Part shown: piece after piece, positions 1 to 64,000 of the stretch | Layout: each line of letters opens with the position of its first letter | How positions within the stretch are numbered: the first letter of the stretch is position 1 | From: Thermophilibacter provencensis | GTDB lineage: Bacteria; Actinomycetota; Coriobacteriia; Coriobacteriales; Atopobiaceae | Direction: 5' to 3' | NCBI RefSeq assembly: GCF_030372065.1 | Contig: NZ_JAUDEA010000005.1 | Span: 62,001-126,000, forward strand | DNA: 64,000 bases | Position numbers and translations under genes: made by a program | The notes under the pieces: model-generated | What the model was told of the DNA's origin: nothing | Seen by the model: the letters and a program-made list of their open reading frames with translations, nothing else | Database searches by the model: none

Positions 1-138
1 CCCGAGTCCATCCACATGTACTATGACCTCGGTCTTGACTACGTGTCCTGCTCGCCGTACCGCGTGCCCATCGCCCGCCTTGCGGCTGCCCAGGCCAAGA
101 TCGAGGCCAACGGCGGCGCCGAGAAGGTCGCCAAGTAA
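1..138 (+). CDS. ppdK: Pyruvate phosphate dikinase, C-terminal end (partial)
   Basis: Only the last 45 codons lie in the window; the gene begins upstream of position 1 and ends at a TAA at 136-138. The readable tail has the run [18 protein letters not shown], which matches the end of the PEP/pyruvate-binding barrel of pyruvate phosphate dikinase, the enzyme that interconverts pyruvate, ATP and phosphate with PEP, AMP and pyrophosphate. In anaerobes it often works in the glycolytic direction using pyrophosphate. The related PEP synthase and PTS enzyme I share the fold but end differently. It is followed at 198 by an inverted repeat and then by dgt on the same strand. Confidence 0.85.
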
Positions 139-197
139 GCGACGTCTTCTCACGCACGCCCCATCGAGGGAGGGAGCCCCGCGCTCCCTCCCTCTTC

Positions 198-346
198 TGT
201 CATTTGGGGACGTGTTATTTCTCTCAGAAAAATTGGGACAGGTCTTGTATTGCCGCGTCGCTGCGTGGTCGAACGTGGTCTTTCACCTGCTGTCTTCTTG
301 ACCTATCCCATTTTTTCTGAGAGAAATAACACGTCCCCAAATGACA
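198..346. repeat. REP-like inverted repeat, 46-bp arms
   Basis: The arm at 198-243 and the arm at 301-346 are reverse complements with only two mismatches over 46 bases. Each arm reads TTTGGGGACGTG, then TTATTTCTCTCAGA, then an A-rich stretch and GGGACAGGT or a variant. The 57-base interior carries no gene. It sits between ppdK and dgt and could act as a bidirectional terminator or an inserted palindrome. The same arm recurs at 42938-42985, 47361-47396 and twice at 47637-47727, so it is a dispersed family. No transposase is nearby. Confidence 0.85.
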
Positions 347-365
347 GACGGGTCAAGGAGACGGG

Positions 366-1409
366 ATGAGGGTTCTGACGCGAATCGAGCTTGAGCGCAC
401 CGAGCATGAGCGGCTCTCCCCGGACGCCGCCTTTGCGGATGCCTCTCTCGGGAGGCTCCGCCCCGAGCCCGAGGACGACCTCAGGACATGTTTCCAGTGC
501 GACAGGGACCGCATACTCCACAGCAAGAGCTTTAGGCGGCTCGCGCACAAGACCCAGGTGTTTCTCGCCCCAGAGGGCGATCACTACCGCACGCGCCTGA
601 TACACACGCTCGAGGTTGGCCAGGTTGCTCGCTCAATCGCCCGTCCCCTGGGGCTCAACGAGGACTTGACCGAGGCCATAGCACTGGGACACGACCTTGG
701 CCACACCCCCTTTGGCCATGTGGGGGAGCGTGCCCTCTCGCATGCCATTGCGCTCTACCGGGGACTTGACCCCGATGCTCCCGCCTCGCGTCGGATGTTC
801 TCGCACAACGAGCAGAGCGCCCGCATCGTCGAGCGCCTTGAGCGTGACGGCCGTGGGCTCAACCTCACGCGCGAGGTTGTGGACGGCATTCGCAGCCACA
901 CCGGGACGCTGCGCGCCTGCACCCTCGAGGGGCGCGTCGTCGCCCTTGCCGACCGCATTGCCTACGTCTGCCATGACATCGACGACGCCGAGCGCGCCGG
1001 CCTCCTTCGTGAGGGCGACCTTCCCGCAGGCCCGCGCGACCTTCTGGGCTCGAGCTCGTCCGAGCGGATCGAGACCATGGTCCACGACGTTGTCTCAAGC
1101 AGCGCCGAGAAGGGCGACATCGTGATGTCCGCTCCCGTGCACGACGCCATGATGAGCATGCGCTCGTTCCTGTTTGAGAACCTCTACTCCCACGGTGACG
1201 CCAAATGGGAGGAGCCCAAGGCATATGCCATGCTCGTTGACCTTTTCTCGTACTTTGTCTCGCACCTCGACGAGGTTCCCGAGGAGTATCTCATCCAGGA
1301 TGACGCTTCCGAGATTCAGGTCGCGGACTTCGTCTCCGGCATGACCGACCGCTACGCGGTTGGGCTCTACGAGGAGCTCAAGATCCCGCAGTCCTGGAAG
1401 CGCCGCTGA
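366..1409 (+). CDS. dgt: dGTP triphosphohydrolase-like HD-domain protein
   Basis: Hydrolyses dNTPs (classically dGTP) to the nucleoside and triphosphate, acting in nucleotide-pool control in the cytoplasm. The 347-residue protein has the family opening RDRILHSKSFRRLAHKTQVF near residues 48-66 followed by the metal-binding HD pattern: His80 in RTRLIHTLEV, His109-Asp110 in GHDLGHTPFGH, and a later Asp in ALADRIAYVCHD. The size fits the short dNTPase subgroup rather than the ~500-residue E. coli enzyme, so the preferred substrate is open. AAGGAG at 354-359 sits six bases before the ATG at 366, fixing the start. Elsewhere dgt often precedes dnaG-rpoD; here the next gene is an unrelated membrane protein. 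Confidence 0.92.
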   Translation: MRVLTRIELERTEHERLSPDAAFADASLGRLRPEPEDDLRTCFQCDRDRILHSKSFRRLAHKTQVFLAPEGDHYRTRLIHTLEVGQVARSIARPLGLNEDLTEAIALGHDLGHTPFGHVGERALSHAIALYRGLDPDAPASRRMFSHNEQSARIVERLERDGRGLNLTREVVDGIRSHTGTLRACTLEGRVVALADRIAYVCHDIDDAERAGLLREGDLPAGPRDLLGSSSSERIETMVHDVVSSSAEKGDIVMSAPVHDAMMSMRSFLFENLYSHGDAKWEEPKAYAMLVDLFSYFVSHLDEVPEEYLIQDDASEIQVADFVSGMTDRYAVGLYEELKIPQSWKRR

Positions 1410-1489
1410 CGCCCCCGGTTCCTGGTGTTTTGGCTGACCCCTGCTGCGCGCGGTAGAATACGGTGTCTTGCTTCGTGGGAGGGGGTCGT

Positions 1490-2443
1490 ATGTCCAGGCG
1501 TGGGGGAGGCTGCCTTACGGCCGCTGCCGTAGCGCTCTCGCTTGTCGTGCTCGCGCTCGCCGCGGGGCTCGTTTGCCTCGTGCTTACCAACGGAGCGCCC
1601 ACGGCAGAGGTGGGGGCGCCCCTTGAGGAGGAGCTCGTCCCCAAGGCCTTTGACGAGTACGCGTGGGGAGAGCTCTCCGAGGTCGCCGCCATGATCTCCT
1701 CCGCCCCCTCGGACGAGGAGGGACGCGCCATAGCCGAGAAGTACGGCGTTTCTGTGGGGAGCGTCCGGCCCCTTGCGCTTGACGACGGCAGGACCTGCTC
1801 GCTCACCGTGGTTGGCATCCGCGCGGACGAGCGTGCCGACGGCTCGGGCGTGTCCGGGCTCACGCTCATGGCCTCGCCCATCTCCGTCAGGGCCATGAAC
1901 GAGGAGGAGACCAATGCCGGGGGCTGGGAGTCCTCGGACCTTAGGTCCTGGCTCGCCGCGGAGGGCATGGGCCTGCTCCCTGGCGAGCTTGCCGAGGCGA
2001 TCGTTCCCGTCCGCAAGCTCACCAACAACGTTGGCGTGACGAGCGACGCCGCCTCCGTCACGGAGACGGACGACTCGCTCTGGCTCTTCTCCGCCTCCGA
2101 GGTGTGCGGTACCGTGACCTGGTTCACCGACGAGTACGGCGTGGAGCCCAATGCGCACACGGGCTACGTTGACTTTGCCCCCTACGACGCCCTTCTCAAC
2201 CTGGAGGGCGAGCAGTACGAGTACTTCTCGGCCGCGGGCGTGAGCGCGAGCTCCGACCCCCAGGGCGCGCTTCGGCTCACCTATGGCGGGTCCGAGACCT
2301 CCTGGTGGTATCGAACCGCGTACCCCTTCACCTACGTTGGCGGGGACGAGTGCTACTTCTACCAGGTCATGGCCTCGGGGTACCCCTCAACAACGGGGCT
2401 TGCGACCAGCGCCTCGGGTGTGACGGTCGGTTTCTGCCTCTAG
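1490..2443 (+). CDS. DUF6273-type membrane-anchored protein
   Basis: A 317-residue protein starting at ATG 1490, just after a GGGAGGGGG ribosome-binding site; an in-frame ATG at 1463 lacks one. Residues 8-32 form a single hydrophobic segment (signal anchor). The outer part holds the pattern GGWESSDLRSWL, then LVP-like AEAIVPVRKLTNN and DDSLWLFSASEV, followed by a C-terminal SWWYRTAY segment. This is the lectin-like arrangement seen in DUF6273 proteins of gut anaerobes, whose function is unknown. A TAGAAT -10-like hexamer at 1454-1459 suggests its own promoter. Predicted to be cell-surface; the ligand cannot be inferred. Confidence 0.75.
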   Translation: MSRRGGGCLTAAAVALSLVVLALAAGLVCLVLTNGAPTAEVGAPLEEELVPKAFDEYAWGELSEVAAMISSAPSDEEGRAIAEKYGVSVGSVRPLALDDGRTCSLTVVGIRADERADGSGVSGLTLMASPISVRAMNEEETNAGGWESSDLRSWLAAEGMGLLPGELAEAIVPVRKLTNNVGVTSDAASVTETDDSLWLFSASEVCGTVTWFTDEYGVEPNAHTGYVDFAPYDALLNLEGEQYEYFSAAGVSASSDPQGALRLTYGGSETSWWYRTAYPFTYVGGDECYFYQVMASGYPSTTGLATSASGVTVGFCL

Positions 2444-2489
2444 CCGTGCTCTGGCCTCCGGGAGACTTCCAAAGAGAGTTGTGTGGTTC

Positions 2490-2518
2490 TTGTCCAATGC
2501 CGCTTGGTGCCCTATAAT
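2490..2518 (+). promoter_or_regulatory. Promoter of rplS
   Basis: TTGTCC at 2490-2495 and TATAAT at 2513-2518 are separated by exactly 17 bases, a sigma-70-type match (4/6 and 6/6). Transcription would begin near 2525, about 65 bases before the rplS start. Confidence 0.8.
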
Positions 2519-2590
2519 CAAGCGCTGTGTGTAAACCTATGTGTCGTTCGCGAGAGCGTCGGCACCTCTAGAGAAAAACGAGGTATGAAC

Positions 2591-2935
2591 ATGGACTACA
2601 TCCGCGCCATCGAGCGTCAGCAGATTCGCGAGGACATCCCCGCGGTCAAGGTTGGCGACCACGTCAAGGTGCACTATCGCATCGTCGAGGGCGACCGCAC
2701 CCGTGAGCAGGTCTTTGAGGGCGACGTCATCCGCATGAGCGGCGCCGGTGCTCGCGAGACCTTCACCGTGCGCAAGATCAGCTTCTCCGTGGGCGTTGAG
2801 CGCACCTTCCCGCTGCACAGCCCCAAGATCGCCAAGCTCGAGGTCGTTCGTCACGGCGACATCCGTCGCGCCAAGCTCTACTACCTCCGCGACCGCGTGG
2901 GCAAGGCCGCCCGCATTCGCGAGAAGCGCGACTAG
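2591..2935 (+). CDS. rplS: 50S ribosomal protein L19
   Basis: L19 lies at the 30S-50S interface of the ribosome. The 114-residue product has the usual length and the conserved stretches [26 protein letters not shown] and [18 protein letters not shown], with the basic C-terminal [18 protein letters not shown]. Two ATGs are available: 2585 is only one base after the GAGG at 2580-2583, whereas 2591 is seven bases after it, so 2591 is preferred. It has a strong promoter (2490-2518) and a terminator (2959-2984) and is probably transcribed alone. In Firmicutes L19 also precedes rnhB, as here. Confidence 0.96.
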
Positions 2936-2958
2936 GCGTCATAGCTCAGTTCGTCAGG

Positions 2959-2984
2959 ACCGCCCCCTCGGGGGCGGTTTTGCT
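2959..2984 (+). terminator. Intrinsic terminator after rplS
   Basis: ACCGCCCC-CTCG-GGGGCGGT stem (2959-2978) followed by TTTTG. It lies 24 bases after the rplS stop and before rnhB. Confidence 0.85.
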
Positions 2985-3005
2985 ATGCAGGGGGGGTAGA
3001 TTGCC

Positions 3006-3797
3006 ATGGTATCCAGCACACCGCGTCCCGCGACGGCCCGAGAGATCGTAGCGCTTCTCGCCGATGCTCCCGAGGAGGAGGCTAGGGCGCTGATCGAACG
3101 CTACGCGGAGGACCCGCGCAAGCAGGTTATCCGTGCCGTTGAGGCGGCGCGCCGCCGCCTTGCCCGCAGCGAGGCGGAGCGCGAGCGGGTTGCAGCCCTG
3201 TATGAGCTTGAGCGGGAGCTTGGCGGCAGCGGTCTTGTCGTCGGCGTTGACGAGGTCGGCCGGGGCGCGCTCGCCGGGCCGCTCACGGTCTGTGCGGTCT
3301 GCCTTCCTCCGGAGCCCCATATCATGGGCCTCAACGACTCCAAGCAGCTCACCCCCGCGCGGCGCGAGGGGATAGCGGCGCAGGTCGCCGACGTTGCCGT
3401 GGCCATTGGCATCGCGCACATAGATCCTGCCGCCATCGACGCCCTGGGTATGGGGACCGTTCTTCCGCGAGCCATGGCTCAGGCGATTCGCGATACCGGG
3501 ATAGAGCCGGATGCGGTTCTCATCGATGGGAACCCCGTACACGCCCATCCCGCCGAGCGGTGTATCGTGAAGGGCGACGCGCGCGTTGCCTCGATCGCCG
3601 CCGCCTCCATCGTTGCCAAGGTCACGCGTGACGCGCTTATGGTTGCCTACGACGAGGAGTACCCCGGCTATCACCTGGCCTCGTGCAAGGGCTATGGTTC
3701 CGCAGAGCACATTGCGGCCATTCGCGAGCGCGGTCTTTCTCCCATCCACCGCGCCTCGTTTTGTGGAAACTTCCTGGAGACCGCGCGCCTGTTTTAA
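3006..3797 (+). CDS. rnhB: Ribonuclease HII
   Basis: Cleaves RNA in RNA-DNA hybrids and removes misincorporated ribonucleotides from DNA. The 263-residue protein carries the signature GVDEVGRGALAGPL at residues 80-93 with catalytic Asp82 and Glu83, the DSKQL motif near 111-115, a third acidic site in VLIDGNP and the C-terminal GYGSAEHIAAI. The 70-residue N-terminal extension, rich in Arg and Glu, is common in rnhB of Gram-positive bacteria. A G-run upstream of ATG 3006 serves as ribosome-binding site. It follows the rplS terminator and precedes yraN. Confidence 0.95.
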   Translation: MVSSTPRPATAREIVALLADAPEEEARALIERYAEDPRKQVIRAVEAARRRLARSEAERERVAALYELERELGGSGLVVGVDEVGRGALAGPLTVCAVCLPPEPHIMGLNDSKQLTPARREGIAAQVADVAVAIGIAHIDPAAIDALGMGTVLPRAMAQAIRDTGIEPDAVLIDGNPVHAHPAERCIVKGDARVASIAAASIVAKVTRDALMVAYDEEYPGYHLASCKGYGSAEHIAAIRERGLSPIHRASFCGNFLETARLF

Positions 3798-3973
3798 TGA
3801 TTTATATTTGAACCCCGCGCGTGTCCCCACGCCCTTCCGGCGCCCATACTGCCAAGAATCCGACTCAACATTTTGACGTGGCAGCTACGTGACCCTCTCG
3901 CGCAGCTACCGGGAAGCTTCGTGCAAGCTTCGTCTGCGACGCTCTTCTCACATCGACGTGAGGAGGCAGAGCT

Positions 3974-4462
3974 ATGGAGTCAGTCTTTGAGGCAACCCTT
4001 TCCGAGCCCGTGGAAGCGCTTGAGCAGGAGCGCGACCCCGCACCCGTTGCGGTTAACCCACCGTGTGCCGAGCTGTCGTCTCATGACCTTGGGAAACGGG
4101 GCGAGGACGCCGCCGTTCGGTCCCTGACCGACCGCGGCTGGCAGATCATCGTGCGCAACTGGCACTGTTCTGAGGGCGAGGTCGATATCATCGCCAAGGA
4201 CCCAGACGGCGAGCTGGTCTTTGTTGAGGTGAAGACGAGGCACTCGCCTGGGGCGGAGCAGGGTCTTGGGTATGAGGTCATTCCTGAGGAGGCCGTCGAC
4301 GAGGCCAAGCGTGCGAGGTATGTGAGGTGCGCCTCGCTCTTTCTCAGGTCCACGCCCTACATTGAGCGCGTGCGCTTTGACGTGATCGCCATCACCGTCA
4401 CGGGACCGGGCAGGGCTCATCTCCGCCACATCGGGCGCGCCTTTGAGGGTGACGACCTATGA
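3974..4462 (+). CDS. yraN: UPF0102 family protein (YraN-like nuclease fold)
   Basis: A 162-residue protein with about 40 extra residues at the N terminus before the family core. The core shows LGKRGEDAAVRSLTDRGW, then GEVDIIAKD and ELVFVEVKTR, the E-x-D...E-x-K arrangement of the restriction-endonuclease-like fold. The cellular role of this widespread family is not settled; its conserved neighbourhood with rnhB, comM and dprA points to DNA processing. A strong GAGGAGG precedes ATG 3974. It overlaps comM by four bases (ATGA), indicating translational coupling. Confidence 0.9.
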   Translation: MESVFEATLSEPVEALEQERDPAPVAVNPPCAELSSHDLGKRGEDAAVRSLTDRGWQIIVRNWHCSEGEVDIIAKDPDGELVFVEVKTRHSPGAEQGLGYEVIPEEAVDEAKRARYVRCASLFLRSTPYIERVRFDVIAITVTGPGRAHLRHIGRAFEGDDL

Positions 4463-5949
4463 GCGGGGGCGCAGTCAGCGTCTCGACCGCTCAGATTCAC
4501 GGCGTGGAGACCATTTCCGTCGAGGTCCAGGTGAGTCTTTCGGGCGGCCTGCCCGGGTTTGACGTCGTGGGTATGCCGGACGCCTCGGTTCTCGAGGCAC
4601 GCTCGCGCGTGCGCTGCGCCCTGAAGGCGTGCAACTTCACCATCCCGCGCGAGCACGTGATCATCAATCTCATGCCCGGAGACAAGCGAAAGACGGGCAC
4701 GGCGTTTGACCTGCCCATAGCCGTTGCCATTCTCATTGCGACCAGGCAGCTTCCCCCGGACGTTGCGAGGGGTTGTCTGCTTGTGGGGGAGCTCGGGTTG
4801 AACGGCGAGGTAAACCCCGTGCGAGGGGACGTCGCCTATGCCGCGCTCGCTCGCGAGAAGGGCCTGACCCTCGTGACGTCCGCGGACAGTCCGCTGACCC
4901 CCGGGCTCGTCGGGGACGCTCGGGGCATCTCGACGCTCGGGCAGCTGAGGGAGGGTGCGGAGAACCTCCCGCTTCTCCGCCAGCGAGAGTCGTGCGTCGG
5001 CGCTCAGCGCGACAGGGCCATCGACTTCATTGACGTTGTGGACCAGGAGCTCGCCAAGCGCGCTATGGTCATAGCGGCAGCGGGAAGGCACGGCATGCTC
5101 ATGATTGGGCCGCCCGGCGCGGGAAAGACGATGCTCGCCCGCAGGCTCCCCACCATCCTTCCACCGCTCACGGATGACGAGCGCGCCATGGCGCTGCTCA
5201 TTCACTCCGTTGCCGGCCAGTCGCTCGACACGGTTGCCGAGGGGAGAAGGCCGTTCAGGGCGCCGCACCACTCCATCTCAACCGGCGGCCTCATAGGGGG
5301 CGGAAGGCCGGTCATTCCCGGCGAGATCTCACTCGCCCACGGGGGCGTCCTCTTTCTCGACGAGCTTCCCGAGTTTGCGAGAAACTCGCTGCAGGCTCTG
5401 AGGCAGCCCCTCGAGGACGGCGTGGTGAGAATCACCCGCGTGGAGGGCTCCTACTCGTTTCCCTGTGACTTTCAGCTCGTTGCGGCGGCCAACCCCTGCC
5501 CCTGCGGTCATCTGGGCGACCCGGGGCACGAGTGCACCTGCTCGGCGGCGAGAATCGCGGCCTACCAGAGCCGCATCGGTGGACCGCTCATGGACAGGAT
5601 TGACATCGTCGTGGACGTTGCGCGCCCCAAGAGCTCCAAGGTGATTCAGGGCCAGGAGGGTATGGGCACGCACGAGATGGCCGAGCTCGTATCCGCAGCG
5701 CGGGAGTTCAGGAAGGAGCGGGAGCTGGGGCTTGGGGAAGCCATCAGAGACCCCGTCGCGCGCGCCCGTCTTGACCCTCGTGCCCAGGCGGTCTTCGAGA
5801 GTCTGGCGGACCGGCTGGCGCTGGGTGGGCGCGCCATCGTCCGCGTCGCGCGCGTTGCGAGGACCATTGCCGACCTCGAGCAGCGCGAGTACGTGAGCGA
5901 GGACAACGTTGTCGAGGCGCTGGGGTTTCGCTCCCGCGAGATGTCCTGA
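4459..5949 (+). CDS. comM: YifB/ComM-family Mg-chelatase-like AAA+ ATPase
   Basis: ComM is a hexameric AAA+ helicase that helps branch migration during natural transformation; YifB homologues are widespread. The 496-residue protein has the N-terminal Lon-protease-like fold domain (LSGGLPGFDVVGMPD, GDKRKTGTAFDLPIA), Walker A GPPGAGKTM near residue 218, Walker B VLFLDELPEF, and a zinc-binding-like stretch PCPCGHLGDPGHECTC typical of this family. The C-terminal Mg-chelatase helical domain includes GLGEAIRDPVARAR. It lies between yraN and dprA, so the three may form a DNA-uptake/processing operon; no other competence genes are in the window. Confidence 0.92.
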   Translation: MSGGAVSVSTAQIHGVETISVEVQVSLSGGLPGFDVVGMPDASVLEARSRVRCALKACNFTIPREHVIINLMPGDKRKTGTAFDLPIAVAILIATRQLPPDVARGCLLVGELGLNGEVNPVRGDVAYAALAREKGLTLVTSADSPLTPGLVGDARGISTLGQLREGAENLPLLRQRESCVGAQRDRAIDFIDVVDQELAKRAMVIAAAGRHGMLMIGPPGAGKTMLARRLPTILPPLTDDERAMALLIHSVAGQSLDTVAEGRRPFRAPHHSISTGGLIGGGRPVIPGEISLAHGGVLFLDELPEFARNSLQALRQPLEDGVVRITRVEGSYSFPCDFQLVAAANPCPCGHLGDPGHECTCSAARIAAYQSRIGGPLMDRIDIVVDVARPKSSKVIQGQEGMGTHEMAELVSAAREFRKERELGLGEAIRDPVARARLDPRAQAVFESLADRLALGGRAIVRVARVARTIADLEQREYVSEDNVVEALGFRSREMS

Positions 5950-5959
5950 GGAGGCGGCC

Positions 5960-6865
5960 ATGTCAGACGTGCTGAGAGGGGATCGCTGGGAGATCGCGAG
6001 AGGGGAGGAGGGATACCCTCCTACGTTGGAGGACCTGGAGAGCCCGCCCGAGCTGATCTTTGGCGTGGGTCAGAGAGAGGCGCTTCTCGGCCCTGCGCTT
6101 GCCGTGGTGGGAGCGCGGCGGGCCACGCCCTACGGGCTCTCCATTGCGGAGATGGCCGCACGAGTTGCCGCCGAGTGCGGGGTTACCGTGATATCGGGTG
6201 GGGCCATGGGCTGCGATCATGCCGCCGGATACGGCGCCCTTAGGGCGGGCGGAAGGACGGTTGTGGTCTCCGGCTGCGGCGCAGACGTGGTGTACCCGTC
6301 ATCCTCTCGCGATGTCTTTGAGGGGGCCGTCTCCTCGGGCGGCGCCGTCATCTCCGCGCAGGGCTGGGGCTCGGGCCCCCGGCGGTGGGCCTTCCCCAAG
6401 AGAAACGCGCTCATTGCGGCGCTCTCGCAGGTGCTCGTGGTCACGGAGGCCGGCGTGCGCTCGGGAACGATGTCGACGGCGGACGCGGCGGTCGAGCTCG
6501 GAAGGACCGTCTACGCCATCCCGGGGTCGATCTTCTCGCCCAACTCGGCGGGAACCAACCGCCTGTTGAGCGAGGGAGCGCGGGTCATCCCCGACGAGCA
6601 GTCCCTCGCTCTTGCCATCTCGCTCGACTTTGGCGTCGCTCGCTTTTCCGAGGCCCGTGGTAGACTCGCTTTGGGCCCCATCATGTCCGCGCTGCTCGCG
6701 TCGCCCTCGCGGCCCGACGAGCTTGCCGCGCGGCTGGGGGAGAGCGTTCTCACGATACTCAAGACGCTTACCGAGTTTGAGTCCCGGCGCGTTGTCGAGC
6801 GGCTGCCCGATGGGCGCTACTCGCCCACGCGGGAGTACCTCATGGGGCTGGGCGATGGCTCGTAG
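5960..6865 (+). CDS. dprA: DNA-processing protein DprA
   Basis: DprA binds incoming single-stranded DNA and loads RecA during transformation. The 301-residue protein has the Rossmann-like core: VVGARRATPYG, VISGGAMGCDHAAGYGAL, the GCGADVVYP turn, and RNALIAALSQVLVVTEA followed by SGTMSTADAAVELGRTVYAIPG. A C-terminal winged-helix-like segment (PDELAARLGESVLTILKTL) is present. The start at 5960 follows AGGAGG overlapping the comM stop. In Firmicutes topA usually lies between dprA and trmFO; here trmFO follows directly, so topA must be elsewhere. Confidence 0.93.
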   Translation: MSDVLRGDRWEIARGEEGYPPTLEDLESPPELIFGVGQREALLGPALAVVGARRATPYGLSIAEMAARVAAECGVTVISGGAMGCDHAAGYGALRAGGRTVVVSGCGADVVYPSSSRDVFEGAVSSGGAVISAQGWGSGPRRWAFPKRNALIAALSQVLVVTEAGVRSGTMSTADAAVELGRTVYAIPGSIFSPNSAGTNRLLSEGARVIPDEQSLALAISLDFGVARFSEARGRLALGPIMSALLASPSRPDELAARLGESVLTILKTLTEFESRRVVERLPDGRYSPTREYLMGLGDGS

Positions 6866-6890
6866 GCGCGGCTAACGGGTGGGAGGAACA

Positions 6891-8228
6891 ATGGAGGACC
6901 AGGTGAGCGTTGTCGGCGGCGGCCTCGCCGGCTGCGAGTGCGCGCTTCAGCTGGCGCGCAGGGGCATCCGCGTGAGGCTGTTTGAGCAGCGGCCCGCCCA
7001 CGAGTCACCCGCGCACCACACGGGCTCCTTTGCCGAGCTCGTCTGCTCCAACTCGCTCAAGTCGACAAAGCCCGATACTGCCGCGGGCCTGCTGAAGAAC
7101 GAGCTGGACATGATGGGGAGCGTGCTTCTTGGCTGTGCCCGCCGCACCTCCGTCCCCGCCGGCGGCGCCCTTGCCGTTGACCGCGAGGCCTTCTCGGCCG
7201 AGGTCACGAGGCTCATCGAGAGCGAGCTGCTCATCGAGGTGGCGCGCGAGCGGGTGAGGGAGATTCCCGTGGGGCAAAGTGTCATCGCCGCGGGCCCGCT
7301 CTGCTCCGACGAGCTCTTCGAGGCCATTGCCAACGCTGTGGGCGGAACAAGGATGAGCTTCTATGACGCGGCTGCCCCCATCGTGGACGCGGACTCGCTC
7401 GACCGCTCCGTGGTCTTCGAGCAGTCCCGCTACGAGCAGGGCGGTGGGGGAGATTACCTCAACTGCCCCATGAGCCGCGAGGAGTACGACGCGTTCATGG
7501 ACGCGCTCCTCTCCGCCGATCGCGTCATTGCCCGTGACTTTGAGCAGCGGGACCTCTTCTGCGCGTGCCAGCCCCTCGAGGAGGTGGCCAGGACGGGGCA
7601 TGACTCCCTTCGCTATGGCGCGCTCAAGCCCGTTGGCCTGACCGACCCCCGAACAGGCCGCAGGCCATGGGCGGCGGTCCAGCTTAGGGCGGAAAACCCC
7701 GCGAGAACCGCCTTCAACCTCGTTGGCTTTCAGACCAACCTCACCTGGCCCGAGCAGCGTCGGGTCTTTAGGATGATTCCAGGGCTCGAGTCCGCCGAGT
7801 TCCTGCGCTACGGCGTGATGCACCGCAACTCCTTCGTCGACGCTCCCCACGCGCTCGATCGCACGTTCAAGATCCCCGGCACCAGGGCGCGCCTCGCCGG
7901 CCAGATCACCGGCACGGAGGGCTACGTCGAGGCCATCGCCTCCGGCCTTCTCGCCGCGCTCAACACCTATGCTGAGGTTCGCGGCCTTCCCGCGGTGCAG
8001 CTTCCGCCCACGGGCGCCCTGGGTTCGCTCGTTGCCTACGCCACGGATCCCGCGACAACGGGATACCAGCCCATGCACGTGAACTTTGGCATCGTTCCCC
8101 CGTTGCAGGACCCGCCCAGAAACAAGGCCGAGAAGCGCGCCGCCCTTGTTGCCCGAGCAGCCGAGGACCTCACTCGCTACCTTGAGCAGCGCCCCGACCT
8201 CTTTCCTGCGGCGGCCGGGGACAGGTGA
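6891..8228 (+). CDS. trmFO: tRNA (uracil-5-)-methyltransferase, folate/FAD-dependent
   Basis: Makes 5-methyluridine at position 54 of tRNA using methylenetetrahydrofolate and FAD, in place of the SAM enzyme TrmA. The 445-residue protein begins with the FAD-binding VVGGGLAGCECALQLARRG and has ELVCSNSLKS, DREAFSAEVT, and RTFKIPGTRARLAGQITG with GYVEAIASG near the C terminus, all typical of TrmFO. GGGAGGA at 6881-6887 sets the ATG at 6891; an earlier in-frame GTG at 6879 is unlikely. It overlaps the recombinase gene by four bases. Confidence 0.95.
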   Translation: MEDQVSVVGGGLAGCECALQLARRGIRVRLFEQRPAHESPAHHTGSFAELVCSNSLKSTKPDTAAGLLKNELDMMGSVLLGCARRTSVPAGGALAVDREAFSAEVTRLIESELLIEVARERVREIPVGQSVIAAGPLCSDELFEAIANAVGGTRMSFYDAAAPIVDADSLDRSVVFEQSRYEQGGGGDYLNCPMSREEYDAFMDALLSADRVIARDFEQRDLFCACQPLEEVARTGHDSLRYGALKPVGLTDPRTGRRPWAAVQLRAENPARTAFNLVGFQTNLTWPEQRRVFRMIPGLESAEFLRYGVMHRNSFVDAPHALDRTFKIPGTRARLAGQITGTEGYVEAIASGLLAALNTYAEVRGLPAVQLPPTGALGSLVAYATDPATTGYQPMHVNFGIVPPLQDPPRNKAEKRAALVARAAEDLTRYLEQRPDLFPAAAGDR

Positions 8229-9145
8229 GCGCCATGGGGGAGAAGGGGCGCGATTCGCGCCTCGAGGAGCTCGTCGACCGCTACTGCTCGTGGCTCTCTG
8301 ACGTGAGGGGACTCTCCGCGAACACGGTCCGCTCGTACCGGGCGGACCTTGGCTCCTACGTGAGCTGGGCGTCCCGCGCTGGCCTCGAGGGCCTTGCCCC
8401 CACCCATCGCGAGCTTCGTTCCTATCTCGCGGACCTCGGGCGTGCCCGCTACTCGAGCAAGACCGTCAACCGCAGGCTCTCGGCGCTTCGGGGGTTCTTT
8501 CGGTGGCTCGTGCGCGAGGGTGCCTGCGAGGACGAGGCGGCGTCTGCCCTCGCGAGCCCCAAGGTCGCCCGAACGCTCCCCAAGGTGATGTCCGACGCGG
8601 ACGCCCTCAGGCTCTTCTCGTCGTGCGACGTCTCCACGGCGGCGGGCCTGAGAGACCGCGCCTTTCTGGAGCTCCTCTACGCAACCGGCGCCCGCGTCTC
8701 GGAGGTCTCGTCGCTGACCCTGGGAGACGTTGACTGGGGCGACGCGCACGTCTCGCTCTTTGGCAAGGGGTCGAAGGAGCGTATTGTCCCGGTGTACCGC
8801 AGGGCGCTTGACTGGTTGGCCCGCTACGTTGACGAGGCGCGGCCCAGCCTGCTCAGGCAGCGGGAGACGGACGCGCTCTTTGTCTCCACCCGGGGAAACC
8901 CGATGTCCGCCGACGCGTTGAGGACGTGCTTTGAGCGACATGTGGCCCTGAGCGGCCTTGACCCCACGCTCACGCCCCACGCGATGAGGCACACCTTCGC
9001 AACCGAGCTGCTCGACGGGGGAGCCGACCTGAGGAGCGTTCAGGAGCTCCTGGGGCACGAGAGCCTCTCAACCACCCAGATCTACACCCATCTTTCCGTC
9101 GAGCGGCTCAGGCAGGTGGCGGCGCGCGCGCACCCCCGCTCGTGA
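8225..9145 (+). CDS. xerC: Tyrosine recombinase XerC
   Basis: Site-specific recombinase that resolves chromosome dimers at dif. The 306-residue protein has an N-terminal SAM-like core-binding domain (residues ~12-110, SANTVRSYRADLGSYVSW) and a catalytic domain with Arg in ATGARVSEVSSL, the HAMRHTFATELL box, the LGHESLSTTQIYTH box and the nucleophilic Tyr in that last motif. GTG 8225 overlaps the trmFO stop; ATG 8234 is an alternative. The trmFO-codV order is shared with Firmicutes, favouring XerC over XerD. No dif site was identified here. Confidence 0.9.
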   Translation: MSAMGEKGRDSRLEELVDRYCSWLSDVRGLSANTVRSYRADLGSYVSWASRAGLEGLAPTHRELRSYLADLGRARYSSKTVNRRLSALRGFFRWLVREGACEDEAASALASPKVARTLPKVMSDADALRLFSSCDVSTAAGLRDRAFLELLYATGARVSEVSSLTLGDVDWGDAHVSLFGKGSKERIVPVYRRALDWLARYVDEARPSLLRQRETDALFVSTRGNPMSADALRTCFERHVALSGLDPTLTPHAMRHTFATELLDGGADLRSVQELLGHESLSTTQIYTHLSVERLRQVAARAHPRS

Positions 9146-9169
9146 CGTGCATGGAGATTGTTTTGATGC

Positions 9170-9198
9170 TCGACACGCGCAATCCGAGCAGCTATACT
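9170..9198 (+). promoter_or_regulatory. Promoter of rpsB-tsf
   Basis: TCGACA at 9170-9175 (5/6 to TTGACA) and TATACT at 9193-9198 (5/6 to TATAAT), spaced by 17 bases. The implied leader before rpsB is about 150 bases and could hold an S2 autoregulatory structure, though I did not resolve one. Confidence 0.75.
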
Positions 9199-9357
9199 AC
9201 TAAACCGCTGTGCAGACGCACGGCATGTCGCGTACCCACGCGGCACCATCACGCACGCGTGACGACTCGTACGCCGTGGTGCTCAGGGCTTCTAGCCAGG
9301 TCCTGGGTGGCGTCTCGGGGATGACCTCACGCGGAGGAACAACCACAGGAGGTTACC

Positions 9358-10134
9358 ATGGCTAAGATCACTATCCAGACCCTGCTCGACGCCGGCTGCC
9401 ACTACGGTCACCAGACCCGCCGCTGGAACCCCAAGATGAAGTCCTACATCTTTGGTGAGCGCAACGGCATCTACATCCTCGATCTCAAGCAGACCATGAT
9501 CGGCGCCGACCGCGCCTACACCTTCCTCAAGGAGACCGCTGCCAAGGGCGGCACCGTCCTCTTCGTTGGCACCAAGAAGCAGGCCCAGGAGGCCATCGCC
9601 ACCCAGGCCGAGCGCTGCGGCATGCCCTACATCAACCAGCGCTGGCTCGGCGGCATGCTCACCAACTTCGTGACCATCCGCACCCGCATCAACCGCATGG
9701 AGGAGCTTGAGGCCATGGTCGAGGACGGCCGCATGTCCCTGCTCCCCAAGAAGGAGCAGGCGGTGCTCGGCAAGGAGCTCGCCAAGCTGCAGTCCAACCT
9801 CGGCGGCGCCCGCACCATGACCTCGCTGCCCCAGGCCATCTTCGTCGTTGACACCAAGCGCGAGGAGATCGGCGTGCGCGAGGCCAACCGTCTCCACATC
9901 CCCGTCGTGGGCCTGCTCGACACCAACTCCGACCCCGACGTGATCGACTACGGCGTCCCCGCCAACGACGACGCCATCCGCTCCGTCTCCCTCATGTGCG
10001 AGCTTGCCGCCGACGCCATTCTCGCCGGCTCCGGCAAGGAGCAGATCAGCGCCGAGGAGATGGCCGCCGGCACCACCGAGCCCGTCGTCGAGGCCACCGA
10101 GGCCGAGGCCGTCGAGGCCCCGGCTGCCGAGTAA
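9358..10134 (+). CDS. rpsB: 30S ribosomal protein S2
   Basis: Structural protein of the small subunit, needed for S1 association where S1 exists. The 258-residue product opens [20 protein letters not shown] and contains IHILDL-like [32 protein letters not shown] and LFVVD-like [11 protein letters not shown], ending with an acidic tail of about 35 residues rich in Glu and Ala. A strong AGGAGG precedes the ATG. It is followed after 26 bases by tsf, the usual pair, and both share the promoter at 9170. Confidence 0.97.
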
Positions 10135-10160
10135 GCATCCAAGAGAAAGAGGAGACAACC

Positions 10161-11036
10161 ATGGCTCAGGTTACCGCCGCCCTTGTCAAGCAGCTCCGCG
10201 AGATGACCGACTCCCCGATGATGGAGTGCAAGAAGGCCCTCGTCGAGGCCGATGGCGACATCGACAAGGCCGTTGACATCCTTCGCACGATGGGCATCGC
10301 CAAGGCCGTCAAGCGCGCCGGCCGCGACACCAACGAGGGCACCATCGCCGCCTACGTCTCTGAGGACGGCAAGCTCGGCGCCCTTCTCGAGCTCACCTGC
10401 GAGACCGACTTCGTGGGCAACAACCCCAAGTTCACCGGCTTTGCCCTTGACCTCGCCAAGATCGTTGCCGAGAACGACCCGGCCGACGTTGAGGCCCTCA
10501 AGGCCTGCCCCATGGGCGAGTCTACGGTTGACGCCGAGCTCACCGAGATGATTCACGTCATCGGCGAGAACATGAAGATCAACCGCTTCCAGCGCGTCAC
10601 CGCCGACGATGGTGCCCTGGGCAGCTACGTCCACCTTGGCGGCAAGCTCGCCGACATCGTGAGCTTCAAGCTCGGCAAGGCCGAGACCGCCGCTGCCGAC
10701 GAGTTCAAGAGCTTCGCGCACGACGTTGCGATGCAGGTTGCCGCCGCCGCTCCCGTTGCCGCTCGTCGTGATGACGTCCCCGCCGACGTGATTGAGCACG
10801 AGCTCGCCATCTACAAGGCCCAGGCTGCCGAGTCCGGCAAGCCCGAGGCCATCCAGGAGCGCATGGCCCAGGGTCGCCTCGAGAAGTACTTCAAGGAGAG
10901 CGTCCTCACCGAGCAGGAGTTCGTCAAGGACGGCTCGGTTACCATCGGCCAGCTCGCCAAGAACGTTGCGAAGTCCCTCGGTGACGAGATCGAGGTCATG
11001 AGCTTCGTTCGCTACGTCTTCGGCGACGCTGAGTAA
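10161..11036 (+). CDS. tsf: Elongation factor Ts
   Basis: Guanine-nucleotide exchange factor for EF-Tu. The 291-residue protein shows the N-terminal UBA-like domain with LREMTDSPMMECKKALVEAD, then LLELTCETDFVGNN, the core SYVHLGGKLADIVSF and the C-terminal module. The ATG at 10161 follows GGAGACAACC. Cotranscribed with rpsB; a GC-rich hairpin (11057-11089) lies 20 bases after the stop. Confidence 0.97.
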   Translation: MAQVTAALVKQLREMTDSPMMECKKALVEADGDIDKAVDILRTMGIAKAVKRAGRDTNEGTIAAYVSEDGKLGALLELTCETDFVGNNPKFTGFALDLAKIVAENDPADVEALKACPMGESTVDAELTEMIHVIGENMKINRFQRVTADDGALGSYVHLGGKLADIVSFKLGKAETAAADEFKSFAHDVAMQVAAAAPVAARRDDVPADVIEHELAIYKAQAAESGKPEAIQERMAQGRLEKYFKESVLTEQEFVKDGSVTIGQLAKNVAKSLGDEIEVMSFVRYVFGDAE

Positions 11037-11056
11037 CGCATTATCGCAAGCAGTCT

Positions 11057-11089
11057 GAACGGGGCCGGCGCCTAGCGTCGGCCCCGTTC
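11057..11089 (+). terminator. Hairpin after tsf
   Basis: GAACGGGGCCGGCGC pairs with GTCGGCCCCGTTC across a five-base loop, a long GC-rich stem between tsf and pyrH. There is no T-run after it, so termination may be partial and allow read-through into pyrH. Confidence 0.65.
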
Positions 11090-11212
11090 GTGTGTGAACC
11101 GTAGGCGCTCGGCAGCGTGGGGAGGGGTGCGCCCGCCCGCTCTGCTAGAATCACGTCTCGAAGGTATTCTCGTCCTCGCGCCCTCGCCCCGCGCGCAGAA
11201 GTGGAGGAAGAC

Positions 11213-11944
11213 TTGTCCGACATCAAGTATCATCGCGTCCTGCTCAAGCTCTCCGGTGAGGCCCTCATGGGCGAGCAGGCCTATGGCATTGACCCCGCGG
11301 TTCCCCAGCGTCTCGCCGAGGAGATCAGGCCCGTGTGGGAGGCCGGCGTCCAGGTTGCCATCGTCGTGGGCGGCGGCAACATCTTCCGCGGCCTCTCCGG
11401 TGCCGCGGCCGGCATGGACCGCGCCCAGGGAGACAACATGGGCATGCTCGCCACGGTCATCAACTCGCTCTCCCTCCAGGACTGCTTTGAGCGCAACGGC
11501 ATGGACTGCCGCGTCATGAGCGCCATCGAGATGCGCCAGATCGCCGAGCCCTACATTCGCCGTCGTGCGATCCGCCACCTGGAGAAGGGGCGCATCACCA
11601 TCTATGCCGCCGGAACGGGCAACCCCTACTTCACCACCGACACAGCCGCGGCCCTTCGCGCCTGCGAGATCAACGCCGAGGTCCTCATGAAGGCCACCAA
11701 CGTCGACGGCATCTATGACGCCGACCCCAAGAAGGACCCCTCTGCCAAGCGCTTTGACACCATCACCTACCGCGAGGTTCTCAACCGTGACCTCAAGGTC
11801 ATGGACGCCACCGCCACGGCGCTCTGCCATGACAACAAGATGCCCATCATGGTCTTTGACATCAAGCAGCCCGGCGTGTTCATGAGGGCCATTAGCGGTG
11901 ACCACGTTGGAACGACCGTCGTTGAGGAGGACAGCAATGAGTGA
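11213..11944 (+). CDS. pyrH: UMP kinase
   Basis: Phosphorylates UMP to UDP in pyrimidine synthesis; bacterial hexameric type of the amino-acid-kinase fold. The 243-residue protein has [12 protein letters not shown] at the N terminus, the [10 protein letters not shown] loop, [27 protein letters not shown] and [13 protein letters not shown]. The start is a TTG at 11213, seven bases after GGAGGAAG; upstream in-frame GTG 11117 lies before a TAGAAT -10-like element at 11146-11151 and is rejected. It overlaps frr by eight bases. Confidence 0.95.
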
Positions 11945-12482
11945 GTACACCGATCGCGCCGAGAAGAACATGGGCAAGTGCCTCGACACGCTCAAGGCCA
12001 ACTTTGCCCGCGTGAGGACCGGTCGCGCCAACGCTCAGATTCTCGCTCCCATCCTGGTTGACTACTACGGCCAGCCCACGCCCATCACGCAGCTTGCCGC
12101 CGTCAAGGTCCCCGAGGCGTCCATGCTCGTCGTCGAGCCGTGGGACAAGAGCTCCCTTCGCGCCATCGAGAAGGCCATCGAGAGCTCTGATCTTGGCATC
12201 ACCCCGTCCAACGACGGCGTGTGCATTCGCCTTCCCTTCCCCAAGCCCACCGAGGAGCGCCGTCGCGAGCTTGTCAAGGAGTGCAAGGAGCTCGCCGAGG
12301 AGGCTCGCGTTGCCGTTCGCAACGTCCGTCGCGACGTTAACGGCAAGATCGAGCGCGACGAGGAGCTCTCTGACGACGAGCAGTCCCGCGAGAAGAAGTC
12401 CGTTCAGAAGCTGACCGATTCCTACGTCGCCAAGGTCGACGAGCTCCTCAAGACCAAGAGCGCCGAGGTGATGGAGATCTAG
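11937..12482 (+). CDS. frr: Ribosome recycling factor
   Basis: With EF-G it splits post-termination ribosomes. The 181-residue protein has the expected length and motifs: [52 protein letters not shown], and [26 protein letters not shown]. The ATG lies inside the end of pyrH (8-base overlap) behind GAGGAGGACAGC, so translation is coupled. uppS begins on the last base of its stop codon. Confidence 0.97.
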
Positions 12483-13267
12483 TGTTCCGCGATCTCGATA
12501 AGCTCAGGGCGTACTATGCGGACGCCCCTGAGGACATCCGCCTCGAGGACATTGACCTCGAGCGGGTGCCCTCTCATGTCTCGATCATCATGGACGGCAA
12601 CGGCCGCTGGGCCACCGCGCGCGGACTTGACCGCTCCCAGGGTCATGTGGCGGGCGTCGACTCCCTGCGCGAGGCCGTCACGACGAGCGTGAGGCTCGGC
12701 CTCGACGTCCTCTCGGTCTATGCCTTCTCCACGGAGAACTGGAGACGGCCGCAGCGCGAGGTCGACCTCCTCATGCACCTCTTTGCCACGACGCTTGTGA
12801 ACGAGCTGCCGCTCTTTCACCAGGAGAACGTTCGCCTGCGCTTCTTCGGGGACCTCACCGCGCTTCCCGAGCAGACGAGGCTCGTGTTCCAGAGGGGCCT
12901 CGACGAGACCGCCGACCACACCGGCATGGTGTTCGCGCTTGCCGTCAACTACGGCTCGCGCGCGGAGATCGCTCGCGCGGCACGCATCGTCGCCGAGCGC
13001 GTTGCCGCGGGCGAGATCTCGCCCAATGAGGTTGACGAGTCCCTTCTCGAGAAGAACCTCTACACCGCAGGGCTTCCCGACCCTGACCTTCTCATCCGCA
13101 CCTCCGGTGAGCTCAGGCTCTCCAACTACCTCCTTTGGCAGCTCGCCTACACCGAGTTCTACGTGACTGACACGCTCTGGCCGGACTTCTCGCGCTGGGA
13201 CTTCCTGCGCGCCATCGCGTCCTTCCAGGGACGCTCGAGGCGCTTTGGGGGTGTCGTCACCTCATGA
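12482..13267 (+). CDS. uppS: Undecaprenyl diphosphate synthase (cis-prenyltransferase)
   Basis: Condenses isopentenyl diphosphate units to the C55 carrier lipid of cell-wall synthesis. The 261-residue protein has IIMDGNGRWATARGL with catalytic Asp, GHVAGVDSLREAV, YAFSTENWRRP, and PDLLIRTSGELRLSNYLLWQ followed by TEFYVTDTLWPDF, all canonical. The start is GTG 12482, overlapping the frr stop by one base. Its substrate comes from the MEP pathway, three of whose enzymes (Dxr, IspG, IspH) are also in this window. Confidence 0.96.
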   Translation: MFRDLDKLRAYYADAPEDIRLEDIDLERVPSHVSIIMDGNGRWATARGLDRSQGHVAGVDSLREAVTTSVRLGLDVLSVYAFSTENWRRPQREVDLLMHLFATTLVNELPLFHQENVRLRFFGDLTALPEQTRLVFQRGLDETADHTGMVFALAVNYGSRAEIARAARIVAERVAAGEISPNEVDESLLEKNLYTAGLPDPDLLIRTSGELRLSNYLLWQLAYTEFYVTDTLWPDFSRWDFLRAIASFQGRSRRFGGVVTS

Positions 13268-14217
13268 CGCAGCGAAGGCCCCAGATTGCGGATGGCAAGG
13301 CGAGGGGAGACGGGCTCGACCGTCCGATTGACCTGCTCGAGACCCGTCGTGCCTCCAAGGAGGACAAGCGTGCCGCGGGTGACCTCACCGGTCAGAAGGC
13401 GAGAAGCTCCGCCGAGCGTCTCCTCACGCGCACCACGTCCGGGGCCATCTACGCCATCGTCACGCTCGTCTGCCTCTTTGTGGGCCCGCTCACGACCACC
13501 GTGCTCATCTCGGCCGAGGCCTGGCTGTGCTGCTCCGAGTTCTTCCGCATCTGCCGCATGGGCGGGCGCATGCCCAACGAGACCATCGGGCTCGCGGCGG
13601 CGCTGCTCTTTCCCGTTGCGGCCTACGCAAACGGTCTTCTCGCCCTCACGCTCGTCATCTTTGTGCTCCTGATGGCGTGTGCGTGCTGGTATGTGTTCAC
13701 GCCCCGCGCGAGCGTGGCTGACGTTGCCGTCACCGCCTTTGGGCCGCTCTACACCTCGCTTGCCTTTTCGAGCATCGTACTCGTTCGCGTGTATGACGCC
13801 GGCGTCCCCGGCGCCCTGCTCACGCTCGGCATCATGTTCTCCATCTGGGGCAACGATGCCATGGCCTACTTTGTCGGCTCCGCCATCGGCTCTCACAAGC
13901 TCGCGCCGCGCATCTCTCCGAGCAAGAGCGTCGAGGGGTTCTTTGGCGGCATCGTGGGCTCCGTGATCGTGTGGGTGGTGCTCGCCGTCTTTCTCGTTCC
14001 CAACCTTGACGTCGCGCTTGCCGTTGCCTGCGGCCTCGTCGTTGGCTTTGCGGGCGTCATCGGCGACCTCTTTGAGTCGCGCATCAAGCGCGGCGTGGGC
14101 GTGAAGGACTCCGGCAACCTCATTCCCGGCCACGGCGGCCTGCTCGACCGCAGCGACTCCATGCTCTTTGGCGGCATGGCCGCGTACTTCCTGCTTCTCT
14201 TTGGAGGCATTCTGTGA
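13264..14217 (+). CDS. cdsA: Phosphatidate cytidylyltransferase
   Basis: Integral-membrane enzyme making CDP-diacylglycerol from phosphatidate and CTP. The 317-residue protein has a polar N-terminal extension of about 55 residues, then about eight hydrophobic segments. The signature near the C terminus is present: GDLFESRIKRGVGVKDSGN followed by IPGHGGLLDRSDS. It overlaps uppS by four bases (ATGA) and dxr by four. It feeds PgsA encoded at 53226. Confidence 0.94.
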   Translation: MTQRRPQIADGKARGDGLDRPIDLLETRRASKEDKRAAGDLTGQKARSSAERLLTRTTSGAIYAIVTLVCLFVGPLTTTVLISAEAWLCCSEFFRICRMGGRMPNETIGLAAALLFPVAAYANGLLALTLVIFVLLMACACWYVFTPRASVADVAVTAFGPLYTSLAFSSIVLVRVYDAGVPGALLTLGIMFSIWGNDAMAYFVGSAIGSHKLAPRISPSKSVEGFFGGIVGSVIVWVVLAVFLVPNLDVALAVACGLVVGFAGVIGDLFESRIKRGVGVKDSGNLIPGHGGLLDRSDSMLFGGMAAYFLLLFGGIL

Positions 14218-15413
14218 CGATCTTCCAAGACCGCCCCGTGCGCACCGCGCAGGAGGGGCCCGTTCGCGTTGCCGTCCTCGGGTGCTCGGGCTCCATCGGC
14301 ACGCAGACCCTCGACGTCTGCAGGCGTCATCCCGATAAGGTGCGCGTGGTCGCGCTCTCCGTCATGGGCTCCACGCGTCGCCTCGTTGACGCGGCTCGAG
14401 AGTTTGGCGTTGCCCACGTTGCCGTGGTAGACGAGCGCGCCGCCAAGGACCCCGTTCTCTCCGAGCTTCCCGCCTCGTGCGAGCTCGGCGTTGGAGCCAG
14501 GGCCGTGACGCGTCTGGCCGAGCTTCCTGACGTTGACGTTGTGGTCAACGCGCTCGTGGGCTTTGCGGGCATCCATGCCGGGTTTGCCGCGCTCTCCGCC
14601 CACAAGAAGCTCGCCTACGCTAACAAGGAGTCCATCGTCGTGGGCGGTGACCTCATGATGCCGCTCGTACGGCCTGGGCGCCTCCTTCCCGTCGACTCGG
14701 AGCACAGCGCCATCTACCAGTGCATCGTTGGTGAGCGCCCCGAGGACGTCTCTCGCATCTGGCTTACGTGCTCGGGAGGCCCCTTCTATGGGCGGAACAG
14801 GGACGAGCTCGCCTCCGTCACGGCCGCAGACGCGCTCGCCCATCCCACGTGGACGATGGGGGAGAAGATCACGATCGACTGCTCCACGCTCATGAACAAG
14901 GGCCTTGAGGTCATTGAGGCCCATCACCTCTTCCAGCAGCCCATCGACGCCATTCGCGTGCTCGTGCATCGCCAGAGCAAGATCCACTCCATGGTCGAGT
15001 TTGTCGACGGCGTGGTGAAGGCCCAGCTCGGCAGCTCGGACATGCGCGCTCCCATCCAGTACGCGCTGAGCTACCCCGAGCGCTGGCAGGCGAGCGCTAC
15101 GCGCGTGGACTGGTGCGCCGAGGACCCGCTCACCTTTGGCGAGGCTGACGAGCGCACCTTTGGCTGCCTTGCGCTCGCACGCGAGGCGGGTCGCGTGGGC
15201 GGCACGCTGCCGTGCGCGATGAACGCCGCCAATGAGGTGGCCAACGAGGCCTTCCGCAAGGGGCTTTGCGGTTTTCTCGATATCGAGCGCATCGTGTCGC
15301 GCGTCATGGATAAGACGTGCGCGGAGCGGGTAGAGAGCCTGGAGCAGCTCGATGAGTGCGACGCGCGCTCTCGAGCCCTTGCCGGCACCATTCTTTCGGA
15401 GGTCTCCCGTTGA
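14214..15413 (+). CDS. dxr: 1-deoxy-D-xylulose 5-phosphate reductoisomerase
   Basis: Converts DXP to 2-C-methyl-D-erythritol 4-phosphate with NADPH, the committed MEP-pathway step. The 399-residue protein has the NADPH-binding VAVLGCSGSIGTQTLDV, ALVGFAGIHAG, LAYANKESIVVGGDL, the metal site PVDSEHSAIYQ and the flexible-loop LTCSGGPFYG, then HPTWTMGEKITIDCSTLMNK. Start GTG 14214 overlaps cdsA. rseP begins with a TTG overlapping the dxr stop. Confidence 0.96.
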   Translation: MTIFQDRPVRTAQEGPVRVAVLGCSGSIGTQTLDVCRRHPDKVRVVALSVMGSTRRLVDAAREFGVAHVAVVDERAAKDPVLSELPASCELGVGARAVTRLAELPDVDVVVNALVGFAGIHAGFAALSAHKKLAYANKESIVVGGDLMMPLVRPGRLLPVDSEHSAIYQCIVGERPEDVSRIWLTCSGGPFYGRNRDELASVTAADALAHPTWTMGEKITIDCSTLMNKGLEVIEAHHLFQQPIDAIRVLVHRQSKIHSMVEFVDGVVKAQLGSSDMRAPIQYALSYPERWQASATRVDWCAEDPLTFGEADERTFGCLALAREAGRVGGTLPCAMNAANEVANEAFRKGLCGFLDIERIVSRVMDKTCAERVESLEQLDECDARSRALAGTILSEVSR

Positions 15414-16798
15414 GCAGCGTTCTCTCCGTCTTCTCGGCCGTCTTCTGGGGCGTCCTCGTACTCTCCGTGCTCGTCTTTCTCCACGAGGGCGGTCACTATC
15501 TGGCGGCGCGCGCCTTTCGCGTGAGGGCCACGGAGTTCTTCCTGGGGCTCCCGTGTCGCTGGAAGCTCTCGCGAAAGAGCCGCAAGGTGGGCACAGAGTT
15601 TGGCGTCACCCCCTTCCTTTTGGGCGGGTACACGCAGATCTGCGGCATGGTCCCGGCCGAGGACGACCTTCTCGCCCCGGCGCTCGACCTCGTGATGAGA
15701 AGCGGCAGGATCACCGCTGCCCGTGTTGCGGAGGAGCTGGGCGTTGAGGTCGACCGCGCCTACGAGACCCTGGCGCTTCTCTGCGACTGGGCATCCATTA
15801 GGCCGTATTACGATCCCGAGCTGGGGGAGACGCCCAACCAGAAGAACTACCCCGCGGCCTTTGAGACCCTCGAGCGCGATGCCAACCATCTCACCGAGTA
15901 CGACCGCGAACATGACTTCTTGCTTCCCGGCTCCACCCCCGCCGGGGCCCCGCACGAGACGGGCATGGAACCCGAGGAGTTTCTCGCCCTCGAGCGCTCC
16001 AGGACGTATCTGGGCGCGGGCTTTCTCAAGCGCGTGGCCATGCTCGCCGCCGGTCCGCTCGTCAACATCGCCCTGGCGTTTCTCATCGTGACCGCCGCGT
16101 TCATGATTCGCGGCGTGGACTACATTCCCAACGTGAGCACCATCGGTGGCGTTGAGGAGGGGAGCCCCGCGGCCGCGGCGGGCCTTGAGGGGAACGACAC
16201 CATCGTTGCCGTTGGCGACGAGGCCGTAAGCACCTGGGAAGAGCTCGTCTTGGCCCTTCAGCCCTACCTTGAGTCCGGGACCGACTTCGAGCTCACCTTC
16301 CAGCGCGACGGGGCGGAGCGGACCGTCACGATCGACCTTCCGGACGGCGAGGAAACGAGCGCCCTCGGCATCTCCTCGCAGCCTTATCAGACGTATCACC
16401 CGGGCTTTGTCGAGGCCGCCCAGGCGACGCTCTCCTATGCGGGCGAGGCGGCGAGCTATGTGGCGCAGCTGCTCGTGCCCACGCGCACAATGGAGATCCT
16501 CGACCAGTCCTCCTCGATCGTGGGCATCTCCGCCATGGCCGCCGAGGCCGCCTCGAGCGGGCTCTACACCCTCATGATGTTTGCGGCGGCCATCTCCATG
16601 TCCCTTGGCTTCATGAATTTGCTGCCCATCCCGCCCTTTGACGGCGGCAAGATCCTCATAGAGGTCATCCAGCTCGTCATCCGCCGCCCGCTCTCCGTGC
16701 GCGCCCAGAACGCGCTGAGCTACATCGGCGTGGCCTTCATGGTGTTTGTCTTTGTCGTCGTGCTCAAGAACGACATCTTCCGATTTGTGATTGGCTAG
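15410..16798 (+). CDS. rseP: RseP/RasP-type site-2 protease with a large soluble insert
   Basis: Intramembrane zinc metalloprotease that cleaves membrane-anchored regulators or remnant signal peptides. The 462-residue protein has HEGGH (His25, Glu26, His29) in the first membrane segment, a PDZ domain (about residues 235-325, with AAGLEGNDTIVAVGDEAVS) and NLLPIPPFDGGK in the third membrane segment. Between the first membrane segment and the PDZ lies an unusual ~90-residue polar insert (about residues 85-175) with a helix-turn-helix-like stretch GRITAARVAEELGVEVDRAY. Start TTG 15410 follows GGAGG and overlaps dxr; the upstream in-frame ATG at 15356 would sit inside dxr. Confidence 0.92.
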   Translation: MSSVLSVFSAVFWGVLVLSVLVFLHEGGHYLAARAFRVRATEFFLGLPCRWKLSRKSRKVGTEFGVTPFLLGGYTQICGMVPAEDDLLAPALDLVMRSGRITAARVAEELGVEVDRAYETLALLCDWASIRPYYDPELGETPNQKNYPAAFETLERDANHLTEYDREHDFLLPGSTPAGAPHETGMEPEEFLALERSRTYLGAGFLKRVAMLAAGPLVNIALAFLIVTAAFMIRGVDYIPNVSTIGGVEEGSPAAAAGLEGNDTIVAVGDEAVSTWEELVLALQPYLESGTDFELTFQRDGAERTVTIDLPDGEETSALGISSQPYQTYHPGFVEAAQATLSYAGEAASYVAQLLVPTRTMEILDQSSSIVGISAMAAEAASSGLYTLMMFAAAISMSLGFMNLLPIPPFDGGKILIEVIQLVIRRPLSVRAQNALSYIGVAFMVFVFVVVLKNDIFRFVIG

Positions 16799-16805
16799 GT
16801 GGACC

Positions 16806-17882
16806 ATGGCTGAGAAGGGCGTTGCCCCGCGTGAGCTCACGCGACCCGTGAAGGTTGGAGACGTCGTGGTGGGCGGCGGGGCCCCGGTGTCCGTTCAGTC
16901 CATGTGCACGACCGACACCGCCGACGCCGCGGCCACGCTCGCGCAGATCGCGCGTCTTGCCGAGGCGGGCTGCGAGATCATCCGCGTTGCCATCCCCAGC
17001 GCGGCGGCGCTCGACGGATTTGCCGAGATCTGCGCCTCCTCGCCGCTTCCCGTGGTGGCAGACATCCACTTTGACCATCGCCTTGCCATCGAGGCGTGCC
17101 GTCGCGGGGCCGCAGCCCTTCGCGTGAACCCCGGCAACATCGGGAGCTGGGAGCGCGTCGACGCCGTCATCGACGAGGCCGGCGCGGCCGGTATCCCCAT
17201 TCGCATCGGCGTGAACGCGGGCTCGCTCGACCCGGCCTTCGCCGAGCGCGAGGACCTCACGCACGTGGAGAAGCTCGTGGGCTCCGCCACGTCGTTCGTC
17301 GAACACTTCCGCTCGAGGGGCTTCTCTGACATCGTGCTCTCCGCCAAGGCGCACGGCGTCCCCACGACCGTCGAGGTCAACCGCGCCCTCTCGCGCGAGC
17401 TCCCCGACGTGCCCCTTCACATTGGCGTGACCGAGGCCGGAACCGCGCGCCAGGGCACCGTCAAGAACGCCGCGGCCATTGGCGCCCTGCTCATGGAGGG
17501 CATCGGTGACACGATGCGCCTCTCGCTCACGGCCGACCCCGTCGAGGAGGTCAACGTGGCCTGGGACCTGCTCTCGGCCGTGGGACTGCGCCGCCTGCGC
17601 CCCGAGCTTGTGAGCTGTCCCACCTGTGGCCGCTGCCAGTGGGACCTCATGGGCATCGCGGCTGAGGTGGAGCGTCGCCTTGCCGGCGTGCGCGCGCCCA
17701 TCACGGTTGCCGTCATGGGATGCGTGGTGAACGGCCCGGGAGAGGCCAAGGGCGCCGACATCGGCCTTGCGGGCGGGCGCGGCCAGGCGATGCTCTTCGC
17801 GGGCGGCGAGCCAATCCGCACCGTTGCCGAGGCCGATGCCGTTGACGAGCTCTTCTCGGAGATCGAGCGGCGCTTCTCGTAG
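16806..17882 (+). CDS. ispG: 4-hydroxy-3-methylbut-2-en-1-yl diphosphate synthase
   Basis: [4Fe-4S] enzyme of the MEP pathway, reductively opening the cyclic diphosphate to HMBPP. The 358-residue protein has VSVQSMCTTDTADAAAT, VADIHFDHRLAIEA, ALRVNPGNIGSW, VLSAKAHGVPTT, then the cluster ligands in LVSCPTCGRCQWD and VMGCVVNGPGEAKGADIG. This is the two-domain bacterial form. AGGTGGA sets ATG 16806, eight bases after the rseP stop. It ends the pyrH-to-ispG run. Confidence 0.96.
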   Translation: MAEKGVAPRELTRPVKVGDVVVGGGAPVSVQSMCTTDTADAAATLAQIARLAEAGCEIIRVAIPSAAALDGFAEICASSPLPVVADIHFDHRLAIEACRRGAAALRVNPGNIGSWERVDAVIDEAGAAGIPIRIGVNAGSLDPAFAEREDLTHVEKLVGSATSFVEHFRSRGFSDIVLSAKAHGVPTTVEVNRALSRELPDVPLHIGVTEAGTARQGTVKNAAAIGALLMEGIGDTMRLSLTADPVEEVNVAWDLLSAVGLRRLRPELVSCPTCGRCQWDLMGIAAEVERRLAGVRAPITVAVMGCVVNGPGEAKGADIGLAGGRGQAMLFAGGEPIRTVAEADAVDELFSEIERRFS

Positions 17883-18314
17883 AGGTTCTTCTCGCTGCGT
17901 CCTTGTGTGCTCTGGCGCGTTGATCTTGTCCAAAAACTACCGGTTTTGGGTTTTGAGAGGCTTCCCGTTTCCTCAGATGGCCTCCCGTGCTCTTCTCGGC
18001 AGGTTTTGGGGCCAATCTTTTATGTGCTGGGGCTCTTGTTGTCCAAAAAGCGGTTTTTGAGAAGATCGCGGACGACGTTTGCCCAGTTGACAGTTACCCG
18101 TCGCGGCCTTGACGGACGCTCCCCACGCATGCGCATCAAACTTGTTGCCCAAAACCAGCCATTTGGCTCACGAGAAGGGCTCCGCGACGACAAAGCCTGG
18201 CGGGGGGGGAACGTGGATTTGGGAGGGAGTCGTGAGGGTTGCGGCCTCGGATGCCCTGGCCGTCCGCTTGTCGTAGAATCGTGAGCGTTGCACCGCTGAT
18301 TGGAAGGAACGCAC
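17883..18314. other. Non-coding stretch with TTGTCCAAAA-type repeats
   Basis: About 430 bases between ispG and proS with no supported gene and lower GC than its flanks. It holds CTTGTCCAAAAACTACCGG near 17925, GTTGTCCAAAAAGCGGTTT near 18040 and AAACTTGTTGCCCAAAACC near 18137, the last matching one arm of the hairpin at 49776-49834. A TAGAAT at 18274-18279 may be the -10 of proS, but no good -35 is at the right distance. I looked for a T-box leader before proS and saw no TGGGTGG-type anti-terminator box. Confidence 0.6.
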
Positions 18315-20030
18315 GTGAAGCGCTATCAGAAGATGTCCCAGCTCTACGCCCCCACGTTGAAGGAGGACCCGGCCGAGGCCGAGCTTGCGAGCCACCGCCT
18401 GCTCCTGCGCGCCGGCATGATTCGCAAGACCGCCGCCGGCCTCTATAGCTACCTGCCGCTCGCATGGCGCTCTATCGCCAAGATCGAGTCCGTCATCCGC
18501 GACGAGATGGAGGGCATCGGCGCCCAGGAGATGATGGTGCCCATCCTCACGCCCGCCGAGCTCTGGCACGAGTCCGGCCGCTGGGACGCCTACGGACCGG
18601 AGCTCATGCGCATCTCCGACCGTCACGGCCGCGAGTTTGCCCTGGGCCCCACTCACGAGGAGACCTTCACGGACCTCGTGAAGAACGAGCTTCGCTCCTA
18701 CAAGCAGCTCCCGTGCACGCTCTACCAGATCCAGGACAAGTTCCGCGACGAGATGCGCCCGCGCTTTGGCCTCATGCGCGGCCGCGAGTTCATCATGAAG
18801 GACGCCTACAGCTTCTCCGCCACGCAGGAGTCCCTGCAGGAGTGCTACGAGCAGGAGAAGGCCGCCTACGCGCGCATCGCCGAGCGCTGCGGTATCTACG
18901 CGCTGCCCGTCGTGGCCGACTCCGGCCAGATTGGCGGCGACACCTCCGTTGAGTTCATGGCGCTCGCGGACTCCGGCGAGGCTGAGCTCGTCTACTGCGA
19001 CTGCGGCTTTGCGGCGGACGTCGAGGCGGCCGCCACCAAGGTCCCCGTGACCGAGGGCCCCGGCGATGGCACGCTTACGAAGGTGCACACGCCCGGTCTG
19101 GGCACCATCGAGGCGGTGGCGGAGTTCTTCGGCTTCCCCGAGAACGGCACGCGCAAGTCCCTCGCGCTCGTTGCCGAGGACGGCACGAACGTCGTTGCCA
19201 TCGTCCCCGGCGACCACGAGCTCAACGAGATCAAGGCGGGCAAGCTCTTTGGCGCGTACCACCTCATGACGGACGAGGAACTCGAGCTGGCGGGCCTCCA
19301 CAAGGGCTTCATCGGGCCCGTTGACCTGCCCGAGGGAGTGCGCCTGGTCTGCGACGAGTCCCTGCGCGAGAGCCAGAGTTGGACCTGCGGCGCCAACGAG
19401 GTTGACTACCACTTCACGGGCGCCCGCCCCGGCCGCGACTTTGAGGTTGACGAGTGGGCCGACCTCGTGAGCGTGAAGGCCGGCGACCCCTGCCCGCACT
19501 GCGGCGCCGCCCTCAAGAGCGCCCGCGGTATCGAGATCTCCCAGGTCTTCCAGCTCGGCACCAAGTACTCCGAGGCCATGGGCGCCACCTTTGCGGACGA
19601 GGACGGCGTGGAGCGCCCGTTCCTCATGGGCTGCTACGGCATCGGCGTCTCCCGCACGCTGGCCGCCGTCGTGGAGCAGCACAACGACGAGCACGGCATC
19701 TCCTGGCCCGTCTGCGTGGCGCCCTACGAGGTGGAGGTCGTGCCGCTGGCCGTGAACGACGACGTGGTCACGCCGGTTGCCGAGAAGCTCGTGGGCGAGC
19801 TCTCTGCTGCCGACCTCGAGGTCCTTCTCGACGACCGCAAGGAGCGCCCGGGCGTCAAGTTTGCCGACGCCGACCTCATTGGCATCCCGTACCAGGTGAT
19901 CCTGGGCAAGCGCGGCGTGGCAAACGGCATGGCCGAGGTCAAGGCCCGTGAGACCGGCGAGCGCTTCGACGTGCCGCTTGACGAGGTTGCGTCCTGGCTC
20001 ACCGAGCGCGTCGTCCCCGCTCGCGCCTGA
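18315..20030 (+). CDS. proS: Prolyl-tRNA synthetase, bacterial type with editing domain
   Basis: Charges tRNA-Pro with proline. The 571-residue protein is the bacterial form: motif 1 around MIRKTAAGLYSYLPLAWR, motif 2 FRDEMRPRFGLMRGREFIMKD, an inserted YbaK-like editing domain (about residues 225-380) and motif 3 GCYGIGVSRTLAAVVE, then the anticodon-binding domain with DDRKERPGVKFADADLIG. Start GTG 18315 lies eight bases after GAAGGA; TTG 18300 is less likely. Its TGA stop is the first three bases of the palindrome at 20028-20060. Confidence 0.96.
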   Translation: MKRYQKMSQLYAPTLKEDPAEAELASHRLLLRAGMIRKTAAGLYSYLPLAWRSIAKIESVIRDEMEGIGAQEMMVPILTPAELWHESGRWDAYGPELMRISDRHGREFALGPTHEETFTDLVKNELRSYKQLPCTLYQIQDKFRDEMRPRFGLMRGREFIMKDAYSFSATQESLQECYEQEKAAYARIAERCGIYALPVVADSGQIGGDTSVEFMALADSGEAELVYCDCGFAADVEAAATKVPVTEGPGDGTLTKVHTPGLGTIEAVAEFFGFPENGTRKSLALVAEDGTNVVAIVPGDHELNEIKAGKLFGAYHLMTDEELELAGLHKGFIGPVDLPEGVRLVCDESLRESQSWTCGANEVDYHFTGARPGRDFEVDEWADLVSVKAGDPCPHCGAALKSARGIEISQVFQLGTKYSEAMGATFADEDGVERPFLMGCYGIGVSRTLAAVVEQHNDEHGISWPVCVAPYEVEVVPLAVNDDVVTPVAEKLVGELSAADLEVLLDDRKERPGVKFADADLIGIPYQVILGKRGVANGMAEVKARETGERFDVPLDEVASWLTERVVPARA

Positions 20031-20060
20031 TTCAGCAGGGGACAGACCCCCTTTGAATCA
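20028..20060. repeat. GGGGACAGACCCC palindrome starting at the proS stop codon
   Basis: Arms TGATTCAGCAGGGG and CCCCCTTTGAATCA flank an ACAGA loop; the outer seven bases and the G/C block pair, the middle three do not. The first three bases are the proS stop. A second half-copy, CTTTTGAATCA, follows at 20062-20072. The same family, perfectly paired, occurs at 45888-45922. Confidence 0.85.
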
Positions 20061-20074
20061 TCCTTTTGAATCAC

Positions 20075-20101
20075 GTGCCCCGGTCCCTCTTGCCGGGGCA
20101 C
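20075..20101 (+). terminator. GC-rich hairpin after proS
   Basis: GTGCCCCGG and CCGGGGCAC form a perfect nine-base stem with a nine-base loop. No T-run follows, so it may be an RNA 3'-end stabiliser or a weak terminator before the oxidase gene. Confidence 0.5.
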
Positions 20102-20123
20102 CCCTCTATCGAGAGGAGCTCTC

Positions 20124-21149
20124 ATGAGCTACGCTGAGCTCGCCGCCGCGGCACGCGGGAACATCGGGCCCTTCTGCAAGGCGTGCCCCGTCTGTGACGG
20201 GCGTGCCTGCGCGGGCGTGATGCCCGGTCCCGGTGACAAGGGCGTGGGCCACGTTGCCGAGAAGAACTGGCGTGCCTGGCAGAGCGTTTCCGTGAACATG
20301 GACACCCTGCACGAGTTCTTCTCGGCGGATACGCGCACGACCGTGCTGGGGCGCGAGCTCTCGCTCCCCGTGATGATCGGCCCCGTCGGCGACGTTCAGC
20401 GCCACTACGGCGAGAAGTACGACACGGTCTCGTACAACCGCTGCGTACTCACCGCGGCGGCGGGGGAGGGCACGCTCGCCTGGACCGGTGACGGCCTCGA
20501 CGGCTCCATCATGACCAAGGCGTGCGGCCTCATCGACGAGCTCGGCGGCGCCGGCGTTCCCACCGTTAAGCCTTGGGATGAGGTCACGCTGGGGCACAAG
20601 CTCGAGGAGGCCCTTGCGGCACGTCCCGCGGCTGTGGCCATGGACATCGACGCGGCGGGCCTTCCGTTTCTGCGCGGACAGCAACCACCGGCCGGCGCAA
20701 AGTCCGCGGCGCAGATTGCGGACGTGGCGACGCGCTGTCACGAAGGCGGCGTTCCCTTTGTGCTCAAGGGCGTCATGACGCCTGCGGCGGCGCTCAGGGC
20801 CGCGGAGGCGGGCGTGGACGCAATTGTGGTCTCCAACCACGGAGGTCGCGTTCTGGACGGTACGCCGGCCACGGCAGCGGCTCTCCCTGCCATTGTTGAT
20901 GCGGTGGGCGAGAGGGTAGAGGTCTTGGTCGACGGCGGCATCCGCAGCGGTCTCGACGTGTTCCGTGCGCTTGCCCTGGGGGCGCGGGCGTGCCTGGTGT
21001 GTCGTCCCTTTGTGGTGGCGGCCTTTGGCGGGGGAGAGGACGGCGTGCGCGCGTATCTCGCCCAGCTGCGCGCCGAGCTTGCGGACGCCATGGAGATGTG
21101 CGGCTCGGCCACGGTGGTCGACGTCACGCGCGACCTGCTCTGGGGGTAG
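20124..21149 (+). CDS. FMN-dependent alpha-hydroxy-acid oxidizing protein
   Basis: A TIM-barrel flavoprotein of 341 residues of the lactate oxidase / glycolate oxidase / type-2 IDI superfamily. Seen: PVMIGPVGDVQRHYGEKYD, KGVMTPAAALRAAEAGVDAI, the signature SNHGGRVLDGTPATAAALP containing the substrate-binding His and Arg residues, and VLVDGGIRSGLDVFRALALGA for FMN phosphate binding. The N-terminal CKACPVCDGRACAG has four cysteines, which in a clostridial-type subgroup may bind a metal or cluster. The substrate is not decidable from sequence; lactate or another 2-hydroxy acid is possible. AGAGGAGC precedes ATG 20124. Confidence 0.85.
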   Translation: MSYAELAAAARGNIGPFCKACPVCDGRACAGVMPGPGDKGVGHVAEKNWRAWQSVSVNMDTLHEFFSADTRTTVLGRELSLPVMIGPVGDVQRHYGEKYDTVSYNRCVLTAAAGEGTLAWTGDGLDGSIMTKACGLIDELGGAGVPTVKPWDEVTLGHKLEEALAARPAAVAMDIDAAGLPFLRGQQPPAGAKSAAQIADVATRCHEGGVPFVLKGVMTPAAALRAAEAGVDAIVVSNHGGRVLDGTPATAAALPAIVDAVGERVEVLVDGGIRSGLDVFRALALGARACLVCRPFVVAAFGGGEDGVRAYLAQLRAELADAMEMCGSATVVDVTRDLLWG

Positions 21150-21174
21150 CGAGTCCTTCTCGCCGGACTTTCTT

Positions 21175-21326
21175 GAGAATCGACGCCATGCCGCTGGGTG
21201 CATTCACCAGGTGTATCCGCCAGGTGCATCCCGACCCGCGCCAGTTCCCCGCCAGGTGTATCGACCCGACGATAAAAGCGCGCCGGGTGTATCGAGGTGC
21301 GAATACACCTGGCGCATACACCTGGG
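21175..21326. repeat. 13-nt-unit repeat element, copy A
   Basis: About 150 bases holding seven copies of a CCAGGTGYATCSR unit. Three adjoin at a 13-base period (21194, 21207, 21220), two more follow at 21252 and 21283, and two are inverted (AATACACCTGG at 21302, CATACACCTGG at 21315). A second copy in opposite orientation lies at 23449-23614. The core between units, including GCCAGTTCCCCG and CGACCCGACGA, is conserved in both copies. No reading frame explains it. Confidence 0.85.
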
Positions 21327-21369
21327 ATCAAATCGAAAGTAGCCGCTCGAAACGCCGTCTATGCGCCAT

Positions 21370-21999
21370 TCAGCAGCGACTCTCGCTAGGAATCGAGATG
21401 ATGCCCGAGCACGACGACATGCGCTCGAACGTCGCCGCGGGAAAGAAGTTTCGAAGCTCGTCATAGACGAAGTAGATCTCGTCGGGGTCCCATGCGTCTC
21501 CCACGGCGGCGCGGCACTGCTCGAGCTCCCGACGCGTCTCAAAGGCAACGTCTCCGATGTAGAGGCAGCCGCCCTCAGATAGCAGCGGGATCAGCGAGCC
21601 AATGAGTCCTCGCCTTCCCTTGTCGTCAAGGTGGTGGAGCGAGTACGTTGCCACGATGGCATCATAGGTGCGGGAGGCAAGCTCTGGCGCCAGGCCGCTC
21701 GAGAAGTCCCTCTGGACGAGCAGCGCGCCCGGCATCTTCTCCTGCGCCACCTCGACCATGCGAGCCGAGAAGTCCTGCCCATAGACCTCGCAGCCGGCAT
21801 CGTAGAGGCGCTTCGTAAGGGTTGCCGTCCCAAAGCCGAGGTCAAGCACGCGTGCGCCGGCCACGGTTGTCACACGCTCAAAAATGGCGTTCATGACGCG
21901 GTCGTAGCCGGCAAATGGGTAGGCGTCCGCGGCTTCCGTGCACTCGACCGACTCGTCGTAGGTGCCTGCCCAGTCGTCAAAGTCCTTCTCGCTCAGCAT
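21370..21999 (-). CDS. Class I SAM-dependent methyltransferase
   Basis: A 209-residue protein starting at the minus-strand ATG 21999 (MLSEKDFDDWAGTYDESV); an alternative ATG at 22041 adds 14 residues, and longer readings run through the terminator and tRNA upstream. Motif I is VLDLGFGTATLTKRLYDAG, with the acidic motif II GQDFSARMVEVAQ, motif post-I YDAIVATYSLHHL and IPLLSEGGCLYIGD. This resembles the YrrT/UbiE-like small-molecule group; the substrate is unknown. It lies inside the island bounded by the two 13-nt-unit repeats, downstream of a tRNA operon terminator. Confidence 0.82.
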   Translation of the reverse strand: MLSEKDFDDWAGTYDESVECTEAADAYPFAGYDRVMNAIFERVTTVAGARVLDLGFGTATLTKRLYDAGCEVYGQDFSARMVEVAQEKMPGALLVQRDFSSGLAPELASRTYDAIVATYSLHHLDDKGRRGLIGSLIPLLSEGGCLYIGDVAFETRRELEQCRAAVGDAWDPDEIYFVYDELRNFFPAATFERMSSCSGIISIPSESRC

Positions 22000-22058
22000 G
22001 AGAGATGCCCCGTTCCATCTGTGGACCCATTGGTTACGCATGTGCCTGAGCGCATACG

Positions 22059-22086
22059 AAAAACGACGGCCCGAGAAGACCGTCGT
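22059..22086 (-). terminator. Terminator of the tRNA-Val/tRNA-Ala unit
   Basis: On the minus strand ACGACGGTC and GGGCCGTCGT pair across TTCTC-containing loop and are followed by TTTTTCG. It ends the two-tRNA transcript before the methyltransferase gene. Confidence 0.85.
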
Positions 22087-22097
22087 CGTGTAAATCA

Positions 22098-22173
22098 TGG
22101 TGGAGATAAGGGGGTTCGAACCCCTGACCTCGTGACTGCCAGTCACGCGCTCTCCCAACTGAGCTATATCCCC
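22098..22173 (-). tRNA. tRNA-Ala (GGC)
   Basis: Complete cloverleaf including encoded CCA: acceptor GGGGATA/TATCTCC, D-arm GCTC...GAGC, anticodon loop CTGGCAG with GGC at 34-36, T-arm with GGTTCGAAC. The sequence is identical to the plus-strand gene at 23206-23281. Confidence 0.95.
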
Positions 22174-22176
22174 ATG

Positions 22177-22251
22177 TGGTGGGCGATGCTGGATTCGAAC
22201 CAGCGACCCCTTCCGTGTGAAGGAAGTGCTCTACCCCTGAGCCAATCGCCC
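22177..22251 (-). tRNA. tRNA-Val (CAC)
   Basis: Acceptor GGGCGAT/ATCGCCC, anticodon stem CTTCC/GGAAG with loop TTCACAC (CAC), T-loop TTCGAAT, encoded CCA. It lies three bases upstream of the tRNA-Ala gene on the same strand, so the two are processed from one transcript. A TAAGAT -10-like hexamer (minus strand, 22270-22275) lies just upstream. Confidence 0.95.
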
Positions 22252-22350
22252 GCGCTTGTGCGCTAGAGCATCTTATCAGAACTTGGCCCCAATGGCACGA
22301 CAAATTTGCCGGTTGCGACAAAACTGTGGTCGAGAAGCAAGACGCGCAGC

Positions 22351-23040
22351 TCAGGGGCACACCGAAGACGCGGAATCAACGAGACCGTACTTCTCCATCT
22401 GCCCGGCAACCAAACGCGCGCGTCTCCATGCGAGTTCCATGTCTTCAGAAAGCAGGCTCGGCGCGTTGGGAAGCCCCGCCATGAGCGCGCACTCGCAGGA
22501 CGTCATCTCCCTCGGGGTCTTGTCCAGAAACCGGCTCGAGGCCTCCCCGATGCCCGTGCAGTCGTCCCCAAAGTAGGAGGTGTTGACATAGAGCTCCAAG
22601 ATCTCACTCTTGTCGTAGTGCGCCTCAAGGTCAAAGGCGAGAAATACCTCGGCTACCTTCCGCGAGAGGTCCTTCTCCTGTGTGAGAAAGAGGTTCTTCG
22701 CGAGCTGCTGCGTTATGGTGGACCCGCCCTGCTCGAGGGAGAGCGTCGTGAGGTCGTGCCAGGCGGCCCGTCCGATTGCGATGACATCAATGCCAGCATG
22801 TTCGTAGAAACGGTGGTCCTCAATAGCCACAACCGCGCGGAGGTACGTCTCCGGAAGATCTTCCATGGCGACAAAACCGGGTTGAGAGCGCACTTCTTCA
22901 ACGGTCTGCTCAAGAGAGCTTGCCTTGAGTGCCTCTCGATAGAGCGCATAGCCGCGCCAGGTGAGTGCCAATGCCGCCAAGAGCGCCAAAACAAGTGCCG
23001 CGAAAAGAACCCGTCGGAGCAGCCTCAGAAATGACCTCAT
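22351..23040 (-). CDS. mtgA: Monofunctional peptidoglycan glycosyltransferase (GT51)
   Basis: Polymerises lipid II into glycan strands outside the membrane. The 229-residue protein has a single N-terminal membrane helix (about residues 9-28) and the GT51 motifs: AIEDHRFYEHAGID with the catalytic Glu, GGSTITQQLAKNLFL, KVAEVFLAFDLEAHYDKSEILELYVN and TPREMTSCECALMAGLPNAP. There is no transpeptidase domain, so it is the short monofunctional type. GAGGG before ATG 23040 fixes the start; an earlier ATG (23094) lacks one. It sits between the two inverted tRNA-Ala genes. Confidence 0.9.
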   Translation of the reverse strand: MRSFLRLLRRVLFAALVLALLAALALTWRGYALYREALKASSLEQTVEEVRSQPGFVAMEDLPETYLRAVVAIEDHRFYEHAGIDVIAIGRAAWHDLTTLSLEQGGSTITQQLAKNLFLTQEKDLSRKVAEVFLAFDLEAHYDKSEILELYVNTSYFGDDCTGIGEASSRFLDKTPREMTSCECALMAGLPNAPSLLSEDMELAWRRARLVAGQMEKYGLVDSASSVCP

Positions 23041-23161
23041 GAACCCTCCCTTCGCCTTGACTGTATTGTGACGAGAGCGCCTACCGGGGGCCATGAGCTT
23101 GGCTTACGCTAGCGTGACGCTTTTGAAAGGTTTGCGAGGTCCCTCCGTCTCAAAAAAGTTG

Positions 23162-23189
23162 TTGACGCGAGCGCTCACTCTGGTATAGT
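23162..23189 (+). promoter_or_regulatory. Promoter of the plus-strand tRNA-Ala
   Basis: TTGACG at 23162-23167 and TATAGT at 23184-23189 with a 16-base spacer, ending 16 bases before the mature tRNA-Ala start. Confidence 0.8.
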
Positions 23190-23205
23190 TACTTCCGCAC
23201 CAAAT

Positions 23206-23281
23206 GGGGATATAGCTCAGTTGGGAGAGCGCGTGACTGGCAGTCACGAGGTCAGGGGTTCGAACCCCCTTATCTCCACCA
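23206..23281 (+). tRNA. tRNA-Ala (GGC), second copy
   Basis: Same sequence as the minus-strand gene at 22098-22173, including CCA, anticodon GGC. It has its own promoter (23162) and a UUCG-tetraloop terminator (23292). Confidence 0.95.
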
Positions 23282-23291
23282 TGTAAATGAC

Positions 23292-23319
23292 GGCGGCGGC
23301 TTCGGTCGCCGCCTTTTTT
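23292..23319 (+). terminator. Terminator after tRNA-Ala
   Basis: GGCGGCGGC-TTCG-GTCGCCGCC stem capped by a C(UUCG)G tetraloop, followed by six T. The next tRNA starts six bases later, so read-through or a second promoter must feed it. Confidence 0.88.
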
Positions 23320-23324
23320 ACAAC

Positions 23325-23400
23325 GGGCTCTTGGCGCAACGGTTAGCGCAGGGGACTCATAATCCCTGGGTTGGGGGTTCGAATCCCTCAGGGCCCACCA
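23325..23400 (+). tRNA. tRNA with CAT anticodon (elongator Met or Ile2)
   Basis: Acceptor GGGCTCT/AGGGCCC (with a wobble), anticodon stem GGGGA/TCCCT with loop CTCATAA (CAT), T-loop TTCGAAT, encoded CCA. The loop is shared by elongator tRNA-Met and the lysidine-modified tRNA-Ile2; I cannot separate them without a model search. It is not the initiator type by its acceptor pairing. Confidence 0.88.
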
Positions 23401-23411
23401 TGGTTTCTGCG

Positions 23412-23439
23412 ACGACGACCCCTGAGGGTCGTCGTTTTT
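23412..23439 (+). terminator. Terminator after the CAT tRNA
   Basis: ACGACGACCC and GGGTCGTCGT form a perfect ten-base stem with a four-base loop, followed by TTTTG. It ends ten bases before repeat copy B. Confidence 0.9.
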
Positions 23440-23448
23440 GTTTATGTG

Positions 23449-23614
23449 CGCCAGGTGTATGCTCCAGGTGTATTCGCACGTCGATACACCCGGCGCGCTA
23501 TTTTCGTCGGGTCGATACACCTGGCGGGGAACTGGCGTGGTGCGGGATGCACCTGGCGGATGCACCTGGCGAATGCATCTGGTGGATGCACCCAGCGGCA
23601 TGGCGTCGATTCTC
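23449..23614. repeat. 13-nt-unit repeat element, copy B (inverted)
   Basis: Reverse complement of copy A (21175-21326) with high identity along its length. It has eight units instead of seven: read on the minus strand, four adjoin at a 13-base period where copy A has three, then two spaced and two inverted units. The extra unit is a clean 13-base expansion. It lies between a tRNA terminator and the terminator of the acyltransferase gene. Confidence 0.85.
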
Positions 23615-23628
23615 GCAGACGGGCTCGC

Positions 23629-23671
23629 AAAAATAGCGCGGGCCGACGCCCCCAGGGCACCGACCCGCGCT
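23629..23671 (-). terminator. Terminator of the acyltransferase gene
   Basis: Minus strand: AGCGCGGGTCGGTGCCC pairs fully (with three G-U wobbles) with GGGCGTCGGCCCGCGCT over a three-base loop, then ATTTTTG. It starts 21 bases after the stop of the 23692-25521 gene. Confidence 0.88.
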
Positions 23672-23691
23672 TTCACAGCGAGAAGAACGTG

Positions 23692-25521
23692 CTAGCGGCC
23701 CGTGATTGCGCGCCGGAGCATCATCACGTACGCCTCGGCGCCCTCGGGGCGCAGATGCGTGCCATCGTTCCAGAAGTACTCGTCGTGGCCCGCGCTCTCC
23801 GCATACCAGTCGATGACCTCGACGTTGTCGTACTGCTCCGCAACGCTCTTGAAGAGCTCGTTGTTCATGTCCTGCAGCGCCATCGGGACGCGCGTGGTCA
23901 CGAGGTAGACCTTCTTGTCGGGGCCGGCGGCGTCAATGAGCGCCTTCACCTGGTCCTCGCGCGCCACGCCGTTGTTGCCAAGGGCAAAGACGACGACGTC
24001 CGCGCCGTGTCCGTCGGCAACGCACTGGTTGTACACGTCAAGGCCGGTTCCGAGCTGGCGGCCAACCTCGGAGTCGATCCAACCGTTGGGAAAGACGCGC
24101 TGGAACTGCGTGGCGGCGCCCAGGGAGACGGAGTCGCCCACGAGCAGCACGTTGGCGTCGGTGGCGCCCGTCTCAACGTCAACGTCGTAGTTCAGGCGGT
24201 TGATGGTGTCGAGCGCGCTCGCAAAGGCGGTGTTCACGAGGTAGGTACCGGTGGCGTCGTACGCGTCCTTCTCGGGGTTGAACTGTGCCATCTGAGTATC
24301 CGTTCCCTGCTGATCGGTTGGAACCCCCGTCTGCTCGGCGCTGATGGGGGCAAGGCTCACAACAAGAACGCCCACAAGCGCGGCAGCCTGAAGCGCGTGA
24401 GAGAGGCGCAGCCCTCCGACAAGCCTGGGCGTGTGGTCGCTGCGCTCGATGAGCCGGTAGGAGAGCTCCGCCGCAACAGCGATGACAACAAACTCGATCA
24501 CCCAGCCCCACCAGGGGAGCTCCGTCGTCCTGGTTGCCGGGTTCATGATGAGCAGCAATGGGTAGTGCCAGAGGTAGAGGGCAAAGCCGCGCTTGCCTGC
24601 GCCCGAGAGCGGAGCGAGGCCCAGAAGGCCCGAGAGCAGCCCGACGGACGGGCGCGACACCACGCCGATGACGATGGCCGTGAGCACGGCCGCGAGCAGC
24701 ATGCCCCCGCGGTAGGCAAACTCGGAGTAGCCGTTGAGGGTGACCATCATGACGACGATTCCCGCAATCGCGGCCACGCCCGCGAGGTCGTAGACCCACC
24801 ACGGCAGCTGACGACGAGCGGCGCGCTTTCCGGACCCCGCGTCCCACGTGATGTTCCAGCCCTTGCCACGCGTGATGATTGCGCACCATGCGCCCACGAG
24901 CAGCTCCGCGGCACGCGTGTCCGGCCCATAGTAGATGCGGTTGGTGTCTCCCAGCGGGTCATAGAGCACGGCCATAAGCACCGTCGAGGCAATCGCGAGG
25001 ACGGCGACCGCGCCCGCCGCGACGCTGCGCTTCTTGAAGACCTTGGAGAGAATGAGCAGCAAAAGCGGCCAGACAAGGTAGAACTGCATCGTCACGCCCA
25101 CAAACCACAGGTGGGTGAGCGGCGAGGGGAGGCCCGCGGCAGCAAAGTACGAGACGTTGCGGACTATGTAGTAGATGTTCTCAAAGAAGAGCAGCGCGGG
25201 AATGGCGTCGGTCTTGACCTTGGGAAGAAGCGCCTGCGAGAAGAGCGCGCAGAGAAGGGCCACCACGCCCACGAGCACGAGCATCGAGGGAAGCATGCGC
25301 GCAACGCGCCGCACCATGAAGCGAAGATAGTCAAAGCCGCCCTTCTTGGACATGCTGCGCTCGATGGAGAGCGTGATGAGATACCCCGTGAGGACAAAGA
25401 AGACGGTGACGCCAAAGTAGCCGCCCGGAAGCCAGGTGGCGTTGGCGTGATAGACGATGATTGCCGCAATGGCGAGGATTCTCAGTCCGTCGAGCGCGGC
25501 GACCTTTCTCGTGGCCGACAT
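23692..25521 (-). CDS. OafA-type membrane acyltransferase with C-terminal SGNH domain
   Basis: O-acetyltransferase of surface polysaccharide or peptidoglycan. The 609-residue protein has an N-terminal acyltransferase-3 domain of about ten membrane segments (ALDGLRILAIAAIIVYHAN with the catalytic-type His, RRVARMLPSML, THLWFVGVTMQFYLVWP) to about residue 400, and an extracytoplasmic SGNH-hydrolase domain with VLLVGDSVSLGAATQ (block I), FALGNNGVARED (block III-like) and NDGTHLRPEGAEAYV (block V Asp-x-x-His). The two-domain plan is that of OatA. It is a single-gene unit with a strong terminator; peptidoglycan versus other glycan is undecided. Confidence 0.9.
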   Translation of the reverse strand: MSATRKVAALDGLRILAIAAIIVYHANATWLPGGYFGVTVFFVLTGYLITLSIERSMSKKGGFDYLRFMVRRVARMLPSMLVLVGVVALLCALFSQALLPKVKTDAIPALLFFENIYYIVRNVSYFAAAGLPSPLTHLWFVGVTMQFYLVWPLLLLILSKVFKKRSVAAGAVAVLAIASTVLMAVLYDPLGDTNRIYYGPDTRAAELLVGAWCAIITRGKGWNITWDAGSGKRAARRQLPWWVYDLAGVAAIAGIVVMMVTLNGYSEFAYRGGMLLAAVLTAIVIGVVSRPSVGLLSGLLGLAPLSGAGKRGFALYLWHYPLLLIMNPATRTTELPWWGWVIEFVVIAVAAELSYRLIERSDHTPRLVGGLRLSHALQAAALVGVLVVSLAPISAEQTGVPTDQQGTDTQMAQFNPEKDAYDATGTYLVNTAFASALDTINRLNYDVDVETGATDANVLLVGDSVSLGAATQFQRVFPNGWIDSEVGRQLGTGLDVYNQCVADGHGADVVVFALGNNGVAREDQVKALIDAAGPDKKVYLVTTRVPMALQDMNNELFKSVAEQYDNVEVIDWYAESAGHDEYFWNDGTHLRPEGAEAYVMMLRRAITGR

Positions 25522-25762
25522 GTGACCCTCTCTCTAGTACTCGCCCGTGGGGGCGTGGCGTCTCACGCAACCATTCTATAGTCAGAAGGGGCCTTCGGCA
25601 CAAGAAGGAGCTTGACCACGAGAAGAGCCGATTCTCCACACCGCTAGTTGAGGGACGCCCCCTGGGCCGCCGGGACATTCTGCGGACTCCTCGTGAGGTT
25701 GCTGCTGATGATCCGTGGCGTGGCATATACTCATAGAGTTTGCTTCGACGAGAGGGGACATC

Positions 25763-26146
25763 ATGACCGCAGAGAGTCCGGTCGATCTGTTTGACCTGCA
25801 TATCGCCCACGTTGGCATCAATGCCCAGAGCCCCCAGGAGGCCGAGGGCGTGGCCAACCTCCTCTGTGCGCTGCTCGGGATCGAGCGGGGCGAGGAACCC
25901 TTCCCCGTCTCCGCGTTTGCCGGCACTCTCGTTGAGGTCATGAACAACGGCGGTCGGGGAGAGAAGGGCCACATCGGCCTACACGTTAACGACATCGATG
26001 CCGCCATCGCTTGGTACGAGTCGCGCGGCATCGAGTTTGACGAGCGCTCCCGCACCCTCTGCCCTGACGGCTCCGGCCGCACCTACCTCATCTACTTCAA
26101 GGAGCAGATCGCTGGCTTTGCGATCCACCTCACCATCGCGGACTAG
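25763..26146 (+). CDS. Stand-alone VOC-fold protein resembling a KDPG-aldolase tail domain
   Basis: A 127-residue glyoxalase/VOC-fold protein. It opens DLHIAHVGINAQSPQEAEGV, has VEVMNNGGRGEKGHIGLHVN, then AIAWYESRGIEFDE and ends AGFAIHLTIAD. From memory of the family, this pattern matches the C-terminal VOC domain that some Firmicutes fuse to 2-keto-3-deoxy-6-phosphogluconate aldolase, but here it stands alone. His residues in HIAHVG and HIGLHV could bind metal. A TATACT at 25726-25731 is a probable -10. Substrate unknown; it may share a transcript with the ABC-F gene 15 bases downstream. Confidence 0.75.
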   Translation: MTAESPVDLFDLHIAHVGINAQSPQEAEGVANLLCALLGIERGEEPFPVSAFAGTLVEVMNNGGRGEKGHIGLHVNDIDAAIAWYESRGIEFDERSRTLCPDGSGRTYLIYFKEQIAGFAIHLTIAD

Positions 26147-26161
26147 CACAAGGATAAGCAC

Positions 26162-28142
<1,981 letters not shown>

Positions 28143-28150
<8 letters not shown>

Positions 28151-28436
28151 GACCCTGCTCCCGAGCCTTCTTCGCGTGCTCGCACGGGTGCTTAGGGTAT
28201 GCGCCTGGGTGCTCGTTGCGCTTGTCGTGGCAGATGCCGTGCTGCCCGCGGGGCCTCGTGCGCTGCTCCTGCCGGTCAACTCACTCATCTCTCAGCTCAT
28301 GCCGGCTCCGATGAGCGGTCTCTTCGTCTTTCAGACGCCCTTTGAGGGCGCCTTCAGGGGAGACTTTGCCATCGTTGCTATAGTGTTGCTCGTGCTCGAC
28401 TGGATCTGCTGTCGCGTTTCTGCCTCGCTGCGCTAG
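28143..28436 (+). CDS. Small membrane protein of unknown function
   Basis: A 97-residue protein with two or three hydrophobic segments (about 15-33, 40-58 and 73-90). I do not recognise a family. It overlaps the end of the ABC-F gene by eight bases (GTGAGTAG) and is followed 21 bases later by an M50 protease, so it appears to be a real coupled gene in the operon. The start is GTG 28143. Low complexity in Leu/Val limits what can be said. Confidence 0.6.
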
Positions 28437-28457
28437 CGCCGCGAGAGGGGAGAGGCC

Positions 28458-29159
28458 GTGCTCTACTCAACCGAACAGCTCGTCTCCATTGCGGTGACCG
28501 TGCTCCTCGTGATGTTCTCGGCCATCGTGCACGAGGTCGCCCACGGGTGGGTTGCCTATCGTCTCGGGGACCCCACGGCCAAGGAGGCGGGCCGCCTCAC
28601 GCTTGATCCGCGCGCCCATCTCGACGGCTTTGGCTCAGTTCTGCTGCCGCTCATCATGGCATTTCTCGGCGGGCCGGTCTTTGCCTTTGCGCGCCCGGTG
28701 CCCTATAACCCCTACCGGCTGCGCCACCCGCGCAGGGACGAGCTCCTCGTTGCCTTGGCGGGGCCTGCCTCCAACGTGCTCCAGGCGCTCGTTGGCACGG
28801 CTCTTCTCGGCGCGTTCTGGTCCCTTGCTCCGGGCGCCTACGCATCCGGCACGCTCTCCCTCGAACTGGTGGGGGGCACCCTCGATCTGCTCACAACCTA
28901 CGTCTACGTGAACCTGGTGCTCTGCTTCTTCAACCTCATTCCCTTCCCGCCGCTCGACGGCTCCAAGGTGGTCCTCTTCTTCCTCAAGGGGGATGCGAGA
29001 AGAAAGTTCTACGAGCTCAGCCAGTACGCGATGGTGGGACTCATCCTCATTCTCTACGTTCTGCCCACCGTCTTGGGCTTTGACCCGCTCGGCATCTATC
29101 TCAACGCCACCGCGGGCAGGTTCTATGACGCGCTCGTCACGCTGGCAACGGGGGTGTAG
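28458..29159 (+). CDS. Site-2 protease family (M50) membrane protein
   Basis: A compact intramembrane zinc protease of 233 residues without a PDZ domain, of the YwhC/SpoIVFB-like group. HEVAHGWVAYRLGD carries the HExxH zinc site in the first hydrophobic segment, and FFNLIPFPPLDGSKV carries the second Asp ligand. Five to six membrane segments are predicted. In many Gram-positive bacteria this gene directly precedes scpA-scpB-rluB, as here, four bases separating it from scpA. Start GTG 28458 follows GAGAGGGGAGAGG. Confidence 0.9.
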   Translation: MLYSTEQLVSIAVTVLLVMFSAIVHEVAHGWVAYRLGDPTAKEAGRLTLDPRAHLDGFGSVLLPLIMAFLGGPVFAFARPVPYNPYRLRHPRRDELLVALAGPASNVLQALVGTALLGAFWSLAPGAYASGTLSLELVGGTLDLLTTYVYVNLVLCFFNLIPFPPLDGSKVVLFFLKGDARRKFYELSQYAMVGLILILYVLPTVLGFDPLGIYLNATAGRFYDALVTLATGV

Positions 29160-29162
29160 GCC

Positions 29163-30038
29163 GTGTCGTACCGCGTCCGCACCCAGACCTACTCCGGTCC
29201 CTTTGACCTGCTTCTCCAGCTGGTGAGCAGGCAGAAGGTCACCATTGGCTCCATCTCCATCTCCGAGGTCGCAAACCAGTACCTCGAGGAGGTCGAGCGC
29301 ATGGCCGACCTTGACCTCGACGTCGCGAGCGACTTTGTCCTCGTTGCCTCAACGCTTCTTGACATCAAGGCCGCGTCGCTCGTTCCCGACGAGGCGATCA
29401 GGCGCTCGGTGGACGAGCTTGACGAGGAGGGCGACGACCTCGAGGGGCTTACCCCCGACGAGGCGCGCGAGGTTCTCATTGCCCGCCTCATTGCCTATAA
29501 GCAGTTCAGGGGCGCCGCCTCGGCTCTCGCCGCCCGTGCGGAGGCAGAGGGTCGCATGCACCCCAGGACCATCGGGCCCGACCCCGAGTTCCTGGGCCTC
29601 ATGCCGGACTATCTCGAGGGCATCACGCTGCGCAGCCTCGCCGTCATCTGTGCGGACATCGACAGCCGTCGAGAGACCTTCCTGCTTGAGGCGGAGCACG
29701 TGGCCCCCAAGCGTCTTCCCGTTGCGCTCACCGTTGCCGCCGTCGACCGGCTCGTGCGCGGCCGCGGCCGGGTGAGCTTCTCGGAGCTCATTGACGGGCA
29801 GGAGACGCCCGAGGTCGTTGTGGCCAACTTCCTCGCCATCCTCGAGCTCTACAAGCGCGGGCTTGCCACCATCCGCCAGGACGAGCTCTTCGGTGACATC
29901 CTCATCGATCACGTTGAGGGTGCCGCGCCCTACGAGCTCGACGAGTCCGTTCTCGCCGAGATTGAGGCCGAGGGCGACTATCCCCAGCAAACCGACGTTT
30001 CCGCCGCCCCGGCGGCTGTTGCGACCAGCGAGAGGTGA
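29163..30038 (+). CDS. scpA: Segregation and condensation protein A
   Basis: Kleisin subunit of the SMC-ScpAB condensin. The 291-residue protein has the N-terminal GPFDLLLQLVSRQKVTIGSI, YLEEVERMADLDLDVASDFV and a C-terminal winged-helix region (VVANFLAILELYKRGLATI) that closes on the SMC head, then about 35 disordered residues. Start GTG 29163. It overlaps scpB; ScpA bridges SMC heads and ScpB dimers. Confidence 0.95.
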   Translation: MSYRVRTQTYSGPFDLLLQLVSRQKVTIGSISISEVANQYLEEVERMADLDLDVASDFVLVASTLLDIKAASLVPDEAIRRSVDELDEEGDDLEGLTPDEAREVLIARLIAYKQFRGAASALAARAEAEGRMHPRTIGPDPEFLGLMPDYLEGITLRSLAVICADIDSRRETFLLEAEHVAPKRLPVALTVAAVDRLVRGRGRVSFSELIDGQETPEVVVANFLAILELYKRGLATIRQDELFGDILIDHVEGAAPYELDESVLAEIEAEGDYPQQTDVSAAPAAVATSER

Positions 30039-30043
30039 TGACC

Positions 30044-30763
30044 ATGCCAGGACTTGAGAGGCTCGAGTCTGGTTCGCTCAAGGGGCTGCTCGAGGCCCTG
30101 CTGCTCGTCTCTGACGACTCCGTGCCCGCCACCGAGCTCGCGCGCGCTGCGGGTGCGGAGCCCGGGGAGGTTGCCTCCACGCTCGCCGAGCTCGCCGCAG
30201 AATACGAGGACGCCAACCGCGGCTTCCAGCTGCGCGAGGTGGCTGGGGGATGGCGGCTCTTCACGCACCCCGCCTACCATGACCAGGTTGCGGACTACGT
30301 GCTCTCCTGGGACACGCGTCGCCTCTCTCAGGCCGCCCTCGAGACGCTCGCCGTCATCGCCTACCATCAGCCCGTCACGCGCGAGGGCGTGCGCGCCATC
30401 CGTGGCGTCAACTCGGACGGCGTCATCGCCTCACTTCGCGAGAAGGGCCTCGTTCGCGAGGTCGGTCGCGAGAGGGACCGCGGCCAGGCCCAGCTCTGGG
30501 GCACCACGCGCCTCTTCCTCGAGCACTTTGGGCTGAGGAGCCTGCGCGAGCTGCCGCCGCTCGAGGACTTTGCCCCCGATGAGGAGTCCCGCCGCTTCAT
30601 CCGTGAGCGGCTCTCCGGGCGCTCCATCCAGTCGACGCTCGAGGAGGCGGAGGCAGATATCGACGAGGAGCGCGCGCTGCTCGAGGACTACGACGAGGAT
30701 GGGGTCGCCGACGATGCCGCCGGCTCCGCTTCCGGGGAAACGGGCGTGAGCGAAGATGAGTGA
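30044..30763 (+). CDS. scpB: Segregation and condensation protein B
   Basis: Dimeric winged-helix partner of ScpA. Seen: LKGLLEALLLVSDDSVPATEL, FQLREVAGGWRLFTHP, LSQAALETLAVIAYHQPVTR and the RGVNSDGVIASLREKGLV helix-turn-helix, then GRAQLWGTT-like QAQLWGTTRLFLEHFGL. The C-terminal 60 residues are acidic. GAGAGG at 30030-30035 best fits ATG 30044; GTG 30035 and ATG 30038 are possible. It overlaps rluB by eight bases. Confidence 0.95.
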   Translation: MPGLERLESGSLKGLLEALLLVSDDSVPATELARAAGAEPGEVASTLAELAAEYEDANRGFQLREVAGGWRLFTHPAYHDQVADYVLSWDTRRLSQAALETLAVIAYHQPVTREGVRAIRGVNSDGVIASLREKGLVREVGRERDRGQAQLWGTTRLFLEHFGLRSLRELPPLEDFAPDEESRRFIRERLSGRSIQSTLEEAEADIDEERALLEDYDEDGVADDAAGSASGETGVSEDE

Positions 30764-31577
30764 TCCCATCCGTGAGGACGGGCTCTACCCCATGCGCCTG
30801 CAGCGCTTTCTCGCGCGCGCGGGCGTTGCGAGCAGGCGCGGCTCGGAACGGCTCATGACCGCGGGCCGCGTGCGCGTGAACGGCGTCGTGGTGAGCGAGC
30901 TTGGCAGCAAGGTCGACCCGGCCCATGACGTGGTGACCGTCGACGGGGTGGAGTGCCGCATCGCGACGGGTCCCACCTGCCTCATGCTCTACAAGCCCGT
31001 GGGCTACCTCACCACGATGAGCGACCCCTACGGTCGCCCGACGGTGGCCGACCTCGTTCCCGTGGCCGATCACCCCGGCCTCTACCCGGTGGGCAGGCTT
31101 GACATGGACACCACGGGCCTCCTGCTGTTCACGACCGACGGTGACCTCGGGCAGGCGCTGCTTCACCCGTCGCGCCACGTGACCAAGCACTACGTTGCCC
31201 TCGTCTCCGGGACGCCCGACGAGCGCGACCTTGACCGGCTGCGCGCGGGCGTGATGCTCGAGGACGGGCCTGCCGCCCCGGCGCGCGCGGAGCTCCTCTC
31301 GCCGCGCGACCCGCTCTTCTCGGTGGTGGCTCCCCATGGCGCGGGCCGTACGGGAGGCGGCGAGAAGAACGCGGTGGTGGGGCTCACCATCCACGAGGGC
31401 CGCAAGCACCAGGTGAAGAAGATGATGCAGGCGGTGGGCCATAAGGTGCTCCGTCTGCACCGCGACGCGTTTGGGCCGCTCGCGCTTTCCGGAATTGTGG
31501 AGGGCGCGTGGCGCGAGCTGAGCGAGAATGAGACCAGGGCGCTCGAGGCGCTCTGCAAAGGAAGGGAGCACCAGTGA
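30756..31577 (+). CDS. rluB: Pseudouridine synthase, RluB family
   Basis: Isomerises a uridine in 23S rRNA (position 2605 in E. coli numbering for RluB). The 273-residue protein has an N-terminal S4 RNA-binding domain (MRLQRFLARAGVASRRGSER, VRVNGVVV) and the catalytic motif YPVGRLDMDTTGLLLFTTDG with the nucleophilic Asp, then GRKHQVKKMMQAVGHKVLRL. The scpB-rluB-cmk order is widely conserved. It overlaps cmk by four bases. Confidence 0.93.
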   Translation: MSDPIREDGLYPMRLQRFLARAGVASRRGSERLMTAGRVRVNGVVVSELGSKVDPAHDVVTVDGVECRIATGPTCLMLYKPVGYLTTMSDPYGRPTVADLVPVADHPGLYPVGRLDMDTTGLLLFTTDGDLGQALLHPSRHVTKHYVALVSGTPDERDLDRLRAGVMLEDGPAAPARAELLSPRDPLFSVVAPHGAGRTGGGEKNAVVGLTIHEGRKHQVKKMMQAVGHKVLRLHRDAFGPLALSGIVEGAWRELSENETRALEALCKGREHQ

Positions 31578-32281
31578 TCGTTGCCATTGACGGGCCGTCC
31601 GGCTCGGGAAAGTCCTCCGTCGCGCGCGAGGTGGCGCGCCGTTGCGGCCTTACCTACCTGGACACGGGCGCCATGTACCGCTCCGTTGCGTTCACGTGCC
31701 TCGATGGCGGCGTTGACCCCGAGGACGCCGAGGCCGTCGCTCGCGTTGCCCGGGAGATCGACATCGAGTTCCAGACGGACGAGGGCGGCCAGCGCGTGCG
31801 CGCCAACGGGAAGGACGTGACGAGCCAGATCCGCACCCCCGAGGTCGAGCTTGCGGTCTCTCCCGTCTCCGCAAACCCCGCCGTCCGCGAGGTCATGGTT
31901 GCCCTCCAGCGCCGCGCGGGCGAGCGCGGCGACGTGGTCGCCGAGGGGCGCGACATTGGCACCGTTGTCTTTCCCGCCGCGGACGTGAAGGTCTTTCTCA
32001 GCGCCTCGCCCGAGGCCCGCGCGCGCCGTCGCGCCGTGCAGCGCGGTGGGGGCAACCTTGCGACGGGGGAGAACGTTGTCGTTGACGAGGCCGCCGAGAA
32101 GGCGATTCTTGCCGACCTCGTGCGCCGCGACGAATACGACTCCACGCGCGAGGCCTCCCCCCTGCGCCCCGCCGAGGACGCCGTGCGCATTGACTCCTCC
32201 GACCTCTCCTTTGAGCAGGTGGTCGCGACCATCCTCGCCCTCTCTCCCGAGCTTGCCGCCCGTGCCGAGAGGAGCGCCTAA
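31574..32281 (+). CDS. cmk: Cytidylate kinase
   Basis: Phosphorylates CMP and dCMP. The 235-residue protein has the P-loop IDGPSGSGKSSVAREVA, LDTGAMYRS, the NMP-binding insert with VSPVSANPAVREVMVALQR and EGRDIGTVVFP, and the lid region. Start GTG 31574, overlapping rluB by four bases; it overlaps plsC by one base (TAATG). Confidence 0.95.
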   Translation: MIVAIDGPSGSGKSSVAREVARRCGLTYLDTGAMYRSVAFTCLDGGVDPEDAEAVARVAREIDIEFQTDEGGQRVRANGKDVTSQIRTPEVELAVSPVSANPAVREVMVALQRRAGERGDVVAEGRDIGTVVFPAADVKVFLSASPEARARRRAVQRGGGNLATGENVVVDEAAEKAILADLVRRDEYDSTREASPLRPAEDAVRIDSSDLSFEQVVATILALSPELAARAERSA

Positions 32282-33021
32282 TGGCCGAGAAGGACGACGC
32301 CGCCCAGGCCGGGGGCCGCATGCGCGCCTTTGCGGGCAACAGCTTTGACGACTACTACGACCACGACATCCGCGAGCACCCGCTTCCCGGGCGGCTCTTC
32401 ATCGGAGCGATCGTGCGCATCCTCTGGGTGATCACCAAGTTCCTGTGGCCGTGGAAGATCGAGGGCGCCGAGCGCCTGCTGAATGACGCGCGCGGCCGCA
32501 TCCTCATCATGAACCACGAGTCCATGCTCGACCCGGTGGTCGTCGTGGTCACGATGTGGCTCGCGCACGTTCCCGTGCGCATCGTCTACAAGAGCGACTT
32601 TGACCGAATCAGGCCCGCCACGTGGCTCTTCTCACGTGCAGGCGGCTTTCCCGTGGAGCGCGGCACCGCGGACATGAAGACGGTCCGCCGCGCCCGCGCC
32701 ATGCTCATGCGCGGCGAGTGCGTGCTCATCTACCCCGAGGGTACCCGCGTGCGCGACGACGCGGACGAGAAGCCCCACGGCGGCTACGCCATCATGGCCC
32801 AGCTCGCCAAGGCACCGGTTCAGCCCATCGCCATCATTGGTGCCCGTCACCTGCGCTTTAGGCGACCCGTGCTCATGCGGGTGGGGGAGCCCATCGAGTG
32901 GGGCGACCTTTCCGCCCAGAAGCGCAAGGAGCAGCTCGCCGAGATGGAGCGCACGGGTATGGAGCGCGTCTACCAGCTGCGCAACGACCTGCGTGCCGAG
33001 CACCCCGAGGTGAGGGACTGA
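32281..33021 (+). CDS. plsC: 1-acyl-glycerol-3-phosphate acyltransferase (PlsC-like)
   Basis: Second acylation step in phosphatidic-acid synthesis at the membrane. The 246-residue protein has the H-x4-D catalytic block as NHESMLD, the substrate block GGFPVERGTADM, the third block VLIYPEGTR and AKAPVQPIAIIGA. One hydrophobic segment lies near residues 40-58. With PlsY (38402), CdsA (13264) and PgsA (53226) it completes much of phosphatidylglycerol-phosphate synthesis in this window. It overlaps ispH by one base. Confidence 0.88.
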   Translation: MAEKDDAAQAGGRMRAFAGNSFDDYYDHDIREHPLPGRLFIGAIVRILWVITKFLWPWKIEGAERLLNDARGRILIMNHESMLDPVVVVVTMWLAHVPVRIVYKSDFDRIRPATWLFSRAGGFPVERGTADMKTVRRARAMLMRGECVLIYPEGTRVRDDADEKPHGGYAIMAQLAKAPVQPIAIIGARHLRFRRPVLMRVGEPIEWGDLSAQKRKEQLAEMERTGMERVYQLRNDLRAEHPEVRD

Positions 33022-33863
33022 TGCCCGAGATTCGCGTTGCCGGCGAGGCGGGCGCCTGCTACGGCGTGGAGCGCGCCCTCCAGATGGTGGAGTCCGCCGC
33101 GGCGGAGGGCGCGGGCGTGGTTCACACGCTCGGGCCCCTCATCCACAACCCGCGCGTCATCTCCGATCTTGCCGCCCGCGGCGTGGACGCCGTGGGCTCG
33201 CCTGAGGAGGCGGCCGGCGACACGCTCCTCCTGCGCACGCACGGGACGGTTCCCGAGGAGGAGGCGCGGGCGCGCGAGCTCTGCTCCCGCGTGCTCGACG
33301 CCACGTGCCCCTTTGTGAAGAAGGTCCACCTTGCGGCGGAGCGCCTCTCGAGCGAGGGCTACCAGGTCGTCGTGGTGGGGGAGGCGGGTCACCCCGAGGT
33401 GGAGGCAACGCTGCCGCACGCGCCCGGCGCGGTGGTGGTGGGCTCCGCCGAGCAGGCCGCTGCGCTCCCGCACGCGCGCAAGGTGGGCGTTGTGGTGCAG
33501 ACGACGGCGCGCCGCGCGCTTCTTGCCGAGGTGGTCGAGGCGCTTCTCGGCGTGGCCGAGGAGGTGCGCGTCATCAACACCATCTGCGAGGCAACGTCCG
33601 GCCACCAGGCCGCCGCCGAGCGGCTCGCGCGCGAGGCGGACGTGATGATCGTCATCGGCGGGCGCATCTCTGCCAACACCACGCGTCTTGCGGAGATCTC
33701 CGCGGCGTGCTGCCCCAGGACGCATCACGTTGAGGGTGCTGACGAGCTGCGTGCCGAGTGGTTCTCCGGCGCGGACCTCATTGGCATCACGGCCGGCGCC
33801 AGCACGCCGGCGTCGCAGATCGAGGCCGTTCGGACAGAGATCGAGCGGATGGTGGGCGCCTAG
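33021..33863 (+). CDS. ispH: 4-hydroxy-3-methylbut-2-enyl diphosphate reductase
   Basis: Last MEP-pathway enzyme, a [4Fe-4S] protein making IPP and DMAPP. The 280-residue protein has cluster ligand Cys13 in GACYGVERAL, the second in DATCPFVKK and the third in NTICEATSGHQ, with TLGPLIHNPRVI, the catalytic Glu in GHPEVEATL and ITAGASTP. Other bacteria often fuse it to plsC or S1; here plsC and ispH are separate but overlapping genes. Its TAG stop shares the palindrome CTAG with the stop of the convergent DUF512 gene. Confidence 0.95.
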   Translation: MPEIRVAGEAGACYGVERALQMVESAAAEGAGVVHTLGPLIHNPRVISDLAARGVDAVGSPEEAAGDTLLLRTHGTVPEEEARARELCSRVLDATCPFVKKVHLAAERLSSEGYQVVVVGEAGHPEVEATLPHAPGAVVVGSAEQAAALPHARKVGVVVQTTARRALLAEVVEALLGVAEEVRVINTICEATSGHQAAAERLAREADVMIVIGGRISANTTRLAEISAACCPRTHHVEGADELRAEWFSGADLIGITAGASTPASQIEAVRTEIERMVGA

Positions 33864-35251
33864 GGGCGCTTACCGTCGAGCGCGGCGAGAAGGGCGTCGA
33901 GGTAGTCTCCGGGGTTGGGGACGCTTACCGCGCACGCCGCGCCGCGGTGCCCGAGCTCATCGAGGATGCGGGCCTGCGTGTCCCCGTCAAGCGTGAGCTT
34001 GTCAAAGTTGAACATGACCTCGGGAAGGACCACGAGGGTCCCGGCGAGGCCTTCGGGGAGCTGGGCGAGCAGGTCCTCCGAGACGATGAGCCCCGTCACG
34101 TTGACGTCCCCGCCAAAGTAGTCGTTGCGTATCGCGAACGTGCGCACGCGGCCCGCCGGCGAGGCGGTCTTGCAGAAGGCGTCGATCGTCTCGCGCGCGG
34201 CCTCGCCGCAGACGAGCAGCGCCTGGAGGCTCTTCTCGGCAAGCCGCGCGTCGATTTGAGCGAGCTCTGGGGCGCGCTCGCGCGCGACGAGGGCCGTCTC
34301 GTCCAGAAAGCTCCTGAGCATGCCGATGCCGTCGTAGAACTGCGGGTAGCCGTCGTAGGTCTCCGCGGCGGGAACGGGCAGCTGGGCGTCCACGTAGAAC
34401 TCGTCCGAGAGCTGGAAGCGCGTGATGCCGAGCGTCTTGCGCGCGCGGGCCTGATAGGGCTCAAGGAGGCACACCACGTTGCGCGACGCCTCGAGGTCGT
34501 CGGAGTACGAGCTGTGGAAGCGGCGGCTGTGCTTGGTGTAGCCGAGTGGGACGATGGCGAGCGAGGTGATGCCCGGGCGAGCCTCCACCCAGTCGAGCGT
34601 GGCGCGCAGCTCCTCGCCGTCGTTGATGCCCGGGCAGAGCACGATCTGCGCGTGAACCTCAATGCCGGCGGAGAGGATCCTCTCGAGCACGTCGATGCCG
34701 CGCTGGGCGTGGCGGCCGATGAGCGAGCGGCGGACCTCGGGGGTTATGGCGTGGATGGAGACGTTCATCGGGGAGAGGCCGCAGGTGATGATGCGCTCGG
34801 CCTCGTCGTCCGTGACGTTGGTGAGGGTGACGAAGTTTCCCTGCAAAAACGAGAGGCGGTAGTCGTCGTCGCGCAGCGTGAGCGTGGCGCGGGCCTCGGG
34901 CGGCAGCATTGCCATGAAGCAGAACTGGCACGCGTTCACGCAGGTGCGAATGCCGTCAAAGAGCACGTCGGTGAAGTCGACGCCCCAGTCCTGGCCGGGT
35001 TCGCGCCAGAGCTCGCAGGGGGTCGTCGTGTCGTCGCGCGGGTCAAAGACCTCGAGCTCGCAGCATGCGTCGTCTGCCTCCCAGCGCCAGTCGATGATGT
35101 CGCGGGGCTCGACGCCGTTCACGGAGACGATGCGCATGCCGGGCTCGATGCCCGCCTCCCAGGCGGGGCTGCCCTCCTCAACGCCCGCGACCCAGGCGCC
35201 CGTTGCCTGTGGGCGCGTTGACGCGTAGTCCGCGCGCTTCTGCTCTGCCAT
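33860..35251 (-). CDS. PDZ / radical-SAM-like / DUF512 protein
   Basis: A 463-residue protein of the family often found next to der in Gram-positive bacteria. Domains in order: PDZ-like (about 20-80, SPAWEAGIEPGMRIVSVNG), a radical-SAM-like barrel with cysteines in CVNACQFCFM (near residue 115), MNVSIHAITPEVR and HAQIVLCPGINDG, and a C-terminal DUF512 domain (about 250-463). The CxxxCxxC pattern would bind a cluster, but activity has not been shown for this family that I know of. GGGGGAAG precedes minus-strand ATG 35251; an upstream ATG at 35278 lacks a site. der lies 1.8 kb away on the other strand. Confidence 0.87.
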   Translation of the reverse strand: MAEQKRADYASTRPQATGAWVAGVEEGSPAWEAGIEPGMRIVSVNGVEPRDIIDWRWEADDACCELEVFDPRDDTTTPCELWREPGQDWGVDFTDVLFDGIRTCVNACQFCFMAMLPPEARATLTLRDDDYRLSFLQGNFVTLTNVTDDEAERIITCGLSPMNVSIHAITPEVRRSLIGRHAQRGIDVLERILSAGIEVHAQIVLCPGINDGEELRATLDWVEARPGITSLAIVPLGYTKHSRRFHSSYSDDLEASRNVVCLLEPYQARARKTLGITRFQLSDEFYVDAQLPVPAAETYDGYPQFYDGIGMLRSFLDETALVARERAPELAQIDARLAEKSLQALLVCGEAARETIDAFCKTASPAGRVRTFAIRNDYFGGDVNVTGLIVSEDLLAQLPEGLAGTLVVLPEVMFNFDKLTLDGDTQARILDELGHRGAACAVSVPNPGDYLDALLAALDGKRP

Positions 35252-35274
35252 GCTTCCCCCGTTCTTCTCGGCAG

Positions 35275-36396
35275 TCATTGTGCCACAGCGGGGGAGAGGG
35301 TGCCTGCGCCCACCGTCTCACCATCAAAGTCGCGAGCGCCCGACATCACGAGCGGAGGGTCCCGATTTGTCCAGTGAAGCCCGTCGGCACGGGCGAGCCT
35401 GGCGTTGAGGCCCGCCTTGCGCTCGGCCCAGAGCCTCGACTCCTGCTCGGTGAGCACCGGTTCGGGCAGGCCGAGGTCATGACGGATGCACCTTGCGAGC
35501 CAGTCGAGGTAGGCGATGTCGTCATAGTGCTCCTTTGCGATCTCGTAGTCCTTGATGTCGCGGGCGAGAAGCTCATTTCTCCTGTTGATGTCCTTTGACT
35601 CCTGCTGCTCGTCACGGTGGTAGGCGCCCTGGTAGTCCACGGCAACCGCCTTGAACGGCGTGGGGGCATCGCCTGCATGGTCTGGCGCGAGCAGGATGAT
35701 GTCCGGCTTTCTGATCCTCTGCGCGGCCTCGCCGAGGATTGCCCCCGCGCGCTCAACCGCAACCGGGTCGTTGAGCCCGACCACCTTGATGTCATAGCCG
35801 CCGTGCCGCATGTCCAGCTCAAATCTGTGACACGTCCTGCTCTCCTGCGGCGAGCCCGAGCGGTCGCGCGCGTGCTGGAGCACGCGCCGCAGCTTTCTCG
35901 TGCCGCGGACGGGTCCCAGCTCGTCAAGGAACGATGAGATGCGACTTACGCTTGTCAGAGGTTCTTCTCGCTTGACGAGGCCGCTCTTGGCGATTGGCTG
36001 GATTCCGTAATACCCGCAGAGCTCGTCGACCAGCATGAGCAGCTCCGTCTCTGTGGCGTACTCGGTCATCTGGAGTGCCACGAGCTCCGGCGACGCGCAG
36101 GCAACGTTGGGCGTGAGGCGCACGTGCGAGTTCTCGGGATATCTCTTGAGCGCGATGTGGGCGACTGCCAATTTTGACCTGTGCCGCCCCGCGTCGCTGC
36201 TAACGATCATGTGCAGGGGGAGCGTTGCGCCCGCCAGCTGCCTGACGTTTGCTGTGATGCGCTCAACTTCGGCGACGCTCGGCATGCGCTTGGGGATCAG
36301 CTCGTCTGGCACAAACGTTGCGGAGCGCAGCAGCCGGCCCGAGTCCCAGCGGCGGAGTATCTCGAGTGCGGTGATATGTGAGAAGAAGGCGTCCAT
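35275..36396 (-). CDS. Probable AbiEi-like / VSR-nuclease-fold protein
   Basis: A 373-residue protein I recognise only loosely. The N-terminal third (MDAFFSHITALEILRRWDSG) and the middle resemble the AbiEi-antitoxin-like proteins of actinobacteria. The C-terminal third has KPDIILL, then AVAVDYQGAYHRDEQQ, SKDINRRNELLA and KDYEIAKEHYDDIAYLD, an arrangement like the VSR/DUF559 PD-(D/E)xK fold (acidic residue, Q-x-x-x-H, D-x-x-R-R-N). No toxin gene is adjacent. It lies 24 bases upstream of the DUF512 gene on the same strand, so they may be cotranscribed. No clear ribosome-binding site precedes ATG 36396. Function is inference. Confidence 0.6.
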   Translation of the reverse strand: MDAFFSHITALEILRRWDSGRLLRSATFVPDELIPKRMPSVAEVERITANVRQLAGATLPLHMIVSSDAGRHRSKLAVAHIALKRYPENSHVRLTPNVACASPELVALQMTEYATETELLMLVDELCGYYGIQPIAKSGLVKREEPLTSVSRISSFLDELGPVRGTRKLRRVLQHARDRSGSPQESRTCHRFELDMRHGGYDIKVVGLNDPVAVERAGAILGEAAQRIRKPDIILLAPDHAGDAPTPFKAVAVDYQGAYHRDEQQESKDINRRNELLARDIKDYEIAKEHYDDIAYLDWLARCIRHDLGLPEPVLTEQESRLWAERKAGLNARLARADGLHWTNRDPPLVMSGARDFDGETVGAGTLSPAVAQ

Positions 36397-36642
36397 GAGC
36401 CTAGGGTATTTCTGGGCGCGGGCGTTGGGGCCGAGATTCCAAGAAAGTCGAACACGAACCTTACGCGGGACTTGCCGGTATCTGGCAAGATTTGTATCCG
36501 TGCAGCTACGAGGTATCGCTTGACATAAGGAACTGTACTAGAAATTAAATCGATGCGCAGGGCTCATCTTGTGTTTCTCGGCGACGGGCGCTGCATCGCG
36601 GTTTCTGTCGTCGCGTTATGTCCCTTGCGGGCCCAACTCCGC
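36397..36642. other. AT-richer intergenic segment before the hairpin array
   Basis: Holds the upstream region of the minus-strand gene and, on the plus strand, TTGACA at 36520-36525 with TTAAAT at 36545-36550 (19-base spacer), a possible weak promoter reading into the array. No gene seen. Confidence 0.4.
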
Positions 36643-36960
36643 ACCCAGATCCGGTTCTGGGTCCGCGACGGCGCCAACCCTGTGCACAAATCCGGTTCTG
36701 GGTCCCCGACGGCGCCAACCCAGCACCCAGATTCAGTTCTGGGTCCGCAACGAGAACAACCCAGCACCCAAATCCAGTTCTGGGTCCGCAGCGGCAATGA
36801 GCCTGCACCCAGATCTGATTCTGGGTCCGTTACGGATCCAGTCCAGTACGCAAATCCGGTTCTGTGCGCGGGTTTGGGGGGCGAGAAGGACCCAAATCCG
36901 GTTCTGGGTGCTGGAGTGACAGAGCGTGGGGGCGAGAAGGACCCAGATCCGGTTCTGGGT
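36643..36960. repeat. Array of eight 20-nt hairpin units, 41-nt period
   Basis: Units close to ACCCAGATCCGGTTCTGGGT begin at 36643, 36684, 36725, 36766, 36807, 36848, 36890 and 36941. The first six are spaced by exactly 41 bases, then 42 and 51. In full copies ACCCAGA and TCTGGGT are complementary, so each unit can fold as a stem of seven with a six-base loop. The spacers are related to each other (CCGCGACGGCGCCAACC type, later GCGAGAAGG), unlike CRISPR spacers, and no cas gene is present. Frames are open through the array on both strands, but only because of the repeat. It ends 110 bases before der. Confidence 0.9.
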
Positions 36961-37070
36961 GCCGGCACGAGAGACGGAGTCGCAAAAAAGTGGGGATTTA
37001 GCGCGCTCACCGGCCAAAACCTGCCGCTCGTGCTAGACTTCTTGCGCCAATGGAATAGCAAGGAGACAAG

Positions 37071-38402
37071 ATGCCAAAGCCCGTAGTCGCCGTGGTCGGC
37101 CGCCCCAACGTCGGCAAGTCCACGCTCGTCAACCGCATTGCGGTGAGCCGCGACGCCATCGTCCACGAGTCGCGCGGGGTCACGCGCGACCGCTCGTACC
37201 ACGACGCCGACTGGAACGGTCGCGACTTCACCCTCATCGACACCGGCGGCATCGAGTCTGTCAAGTCAAAGGACGTCTTTGCGCCCCGTATCCGCGAACA
37301 GGCGCTCATGGCCTGCGAGGAGGCCGACGTCATCGTCTTTGTGGTGGACGGCACCACCGGCGTGACCGACGAGGACGAGGAGGTCGCGCGCATCCTGCGC
37401 AAGACCGACAAGCCCGTCTTCCTCGTGGTCAACAAGAAGGACAACCCCGCCACCGAGCAGGACGGTCTCTGGGACTTTTACGCCCTCGGCGTCGGCGAGC
37501 CGCGCCCGCTCTCCGCGGGGCATGGCTACGGCACGGGTGACCTCCTCGACGACATCGTCGCAGCCTTCCCCGAGCCCTCCGAGGAGGAGCCCGCGGACGA
37601 CATGCTCTCCCTGGCCATAGTCGGCCGCCCCAACGTCGGCAAGTCCAGCCTCGCCAACCGTCTCGCCAACAAGAAGCGCTCCATCGTCTCTGACGTGGCG
37701 GGCACCACGCGCGACGCCATTGACAGCGTGATCGAGTGGAAGGGCATGCCCATCAAGCTCGTGGACACCGCGGGCATGCGCAAGAAGACGCAGGTCCACG
37801 AGGACGTCGAGTACTACAGCCTGGTGCGCGGCCTCCAGGCGATCGACCGCGCTGACGTGTGCCTGCTCGTCGTGGACGCCACCGTGGGCGTGACCGAGCA
37901 GGACCAGAAGGTTGCCAACATGGCCATCGACCGTGGCTGCGGCCTCGTGCTCGTGCTCAACAAGTGGGACCTCATCGAGACCGACCAGCAGCGTGACGAG
38001 ATCGTCGCCTCCATCGACAAGCGCCTCGCCTTCGCGCCGTGGATCCCCACCGTCAACGTCTCCGCGCTCACCGGGCGCGCCGTCGACAAGGTCCTCGGCC
38101 TGGCCGTCCGAGCCGCCGAGGCGCATGCCTGCCAGCTCAAGACCTCCGAGCTCAACGATCTTCTCGCGGAGATTCGCGAGGGCGGTCACACCCGCAGCGA
38201 GAAGGGCCGCAGGCTCAAGATCCAGTACGCCACGCAGACGGGCAGCAAGCCGCCGGTCATCTCCTTCTGGTGCAACGCCCCCGACCTCGTGGACGATAAC
38301 TTCGAGCGCTTCCTCGAGAACCGCCTCCGCGCGCGCTTTGACCTCACGGGCACGCCGGTACGCCTCAAGTTCCGCAGGAAGTCCGAGGGGGGCGAGCGCT
38401 AG
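37071..38402 (+). CDS. der: Ribosome biogenesis GTPase Der (EngA)
   Basis: Double GTPase needed for 50S assembly. The 443-residue protein has two tandem G domains, GRPNVGKSTLVNRI with DTGGI and NKKD, then GRPNVGKSSLANRL with DTAGMRKK and NKWD, and a C-terminal KH-like domain (TGTPVRLKFR). AAGGAGACAAG precedes ATG 37071; TAGACT at 37044-37049 may be a -10. Its stop overlaps the GTG start of plsY by one base. The hairpin array lies just upstream and could affect its expression. Confidence 0.96.
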   Translation: MPKPVVAVVGRPNVGKSTLVNRIAVSRDAIVHESRGVTRDRSYHDADWNGRDFTLIDTGGIESVKSKDVFAPRIREQALMACEEADVIVFVVDGTTGVTDEDEEVARILRKTDKPVFLVVNKKDNPATEQDGLWDFYALGVGEPRPLSAGHGYGTGDLLDDIVAAFPEPSEEEPADDMLSLAIVGRPNVGKSSLANRLANKKRSIVSDVAGTTRDAIDSVIEWKGMPIKLVDTAGMRKKTQVHEDVEYYSLVRGLQAIDRADVCLLVVDATVGVTEQDQKVANMAIDRGCGLVLVLNKWDLIETDQQRDEIVASIDKRLAFAPWIPTVNVSALTGRAVDKVLGLAVRAAEAHACQLKTSELNDLLAEIREGGHTRSEKGRRLKIQYATQTGSKPPVISFWCNAPDLVDDNFERFLENRLRARFDLTGTPVRLKFRRKSEGGER

Positions 38403-39073
38403 TGGACCCGCTCATGCTCTGGACCATCGCCTTCACCGTGGGCGCGTACTTTGTGTGCGGCATCCCCTTTGGCCTGGTCATCGCCTTGGCCATGGGCCAC
38501 GTTGACGTCCGCGAGGTGGGATCGGGCAACATCGGGACCACAAACGTCGCGCGCTCGGTGGGCAAGGGCGCCGCGGCCGCCACGCTCCTGCTTGACCTGG
38601 GCAAGGGCCTCATCTGGATGGTTGTCGCCCGCTACGGCATCGCCGCGCTCGCGCTGGGCGGCGACGTTGCGGCGCTCGACCACACCACGGCCTTTGGCGT
38701 CTCGCTCTCCTGCGTCTTTCTCGGCTGCATCCTCGGCCACGTCTTTACCCCGTACCTGCGCTTTCATGGTGGCAAGGGTATCGCCGTCGGGTTTGGTGCC
38801 GCGCTTGGGCTCTACTGGCCCATCGGCGTGGGGCTTCTCGCCCTCTTCCTCGTTCTTGCCATCCCCACGCGCTACGTCTCGCTGGGCTCCGTCGTTGCCG
38901 CGGCGTCACTTCCCGTCTGGTGCGTGATCTTTGGCTTTCCCACGGCCTCCGTGGTTCCCGTGGTCATTGCCGCGGTGGTTGTCATCTGGTCTCACCGAGA
39001 GAACGTCCGGCGCCTTGTCCATGGGGACGAGCGGCGCTTTGCCTTCCACAAGTCAGAGAGCAAGGAGAACTAG
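38402..39073 (+). CDS. plsY: Glycerol-3-phosphate acyltransferase PlsY
   Basis: Transfers acyl from acyl-phosphate to glycerol 3-phosphate, first step of phospholipid synthesis. The 223-residue membrane protein has the three family motifs: GSGNIGTTNVAR, LRFHGGKGIAVGFGA and SHRENVRRLVHGDE, with about six membrane segments. der-plsY adjacency is common. GTG start, one-base overlap with der. The acyl-phosphate partner PlsX is not in the window. Confidence 0.94.
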   Translation: MDPLMLWTIAFTVGAYFVCGIPFGLVIALAMGHVDVREVGSGNIGTTNVARSVGKGAAAATLLLDLGKGLIWMVVARYGIAALALGGDVAALDHTTAFGVSLSCVFLGCILGHVFTPYLRFHGGKGIAVGFGAALGLYWPIGVGLLALFLVLAIPTRYVSLGSVVAAASLPVWCVIFGFPTASVVPVVIAAVVVIWSHRENVRRLVHGDERRFAFHKSESKEN

Positions 39074-39075
39074 CG

Positions 39076-39753
39076 ATGCTGGAAGAGATCAAGATTGCCC
39101 CCTCCATCCTCGCAGCGAACTACCTTCGTCTTGGGGAGGAGCTTGCCGACGTCTCCACGGGGGACCTCATTCACTTTGATGTCATGGACGGCCACTTTGT
39201 CCCCAACCTCTCGTTTGGCATTGACGTCGTGCGCGCGGTGAAGTCTGCCACCGACCTTCCGGTTGACGTGCACCTTATGATCACCAACCCGGACGAGATG
39301 GTCGAGAAGTACCTCGACGCTGGCGCGGACTACCTCTCCTTCCACTACGAAGCAACCGCCCACGCGCACCGGCTTGTCTCCCTCATTCATGAGCGCGGCG
39401 CCAAGGCTTCGGTGGCCCTCAACCCCGCCACGCCCGTGGCCGCCCTCGAGCCCATCCTCGGTGACCTCGACATGGTTCTTGTCATGACGGTGAACCCCGG
39501 CTTTGGCGGGCAGAGTTTCATCGAGTCCTCTTCCCGCAAGATCCGCAGGCTCCGTCGCATGTGCGACGAGCAGGGCGTGAACCCGCTCATCGAGGTTGAC
39601 GGCGGCATGTCCGCCAAGACCGTCGCCAAGGTGACGAGCGCGGGTGCCAACGTGATCGTTGCCGGGAGCTCCGTCTTTGGCGCGCCCGACCGCGCCGCCG
39701 CCATCGATGAGATCAGGCGCGCTGGTCAGGCCGGCGTCTCCAAGATGGCGTGA
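39076..39753 (+). CDS. rpe: Ribulose-phosphate 3-epimerase
   Basis: Interconverts ribulose 5-phosphate and xylulose 5-phosphate in the pentose phosphate pathway. The 225-residue TIM barrel has IAPSILAANYLRLGEEL, HFDVMDGHFVPNLSFG, VDVHLMITNP, TVNPGFGGQSFI and IEVDGGMSAKT with the catalytic Asp pair and metal-binding His. AGGAG at 39063-39067 sets ATG 39076, three bases after the plsY stop. Confidence 0.96.
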   Translation: MLEEIKIAPSILAANYLRLGEELADVSTGDLIHFDVMDGHFVPNLSFGIDVVRAVKSATDLPVDVHLMITNPDEMVEKYLDAGADYLSFHYEATAHAHRLVSLIHERGAKASVALNPATPVAALEPILGDLDMVLVMTVNPGFGGQSFIESSSRKIRRLRRMCDEQGVNPLIEVDGGMSAKTVAKVTSAGANVIVAGSSVFGAPDRAAAIDEIRRAGQAGVSKMA

Positions 39754-39755
39754 CG

Positions 39756-40937
39756 ATGGACGCCACCTACACCTATCTCGATTACGCCGCCTCCTGCCCC
39801 ATGAGGCCGGAGGCGCTCTCGGCAGAGCGCGCCTATGACGAGGGCGAGCTTGCCGGCGTGAACCCCAACTCGCTTCATTCGTCCGGCCGTGCCGCCGCCC
39901 GCGCGCTCGACGGTGCCCGGCGCGAGATTGCCGCCTGTCTCGGCGGCGGGCTTCGCCCGTCTGACGTCGTCTTCACCTCGGGCGGGACGGAGTCGAACAA
40001 CCTTGCGGTTCTCGGCCTTGCCGAGGGCGCGCGGGCGCGGGACTCCCGCAGGAGGCGCATCGTCCTCTCTGCCATAGAGCACGACTCGGTGCTCGACCTC
40101 GTGGGCCCGCTGCGCGAGCGCGGCTTTGAGGTCGAGCTCGTGAGCCCCAACCGCCAGGGAGTCGTTGAGCCCGGCGCGCTCGAGGCGCTTCTCGGCGAGA
40201 CGTGCGCGCTCGTCTCGATCATGTATGCCAACAACGAGACCGGCGTCATTCAGCCCGTTTCCGAGCTCGCGCGATCCGCCCGCTCGCGCGGGGCGCTTTT
40301 CCACACGGACGCCGTCCAGGCGTTTGGGCACGTGCCCCTTGAGCTTTCCGACGTGGACGCCGTGAGCGTTGCCGCCCACAAGATCGGCGGCCCCGTCGGC
40401 GTGGGGGCGCTCGCGGTGCGCGGCCGCGTTCCCCTGAGGCCCCAGAGCTTTGGCGGTGGGCAGGAGCAGGGCAGGCGTGCCGGAACGCAGGACGTCCGCG
40501 GAGCCCTTGCCTTTGCGGCGGCCGCGCGCGCCTGTTGCGGGACCCTTGCCGAGACGCGAGGGCTCGTCTCGCGCCGAGCCCGGGGGCTCTACGACCTGCT
40601 CTGCGCTCCCGATACCGGAATCATCCCCACCACCTCTGTGGCGATGGGGCCGGACCGTCTTCCGGGCATCGTGAGCGTGATGGTGCCGCGCCTGGACTCC
40701 GAGACGCTCATCCTTGCCCTTGACCAGGCAGGCTTTGGGGTCTCCGCCGCCTCCGCGTGCTCCTCGGGCTCGCTTGACGCGAGCCACGTGCTCCTTGCCA
40801 TGGGCATCCCCCGTGACGAGGCGCTGGGGTCGCTGCGCATCTCCTTTGACGAGCGGGTTGCCCCGAGCGACCTCGACCGCTTTGCCAAGACGCTGATTGC
40901 TATCGTCGCCGAGCGCTCCTCCGGGCGCAGGCGCTAG
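39756..40937 (+). CDS. Cysteine desulfurase (NifS/IscS family)
   Basis: PLP enzyme releasing sulfur from cysteine for Fe-S clusters or thio-tRNA. The 393-residue protein has YLDYAASCPMRPEAL, SGGTESNNLAVLG, IEHDSVLD, YANNETGVIQPV, FHTDAVQAFGHVPL, SVAAHKIGGPVGVGAL with the PLP Lys, and the active-site Cys in SAASACSSGSLDASHVL. Elsewhere this class I type pairs with mnmA or an iscU; neither is adjacent. ATG 39756 is chosen over GTG 39750, which overlaps the rpe stop. Confidence 0.9.
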   Translation: MDATYTYLDYAASCPMRPEALSAERAYDEGELAGVNPNSLHSSGRAAARALDGARREIAACLGGGLRPSDVVFTSGGTESNNLAVLGLAEGARARDSRRRRIVLSAIEHDSVLDLVGPLRERGFEVELVSPNRQGVVEPGALEALLGETCALVSIMYANNETGVIQPVSELARSARSRGALFHTDAVQAFGHVPLELSDVDAVSVAAHKIGGPVGVGALAVRGRVPLRPQSFGGGQEQGRRAGTQDVRGALAFAAAARACCGTLAETRGLVSRRARGLYDLLCAPDTGIIPTTSVAMGPDRLPGIVSVMVPRLDSETLILALDQAGFGVSAASACSSGSLDASHVLLAMGIPRDEALGSLRISFDERVAPSDLDRFAKTLIAIVAERSSGRRR

Positions 40938-40949
40938 GAAAGAGGAACC

Positions 40950-41675
40950 ATGACCGAAGCATCTGCCCTCATGAAGCTGCAGGAACTCGACCTCGAGCTC
41001 CTCAAGTGCGCGTCCACGCTCGCCTCCATGCCGCAGCAGGCGCGCCTCAAGACCATCGCCCTTGCCGCCAAGAAGGTGAGAAGCGAGCTCACCTCCATCG
41101 TGGGCCAGCGCAAGGACGCCGAGCTTGAGATCGCCGACGTGGAGGCCAACCTCGCCCACTATCACGAGAAGACCGCGGAGGTCCAGGCCACTGCGGACTC
41201 CGGCGCCTTCACGCACCGCGAGGTGCGCGACATCGAGCAGCAGCTCACCTCACTTGCCAAGCACATCGAGAAGGCCGAGTTCACCCTCGGGCCGCTTCGC
41301 GAGCGTCTGGAGAGGCTCGCGCGCGCCGAGAAGAACGCGCGTCTCACCGCCGAGAAGATCGAGGTCGAGCGCAAGGCTACCGAGGAGTCCCTTACGCACG
41401 ACTCCGCTGAGCTGCGCGCCAAGATCGTCGAGCTCTCCCGCGAGCGCGACCGCGTTGCGGGCGGCGTCTCCGCCGAGCACCTCGCGAGCTACGAGACCGC
41501 GCGCAAGCGCTTCAAGGGCCTCGGCGTCGAGCGCCTGCGCGGCAACGTCCCCTCGGTCTGCCGCGTGAAGCTCCAGCCGAGCTCCTTCCACGACCTCGCC
41601 CAAGGCGAGGAGATCACCGAGTGCCCGTACTGCCACCGCATCCTCATCACCTCGGAGGAGGTGGAGGGGGAGTGA
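40950..41675 (+). CDS. Coiled-coil protein with C-terminal C4 zinc ribbon
   Basis: A 241-residue protein: long antiparallel coiled coil (about residues 30-180) and a C-terminal zinc-ribbon half ECPYCHRIL with basic residues before it. This matches the zf-RING_7/DUF164 family widespread in actinobacteria, of unknown function, probably nucleic-acid related. Only one CxxC pair is clear here; the first Cys may be in SVCRV. AAAGAGGAAC precedes ATG 40950. It overlaps coaBC by four bases. Confidence 0.82.
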   Translation: MTEASALMKLQELDLELLKCASTLASMPQQARLKTIALAAKKVRSELTSIVGQRKDAELEIADVEANLAHYHEKTAEVQATADSGAFTHREVRDIEQQLTSLAKHIEKAEFTLGPLRERLERLARAEKNARLTAEKIEVERKATEESLTHDSAELRAKIVELSRERDRVAGGVSAEHLASYETARKRFKGLGVERLRGNVPSVCRVKLQPSSFHDLAQGEEITECPYCHRILITSEEVEGE

Positions 41676-42907
41676 GCGAGCAGGGTGAGCGCACGCCGCG
41701 CGTCCTTCTCGCCGTCTGCGGGGGGATTGCCGCCTACAAGGCGTGCGAGGTGCTGCGCGGGCTTCAGAAGGCCGGGTGCGAGGTCCGCGTGACCATGACC
41801 GCGGACGCGGTGCGCTTCGTGGGCACCGTGACCTTTGAGGCGCTCTCCGGCGCGCCCGTCGCCACGTCGCTCTATGACTATCCCGGCTCCGCGATCCCGC
41901 ACATCGACCTCGCGGAGTGGGCCGACGCTGCCGTCGTGGTGCCCGCCACCGCCAACGTCATGGCCAAGATGGCCTGCGGCATCGCCGACGACTGCCTCAC
42001 GACGACGCTCCTGGCGTGCGCGTGCCCCGTGCTCGTGGCGCCGGGGATGAACGTGCACATGTGGCAGAACCCCGCCACGCAGGCCAACGCCGCCACGCTG
42101 CGCGGGCGCGGCGTGAGCTTTGTGGGGCCCGACACGGGTCGCCTTGCCTGCGGAGACGTGGGCGAGGGCAAGCTCGCGGGGGTGGATGAGATCGTGTCCG
42201 CCGCGCTCGCGCTCCTTGGGCCGCGCGACCTCGTTGGCCTGCACGTGCTCGTGAACGCCGGCCCCACGCACGAGGCCATCGACCCCGTGCGCTACATCGC
42301 CAACCGCTCCACGGGCAAGATGGGCTACGCCATCGCGGAGGCCGCGGCACGACGTGGGGCCGAGGTGACGCTCGTCTCCGGGCCCACCTCGCTTGTGGCT
42401 CCTGCTGGCGTGCGACGCGTGGACGTAGAGAGCGCCGCGCAGATGCACGACGCTACGCTTGCGGAGTTTGAGGCCGCCGACGTTGCCATCTGCAGCGCCG
42501 CGGTGGCCGACTACACGCCCGTGGCGCCCGCGGACCACAAGCTCAAAAAGTCGCGCGAGCGCCTGGACGCGATCGAGCTCACGGAGACGGCCGACATCCT
42601 GGCCGACCTCTGCGCCGTGAAGGGACCGCGTGTGGTGGTGGGTTTTGCCGCCGAGACGGACGATCTGCTCGCCCACGCGCGGGAGAAGCTTGAGCGCAAG
42701 GGGGCCGACCTCATCGTGGCCAACGACGTGAGTCGCCCCGAGTCCACCTTTGGCGCCGACACCAACCGCGTGGCGTTCGTAACCGCCGGTGGCGTTGAGC
42801 AGCTCGAAACCCTGCCCCTTCCTGCCGTTGCCGATGCGCTTTTGAGCCGCATTGTCCCGGGCGGGGGCCCTGGGACGGGCCCCGTTGGCGAGAAGGGCCT
42901 TGGGTAG
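41672..42907 (+). CDS. coaBC: Bifunctional phosphopantothenoylcysteine decarboxylase / synthetase
   Basis: Two consecutive coenzyme A steps. The N-terminal CoaC flavoprotein (residues ~10-185) has VLLAVCGGIAAYKACEVLR, ATANVMAKMACGIADD and APGMNVHMWQNPATQ; the C-terminal CoaB (~190-400) has LVNAGPTHEAIDPVRYIANR, STGKMGYAIAEAA and AAVADYTPVAPADHKLKK. The 411-residue protein starts at GTG 41672 after GAGGTGGAGGGGGA. It ends the der-to-coaBC run. Confidence 0.94.
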   Translation: MSEQGERTPRVLLAVCGGIAAYKACEVLRGLQKAGCEVRVTMTADAVRFVGTVTFEALSGAPVATSLYDYPGSAIPHIDLAEWADAAVVVPATANVMAKMACGIADDCLTTTLLACACPVLVAPGMNVHMWQNPATQANAATLRGRGVSFVGPDTGRLACGDVGEGKLAGVDEIVSAALALLGPRDLVGLHVLVNAGPTHEAIDPVRYIANRSTGKMGYAIAEAAARRGAEVTLVSGPTSLVAPAGVRRVDVESAAQMHDATLAEFEAADVAICSAAVADYTPVAPADHKLKKSRERLDAIELTETADILADLCAVKGPRVVVGFAAETDDLLAHAREKLERKGADLIVANDVSRPESTFGADTNRVAFVTAGGVEQLETLPLPAVADALLSRIVPGGGPGTGPVGEKGLG

Positions 42908-42937
42908 GGCCCGCGCCCCCATGCGCTTGGCGCGGGA

Positions 42938-42985
42938 ACCCGTCCTTTTCTCTGAGCGAAAGATCACGTCCCCAAATAACAGGAG
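42938..42985. repeat. Single REP-like arm upstream of nfo
   Basis: CCCGTCC, TTTTCTCTGAGCGAAAGATC and ACGTCCCCAAATAACAG align with the right arm of the 198-346 element. No partner arm is present, so it is a degenerate solo copy; its 3' end supplies part of the sequence before the nfo ribosome-binding site. Confidence 0.7.
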
Positions 42986-42991
42986 GGTGAG

Positions 42992-43825
42992 TTGAGGGAG
43001 CTTCGTGTTGGGTGCCATCTTTCCACCGCCAACGGCTACGCTGCGATGGCGGGGGACGCCGTGTCCATCGGCGCCACCACGTTTGCGTTCTTCACGCGCA
43101 ACCCGCGCGGCGGCAACGCCCGCGAGCTTGACGAGAAGGACCTCGCCGCGTTTCTTGCCACGCTTACGGAGCACGGCATTGGCCCGCTCGTGGCGCACGC
43201 GCCCTACACGTACAACCTCTGCTCCTCCAAGCCGGAGACCGTCGAGTTCGCGCGCCGTGCGATGCGCGAGGACCTGGAGCGCATGGAGCACCTCCCGGGC
43301 CACCTCTACAACTTCCACCCCGGCTCCCACGTCAAGCAGGGCGCCGACGAGGGCATCAGCCTCATCTGCGAGGGCCTGAACGAGGTCCTGGAGCCCGGCC
43401 AGGCAACCACGGTGCTGCTTGAGACCATGGCGGGCAAGGGCACCGAGGTCGGCCGCTCCTTCGAGGAGCTGGCCCGCATCATCGACGGCGTGAAGCACAA
43501 CGAGCTTCTCGGCGTGTGCCTGGACACCTGCCACGTGGCGGACGCGGGCTACGACATCGTCCACGACCTCGACGGCGTGCTTGACGAGTTTGACCGCGTG
43601 ATCGGCCTTACGCGCCTTCGCGCCCTGCACCTCAACGACTCCAAGAACCCGCTCGGCTCCCACAAGGACCGCCACGAGAAGATCGGCGCGGGCACGCTCG
43701 GCCTCGGGACCTTCCGCGCCGTGGTCGCCAACGAGCGCCTTGCGGGGCTGCCCATGGTGCTCGAGACCCCGCAGGCCGGCCTCGACGGCTGGGCGGCAGA
43801 AATCGCGCTGCTGCGTAGCTTGTAG
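42992..43825 (+). CDS. nfo: Deoxyribonuclease IV (apurinic endonuclease)
   Basis: Zinc-dependent AP endonuclease of base-excision repair. The 277-residue TIM barrel has VGCHLSTANGYAAM, VAHAPYTYNL, NFHPGSHVKQGADEG, LLETMAGKGTEVG, CLDTCHVADAGYDI and HLNDSKNPLGSHKDRHEKIG, which together give the trinuclear zinc ligands. The start is TTG 42992, seven bases after GGAGGG. Confidence 0.93.
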   Translation: MRELRVGCHLSTANGYAAMAGDAVSIGATTFAFFTRNPRGGNARELDEKDLAAFLATLTEHGIGPLVAHAPYTYNLCSSKPETVEFARRAMREDLERMEHLPGHLYNFHPGSHVKQGADEGISLICEGLNEVLEPGQATTVLLETMAGKGTEVGRSFEELARIIDGVKHNELLGVCLDTCHVADAGYDIVHDLDGVLDEFDRVIGLTRLRALHLNDSKNPLGSHKDRHEKIGAGTLGLGTFRAVVANERLAGLPMVLETPQAGLDGWAAEIALLRSL

Positions 43826-43865
43826 GGGCGCGGCTCGACGGTCCTTCTCGCCAGGCGCTTGTCCA

Positions 43866-43962
43866 AAACCTGACAGGTAGCACTTCTTTTTCACAGGCTC
43901 TTCTCTGTAAGCTATGGTTTCTTTTGTCTAACGGCTACGAAGAGAGACTACCTGCCAGGTTT
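43866..43962. repeat. Inverted repeat in the nfo / ABC-F interval
   Basis: AAACCTGACAGGTAG (43866-43880) and CTACCTGCCAGGTTT (43948-43962) are complementary at 14 of 15 bases with 67 bases between. Immediately after, GCTGCGAGAAGAACC occurs twice (43981 and 44009) as a direct repeat with 28-base spacing. The 43826-44088 interval holds no gene. Confidence 0.7.
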
Positions 43963-44088
43963 ACCGTTTGGAAACACAGCGCTGCGAGAAGAACCTTGAC
44001 CAGAAAAGCGCTGCGAGAAGAACCGCGTGCTCTCATGCGCCTCGCCCCTATAATGGGGAGCGTTACCGCGACGGAGGGGCGTCCTTAC

Positions 44089-45891
44089 ATGGGAATTCTC
44101 ATTGGGCTTGAGCACGTGGGGCACGAGTGGCCCGGCAAGCGCGTGCTGGAGGACCAGACCATAGGCATCAACGAGGGCGAGCGCATCGGCATCGTTGGCC
44201 GCAACGGCGACGGCAAGTCCACGCTGCTGGAGATCGTGGGTCACGTGCTGGAGCCGGACGCGGGCACTGTGACGTGGCGGCGCAACATCTCTGTGGGTTA
44301 TCTCGGGCAGGCCGACCAGCTCGCGGATGGAGACCCCGTGCGCCACGCGATCTTCGGCGACGTCCCCGAGTACACCTGGGCATCTGATGCGCGCATCCGC
44401 GCTATTCTGGACGAGCTTGTGGGTGACCTCGACCTGGGCGGCGCCGTGGGCGAGCTCTCCGGCGGGCAGCGCCGTCGCGTGGACCTCTGCCGCGTGCTCT
44501 GCCACACCTGGGACGTCATCCTCATGGACGAGCCGACCAACCACCTTGACCTGGCCGCCATTGAGTGGCTGGCCGACCACCTGCGCCGTCGCTGGCCGGC
44601 GGGGGAGGGCGCGCTCCTGGTGGTTACCCACGACCGCTGGTTTCTCGACGAGGTCTGCGAGCACATGTGGGAGGTCCACGACCGCCGAATCGAGCCGTTT
44701 GAGGGCGGCTACTCCGCCTACATCCAGCAGCGCGTGGAGCGCGAGCGCCAGGCGGCCGTCATGGAGGAGCGCCGCCAGAACACGCTGCGCAAGGAGCTCA
44801 ACTGGCTCGCGCACGGCGCCAAGGCCCGCACGAGCAAGCCGAAGTTTCGCATCGAGGCGGCGCGCGCCCTCATTGCCAACGACCCGCCGCTCAGAAACCC
44901 GCTCGAGCTCAAGCGCCTTGCCGTGAGCCGCCTGGGCAAGCAGGTCATTGAGATGAAGGGCGTGAGCTTTGCGTATCCCGGCGGCCCCCGCGTGATCGAG
45001 GACGTGGACTGGCTCATCGGCCCCGGGGATCGCTACGGCATCCTCGGCGCCAACGGAGCGGGCAAGTCCACGCTGCTCGCGCTCATGACGGGCGCGCTCA
45101 CGCCCACGTCCGGCACCGTGAAGATCGGCGCGTCCGTGCGCTTTGGCTTCATGAGCCAGCACCTCGACGCGCTGGGCGAGAAGGACGACTGGCGCGTGCT
45201 CGAGGTGCTCGGCCGCTACAAGCGCAGCTACCTCGTGGGCGGCAAGATGCAGAGCCCCACGCAGCTCATCGAGCGGCTGGGCTTTGAGCAGCGCGAGCTG
45301 CAGAACTTCATCAGGGACCTCTCCGGCGGGCAGCGGCGGCGTCTGGCGCTTCTGTGCGTGATCCTGGAGGAGCCCAACGTGCTCGTGCTCGACGAGCCGG
45401 GCAACGACCTGGACACGGACATGCTCGCCGTGATGGAGGACCTGCTCGACAGCTGGCCCGGGACGCTCCTTGTGGTCTCGCACGACCGCTACCTCATGGA
45501 GCGTGTAACCGACGACCAGTTTGCGCTCATTGACGGCCACGTACGCCACGTGCCCGGCGGCGTGGACGAGTACCTGCGCCTGCTTGGCGAGAAGGGCGTG
45601 GAGTCGCAGGCAGAGACCGCTGCGCAAGGGGACGGCCCTTCTCGCCCCGCTTCTGCCGGGCTTTCCAACCAGGAGCGCCGCGAGCTCAAGAAGCGCTTTG
45701 ACGCGGTGAGCCGCAAGCTGGAGAAGACGGCGGGGGAGCCCGACCGTCTGCGCGCCGAGATGGCCGTCGTGGACGCGAGCGACTACGCCGCCCTCATGGC
45801 CGCTCAGGAGGCGCTGGACGCGTGCCTTGCCGAGCGCGAGGCCCTCGAGGACGAATGGCTTGAGCTTTCCGACCGCCTCGGCATCGAATGA
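44089..45891 (+). CDS. ABC-F family ATPase, second copy
   Basis: Another twin-ATPase ABC-F protein, 600 residues, diverged from the one at 26162. Walker A GRNGDGKST and GANGAGKST, signatures LSGGQRRR (twice), Walker [15 protein letters not shown] and VLVLDEPGNDLDTD, and a C-terminal coiled coil (about 520-600). Note the first Walker A has Asp for the usual Ala and the second Walker B has EPGND rather than EPTNH. TATAAT at 44049-44054 and GGAGGGG at 44073-44079 fix ATG 44089 against an upstream frame from 43924. The stop TGA lies within the palindrome at 45888. Uup-like function is possible. Confidence 0.9.
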   Translation: MGILIGLEHVGHEWPGKRVLEDQTIGINEGERIGIVGRNGDGKSTLLEIVGHVLEPDAGTVTWRRNISVGYLGQADQLADGDPVRHAIFGDVPEYTWASDARIRAILDELVGDLDLGGAVGELSGGQRRRVDLCRVLCHTWDVILMDEPTNHLDLAAIEWLADHLRRRWPAGEGALLVVTHDRWFLDEVCEHMWEVHDRRIEPFEGGYSAYIQQRVERERQAAVMEERRQNTLRKELNWLAHGAKARTSKPKFRIEAARALIANDPPLRNPLELKRLAVSRLGKQVIEMKGVSFAYPGGPRVIEDVDWLIGPGDRYGILGANGAGKSTLLALMTGALTPTSGTVKIGASVRFGFMSQHLDALGEKDDWRVLEVLGRYKRSYLVGGKMQSPTQLIERLGFEQRELQNFIRDLSGGQRRRLALLCVILEEPNVLVLDEPGNDLDTDMLAVMEDLLDSWPGTLLVVSHDRYLMERVTDDQFALIDGHVRHVPGGVDEYLRLLGEKGVESQAETAAQGDGPSRPASAGLSNQERRELKKRFDAVSRKLEKTAGEPDRLRAEMAVVDASDYAALMAAQEALDACLAEREALEDEWLELSDRLGIE

Positions 45892-45922
45892 TCCAAAAGG
45901 GGACAGACCCCTTTTGGATCAT
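45888..45922. repeat. Perfect GGGGACAGACCCC palindrome shared by two stop codons
   Basis: ATGATCCAAAAGGGG and CCCCTTTTGGATCAT are perfect complements around ACAGA. The plus-strand ABC-F stop TGA (45889-45891) lies in the left arm and the minus-strand flavodoxin stop (45919-45921) in the right arm, so it separates convergent genes and likely ends both transcripts. Same family as 20028-20060. Confidence 0.92.
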
Positions 45923-46392
45923 AGGGCAGCGCTGAGGGCGGCCTCAAAGGCGTCGAGGTCCGCTGCGTTGGGGTGGCCGAGCGCGCGGTCGAAGTTCTCG
46001 ATCATGGGCGCAAAGCGCGCGGGGTCAGTCTCGGCCAGCTTGACGTAGCGATCGCGCACGGCGGGTGGCATCTGACCCTGGCACATGAAGCGCCCCACAA
46101 CCTGGGCACCCTCAGGCAGCGCGGAGGCAAAGCGGTCGAGCACGCGGTCGTAGTACACCTGGCTGCCGCCAAAGCCGCAGGTGCCAAAAAGGAAGACGCG
46201 CTTGCCGGCGAGCTGGGGGAGCGCGTCCTCCAGCGCGGGGTCAAGCCCGCCCTTGTCGGTCCAGGAGCCAATGAGCACGAGGTCGGCGTCTGTCGCGGGC
46301 ACCTCGTTCTTCTCGCTCAGGACCTCGCGGGCGCGCTGTGCGAGCTTCTTGGTGTTGCCTGTCTTTGAGCTGCAGATGATTGCGTAGGTCAT
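45919..46392 (-). CDS. Flavodoxin family protein
   Basis: A 157-residue FMN-binding protein. The phosphate loop is CSSKTGNTKKLA near residues 7-18, with LVLIGSWTDKGGLDPAL and VFLFGTCGFGGSQVYYDR as the second and third loops. AAGGAGG before minus-strand ATG 46392 fixes the start. The extended C-terminal half (PPAVRDRYVKLAETDPARF) resembles the flavodoxin-like proteins of gut anaerobes. It could serve as an electron carrier or reductase partner; the partner is unknown. Confidence 0.85.
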   Translation of the reverse strand: MTYAIICSSKTGNTKKLAQRAREVLSEKNEVPATDADLVLIGSWTDKGGLDPALEDALPQLAGKRVFLFGTCGFGGSQVYYDRVLDRFASALPEGAQVVGRFMCQGQMPPAVRDRYVKLAETDPARFAPMIENFDRALGHPNAADLDAFEAALSAAL

Positions 46393-46438
46393 GATGCCTC
46401 CTTGGTTGGCTGGCACTCTTGTACCCTGCTTGTGGGCC

Positions 46439-46753
46439 CTATACCTCCCACGAGCAATTCTTCATATCAACCCGACCGTTTGGAAGGAAGCGCACGCCCT
46501 CGGCCTCGAGCATGCGACGTTGCTCGCCGGGGCCGCCAAAGGCAAAGCCCGGCGCGAGCGAGCCGTCCGAGAAGATCACGCGATGGCAGGGAACCCCGCC
46601 GGCAATGCCGGGGCTGCCGTGCATGGCATAGCCCACCTGGCGCGCGCACCGCGGTGCGCCCATGAGGCGCGCCACCTGGCCGTAGGTTGCCACGCGCCCC
46701 TCGGGAATCTGGCGCACCACGTCCCAGGCGCGCTCGAAGAAGGTCCTCTCCAT
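46439..46753 (-). CDS. MGMT/alkyltransferase-like domain protein
   Basis: A 104-residue stand-alone DNA-binding/alkyl-transfer domain of the O6-methylguanine-DNA methyltransferase family: FFERAWDVVRQIPEGRVATYGQ (helix-turn-helix) and GGVPCHRVIFSDGSLA. The active-site Cys of the PCHR motif is kept, unlike alkyltransferase-like (Atl) proteins, which have Trp there, yet the N-terminal domain of full MGMT is missing. Either a minimal alkyltransferase or an Atl-like sensor. It lies 46 bases upstream of the flavodoxin gene on the same strand. Confidence 0.85.
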   Translation of the reverse strand: MERTFFERAWDVVRQIPEGRVATYGQVARLMGAPRCARQVGYAMHGSPGIAGGVPCHRVIFSDGSLAPGFAFGGPGEQRRMLEAEGVRFLPNGRVDMKNCSWEV

Positions 46754-46805
46754 CGCTCCTCCAATCCGCTATGCTCAGGCTACCACCTAACCGAGAGGGG
46801 AAGCC

Positions 46806-47360
46806 ATGAAGCTCGACAAGAACGCTACCGCGCTGCTCGTCATTGACGCCATCGAGGCCACGGGCGCGGACACGCTCTACGACCCCGACGCCGCCACCGC
46901 CGCATACCGCGACGCGGTGGCGCGCGCTGTTGCTGCCTGCCACGCTGCTGGCGTCCCGGTGATCTTCTGCAATGACGCGCACATCCGCGGCCTTGATCGC
47001 GAGCTCGAGCTTTGGGGCGAGCATGGCGTGGCCGGCGAGTCCCGCATCTTCCCCCAGATTGAGGTGGGGGAGGGCGACATCATCATCCCCAAGCGCCGCT
47101 ACTCCGGCTTCTTCCAGACCGATCTTGACCTCACCCTGCGCGAGCTTGGCGTCACGACCGTCATTGCCGTGGGCGCGGACACCAACATCTGCGTCCTCCA
47201 CACGCTGGCCGATGCGTACTTCCTAGGCTATGCCTCCGTCGTGGTGACCGACGCCACGATGACCTTCCTCTGCGGCACGCAGGAGGGCGCGCTCGAGCAC
47301 TGTGAGAAGTGCTACGGCTCCACCCTCTGCACCGTCTCCGACCTCGAGGCCGCCCTGTAA
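46806..47360 (+). CDS. Isochorismatase-like cysteine hydrolase
   Basis: A 184-residue protein of the cysteine-hydrolase superfamily (nicotinamidase, isochorismatase, ureidoacrylate hydrolase). Catalytic Asp in LLVIDAIEATG, Lys in IPKRRYSGFFQTDLD, and Cys in GADTNICVLHTLADAYFLGY, followed by VVTDATMTF. The substrate cannot be set from these motifs. GAGAGGGGAAGCC precedes ATG 46806. The stop TAA is directly followed by the TTTGGGGACGTG repeat arm. Confidence 0.86.
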   Translation: MKLDKNATALLVIDAIEATGADTLYDPDAATAAYRDAVARAVAACHAAGVPVIFCNDAHIRGLDRELELWGEHGVAGESRIFPQIEVGEGDIIIPKRRYSGFFQTDLDLTLRELGVTTVIAVGADTNICVLHTLADAYFLGYASVVVTDATMTFLCGTQEGALEHCEKCYGSTLCTVSDLEAAL

Positions 47361-47396
47361 TTTGGGGACGTGTTTTAGAGATTTTGGGACAGGTTT
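47361..47396. repeat. Solo REP-like arm abutting a stop codon
   Basis: TTTGGGGACGTG, TTTTAGAGATTTTGGGACAGG directly after the TAA of the hydrolase gene; it aligns with the arms at 198 and 47637 but lacks the TTTCTCTC segment. Confidence 0.75.
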
Positions 47397-47421
47397 TAGG
47401 CGGGCACGGGGAAAGCTCGTC

Positions 47422-47545
47422 AGAGTTGTGTGTGGTTTTTGAGGGCAGTCCTTAGTATCAAGCCGTTTTGCCCGGGAAATAGCCAGCTCAGAGACTCGAG
47501 CCTCTCCGGCTACTCAGGCTCGGTCAAAAAACCGCACACAACTCT
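47422..47545. repeat. MITE-like inverted repeat with GTTGTGTG termini
   Basis: AGAGTTGTGTGTGGTTTTTG (from 47422) pairs with a segment ending ACCGCACACAACTCT (to 47545), with one mismatch and one indel over about 21 bases. The interior (82 bases) has a nested hairpin, CGAGCCT 47497 with AGGCTCG 47516. A related sequence, AGAGTTGTGTGGTTCTTG, lies at 2475-2492 over the rplS -35 element. No gene is seen in 47361-47808. Confidence 0.7.
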
Positions 47546-47636
47546 CGGGCGCCGCCTAAGAGACCCGTTATCTGGTGTGCTGCACCCCCTGGCAGCTACG
47601 AATTGCTTCGAGAAAGGCCTCGACTGCAAGTAGTTT

Positions 47637-47727
47637 GGGACGTGCTATTTCTCTCAGAGATTTTGGGACAGGTTCGAGGCCAGTGGCCAAACCTGTCCCA
47701 AAATCTCTGAGAGAAACAACACGTCCC
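47637..47727. repeat. REP-like inverted repeat, 38-bp arms
   Basis: Arms 47637-47674 and 47690-47727 are complementary at 36 of 38 bases, beginning GGGACGTG and ending CAGGTT, with a 15-base loop. Same family as 198-346. It lies 82 bases before the DUF3737 gene. Confidence 0.9.
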
Positions 47728-47808
47728 GTTTTGACAGTCCCGCTTTGACGCTTTGCATTATTGACGTAACGTCGCTAAAATCTCTCTCGTATTGAGAGGG
47801 AGATAGAC

Positions 47809-48675
47809 ATGATCATTGAGAACCAGACCTTCGACGAGGAGCGCGCCCTGTATGGTCAGAGGGACCTCGTTGTGCGCAACTGCCGCTTCGACGGTCCCGC
47901 GGACGGCGAGAGCGCCTTCAAGGAGTGCGAGAACGTAACCGTCGAGGGCGCCTTCATGAACCTACGTTACCCGTTCTGGCACGACCACGACCTCGCGCTC
48001 CACAACGTGGAGATGACCGAGCTCTGCCGCGCCGCGCTCTGGTACAGCAGCGACGTGACCATCGAGGACAGCCAGCTCCACGGCATCAAGGCGCTGCGTG
48101 AGTGCGAGGGCGTCCGCATGCGCCGCTGTGACATCGTCTCCCCGGAGTTTGGCTGGTCAACGCGCGGCATCACGATGGAGGACTGCTCCGCCGCAAGCGA
48201 GTACTTCATGATGCGCGCGACCGGCCTGCATCTCCGCAACGTGCGCTTCTCGGGCAAGTACTCGTTCCAGTACATCGAGGACGCGGTCCTTGAGAACTGC
48301 GACTTCGACACCAAGGACGCCTTCTGGCACGCGCGCCACGTCGTCGTGCGCAACTCGCACGTGAAGGGGGAGTACCTCGGCTGGTACAGCGAGGATGTGA
48401 CCTTTGAGAACTGCCTCATCGAGGGCACGCAGCCGCTCTGCTACTGCGAGGGCCTGCGCCTGGTGAACTGCCGGATGGTTGGCTGCGACCTCGCCTTCGA
48501 GCGCAGCCACGTCCAGGCTACGCTCACGGCGCCCGTTGAGAGCATCAAGAACCCGCTCGAGGGAAGCCGCGTCGTCGTGCCGGCGGCGCGCGAGATAATC
48601 CGAGACATCGAAGGCGCAACGGGCGTCGTCGAGCTCACGGGCGGGCCCGGTGCGGACGCTCTTCTCGCTGGCTGA
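47809..48675 (+). CDS. DUF3737 family protein (right-handed beta-helix)
   Basis: A 288-residue protein made of about nine repeating strands of the type VVRNCRFDG, VTVEGAF, LALHNVEM, VTIEDSQLHG, VRMRRCDIV, LHLRNVRFSG, AVLENCDFD and LRLVNCRMVG, the pattern of a parallel beta-helix as in pentapeptide/pectate-lyase-like folds. It matches DUF3737, found in gut Firmicutes and actinobacteria, of unknown function. There is no signal peptide, so it is cytoplasmic. GAGAGGGAG precedes ATG 47809. It is flanked upstream by three repeat elements. Confidence 0.85.
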   Translation: MIIENQTFDEERALYGQRDLVVRNCRFDGPADGESAFKECENVTVEGAFMNLRYPFWHDHDLALHNVEMTELCRAALWYSSDVTIEDSQLHGIKALRECEGVRMRRCDIVSPEFGWSTRGITMEDCSAASEYFMMRATGLHLRNVRFSGKYSFQYIEDAVLENCDFDTKDAFWHARHVVVRNSHVKGEYLGWYSEDVTFENCLIEGTQPLCYCEGLRLVNCRMVGCDLAFERSHVQATLTAPVESIKNPLEGSRVVVPAAREIIRDIEGATGVVELTGGPGADALLAG

Positions 48676-48786
48676 GGGACCAGCTGCGTGGCTTTGCGCG
48701 AGATTGAACCGGGCCTTTCTCGCCGCTGCCGTGTGGAATCCTGCCGTATCCTTAATGGCGCCATAAAGGACTGCGATTGGAGTCAT

Positions 48787-49722
48787 ATGAAGCATACGAG
48801 AGGGATTTTTGCCTTTGGTATTGCGGCTTCGCTTGCGCTTGTCGGCTGCCTGAGCGTCGCCACGCCCGCGTCCGCCGCCGTTGCCCCCTGGGAGACGGAG
48901 GCGGTTTTTGACCTTGACGAGCTGAGCACCATGTATCGTCTCTACAACCAGTACACGGGCGAGCACCTCTACACCGCCGACGCCGAGGAGCGCGCGGACC
49001 TGGTGGGTCGCGGCTGGACCGCCGAGGGCGTGGGCTGGGTTGCGCCGAAGGTCGAGACGCCCGAGAAGGACGCCGATGGCACGTCGGAGGCTGACGCCGA
49101 GGCCACGACCGAGTACGCTCCCGTCTACCGCCTTTACAACAAGTTTGCCCCCGGCGGCGATCACCACTACACGATGGACAAGGACGAGTACGACAGCCTC
49201 GTCGAGATTGGCTGGACGGGCGAGGGCATTGCCTGGTACTCCCTCGACAAGGGGGAGGGCACGCCGCTCTATCGCCTCTACAACCCCTACGTCAAGACGT
49301 GCACGCACCACTACACGCTTGACACGGCCGAGCGCGATCGCCTCGTCTCCCTTGGCTGGAAGTTCGAGGACGTGGCGTGGTACGGTTATCCCGGCGGGCT
49401 CGTTACCGCGTACGAGCAGCTCGGAAAGCCCTACGAGGTTGGCACCACCGGCCCCGACGCCTTCGATTGCTCCGGGTTCATCTGGTACTGCTACGGCAGC
49501 GCTCGCGGCCGCACCACCTCGCAGATCGTAAGCTCGCTCAAGGCGTCCGGCGACTGGACCGAGAACATCGACGAGCTCAAGGTGGGCGACCTCGCCTTCT
49601 CGAGCGCCGGGCACGTGGGCATCTACGTGGGCAACCGCCGCTACATCGAGGCGTCCAACTCCGATACCGGCGTCATCGAGGAGTACATGTACAGCTTCTA
49701 CGGCGGCGGCTCGTACTACTAA
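48787..49722 (+). CDS. Secreted NlpC/P60 protein with three DUF5648-type repeats
   Basis: A 311-residue exported protein. Signal peptide at residues 1-30, possibly a lipoprotein-like LVGC but with an AxA cleavage at ATPASA. Three repeats follow, each YRLYN...HxYT...GW...W (about 48-88, 116-157, 162-204), a motif thought to bind carbohydrate or surface ligands. The C-terminal NlpC/P60 domain has the catalytic Cys in DAFDCSGFIWYCYG and His in SSAGHVGIYVGNRRYIEA, so it should cleave peptidoglycan stem peptides. ATG 48787 follows GGAGTCAT. A hairpin terminator follows at 49776. Confidence 0.9.
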   Translation: MKHTRGIFAFGIAASLALVGCLSVATPASAAVAPWETEAVFDLDELSTMYRLYNQYTGEHLYTADAEERADLVGRGWTAEGVGWVAPKVETPEKDADGTSEADAEATTEYAPVYRLYNKFAPGGDHHYTMDKDEYDSLVEIGWTGEGIAWYSLDKGEGTPLYRLYNPYVKTCTHHYTLDTAERDRLVSLGWKFEDVAWYGYPGGLVTAYEQLGKPYEVGTTGPDAFDCSGFIWYCYGSARGRTTSQIVSSLKASGDWTENIDELKVGDLAFSSAGHVGIYVGNRRYIEASNSDTGVIEEYMYSFYGGGSYY

Positions 49723-49775
49723 GGGGCGGGGCTCGCCGTTTTCGAGCGGAAGCCTGTTCCGTAACGGTTGGGATG

Positions 49776-49841
49776 GTTTTGGGCAACAAGTTTGATGTGT
49801 GGGCGCGTCTCGCATAAAACTTGTTGCCCAAAACTCTTTTT
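49776..49841 (+). terminator. 18-bp perfect stem, terminator of the NlpC/P60 gene
   Basis: GTTTTGGGCAACAAGTTT (49776-49793) and AAACTTGTTGCCCAAAAC (49817-49834) are perfect complements with a 23-base loop, followed by TCTTTTTAT. Single arms of the same sequence occur at 18137-18155 and, weaker, near 49907-49925, so it is also a repeat family. Confidence 0.85.
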
Positions 49842-50022
49842 ATGGAGCGATTTCTTAACAGCGGATAAGAGTATGGCGCCGAGAAGGACCTGGCGGAGAG
49901 AGGGGCATCAAACATGTTGCCCACAACTTGTCGTTTTGTCCCGAATCGGCCGTTCCCGCTGACACGTTGGCGTCTCGAACGCAAAAGTTCCTCTTCCCGG
50001 CAGCGGCCGTTGCTCGCAAGGC
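49842..50022. other. Non-coding stretch
   Basis: No gene seen. It holds a degenerate CATCAAACATGTTGCCCACA copy near 49907 and a GAGAAGGACC segment; otherwise featureless. Confidence 0.5.
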
Positions 50023-50119
50023 TATGTACACTGTTGCAGGTTTGATGCTCTTCTCGCAAGTCTGTGACCTGCGGGTTTGTCGACGCTGACGCCCCGAAAA
50101 AGTTTCAACTGTGTACATA
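50023..50119. mobile_element. 97-bp element with TATGTACAC termini, copy A
   Basis: Begins TATGTACACTGTT and ends AACTGTGTACATA, terminal inverted repeats matching at 12 of 13 bases. Ungapped alignment with the reverse complement of 50517-50613 gives 81 of 97 identical positions. It carries no gene. No target-site duplication is evident (flanks AGGC and CCCT). Confidence 0.85.
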
Positions 50120-50145
50120 CCCTACAGACGGGCAGCAGTCTAATG

Positions 50146-50174
50146 AAAAAGGCCTCGGGAATGACCCCGAGACC
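50146..50174 (-). terminator. Terminator of tRNA-Pro
   Basis: Minus strand GGTCTCGGGG and CCCGAGGCC pair (one G-U) across TCATT, followed by TTTTTC. Confidence 0.85.
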
Positions 50175-50184
50175 CCTCAATTAC

Positions 50185-50261
<77 letters not shown>

Positions 50262-50516
50262 TTTGCGAAGAAGTACTCTATCACTCCCTCATTTTGGATG
50301 CAAGAACAAAGTTCCGATTAATTGGACTGGAGATAAGATCCGCCGGGCTATATAAGGCAGTGCCGGGAGTCGAACCCCGTCGCGACGCCCGCACAGTGGG
50401 GAATGGATGCTACGGCCGCTACGCTCAAGACCTCCCCCCTCGCGCCTTGCTTCTTTCACAACATTCTTCTCGCTTCATAGCTCAACTTCTCTCACATGGT
50501 TGTGTCCAGTGGAGGG
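50262..50516. other. Non-coding stretch upstream of tRNA-Pro
   Basis: About 255 bases with the tRNA promoter region and two TTCTTCTCGC-like motifs; no gene supported. Confidence 0.5.
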
Positions 50517-50613
50517 TATGTACACAGTTGAAACTTTTTTGAGTTGCCAGTTCCGACAAACTCGCAGGTCAGCGCGTTGCGATAATAGCATCAAACCTGT
50601 AACAGTGTACATA
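50517..50613. mobile_element. 97-bp element with TATGTACAC termini, copy B (inverted)
   Basis: Same length and termini as copy A, in opposite orientation, 84 percent identical without gaps. Differences cluster in the middle (element positions 28-42 and 61-74); both ends are nearly unchanged. It lies 151 bases before serC. Confidence 0.85.
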
Positions 50614-50763
50614 ACCTCCACGGCGCGTCGGCCATGAGGCTGTCGGCGCGTGTGTCGGGCGCGTTTCAGCCCGGCAAACGACGTGTAGCGGCATCGTGCC
50701 CCGCGCCACCGTCAACCTATGATGAAAGGGCACGTAATCCGCGACAAACCACAGGAGGACGAG

Positions 50764-51846
50764 ATGGCACGCGTGTACAACTTCTCCGCAGGCCCCGCCG
50801 TTCTTCCCGAGGAGGTCCTCGAGAAGTGCGCGGGCGAGATGCTCGACTACGCCGGCTGCGGCACGAGCGTCATGGAGATGAGCCACCGATCTTCCGTGTT
50901 CAAGGGCATCATCGAGGGCGCCGAGGCGCGCCTGCGCTCCCTCATGAGCATCCCCGACAACTACAAGGTCATCTTCACCCAGGGCGGCGACTCGCTGCTC
51001 TTCTCCACGGTCTTCATGAACTTGGCCACCAACGGCAAGGCGGACTACGTCATCACGGGCAACTGGGCCAAGAAGGCCTTCCAGGAGGCACAGATCCTCG
51101 GCGACGCGCAGGCCGTTGCCTCCTCGGCCGATAAGAACTTCTCCTACATCCCCGACTGCTCCGACCTGCCCATCCGCGAGGACGCGAGCTACCTTTACAT
51201 CTGCGAGAACAACACGATCTACGGTACCAAGTTCCCCGAGCTCCCCAACACCAAGGGCCACGTGCTCGTGGCGGACCAGAGCTCGATGTTCCTCTCCGAG
51301 CCCGTGGACGTCTCTCGCTACGGCCTCATCCACGCGGGCGTGCAGAAGAACGTGGGCCCCGCGGGCGTGCAGATCGTTATCGTGCGCGAGGACCTCATCC
51401 CCGACGACCTTCCCGGCGTTCCCACGATGCTGCGCCTCAAGACCCAGGCAGACGCCGGCTCGCTCTACAACACGCCCAACTGCTGGGGCATCTACGTCTG
51501 CGGCCTCGTCTTCGAGTGGATCGAGAGGATGGGCGGGCTCGCCGCGATGGGGGAGCGCAACGCCGAGAAGGCCGCCGTGCTCTACGACTTCCTCGACGAG
51601 TCAAAGCTCTTCTCGTCAACGGTGGACCCGAGCTGCCGCTCGCTCATGAACGTCCCCTTTGTCACGGGCAATGAGGACCTTGACGCCGTCTTTGTCAAGG
51701 ACGCGGCCAAGGCGGGTCTCGTCAACCTCAAGGGCCACCGCTCGGTGGGCGGCATGCGCGCCTCGATCTACAACGCCATGCCGCGCGAGGGCGTGGAGGC
51801 GCTCGTTGCCTTCATGAAGGAATTCGAGCTCGCGCACCGCGCGTAA
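50764..51846 (+). CDS. serC: Phosphoserine aminotransferase
   Basis: PLP enzyme making 3-phosphoserine from 3-phosphohydroxypyruvate and glutamate. The 360-residue protein opens VYNFSAGPAVLPEEVLEK and has EMSHRSSVFKGII, FTQGGDSLLFSTV, ENNTIYGTKF, VADQSSMFLSEPVDVSRYG, and the PLP Lys in HAGVQKNVGPAGV, with the C-terminal HRSVGGMRASIYNAMP. CACAGGAGGACGAG precedes ATG 50764. serA follows after 57 bases, a serine operon. Confidence 0.96.
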   Translation: MARVYNFSAGPAVLPEEVLEKCAGEMLDYAGCGTSVMEMSHRSSVFKGIIEGAEARLRSLMSIPDNYKVIFTQGGDSLLFSTVFMNLATNGKADYVITGNWAKKAFQEAQILGDAQAVASSADKNFSYIPDCSDLPIREDASYLYICENNTIYGTKFPELPNTKGHVLVADQSSMFLSEPVDVSRYGLIHAGVQKNVGPAGVQIVIVREDLIPDDLPGVPTMLRLKTQADAGSLYNTPNCWGIYVCGLVFEWIERMGGLAAMGERNAEKAAVLYDFLDESKLFSSTVDPSCRSLMNVPFVTGNEDLDAVFVKDAAKAGLVNLKGHRSVGGMRASIYNAMPREGVEALVAFMKEFELAHRA

Positions 51847-51903
51847 ACCTGACAAAGGTGACAGGGTAACTTGTCATCATTTGTCTTCGCTTGGAGGAAC
51901 ACC

Positions 51904-53073
51904 ATGTACTGCATCCACTGCATGAACAACATCTCCACGGTGGGCACCGACGCCCTCGAGGCGGCCGGCTACGCCTTTGTGGAGGACCCCGCCGCGGCCA
52001 ATGCCTGGCTCGTCCGTAGCGCCAACCTCAACGAGATGGAGATGCCGCACGACCTGCTCGCAATCGCGCGTGCGGGCGCGGGCGTGAACAACATCCCCGT
52101 CGAGCGCTGCGCCCAGCAGGGCGTCGTCGTCTTCAACACGCCCGGCGCCAACGCCAATGCCGTGAAGGAGCTCGTCATCTGCGGCATGCTCCTTGCCTGC
52201 AGAGACATCATCGGAGGCGTGGAGTGGGTCCACGAGGCAAGTGACGACCCGCAGATCGCCAAGCGCGCCGAGAAGGCCAAGAAGCGCTTTGCGGGCTTTG
52301 AGCTTGCGGGCAAGCGCGTGGGCGTCATCGGGCTGGGCGCCATCGGCGCAGAGGTCGCCGATGCCCTCATCGCCCTTGGCGCCGAGGTTATGGGCTACGA
52401 CCCGTACCTCTCCATCAACGCCGCCTGGGGCCTTGACAGAAGGATCGAGCACGCAACCGACCTCGACCAGCTGCTCTCCGCCTGCGACTTTGTCACGCTG
52501 CATGTCCCGGCAACAGACTCGACGCGCGGCATGATCTCCGCGGAGGCCATCTCCAAGATGAAGCACGGCGCCGTCCTTCTCAACTTTGCCCGCGACGCGC
52601 TCGTTGACGAGCAGGCGCTTGCCGAGGCGCTCGACGACGGTAAGCTCGCCCGCTACGTCACCGACTTTGCCAACCCCGCGAGCGCCAACATGAAAAACGC
52701 CATCGTGCTCCCGCACCTTGGCGCCTCAACGGGCGAGGCGGAGGACAACTGCGCCGTCATGGCCGCCAACCAGCTGCGCGATTACCTTGAGAACGGCAAC
52801 ATCGTGAACTCCGTCAACTACGGCCGCGTTGACCTTGGCCCCTTGGTGAGCGGAACGCGCCTCGCCCTCTTCCACGAGAACGTTCAGGGTGTCATCGGCG
52901 AGGTCTCCCAGGCCATCGCGCGTGGTGGCCTCAACATCGAGAACATGAGCAACGTGAGCCGTGGGGCCAACGCCTACACGCTCCTTGAGGTGACCGGCAA
53001 CGTCACCGATGCGCTCGTCTCCGAGCTCGAGGGCCTGACAGGCATTAGGAGGGTGCGCCACATAGTCCGTTAG
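51904..53073 (+). CDS. serA: D-3-phosphoglycerate dehydrogenase with ACT domain
   Basis: First step of serine synthesis. The 389-residue protein has VGVIGLGAIGAEVADALIALG for NAD, the catalytic Arg/Glu region NFARDALVDEQALAEAL and His in VLPHLGASTGEAEDN, and a C-terminal ACT domain (about 310-389, VIGEVSQAIARGGLNIENM), the likely site for serine feedback. The length is of the short class without the intervening domain. GGAGGAACACC precedes ATG 51904. Many Firmicutes have the same serC-serA pair. Confidence 0.94.
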   Translation: MYCIHCMNNISTVGTDALEAAGYAFVEDPAAANAWLVRSANLNEMEMPHDLLAIARAGAGVNNIPVERCAQQGVVVFNTPGANANAVKELVICGMLLACRDIIGGVEWVHEASDDPQIAKRAEKAKKRFAGFELAGKRVGVIGLGAIGAEVADALIALGAEVMGYDPYLSINAAWGLDRRIEHATDLDQLLSACDFVTLHVPATDSTRGMISAEAISKMKHGAVLLNFARDALVDEQALAEALDDGKLARYVTDFANPASANMKNAIVLPHLGASTGEAEDNCAVMAANQLRDYLENGNIVNSVNYGRVDLGPLVSGTRLALFHENVQGVIGEVSQAIARGGLNIENMSNVSRGANAYTLLEVTGNVTDALVSELEGLTGIRRVRHIVR

Positions 53074-53225
53074 CTCGGCGTCCCGACAAAACCGGCATCC
53101 CTTGCGACGGGCATCGCGGCCATGCGGTGTCCGCCGTGCCTTGTGGAGCGGTTGGGGAACTGACTTAATTTACGCTAAACTGGGTACCTTGGTGAAGGTA
53201 GTTCCACCGACTCGAGAGGGCCGAA

Positions 53226-53957
53226 GTGTCAGAGAGAACAGAGCGCACCAAGTCGCTCATTAAGAGCATTGCCGATGCCGACGCCGCCGAGCGCCAGGCC
53301 TCCGGGCGTTCGGACATACCGGTGGGGACCTCCGGGAACCCCTCTACGCAGGTGCTCACCGTCGCCAACGTCATCACGTTCTGCAGACTCGCCCTCACCA
53401 TCGTCTTTCTCTTCCTCTTTGCCACCGGCTCCAACCGCGCCGCGGCCCTTGTGTGCTACGTCGTGGCAGCGGCGACCGACTTCCTTGACGGCCAGGTCGC
53501 GCGGCGCACGCAGACTGTGAGCTGGCTCGGAAAAATCATGGACCCCATCATGGACCGCGTGCTGCTCTTCACGGGCGTGCTCGGTCTCCTCATTGTGGGG
53601 GAGCTCCCGCTCTGGGTCCCCGTCTTCGTCATTGGCCGTGACGTCTACCTTGCGGTGGGCGGCCTCATCCTGCAGCGCTACCGCCGCAGGCCCATTGACG
53701 TTGCCTACGTGGGAAAGGCGGCCACGGCACTGCTCATGTTTGGCTTCTGCGACCTTCTTCTGGGGCTTCCTGTCATCCCGGGTCTCGGCCTCGTTGACGC
53801 AGTCTGGCTCCCCGGCCTCAACGACCAGGCCAGTGCCCTTGGCATCCTCTTTGTCTACGCCGGCGTCATCTGCTCGCTCATCACCGCCGTCGTCTACACT
53901 GCCGAGGGCGTTCGCATCGTTCGCTCCAGGCACGACGGAGAGGACGGTGCCAAATGA
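53226..53957 (+). CDS. pgsA: CDP-alcohol phosphatidyltransferase, PgsA-like
   Basis: Makes phosphatidylglycerol phosphate from CDP-diacylglycerol and glycerol 3-phosphate. The 243-residue membrane protein has the full signature: ATDFLDGQVARR, then seven residues, G, and IMDPIMDR, giving D-x2-D-G-x2-A-R-x8-G-x3-D-x3-D. About six membrane segments follow a 45-residue polar N-terminus. GTG start. It overlaps the next gene by four bases (ATGA). Confidence 0.88.
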   Translation: MSERTERTKSLIKSIADADAAERQASGRSDIPVGTSGNPSTQVLTVANVITFCRLALTIVFLFLFATGSNRAAALVCYVVAAATDFLDGQVARRTQTVSWLGKIMDPIMDRVLLFTGVLGLLIVGELPLWVPVFVIGRDVYLAVGGLILQRYRRRPIDVAYVGKAATALLMFGFCDLLLGLPVIPGLGLVDAVWLPGLNDQASALGILFVYAGVICSLITAVVYTAEGVRIVRSRHDGEDGAK

Positions 53958-54841
53958 GCTCCGCCAGGATGGGGGTGCTCCATGGGGAGCACGTTCTTCT
54001 CGGCGCCACCTTTGAGCCCGGCTTTGACGATCTTCTGGCCGTCTGTTCCTACGCATGCGAGAAGGACGACGCCGTGTTCTTTGAAGGTGCCGAGAAGGAC
54101 GGCGCGCTCCTGTGCGACCTCACCGGCTGCGCCTACGTTCTCGTGAGCGGAGACGGAGCGGGCGCCCTCGTGGGGACCGCCCTGTGCGGTGACGAGCTCG
54201 CCGTGGGCTCCGCCGCGTTTGAGGGCGTTCTCACGGGTGATGGGTCGCTCATCTCCACGCCCCTTGCCGTGAGGACGGGTGACCGTGAGATCGTCCTCGT
54301 TGACCCCAGCTGCCATGGTGAGGCCCTCGTTGGCTGGCTCTCCTTCCTTGCGGGGGCCGAGCAGGGCGGCGTGCGCCCCTTTGCGGGCACGCTGGTTGAG
54401 CCTGCCTCCGAGATGCTCGTCGCGCTGCTCTTGGCGGGCCCTGCCGCCGAGCGCGTCCTTGCTGACTATGTGTCCTCGCCCGCGCGCCTGCCTCGCCCTG
54501 CCGAGGTGCTCCAGGCGCATCTGGATGCCATCCCCGCGGTTCTCGTTGGGATTCCGGGCGCCGACGAGCTTCCGCGCGGCTACCTTGTCCTCGTTCCGCC
54601 CGCGCGCGCTCGTGCCCTATGGCGGAGCCTGCTCTCCTTTGGGGAGATTTCGCCCGTGGGTCACGAGACACTCCGCCGAATTCTCTGCGATACTGTTCCC
54701 TGGGGTGGTTTTCTTGCCACCGCTAGTCCCGCGCACGTGAGCGCCGGCAACCTCAAGAGATGGCATCTCCTGAGGGAGGGCGCGGACTTCATCGGCGCGC
54801 GCGGTCTAGTTGAGGGTTCGGATGCCGCCGACAACAGGTGA
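53954..54841 (+). CDS. GcvT/YgfZ-like folate-binding-fold protein
   Basis: A 295-residue protein with a weak glycine-cleavage T-protein pattern: LLCDLTGCAYVLVSGDGAGALVGTAL near the N terminus resembles the DLS...VSG-x-DA-x-x-FL block, with PLAVRTGDREIVLVDPS and a C-terminal beta-rich half. Key T-protein catalytic residues are not clear, so it may be a YgfZ-like or degenerate aminomethyltransferase. It overlaps pgsA by four bases and is followed by ridA 18 bases later. Function uncertain; Fe-S assembly or C1 metabolism is possible. Confidence 0.6.
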   Translation: MSSARMGVLHGEHVLLGATFEPGFDDLLAVCSYACEKDDAVFFEGAEKDGALLCDLTGCAYVLVSGDGAGALVGTALCGDELAVGSAAFEGVLTGDGSLISTPLAVRTGDREIVLVDPSCHGEALVGWLSFLAGAEQGGVRPFAGTLVEPASEMLVALLLAGPAAERVLADYVSSPARLPRPAEVLQAHLDAIPAVLVGIPGADELPRGYLVLVPPARARALWRSLLSFGEISPVGHETLRRILCDTVPWGGFLATASPAHVSAGNLKRWHLLREGADFIGARGLVEGSDAADNR

Positions 54842-54859
54842 CGAGCTGGAAGGAGCGTC

Positions 54860-55240
54860 GTGAAGTACTCGATCAACGCACCTGATGCCCCGGAGGCCTT
54901 TGGTCCCTACTCGCAGGGAACCACCGCCGGGCGGCTCGTCTTTGCCTCCGGACAGCTCCCCATCTCCTCTGACGACAACCGTCGCCTTGTTCCGGGGGGC
55001 ATCGTTGAGCAGACGGAGCGCGTCATAGACATCATCGAGACCCTGCTCGAGGAGGTTGGCTGCTCGCTTGCGGACGTCGCGCAAACAACGGTTTACCTCT
55101 CGAGCCTTGACAACATGGCCGCCATGAACGAGGTGTATGCTCGGAGATTCACCACCCCGGCGCCCGCTCGTGCCGTCGTAGGCGTGAACGAGCTACCGCT
55201 GGGCGCCCTCATTGAGATGGACTGCGTCGCGTGCAGGTGA
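54860..55240 (+). CDS. ridA: RidA family reactive enamine/imine deaminase
   Basis: Hydrolyses reactive 2-aminoacrylate-type intermediates made by PLP enzymes. The 126-residue protein has PEAFGPYSQGTTAG, VFASGQLPI, AQTTVYLSSLDNMAAMN and the Arg/Glu end APARAVVGVNELPLGALIEMD with conserved Arg and Glu. Length is typical. GGAAGGAGC precedes GTG 54860. Being near serC-serA fits a role in limiting serine-derived enamines. Confidence 0.92.
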   Translation: MKYSINAPDAPEAFGPYSQGTTAGRLVFASGQLPISSDDNRRLVPGGIVEQTERVIDIIETLLEEVGCSLADVAQTTVYLSSLDNMAAMNEVYARRFTTPAPARAVVGVNELPLGALIEMDCVACR

Positions 55241-55283
55241 TGCGCGCTATCATGGTAGGTTGAACGACGAGGGGAGGCCCTTC

Positions 55284-55703
55284 ATGCCCAATCCAGTATC
55301 CGGTGCCACCGAGATTTTTCGCATGCCCGCCGCGGACGCCACCGTTCCCGACCTCATGGGGACGTCCCGGCTTGCCCATCCGACGCTGACCATTGTCAAG
55401 GGGCCCCAGATAGGGGAGACCTTCGAGCTTGACAGCCCGGAGATCACGCTTGGCCGTGACCCCAAGAACAGCGTCTTTCTCAACGACATGACGGTCTCGC
55501 GCCACCACGCGCGCATGAACCTCTCCAACATCTCCTCGGGCATTGCCACCATCGAGGACCTCGGCTCGCTCAACGGGACCTGGGTCGATGGAGCCATCGC
55601 CTCCCGCGCTGGCCTCAAAGACGGCTCCACCATCCAGATCGGTACCTTCCGCATGGTGTTCCACACCAATGCGCGGCCGCGCAGGATTGACACTGAGGCG
55701 TAG
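55284..55703 (+). CDS. FHA-domain protein, GarA-like
   Basis: A 139-residue protein: N-terminal 35 residues with threonines (TEIFRMPAADATVPD) and an FHA phosphothreonine-binding domain (about 40-130): ITLGRDPKNSVFLNDMTVSRHHARM, then DLGSLNGTWVDG. In actinobacteria such proteins (GarA/OdhI) regulate 2-oxoglutarate enzymes after phosphorylation on an N-terminal ETTS-type motif; that exact motif is absent here. Next to the ftsR-like gene as in mycobacteria (garA-Rv1828). ATG 55284 follows GAGGGGAGGCCC. Confidence 0.85.
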   Translation: MPNPVSGATEIFRMPAADATVPDLMGTSRLAHPTLTIVKGPQIGETFELDSPEITLGRDPKNSVFLNDMTVSRHHARMNLSNISSGIATIEDLGSLNGTWVDGAIASRAGLKDGSTIQIGTFRMVFHTNARPRRIDTEA

Positions 55704-55708
55704 GCGCC

Positions 55709-56467
55709 ATGGCGGACGCCGGCTACCTGACAATCGGGAAGGTCGTCAAGAAGCTGCAGCAGCAGTATCCCGACCTCTCCATCTCCAAGGTCCGTTATCT
55801 TCAGGACGAGGGGCTGCTCAACCCCTCGCGCACGCCGAGTGGGTACCGGCTGTACTCGCAGCGTGACGTCCGGCGTCTCGAGACGATCCTCTATCTGCAG
55901 AAGAACCGCTTCCTCCCGCTCTCCGTCATCAAGGAGCAGCTCGACCGTGCGGACGCCGGGCAGGCGTCCGCGCCCGAGGTCGCCGAGGAGTCGATCGCGC
56001 TCCCCGTGGACGACGAGGAGGTCGTCGGCAAGCTCCATCCCATCGACCGCGTTCCCGAGCTCGTGGGCGCCTCGGTCTCCTTTGTGCGCCAGCTCTCCGA
56101 GGCCGGCGTCATCGAGCTCAAGCGCTCGCCCCACGGGCGCGACCTCGTTGACGGAAGGGACTTCTCTCTGATCAGGCTCTGTGACGAGCTCCGTCACTTT
56201 GGCATCGGGCCCAAGAACCTCAGGCAGTACGTCATCGCCGCCAACCGCGAGTCCGCCATGTTCGAACAGGCGCTCGTTGTCTTTGTCCGCAAGGGCGGCG
56301 GCGTTGAGATCGAGAACACCGAGGCCGCAAAGCAGCGCTTCGATCAGGCCTTCTCGCGCATGCTGAGCCTTACCAACGCCGTGCGCTGCCACCTCATTGC
56401 CCGTCGCGTCAAGGAGCCCTTTGCCGAGAAGGACGAGCGGGACGGCGCGTCAGAGAAGAGAGCGTGA
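55709..56467 (+). CDS. ftsR: MerR-family regulator, FtsR-like
   Basis: A 252-residue DNA-binding protein with two MerR-like winged-helix regions: residues ~5-80 (LTIGKVVKKLQQQYPDLSIS, SGYRLYSQRDVRRLETIL) and a second HTH-like region (about 105-165, VSFVRQLSEAGVIELKR). This is the two-HTH layout of actinobacterial FtsR, which activates ftsZ in Corynebacterium and sits next to the GarA gene in mycobacteria. It lies five bases after the FHA gene. The symbol is by homology and context. Confidence 0.8.
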   Translation: MADAGYLTIGKVVKKLQQQYPDLSISKVRYLQDEGLLNPSRTPSGYRLYSQRDVRRLETILYLQKNRFLPLSVIKEQLDRADAGQASAPEVAEESIALPVDDEEVVGKLHPIDRVPELVGASVSFVRQLSEAGVIELKRSPHGRDLVDGRDFSLIRLCDELRHFGIGPKNLRQYVIAANRESAMFEQALVVFVRKGGGVEIENTEAAKQRFDQAFSRMLSLTNAVRCHLIARRVKEPFAEKDERDGASEKRA

Positions 56468-56471
56468 TCAC

Positions 56472-57005
56472 GTGACTGATTTTGACTTCGAGAGCCGCAT
56501 CGTCGACATCCCCGACTATCCTGAGCCGGGCGTGGTCTTCAAGGACATCACGCCGCTCTTTGACGATCCCGAGGCCCTGCGTGCCGTGGTCGACTCCGTT
56601 GCGGATCACTTTGCGAATGCGGGCATCACCAAGGTCGTGGGTGCCGAGGCCCGTGGCTTTCTCGTGGGCGCCCCGGTGGCGTACCGCCTGGGGTGCGGCT
56701 TTGTTCCCGCCCGCAAGCCCGGAAAGCTCCCGCGCGAGGTCTTCTCGCAGAGCTACTCCCTCGAGTACGGCACCGACGAGATTCAGATCCACAAGGATGC
56801 GCTGACATCCGAGGACCGCGTGCTCATCGTAGACGACCTCGTTGCAACGGGTGGGACCGCCATAGCCTCCGCCCAGCTCGTCGAGCAGTCCGGCGCCGCC
56901 GTTGCGGGGTTTGCCTTCATTCTGGAGCTCTCGTTCCTGAAGCCGCGTCACCTGATTGCCGAGAAGTACCCGCAGGAGGTCTTCTCGCTTGTCAAGGTGG
57001 GGTAG
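56472..57005 (+). CDS. apt: Adenine phosphoribosyltransferase
   Basis: Salvages adenine to AMP with PRPP. The 177-residue protein has SRIVDIPDYPEPGVVFKDIT, AEARGFLVGAPVAYRLG, RKPGKLPREVFSQSYSLEYG and the PRPP loop VLIVDDLVATGGTA. Start GTG 56472, four bases after the ftsR stop and coupled to it. Confidence 0.95.
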   Translation: MTDFDFESRIVDIPDYPEPGVVFKDITPLFDDPEALRAVVDSVADHFANAGITKVVGAEARGFLVGAPVAYRLGCGFVPARKPGKLPREVFSQSYSLEYGTDEIQIHKDALTSEDRVLIVDDLVATGGTAIASAQLVEQSGAAVAGFAFILELSFLKPRHLIAEKYPQEVFSLVKVG

Positions 57006-57119
57006 GAGCGCACTACACTCCTCAGTCAGAACTTGGTATCATGACCTTCGTATGAACGTGCCACCGAGCCTACCATCGCAGCCTAAAATACACTCGTGGC
57101 TTTTGAAAGGACATCGTTC

Positions 57120-58352
57120 ATGGCGTTGACGCATAGGGTGATTCATGCGGGGCTCGCCGCCCTGCTCGTTGCTGGGCCGGTGTGCCTTGCCGCAGCCCCT
57201 GCCACGGTTGCCCTCGCGGACCCCGCCTCCGAGCTCGAGGAGGTCTCCTCGCAGCTCGAGCAGCTCGGCACTGAGCTCGCGGACCGTCAGGCTCAGCTCG
57301 CCACCGCAACGACGTCGCTCGAGGACACCGATTACGCCATCACCCAGAAAGAGATGAGCATCGAGCAGACCCGCTCCAACCTTGACGCGCAGCGCGCGCT
57401 TCTGGGCGAGAACATGCGGGGCGCCTATAAGGGCGGCACCGAGGGTGTGATCGACTTCATTCTGGGCGCCACGAGCGCCGAGGAGCTTGCGAGCCGCATC
57501 TACTATCTCGACAAGGTCTCCGAGCAGCAGGCGTCCACCATCGCCCGGGTTCAGTCGCTCTCCGAGCAGCTTGAGCGCGAGCTCGCAGAGCTTCAGGAGC
57601 AGCAGGCGTCTCAGCAGGCCCAGGTTAACGACCTGCAGTCCCAGGTGAGCGACTACCAGGCGCGCGTCTCCGAGGCGGAGAGCCTCTATGAGTCCCTTGA
57701 TGCTCAGGTGAAGGCCGAGCTCGAGGCGCAGCAGAACGAGAGCATCTCTGCCGCCATCGAGGCCGTCGAGCAGAGCCAGAGCCAGGCGGCCGCCTCGGGC
57801 GGCACCCAGGAGAGCGAGCCTTCGCCCGACGATGCCGCCGATGCCAGCGAGCCCTCGACGGACGCTGGGCCTGAGGAGGACGTCGAGCCCGAGCCCGATC
57901 CTCAGCCGGAACCTGAACCCGAGCAGGAGCCCGAGCCTGAGCCTGAGGATCCCGCACCTTCCGACGAGGGTCAGGACTCCTCCGAGGATGAGGACGAGCC
58001 CTCTGCGGGCGTACCGTTTGGCCAGGGCCTCGCCACCGCCTACGCCCAGATTGGCAAGGCGTACGTCTATGGTGCCACCGGGCCCAACGCCTTCGACTGC
58101 TCTGGTTTGGTCTGCTACTGCTACGGCTATGCTCGTGGCCGCACCACCGGCGCCATGATCTCATCGCTTCAGGCCTCGGGAGACTGGAAGACCGACATGA
58201 GCCAGCTTCAGGTTGGCGACCTCGTCTTCCCTAGCTATGGCCATGTGGGCATCTACGTTGGTAACGGAAGAATGATTCACGCCGCAAACCCTGCCCTCGG
58301 CGTTGTCGAGGCACCAGTCTACGCCTTCATTGGCGGCGGCTCTTATTACTAG
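57120..58352 (+). CDS. Secreted coiled-coil NlpC/P60 endopeptidase (first of pair)
   Basis: Predicted peptidoglycan hydrolase. The 410-residue protein has a signal peptide (residues 1-33, cleavage near VALA), a long coiled coil (about 35-215) rich in Gln/Glu with the hallmark RGAYKGGTEGVIDFILGATS, an acidic Glu-Pro linker (about 250-300), and a C-terminal NlpC/P60 domain with Cys in NAFDCSGLVCYCYG and His in YGHVGIYVGNGRMIHAA. The coiled-coil layout is like PcsB/RipA, which FtsEX controls; no ftsEX is here. GAAAGGA before ATG 57120 fixes the start; GTG 57096 is rejected. A 12-base gap leads to the second copy. Confidence 0.9.
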   Translation: MALTHRVIHAGLAALLVAGPVCLAAAPATVALADPASELEEVSSQLEQLGTELADRQAQLATATTSLEDTDYAITQKEMSIEQTRSNLDAQRALLGENMRGAYKGGTEGVIDFILGATSAEELASRIYYLDKVSEQQASTIARVQSLSEQLERELAELQEQQASQQAQVNDLQSQVSDYQARVSEAESLYESLDAQVKAELEAQQNESISAAIEAVEQSQSQAAASGGTQESEPSPDDAADASEPSTDAGPEEDVEPEPDPQPEPEPEQEPEPEPEDPAPSDEGQDSSEDEDEPSAGVPFGQGLATAYAQIGKAYVYGATGPNAFDCSGLVCYCYGYARGRTTGAMISSLQASGDWKTDMSQLQVGDLVFPSYGHVGIYVGNGRMIHAANPALGVVEAPVYAFIGGGSYY

Positions 58353-58363
58353 GAGGACATGAG

Positions 58364-59662
58364 ATGAGTCACACCACCGTCACGAGAAGGTCGCTCATAG
58401 CGAGCGCCGTTGCCCTTCTCGGCCTTGGTCTCATACCTAACGCTGCGCTGGCCGACCCGACCACCGAGGAGCTCCAGGCACAGCTCGAGGAGGCGCGCTC
58501 CCAGCTTGAGGCGATGGGCAACAGCCTTGCCTCCTATCAGAACGAGCTTGCCTCGCAGTCCGAGGCCCTTGAGGTCACGCGCTCGGACATCTTTAACACC
58601 GAGACGCAGATCAGCGAGACCCAGACCCAGCTCGACGCCGCGAAGGCAGTGCTCTCTGGTCGCATGAGCGACTCCTACAAGGCTGGTGCCGGCTCCACCC
58701 TCGACATCCTCCTGGGTGCCAAGAGCGTGGAGGAACTTGCGAGCCGCGTCTACTACCTCGACAAGCTCAGCGAGTCCGATGCCGCCACCATAGCTCAGGT
58801 CAACGCGCTCGCCACGCAGCTCCAAGAGCAGCATGACTCCCTGGTTGCCCAGCAGGAGGACCAGGAGGCCAAAATCGAGGAGACGCAGAAGAACCTTGAC
58901 GACTATCAGGCCGAGGTTGCCGCTGCGCAGAGCTACTACGCCTCGCTTGACGGCCAGGTTCAGGAGCGTCTTGCCCAGGAGGCTGCCGAGGAGGCGGCCC
59001 GTCAGGCGGAGGAGCGCGAGCCCTCCGCGGGTGCCCAGAACACCGGCATCGCAAACGCGGTGACCGCGATTCAGGAATCCACCTCAAACCAGGGTACGAG
59101 CCAGCAGGCACCTGTCGATGACGACGCGGATGCCGAGGAGCCGGATGACGGCGATAAGGAGCAAGAGACTCCTGAGGTCGATCCCGAGCCGGAGCCCGAT
59201 CCTGAACCTGAACCTGAGCCCGAACCTGAGCCGGAGCCCGAACCTGAGCCTGACACGAGCTCGCCGGGGGTGTCGCATCCGGGGATCGTCTCCTGTGCCG
59301 CATCGCTCATCGGAAAGCCTTACAAGCAGTGGTGGACCGGTGTCAACTATGGTCCCAACGCCGACGGCTACGATTGCTGCGGCCTCGTTGCCACGGCGTA
59401 TCGTCTTGCCGGCTACAGCCTCCCTGCGTATCAGGCCCCCGTTGCCTCCATCATGGCCTCCATTCAGAGCCGTGGTAACTGGAAGAGCTGCAACCTCTCC
59501 AACTATCAGAGCGTGCTCGCCCCTGGCGACGTTATCGTCTGCTCCACGGGTCACGTTGCCATCTATGCCGGTGGCAACCAGATGATCCACGCCCCGGCGC
59601 CCGGTGGCTATGTCTGCTATGCGACCGTCTACGCGTGCATCGGCGGAGGTTTTGGCGGCTGA
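58364..59662 (+). CDS. Secreted coiled-coil NlpC/P60-like protein (second of pair)
   Basis: A 432-residue paralogue of the preceding protein. It has a signal peptide with TRRSLIASAVALLG, giving a possible Tat motif, coiled coil (about 33-210) sharing DILLGAKSVEELASRVYYLD with the first gene, a Glu-Pro repeat linker (about 280-310), and a C-terminal domain with DGYDCCGLVATAYRLAG (Cys-Cys in place of Cys-Ser) and STGHVAIYAGGNQMIHAP. The catalytic Cys and His are kept, but the fold is longer than the first copy's and may be a divergent NlpC/P60. AGGAGGACATGAG precedes ATG 58364. Confidence 0.88.
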   Translation: MSHTTVTRRSLIASAVALLGLGLIPNAALADPTTEELQAQLEEARSQLEAMGNSLASYQNELASQSEALEVTRSDIFNTETQISETQTQLDAAKAVLSGRMSDSYKAGAGSTLDILLGAKSVEELASRVYYLDKLSESDAATIAQVNALATQLQEQHDSLVAQQEDQEAKIEETQKNLDDYQAEVAAAQSYYASLDGQVQERLAQEAAEEAARQAEEREPSAGAQNTGIANAVTAIQESTSNQGTSQQAPVDDDADAEEPDDGDKEQETPEVDPEPEPDPEPEPEPEPEPEPEPEPDTSSPGVSHPGIVSCAASLIGKPYKQWWTGVNYGPNADGYDCCGLVATAYRLAGYSLPAYQAPVASIMASIQSRGNWKSCNLSNYQSVLAPGDVIVCSTGHVAIYAGGNQMIHAPAPGGYVCYATVYACIGGGFGG

Positions 59663-61251
59663 TGTTCCAGCGAGGGGAGTCGACTTCCAACGAGCCCGTT
59701 CGAAGGCGCTTCTCGCGACGCTTTCAGGTGAGCCTTGTTGCCGAGGGCGCCCTCGTCGGCCTGTTTGGCGGGGGCGTCGTCACGCTGTACCGTCTTGCCC
59801 TGAGCGGCGCCGAGGGGCTGCTCAGGGGCATCATCTCTCAGATTTCCAACAGCCCTCTGCTCATTGCCTGCTGGTTTGCGGTTCTGGCTCTCATCCTTGT
59901 GATCGTGTCCCGACTCCTGCTCTGGGAACCCGCCACGTCCGGCTCGGGAATCCCTCAGGTTGACGCTGAGGTTGAGGGCGCGCTTGACGCTCCCTGGAAG
60001 CACGTCATACCCGCCAAGTTTCTTGAGGGGACTCTGCTCACCTTTGCCGGTCTGTCCATGGGAAGAGAGGGCCCCTCTGTCCAGCTGGGAGGCATGTCCG
60101 GCAAGGCTGTCTCACGTGCCCTTGGAAGAAAGAGGGGAGAGGAGCGTCTCCTCGTTACCTGCGGTGCCGCTGCCGGTATGTCCGCGGCCTTTCATGCCCC
60201 CTTTACCGGCGTGCTCTTTGCGCTCGAGGAGATTCACAAGCAGTTCTCGGCTCCGCTCATCATTTCCGTAATGTGCTCCGCAGTGGTGTCCGACCTTCTC
60301 GTTTCGCAGGTGGTGGGCCTGAGCCCGGTCCTTGACCTCTCGCTCGCCCAAAACCTCCCGCATGTCACGTACCCGCTCGTGATCGTCCTCGGCGTGCTCT
60401 GCGGCCTTGTTGGCGCGCTTCACAATCGCGGCATGTTCGCCGTTCAGGACCTGTTCTCCCACGTGAGGTCGCATCTTCCCTACGCTCGTCTCGCCCTGCC
60501 CTTTGCTCTTGCGGGGGTTGCGGCGTTTGCGTGGCCCGACCTTCTCTGCGGGGGAGAGGCGATAGTCGAGCAGCTGCTCTCACCTGCCGGGATGACGCTT
60601 GGTGCAATTCTCGGGCTCCTTTTGGGCAAGTATGCCCTTACCGCCATCTGCTTTGGGTCGGGGGCGCCTGGTGGCACGCTCTATCCGCTCGTGGTCATGG
60701 GCGGGCTCTTTGGAGGCCTGTTCTTTGTTCTTGTTGGCAATGCCTTTGGAATAGAACAGGCGTTCTTCCTCAATTTTGTCGCACTTGGTGTGGCCGGTCT
60801 TTTCTCTGGCGTTGTCAGGGCACCTGTCACCGCGGTGATTCTTGTCTTTGAGCTCACCGGCTCGCTTGACGCGCTGCTCTCGGTCTCGCTGGTCTCGATC
60901 CTTGCCTTTGTGACGGCGAGCCTTACGGATACGGATGCCTTCTACGAGCATCTCCTTAAGCCGTTTCTTGCTCAGGCGTCTCGCTCGCGCCACGAGGCTG
61001 CCGAGCGCAAGGACCTTGGGTCCATTCGCGTTGGCGCAGGGGCGCGCATCGAGGGAATGTGCGTGAGGGACGTTCCGTGGCCCGATGGAATACGCATTGT
61101 TGTGATTCATCGCGCCGGGGACGAGCTCATTCCAACGGGGGAGACTGTCGTTCATGCCATGGACGAGCTTCTCTTCATAGCCGGCGAAAGCGCCACGGAC
61201 GATGCCCGGATGAAGCTCGGGCTCATGTGCGAGCCGCGGGTTAGGTCGTAG
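59662..61251 (+). CDS. ClC-type chloride channel/antiporter with C-terminal TrkA-C domain
   Basis: A 529-residue membrane protein. Selectivity motifs GSGIPQVDAE, GREGPSVQLGG (with the gating Glu) and CFGSGAPGGTLYPLVVMG are present, with about ten to eleven membrane segments up to residue ~430 and a cytosolic regulatory domain afterwards (about 455-525). The GREGP Glu favours a proton-coupled antiporter or gated channel. ATG 59662 overlaps the NlpC/P60 stop by one base (TGATG), so it is cotranscribed with the wall hydrolases, an odd pairing. AT-rich, terminator-bearing sequence follows. Confidence 0.9.
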   Translation: MFQRGESTSNEPVRRRFSRRFQVSLVAEGALVGLFGGGVVTLYRLALSGAEGLLRGIISQISNSPLLIACWFAVLALILVIVSRLLLWEPATSGSGIPQVDAEVEGALDAPWKHVIPAKFLEGTLLTFAGLSMGREGPSVQLGGMSGKAVSRALGRKRGEERLLVTCGAAAGMSAAFHAPFTGVLFALEEIHKQFSAPLIISVMCSAVVSDLLVSQVVGLSPVLDLSLAQNLPHVTYPLVIVLGVLCGLVGALHNRGMFAVQDLFSHVRSHLPYARLALPFALAGVAAFAWPDLLCGGEAIVEQLLSPAGMTLGAILGLLLGKYALTAICFGSGAPGGTLYPLVVMGGLFGGLFFVLVGNAFGIEQAFFLNFVALGVAGLFSGVVRAPVTAVILVFELTGSLDALLSVSLVSILAFVTASLTDTDAFYEHLLKPFLAQASRSRHEAAERKDLGSIRVGAGARIEGMCVRDVPWPDGIRIVVIHRAGDELIPTGETVVHAMDELLFIAGESATDDARMKLGLMCEPRVRS

Positions 61252-61318
61252 GCACGCTGAGCCAACGTATGCCGTCCTTCGGCGAGGGTGCGAAAGCTGT
61301 GAAGCAAAGTGAGGCTGC

Positions 61319-61353
61319 GGCCGCGAGCGCAGGGGGAGTGCGCTTGCGGCCTT
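61319..61353 (+). terminator. Terminator-like hairpin after the ClC gene
   Basis: GGCCGCGAGCGCA and TGCGCTTGCGGCC pair at 12 of 13 bases with a seven-base loop, followed by TT. It lies 68 bases after the ClC stop. Confidence 0.75.
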
Positions 61354-61376
61354 CTAGAATTCGTCATAATTGCTAC

Positions 61377-61421
61377 TTTACATAAGATATATTATCACGG
61401 TTTTGGAGATTCTTATGTAAA
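61377..61421. repeat. AT-rich inverted repeat between convergent genes
   Basis: TTTACATAAGA and TCTTATGTAAA are perfect 11-base complements with a 23-base AT-rich interior (TATATTATC). It lies 16 bases from the trxB stop and may end the minus-strand transcript or bind a protein. Confidence 0.7.
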
Positions 61422-61436
61422 GCGATGTGAGCCGCT

Positions 61437-62387
61437 CTAACCCTCTATCGGCCTACCGAGGTACGCGGCTGCGGCGGAGGCCGCAATCGCTCCGTCAGAG
61501 GCTGCCGTTACGATCTGTCTCAGAGGCTTTGAGCGCGCGTCTCCGGCAACAAACAATCCGGGCACGGTGGTTGCCATGCGCTCGTCGGTTATCGCGTAGC
61601 CGCTCTCGTCGAGCTCTACAAGATCCTTGATGAGCTCAGTCTCGGGCACGCGGCCCACAAGGACGAAGACGCCAAAGGAGCCCTCGTCGTACGTCTCGAC
61701 ATACGTTGAGCCGGTCTGGTTGTCCCTGAGCTCAATTTCGGTGAGAAGATCGTTGCCGCGTACCGCGACGACGCTCGTCATGAGGCGAATCTCCACCTTC
61801 TCGTTACGCTCAAGCTCACGCACGACGGCCGTCTGGGCCCTCAGGTGGTCCTTGCGCACAATAAGCGTGACCTTGCTCGCCAGACGAGCCAGGAACAGCG
61901 CCTCCTCGGCGGCCGAGTTTCCTCCGCCAATTACGAACACCTGTTTGTTTCTATAGAACATGCCGTCGCAGGTAGCGCAGTACGAGACGCCATGCCCGGC
62001 AAACTGTTCCTCGCCCTCAAAGCCAGCTCGGCGGGGCTGTGCGCCGGCGGCGAGAATGACCGATGCGGCGTCATACGCGGCTCCGGAGGCGCTCACGAGG
62101 AAGCGGCCGATGCTCTTGTCGTGGGCAATTGAGCTCACCACGTCCATCTCAACCTGAGCGCCCAGGTCAACCGCCTGGGAGCGCATGGCCTCGGTAAGCG
62201 AGTAGCCGTCTGCATGGGGAACTCCCGGGTAGTTATCAATCTCGCTCGTGAGAATGACCTGACCGCCAAACGCCTCTCGCTCAAGGGTGACGGCGTCAAG
62301 AAGCGAGCGCTGGGCGTAGATGGCGGCGGTGAGGCCGGCGGGGCCACCACCAATGATGACCAGTTCCTTTGCTATGGGCTGGGACAT
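61437..62387 (-). CDS. trxB: Thioredoxin reductase
   Basis: NADPH-dependent FAD enzyme reducing thioredoxin. The 316-residue protein has LVIIGGGPAGLTAAIYAQR, the redox disulfide SYCATCDG, the NADPH site VFVIGGGNSAAEEALFLA and the C-terminal FAD site VPGLFVAGDARSK. Low-molecular-weight type. It is the last gene of a short minus-strand stretch convergent with the ClC gene; a 124-base gap separates it from dut. Confidence 0.95.
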   Translation of the reverse strand: MSQPIAKELVIIGGGPAGLTAAIYAQRSLLDAVTLEREAFGGQVILTSEIDNYPGVPHADGYSLTEAMRSQAVDLGAQVEMDVVSSIAHDKSIGRFLVSASGAAYDAASVILAAGAQPRRAGFEGEEQFAGHGVSYCATCDGMFYRNKQVFVIGGGNSAAEEALFLARLASKVTLIVRKDHLRAQTAVVRELERNEKVEIRLMTSVVAVRGNDLLTEIELRDNQTGSTYVETYDEGSFGVFVLVGRVPETELIKDLVELDESGYAITDERMATTVPGLFVAGDARSKPLRQIVTAASDGAIAASAAAAYLGRPIEG

Positions 62388-62511
62388 GTCTCTCCCCTTT
62401 CATCGGGCATTTCTCTTGGGATACCCTGAACTCCCCCATCCTAGTCATAAATGAGAGGCGGCGACCAACATTTAGACCGCCGCCTCACATCAACTTATGT
62501 TTGGTTGTGCC

Positions 62512-62958
62512 CTATACACCGCTCGAGCCAAAGCCGCCGGCGCCGCGGTCGGTCTCGTCAAGCTCGTCGACCTCGCGGAGCGTCACAACGGGGACGCGCT
62601 GAATGACGAGCTGTGCGATGCGCTCGCCGCGCTCGATGGTGATCTCGCTCTCATTGTCGAGGTTAACGGCGCACACCTTGAGCTCTCCGCGATAATGGGC
62701 GTCGATGAGCCCGGGCGTGTTGGCCATCGAGAGGCCCTTCTTGAGGGCAAGTCCGCTGCGGGGCTGGACAAACCCCGCGTATCCCTCGGGGATGGCGATC
62801 GCAAGGCCGGTGGAGATGAGCCGACGCTCATGGGGCGCGAGCGTCACGCTCTCGTTGGCCCTCAGGTCAAGTCCCGCATCGCCCTCATAGGCGTACGTGG
62901 GGAGCTCGACCGTGGGGTCGAGCCTCTTGATGGGCAGGTCAATCCTGTTGTCAGTCAT
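62512..62958 (-). CDS. dut: dUTP diphosphatase
   Basis: Hydrolyses dUTP to dUMP, keeping uracil out of DNA. The 148-residue trimeric-type protein shows motif 1 AGLDLRANE, motif 2 PRSGLALKKGLSM, motif 3 NTPGLIDAHYRGELKV, motif 4 RGERIAQLVIQ and motif 5 GAGGFGSSG. It overlaps nrdR by eight bases, and both act in dNTP supply. Confidence 0.95.
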   Translation of the reverse strand: MTDNRIDLPIKRLDPTVELPTYAYEGDAGLDLRANESVTLAPHERRLISTGLAIAIPEGYAGFVQPRSGLALKKGLSMANTPGLIDAHYRGELKVCAVNLDNESEITIERGERIAQLVIQRVPVVTLREVDELDETDRGAGGFGSSGV

Positions 62959-63400
62959 TAAGGCTCCTCAGCTCCTCGCTGAACTCGTCAACGTCCTTGA
63001 AGTCGCGGTACACGGAGGCAAAGCGAACATAGGCGACCTTGTCTACGGAAACCAGGCGCTTGAGAACCATGCTCCCCAGGTCAACGGAGGAAATCTCCAT
63101 GATGCCGCCGTCTCTGAGCTCGGACTCTATGCTGTCGATCAGGGCGGTGAGCTCGGACATCGCAATGTCGCGCTTCACCGTGGCGGTAACGAGGCCCCTC
63201 ATGAGCTTCTGCCGGTCAAAGGGCTCCTTGTGCCCGTCGCGCTTGATGACGACGAGGGGCATCTCCTCGCAGCGCTCATAGGTGGTGAACCTGAACCCGC
63301 ACTTGGTGCACTCGCGGCGCCTCCGAATGGCATCGTTGCCCTCGGAAGGCCTTGAGTCAACTACCTTGGACTCCTCGCACCCGCATTTTGGACAGCGCAT
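62951..63400 (-). CDS. nrdR: Transcriptional regulator NrdR
   Basis: Represses ribonucleotide-reductase genes in response to ATP/dATP. The 149-residue protein starts MRCPKCGCEESKVVDSRP with the zinc-ribbon cysteines CPKC and CTKCG, then the ATP-cone domain VIKRDGHKEPFDRQKLMRGL. AGGAGG before minus-strand ATG 63400 fixes the start; a longer frame to 63481 is rejected. dut is translated with it. Confidence 0.95.
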   Translation of the reverse strand: MRCPKCGCEESKVVDSRPSEGNDAIRRRRECTKCGFRFTTYERCEEMPLVVIKRDGHKEPFDRQKLMRGLVTATVKRDIAMSELTALIDSIESELRDGGIMEISSVDLGSMVLKRLVSVDKVAYVRFASVYRDFKDVDEFSEELRSLND

Positions 63401-63502
63401 GAAACCTCCTCGAAGACCGCTCCCATGAGAAGGTATCACAAAACGTTTATTCCCTGCGCAGGGATGCCGGCGAGTAACCATATGGAAAGGCGATCTTGAG
63501 CC

Positions 63503-63955
63503 TCAGTTTGCCCGTGCTGCAGGAACGATGAGCTTCTGCCCGGGAACAAGGGCCTTCTCGTCCAGCCCGTTGCGCTCGACGATCCAGCTCACGACCTCAG
63601 ACGTTGAGCAGCCGCTGAGGTCAGCATTTTCGGCAATGCCCCAGAGGGTGTCTCCATCGCCAACGACGACTTCCTGCGTGGGCGTCTCGGACAGCGTTGC
63701 GGCGCTCGAGCTTGCGGCAAGCGCGTCAGTGATGAGCGACGCCAGGCACAGCACCAGAAGGAGCGAGAAGAACGAGAGGGCGAGCAGTGCACTCTGGGAG
63801 CGAGAGAGGCCGGCGCGCCCCGCCCGGGCACTGTTGCGCGAGCGCGGGCTCCCTGCGGGGCGACCGCCCTCGATGAGCACGAGCGTGGGACCACATTCGG
63901 AGAGGGCCGCCGTTCCGTCAAAGGCAGGCGTGCGGAGTGCGTGTGCGTAGGTCAT
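63503..63955 (-). CDS. LysM-domain membrane protein
   Basis: A 150-residue protein: a cytoplasmic N-terminal 50 residues, a single membrane segment (about 57-79, ALLALSFFSLLLVLCLASL), and an extracytoplasmic LysM domain (about 95-148, VVVGDGDTLWGIAENADL, VSWIVERNGL, LVPGQKLIVP). The layout matches the YneA-like cell-division inhibitors next to lexA in Gram-positive bacteria, but no LexA box is visible and lexA is not in the window. A TATAAC -10-like hexamer (minus strand, 63986-63991) lies upstream, and GAAAGGGG precedes the ATG. Confidence 0.8.
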   Translation of the reverse strand: MTYAHALRTPAFDGTAALSECGPTLVLIEGGRPAGSPRSRNSARAGRAGLSRSQSALLALSFFSLLLVLCLASLITDALAASSSAATLSETPTQEVVVGDGDTLWGIAENADLSGCSTSEVVSWIVERNGLDEKALVPGQKLIVPAARAN

Positions 63956-64000
63956 CGTTGTCCCCTTTCGTTTGTGTTCGGGACAGTTATACCGGGCATG

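What the first reader, a model, noticed from the sequence alone, without database searches (positions are those of the whole stretch)
36643..36960. Eight-unit hairpin array with a 41-nt period in front of der
Seen: eight copies near ACCCAGATCCGGTTCTGGGT, the first six at exactly 41-base steps, then 42 and 51. Full copies can form seven-base-pair stems, while spacers between them are themselves related, so this is a tandem array that grew by duplication. It is not CRISPR. Variation keeps the stem (AATCCGG, GATTCAG, GATCTGA versions), which hints at selection on folding or protein binding. Inference: a multi-hairpin RNA leader, a protein-binding array or a species-specific minisatellite controlling der or the minus-strand gene.
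Basis: partly seen in the sequence, partly recalled or inferred. Interest (0 to 1): 0.75.

Follow-up and report, generated by a model that had tools for sequence, protein, structure and literature searches.

The report
Phased binding-site array beside nuclease gene
The eight hairpin-like repeats are most likely not an RNA leader of der but one of several arrays of evenly phased DNA binding sites paired with a neighbouring, unnamed nuclease-like gene family; in this gut-bacterial lineage each family member tends to carry its own private site sequence, a pairing I could not find described.

Summary
The array is real: eight copies at 36643-36960, five 41-nt steps, then 42 and 51. It is not specific to der: relatives lack it there, and der's conserved upstream block lies beyond it. 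The same 20-bp site forms arrays at three more places in this genome, mostly at 41 nt although linkers there are unrelated. Other species have sites of the same pattern (half-site nCnCAnWTSC) with other letters. Steps fall at about 30, 41 or 51 nt and almost never between. Mispairs show no strand bias and half-sites vary independently, so the symmetry is in DNA, not RNA.

The arrays track the minus-strand neighbour (35275-36396), a 373-aa protein resembling the AbiEi antitoxin C-terminal domain fused to a DUF559/Vsr-like nuclease. All ten close orthologs examined have such sites beside them, usually on both sides. Four further paralogs in this genome are each flanked by a different private site. 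Flanks of 68 family genes are far richer in repeats than 400 control flanks. The family occurs in half of 199 class genomes.

Best reading: cognate, helically phased binding-site arrays of an AbiEi/DUF559-like nuclease family, dispersed like REP/RAYT repeats but with an unrelated protein. Binding, cleavage and dispersal are inferred, not shown.

The parts
36643..36960 (.). array of eight 20-bp dyad-symmetric sites (consensus ACCCARATCCRGTTCTGGGT), steps 41,41,41,41,41,42,51
36643..36662 (.). site 1 ACCCAGATCCGGTTCTGGGT
36684..36703 (.). site 2 GCACAAATCCGGTTCTGGGT
36725..36744 (.). site 3 ACCCAGATTCAGTTCTGGGT
36766..36785 (.). site 4 ACCCAAATCCAGTTCTGGGT
36807..36826 (.). site 5 ACCCAGATCTGATTCTGGGT
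36848..36867 (.). site 6, degenerate: ACGCAAATCCGGTTCTGTGC
36890..36909 (.). site 7 ACCCAAATCCGGTTCTGGGT
36941..36960 (.). site 8 ACCCAGATCCGGTTCTGGGT
35275..36396 (-). P373: 373-aa protein, AbiEi C-terminal-domain-like half plus DUF559/Vsr-like PD-(D/E)XK nuclease half; proposed cognate protein of the sites
   Evidence: AF2 pLDDT 86, pTM 0.87; VIA-align Z 7.3 to AbiEi 6y8q and Z 8.1 to endonuclease-like 3hrl; invariant D232, H260, D269
36990..37070 (+). conserved upstream block of der (promoter not mapped); lies downstream of the array and is kept in relatives without the array
   Evidence: about 84-94% identity over window 36990-37300, which includes the start of der
37071..38402 (+). der (EngA GTPase)
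   Evidence: Pfam MMR_HSR1 x2 and KH_dom-like
33860..35278 (-). radical SAM/DUF512 gene whose start codon overlaps the P373 stop

Best explanation
The array is a cluster of DNA binding sites for the protein encoded by its minus-strand neighbour P373 or its subfamily. P373 joins an AbiEi C-terminal-domain-like half to a DUF559/Vsr-like nuclease half. Each 20-bp site is two 10-bp half-sites (nCnCAnWTSC) around a CCGG-like centre. Sites sit 3, 4 or 5 helical turns apart (about 30, 41, 51 nt), so protein units would lie on one face of the DNA and could bind cooperatively. The gene with its array is a gain-and-loss module that entered between the DUF512 gene and der. Copies of the array were dispersed to other intergenic spaces, as RAYT transposases are thought to disperse REPs. 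Shown here: sites, spacing, symmetry in DNA rather than RNA, private pairing of paralog and site, and intergenic dispersal. Inferred: binding by P373, autoregulation through the flanking sites (as known for AbiEi), and nuclease-driven dispersal.
For: (1) The site type occurs at only four loci in G000, one beside P373, and three of them keep the 41-nt step although linkers in the three regular arrays compared are unrelated (between-array identity 0.24-0.38 vs 0.28 shuffled). (2) All ten close P373 orthologs examined have sites of the same half-site pattern in their flanks, with lineage-specific letters: G000:C31, G000:C35, G022, G007, G009, G008, G014, G029, G017/G021, G025. (3) Five of five paralogs examined in G000 are flanked by their own site type: C31; C35; C4 CACTCGGCGSGATTCYGCAGCGG, 41-42 nt, both sides; C5 TGTCCTGAAAWTNGGGGGTAYGGCA, both sides; C33, both sides. 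(4) Flank repeat score: 68 family flanks median z 6.6 vs 0.8 in 400 control flanks, 57% above the control 95th percentile, p about 1e-21; 44% of 36 flanks outside the genus exceed it. (5) Steps: G022 has 46 of 47 at 30/31 or 40/41; overall 108 of 110 steps up to 60 nt fall in windows near multiples of 10.2-10.4. (6) DNA, not RNA: sense-strand G.U 34 vs A.C 37; half-site positions vary independently in 79 sites. (7) AbiEi-family proteins are known to bind tandem 23-bp inverted repeats at their own promoters (PMC7319586), and P373 residues 1-177 match AbiEi.
Against: No binding or cleavage data. P373 aligns to AbiEi residues 67-195, i.e. without the winged-helix domain, so its DNA-recognition part is unidentified. 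Structural Z scores (7.3, 8.1) are in the range the tool calls middling. In the window the array is on one side of the gene only. Sites of this pattern also occur in genomes where no close ortholog was found (G002, G016, G011). In G017 and G021 the outer arms also match palindromes flanking a RAYT gene. The spacing bins were chosen after seeing data, array units and genomes are not independent, and controls come from two genomes plus the window.
Confidence: 0.68

Rival explanations
1. A REP family dispersed by a RAYT (Y1 tyrosine transposase), with P373 only a frequent neighbour.
For: RAYT genes are common in the genus. In G010 a palindrome pair at 40 nt flanks a RAYT gene (L300). In G017/G021 RAYT flanking palindromes share the outer arms GACCCAAAT/ATTTGGGTC with the dispersed palindromes.
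Against: None of the three Y1 genes in G000 is flanked by the ACCCAGA site, nor those examined in G022 and G008 by their site types. All ten close P373 orthologs are flanked by their site type. Paralogs have private, often non-palindromic sites.
Confidence: 0.13
2. Operator array of an unrelated regulator or nucleoid protein that happens to lie near P373.
For: Helically phased symmetric sites are typical of cooperative DNA-binding proteins; dispersed arrays could be a regulon.
Against: Private pairing of each paralog with its own site; 26 of 38 arrays lie between co-directional genes, 7 between convergent and only 2 between divergent ones, not a promoter-like pattern.
Confidence: 0.08
3. Neutral minisatellite that grew by slippage.
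For: Linkers within the window array are related (0.64 identity).
Against: Same 41-nt step in independent arrays with unrelated linkers; same step classes with different sites in G022, G002, G008 and G029; linkage to one gene family.
Confidence: 0.06
4. Multi-hairpin RNA leader controlling der or P373.
For: Four of eight units can form 7-bp hairpins; the array lies between two divergent genes.
Against: No strand bias of G.U vs A.C mispairs; no covariation of half-sites; no Rfam match; der's conserved upstream block is downstream of the array.
Confidence: 0.05

Closest known systems
REP/BIME repeats with RAYT transposases (REPtrons; PMC3733652, PMC2817692)
   Same: species-specific palindromes dispersed in intergenic spaces, in pairs and arrays, also flanking the presumed cognate gene
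   Different: the linked protein has no Y1/HUH domain and resembles AbiEi plus a DUF559/Vsr-like nuclease; many sites are non-palindromic; arrays of up to ten units follow 3/4/5-turn spacing; several private gene-site pairs per genome
AbiEi / Rv2827c operators of type IV toxin-antitoxin systems (PMC7319586)
   Same: tandem inverted repeats of about 20-23 bp beside the gene of a protein with an AbiEi-like domain, bound by multiple protein units
   Different: AbiEi operators have 2-4 repeats; here up to ten, on both gene sides and dispersed to other loci; nuclease domain fused; winged helix not seen; no AbiEii toxin neighbour in the window
DUF559 / Vsr-like (MTES_1575) PD-(D/E)XK nucleases (PMC3710099)
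   Same: same predicted nuclease fold in the C-terminal half; conserved E, D, H, D residues
   Different: no association with site arrays found in the papers searched here
CRISPR arrays
   Same: regular short repeats with spacers
   Different: repeats vary in sequence, spacers are related within the array, step is 41 nt

Membership tests
REP/RAYT (REPtron) | linked gene encodes a Y1 (HUH) transposase | tested here: not met
   P373 has no Pfam match at E<=10; its fold matches AbiEi and a DUF559-like nuclease
REP/RAYT (REPtron) | the palindrome flanks a RAYT gene in the same genome | tested here: not met
   none of three Y1 genes in G000 (94.7% complete) is flanked by it
REP/RAYT (REPtron) | palindromes dispersed in intergenic regions | tested here: met
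   37 of 38 array loci intergenic
Type IV TA antitoxin AbiEi | AbiEi C-terminal-domain fold | tested here: inconclusive
   VIA-align Z 7.3 over 119 residues to 6y8q, Z 5.0 to 1zel; supportive but below the tool's level for a firm match
Type IV TA antitoxin AbiEi | N-terminal winged-helix DNA-binding domain | tested here: inconclusive
   the model aligns to AbiEi 67-195 only; no separate N-terminal model was made
Type IV TA antitoxin AbiEi | adjacent DUF1814 (AbiEii) toxin gene | tested here: not met
   neighbours are der and a radical SAM/DUF512 gene
Type IV TA antitoxin AbiEi | tandem inverted repeats beside its own gene | tested here: met
DUF559/Vsr-like PD-(D/E)XK nuclease | nuclease fold with conserved acidic/His residues | tested here: met
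   3hrl Z 8.1, VRR-NUC and TnsA rows (middling scores); weak MTES_1575 in 7 of 32 members and DUF559 1.4e-5 in one; invariant D232, H260, D269
DUF559/Vsr-like PD-(D/E)XK nuclease | nuclease activity | not testable with these tools
   needs purified protein
CRISPR | near-identical repeats separated by unrelated spacers | tested here: not met
   repeats vary and linkers are 64% identical on average
CRISPR | cas genes nearby | not tested
   only the immediate neighbours were identified
structured RNA leader | base pairs maintained through compensatory or G.U changes | tested here: not met

The most novel reading that the evidence does not exclude
A class-wide system in Coriobacteriia in which each member of a multicopy AbiEi/DUF559-like nuclease family owns a private DNA site that it gathers into helically phased arrays around its own gene and seeds into intergenic regions: a REP-like dispersal system evolved independently of Y1 transposases, with specificity that diverges quickly between species and paralogs.
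Probability: 0.42. Interest if true: 0.9.

Novelty: new variant of a known kind. Interest (0 to 1): 0.76.

Why it matters
If right, a second kind of gene-linked dispersed repeat exists beside REP/RAYT, built on a nuclease family that Pfam and NCBIfam do not name for most members. Several paralogs per genome with private sites would give natural protein-site pairs for reading out how DNA specificity evolves. It also warns against reading such hairpin arrays as RNA leaders of the gene next door.

Tried and rejected
Rfam search of 36000-37500: nothing. RNA hypothesis: mispair strand test and covariation test negative. RAYT as cognate in this genome: none of three Y1 genes has the site. PADLOC and NCBIfam: no defence or named family. 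Phage records: no P373 relative; plasmids: one weak match, a Collinsella record of 0.9 Mb. Papers: no hit for DUF559 with AbiEi or for EDxHD homing endonucleases; none found on Olsenella or Collinsella intergenic repeats. Foldseek alone gave no significant match. A single phasing period for all genomes was not found: best fits 10.2 (G022) to 10.8 (G000), and the 135-nt steps of G017 are a different, compound unit.

Full report
OBSERVATION. The array is as described: eight 20-bp units at 36643-36960 with steps 41 x5, 42 and 51. Twelve matches within 3 mismatches stand against 0.01 expected in shuffled sequence. Only four units have a perfect 7-bp stem; four carry an A.C mispair. Linkers within the array are related (mean identity 0.64), so it grew at least partly by duplication.

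WHERE ELSE. The genome (G000, 2.23 Mb, 94.7% complete) has the site at three further loci: between rplX and rplE (6 units, 41 nt), between dapB and dapD (5 units, 41 nt) and between leuS and rimP (irregular, mixed with CTCAAA-type hairpins). Linkers of the regular arrays are no more alike between arrays than shuffled sequence, or only a little more (0.24-0.38 vs 0.28), yet the step is the same. The step, not only the sequence, therefore looks constrained. Gene names at these places are my reading of the translated ORFs.

NOT A DER ELEMENT. In 26 relatives with der at about 90% identity or more, the ACCCAGA array is absent at der. G022 (L073/L151) has an array there of a different site, ACTCAYTTSCGGAARTGAGT, at 40/41/31 nt, and G007 has degenerate half-sites. 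A block beginning at about 36990 is conserved with and without the array and lies downstream of it. In L090 the DUF512 gene and der are about 150 bp apart, so P373 plus array behaves as a gain/loss module. In the rplX-rplE gap the sister genome G009 has no array, while other species carry their own array types or a RAYT-type REP.

SITE PATTERN AND PHASING. Across ten genomes the half-site is nCnCAnWTSC, with positions 1, 3, 6 and 7 differing between species (40-86 sites in sampled DNA of G022, G008 and G017 against 1-11 in shuffles). Successive sites are 30/31 or 40/41 nt apart in 46 of 47 steps in G022; G000 adds 29-32, 41, 42 and 51; G002 shows 30-32; G008 and G029 mostly 30. Of 110 pooled steps up to 60 nt, 108 fall near whole helical turns (bins set after looking, so the p value is only indicative). 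G017 and G021 differ: 29 nt and a 135-nt compound unit.

DNA, NOT RNA. In 24 arrays between co-directional genes, mispairs that would be G.U in the sense transcript (34) equal those that would be A.C (37); 7 arrays lean each way. In 79 sites of the G008/G029 type the two half-sites vary independently at three positions (Fisher p 0.47, 0.42, 0.09). A selected RNA stem predicts the opposite of both.

THE LINKED GENE. P373 (35275-36396, minus) has no Pfam match. AlphaFold2 with 32 relatives gives pLDDT 86 and pTM 0.87. Residues 1-177 align to AbiEi 6y8q (Z 7.3, 119 residues) and Rv2827c 1zel (Z 5.0); residues 180-309 align to the endonuclease-like protein 3hrl (Z 8.1), with VRR-NUC and TnsA below. 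These Z values are middling; the sequence support is weak MTES_1575 matches in 7 of 32 members and DUF559 at 1.4e-5 in one. D232, H260 and D269 are invariant and E185 nearly so. Naming this a Vsr-like or EDxHD-type active site is my reading from general knowledge.

GENE-SITE PAIRING. Every one of the 31 genus genomes has 5-15 family members. All ten close orthologs examined have sites of the pattern in their flanks, most on both sides. In G000 four further paralogs have their own sites: C35 (KCWCAAWTCY...), C4 (13 sites on both sides, mostly 41-42 nt; 18 genome-wide at 3 mismatches), C5 (both sides) and C33 (both sides). Distant members in other genomes show further types, several at 31 or 41 nt (read by eye). 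Repeat coverage of 68 family flanks has median z 6.6 against 0.8 in 400 control flanks (Mann-Whitney p about 1e-21; flanks are not independent). Outside the genus 16 of 36 flanks exceed the control 95th percentile. The family is found in 101 of 199 class genomes at E<=1e-30.

DISPERSAL. Of 38 array loci in four genomes, 26 lie between co-directional genes, 7 between convergent and 2 between divergent genes, 1 inside an ORF and 2 undetermined (ORFs called by a simple rule). This resembles REP placement more than promoter operators.

INTERPRETATION. AbiEi and Rv2827c bind tandem 23-bp inverted repeats at their own promoters (PMC7319586). P373 resembles the C-terminal domain of these proteins but appears to lack the winged helix, so which part would read the site is open. 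I infer that the family binds its private sites in cooperative, face-aligned rows, regulates itself through the flanking ones, and that its nuclease half has helped seed arrays elsewhere. The first clause is the best supported; the last is the most speculative.

LIMITS. No wet data. Genomes are mostly draft or metagenome-assembled. Sites without a found close ortholog exist in G002, G016 and G011. RAYT flanking palindromes share arms with the G017/G021 sites, so some exchange between the two systems is possible.

Noticed in passing
window-wide; e.g. 36882-36888, 36933-36939: The 10-mer GNNCTTCTCG is strongly over-represented: 114 CTTCTCG in 64 kb against 2-27 for permuted words, 92% with G at -3, both strands equal, in genes and between them. 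It is also enriched in G005, G028 and other Atopobiaceae but not in the Collinsella- or Eggerthella-type loci sampled. It looks like a DNA-uptake-type word.
   Followed up: partly
window 49781-49922: Three copies of another site type (GGGCAACAAGTTTGATG; CATAAAACTTGTTGCCC; CATCAAACATGTTGCCC), the type that flanks the P373 paralog on contig C33: a second dispersed array in the window.
   Followed up: partly
L300 (G010:C12): ACTTGTACCWGGTACAAGT palindromes, mostly in pairs exactly 40 nt apart, 46 sites in G010, flank a RAYT gene: apparently a genuine REP family with the same 4-turn step.
   Followed up: partly
L194, L206: RAYT genes in G021 and G017 are bounded by 34-43-bp palindromes whose outer arms GACCCAAAT/ATTTGGGTC equal those of the dispersed palindromes of these genomes.
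   Followed up: no
L084, L085 upstream of der: Perfect inverted repeats of 41 and 34 bp (CCAATTACGTCGCGTTCGTCTGCCACAT) just upstream of der in two relatives.
   Followed up: no
L051-L059 (G017): A conserved segment of about 115 nt between palindromes occurs in both orientations in the 135-nt compound arrays, as if inverted or inserted at the palindromes.
   Followed up: no
L252 vs L253: P373 paralog plus array are 99-100% identical between G009 and G000:C35, dropping to about 92% right after the array: possible recent transfer or conversion.
   Followed up: partly
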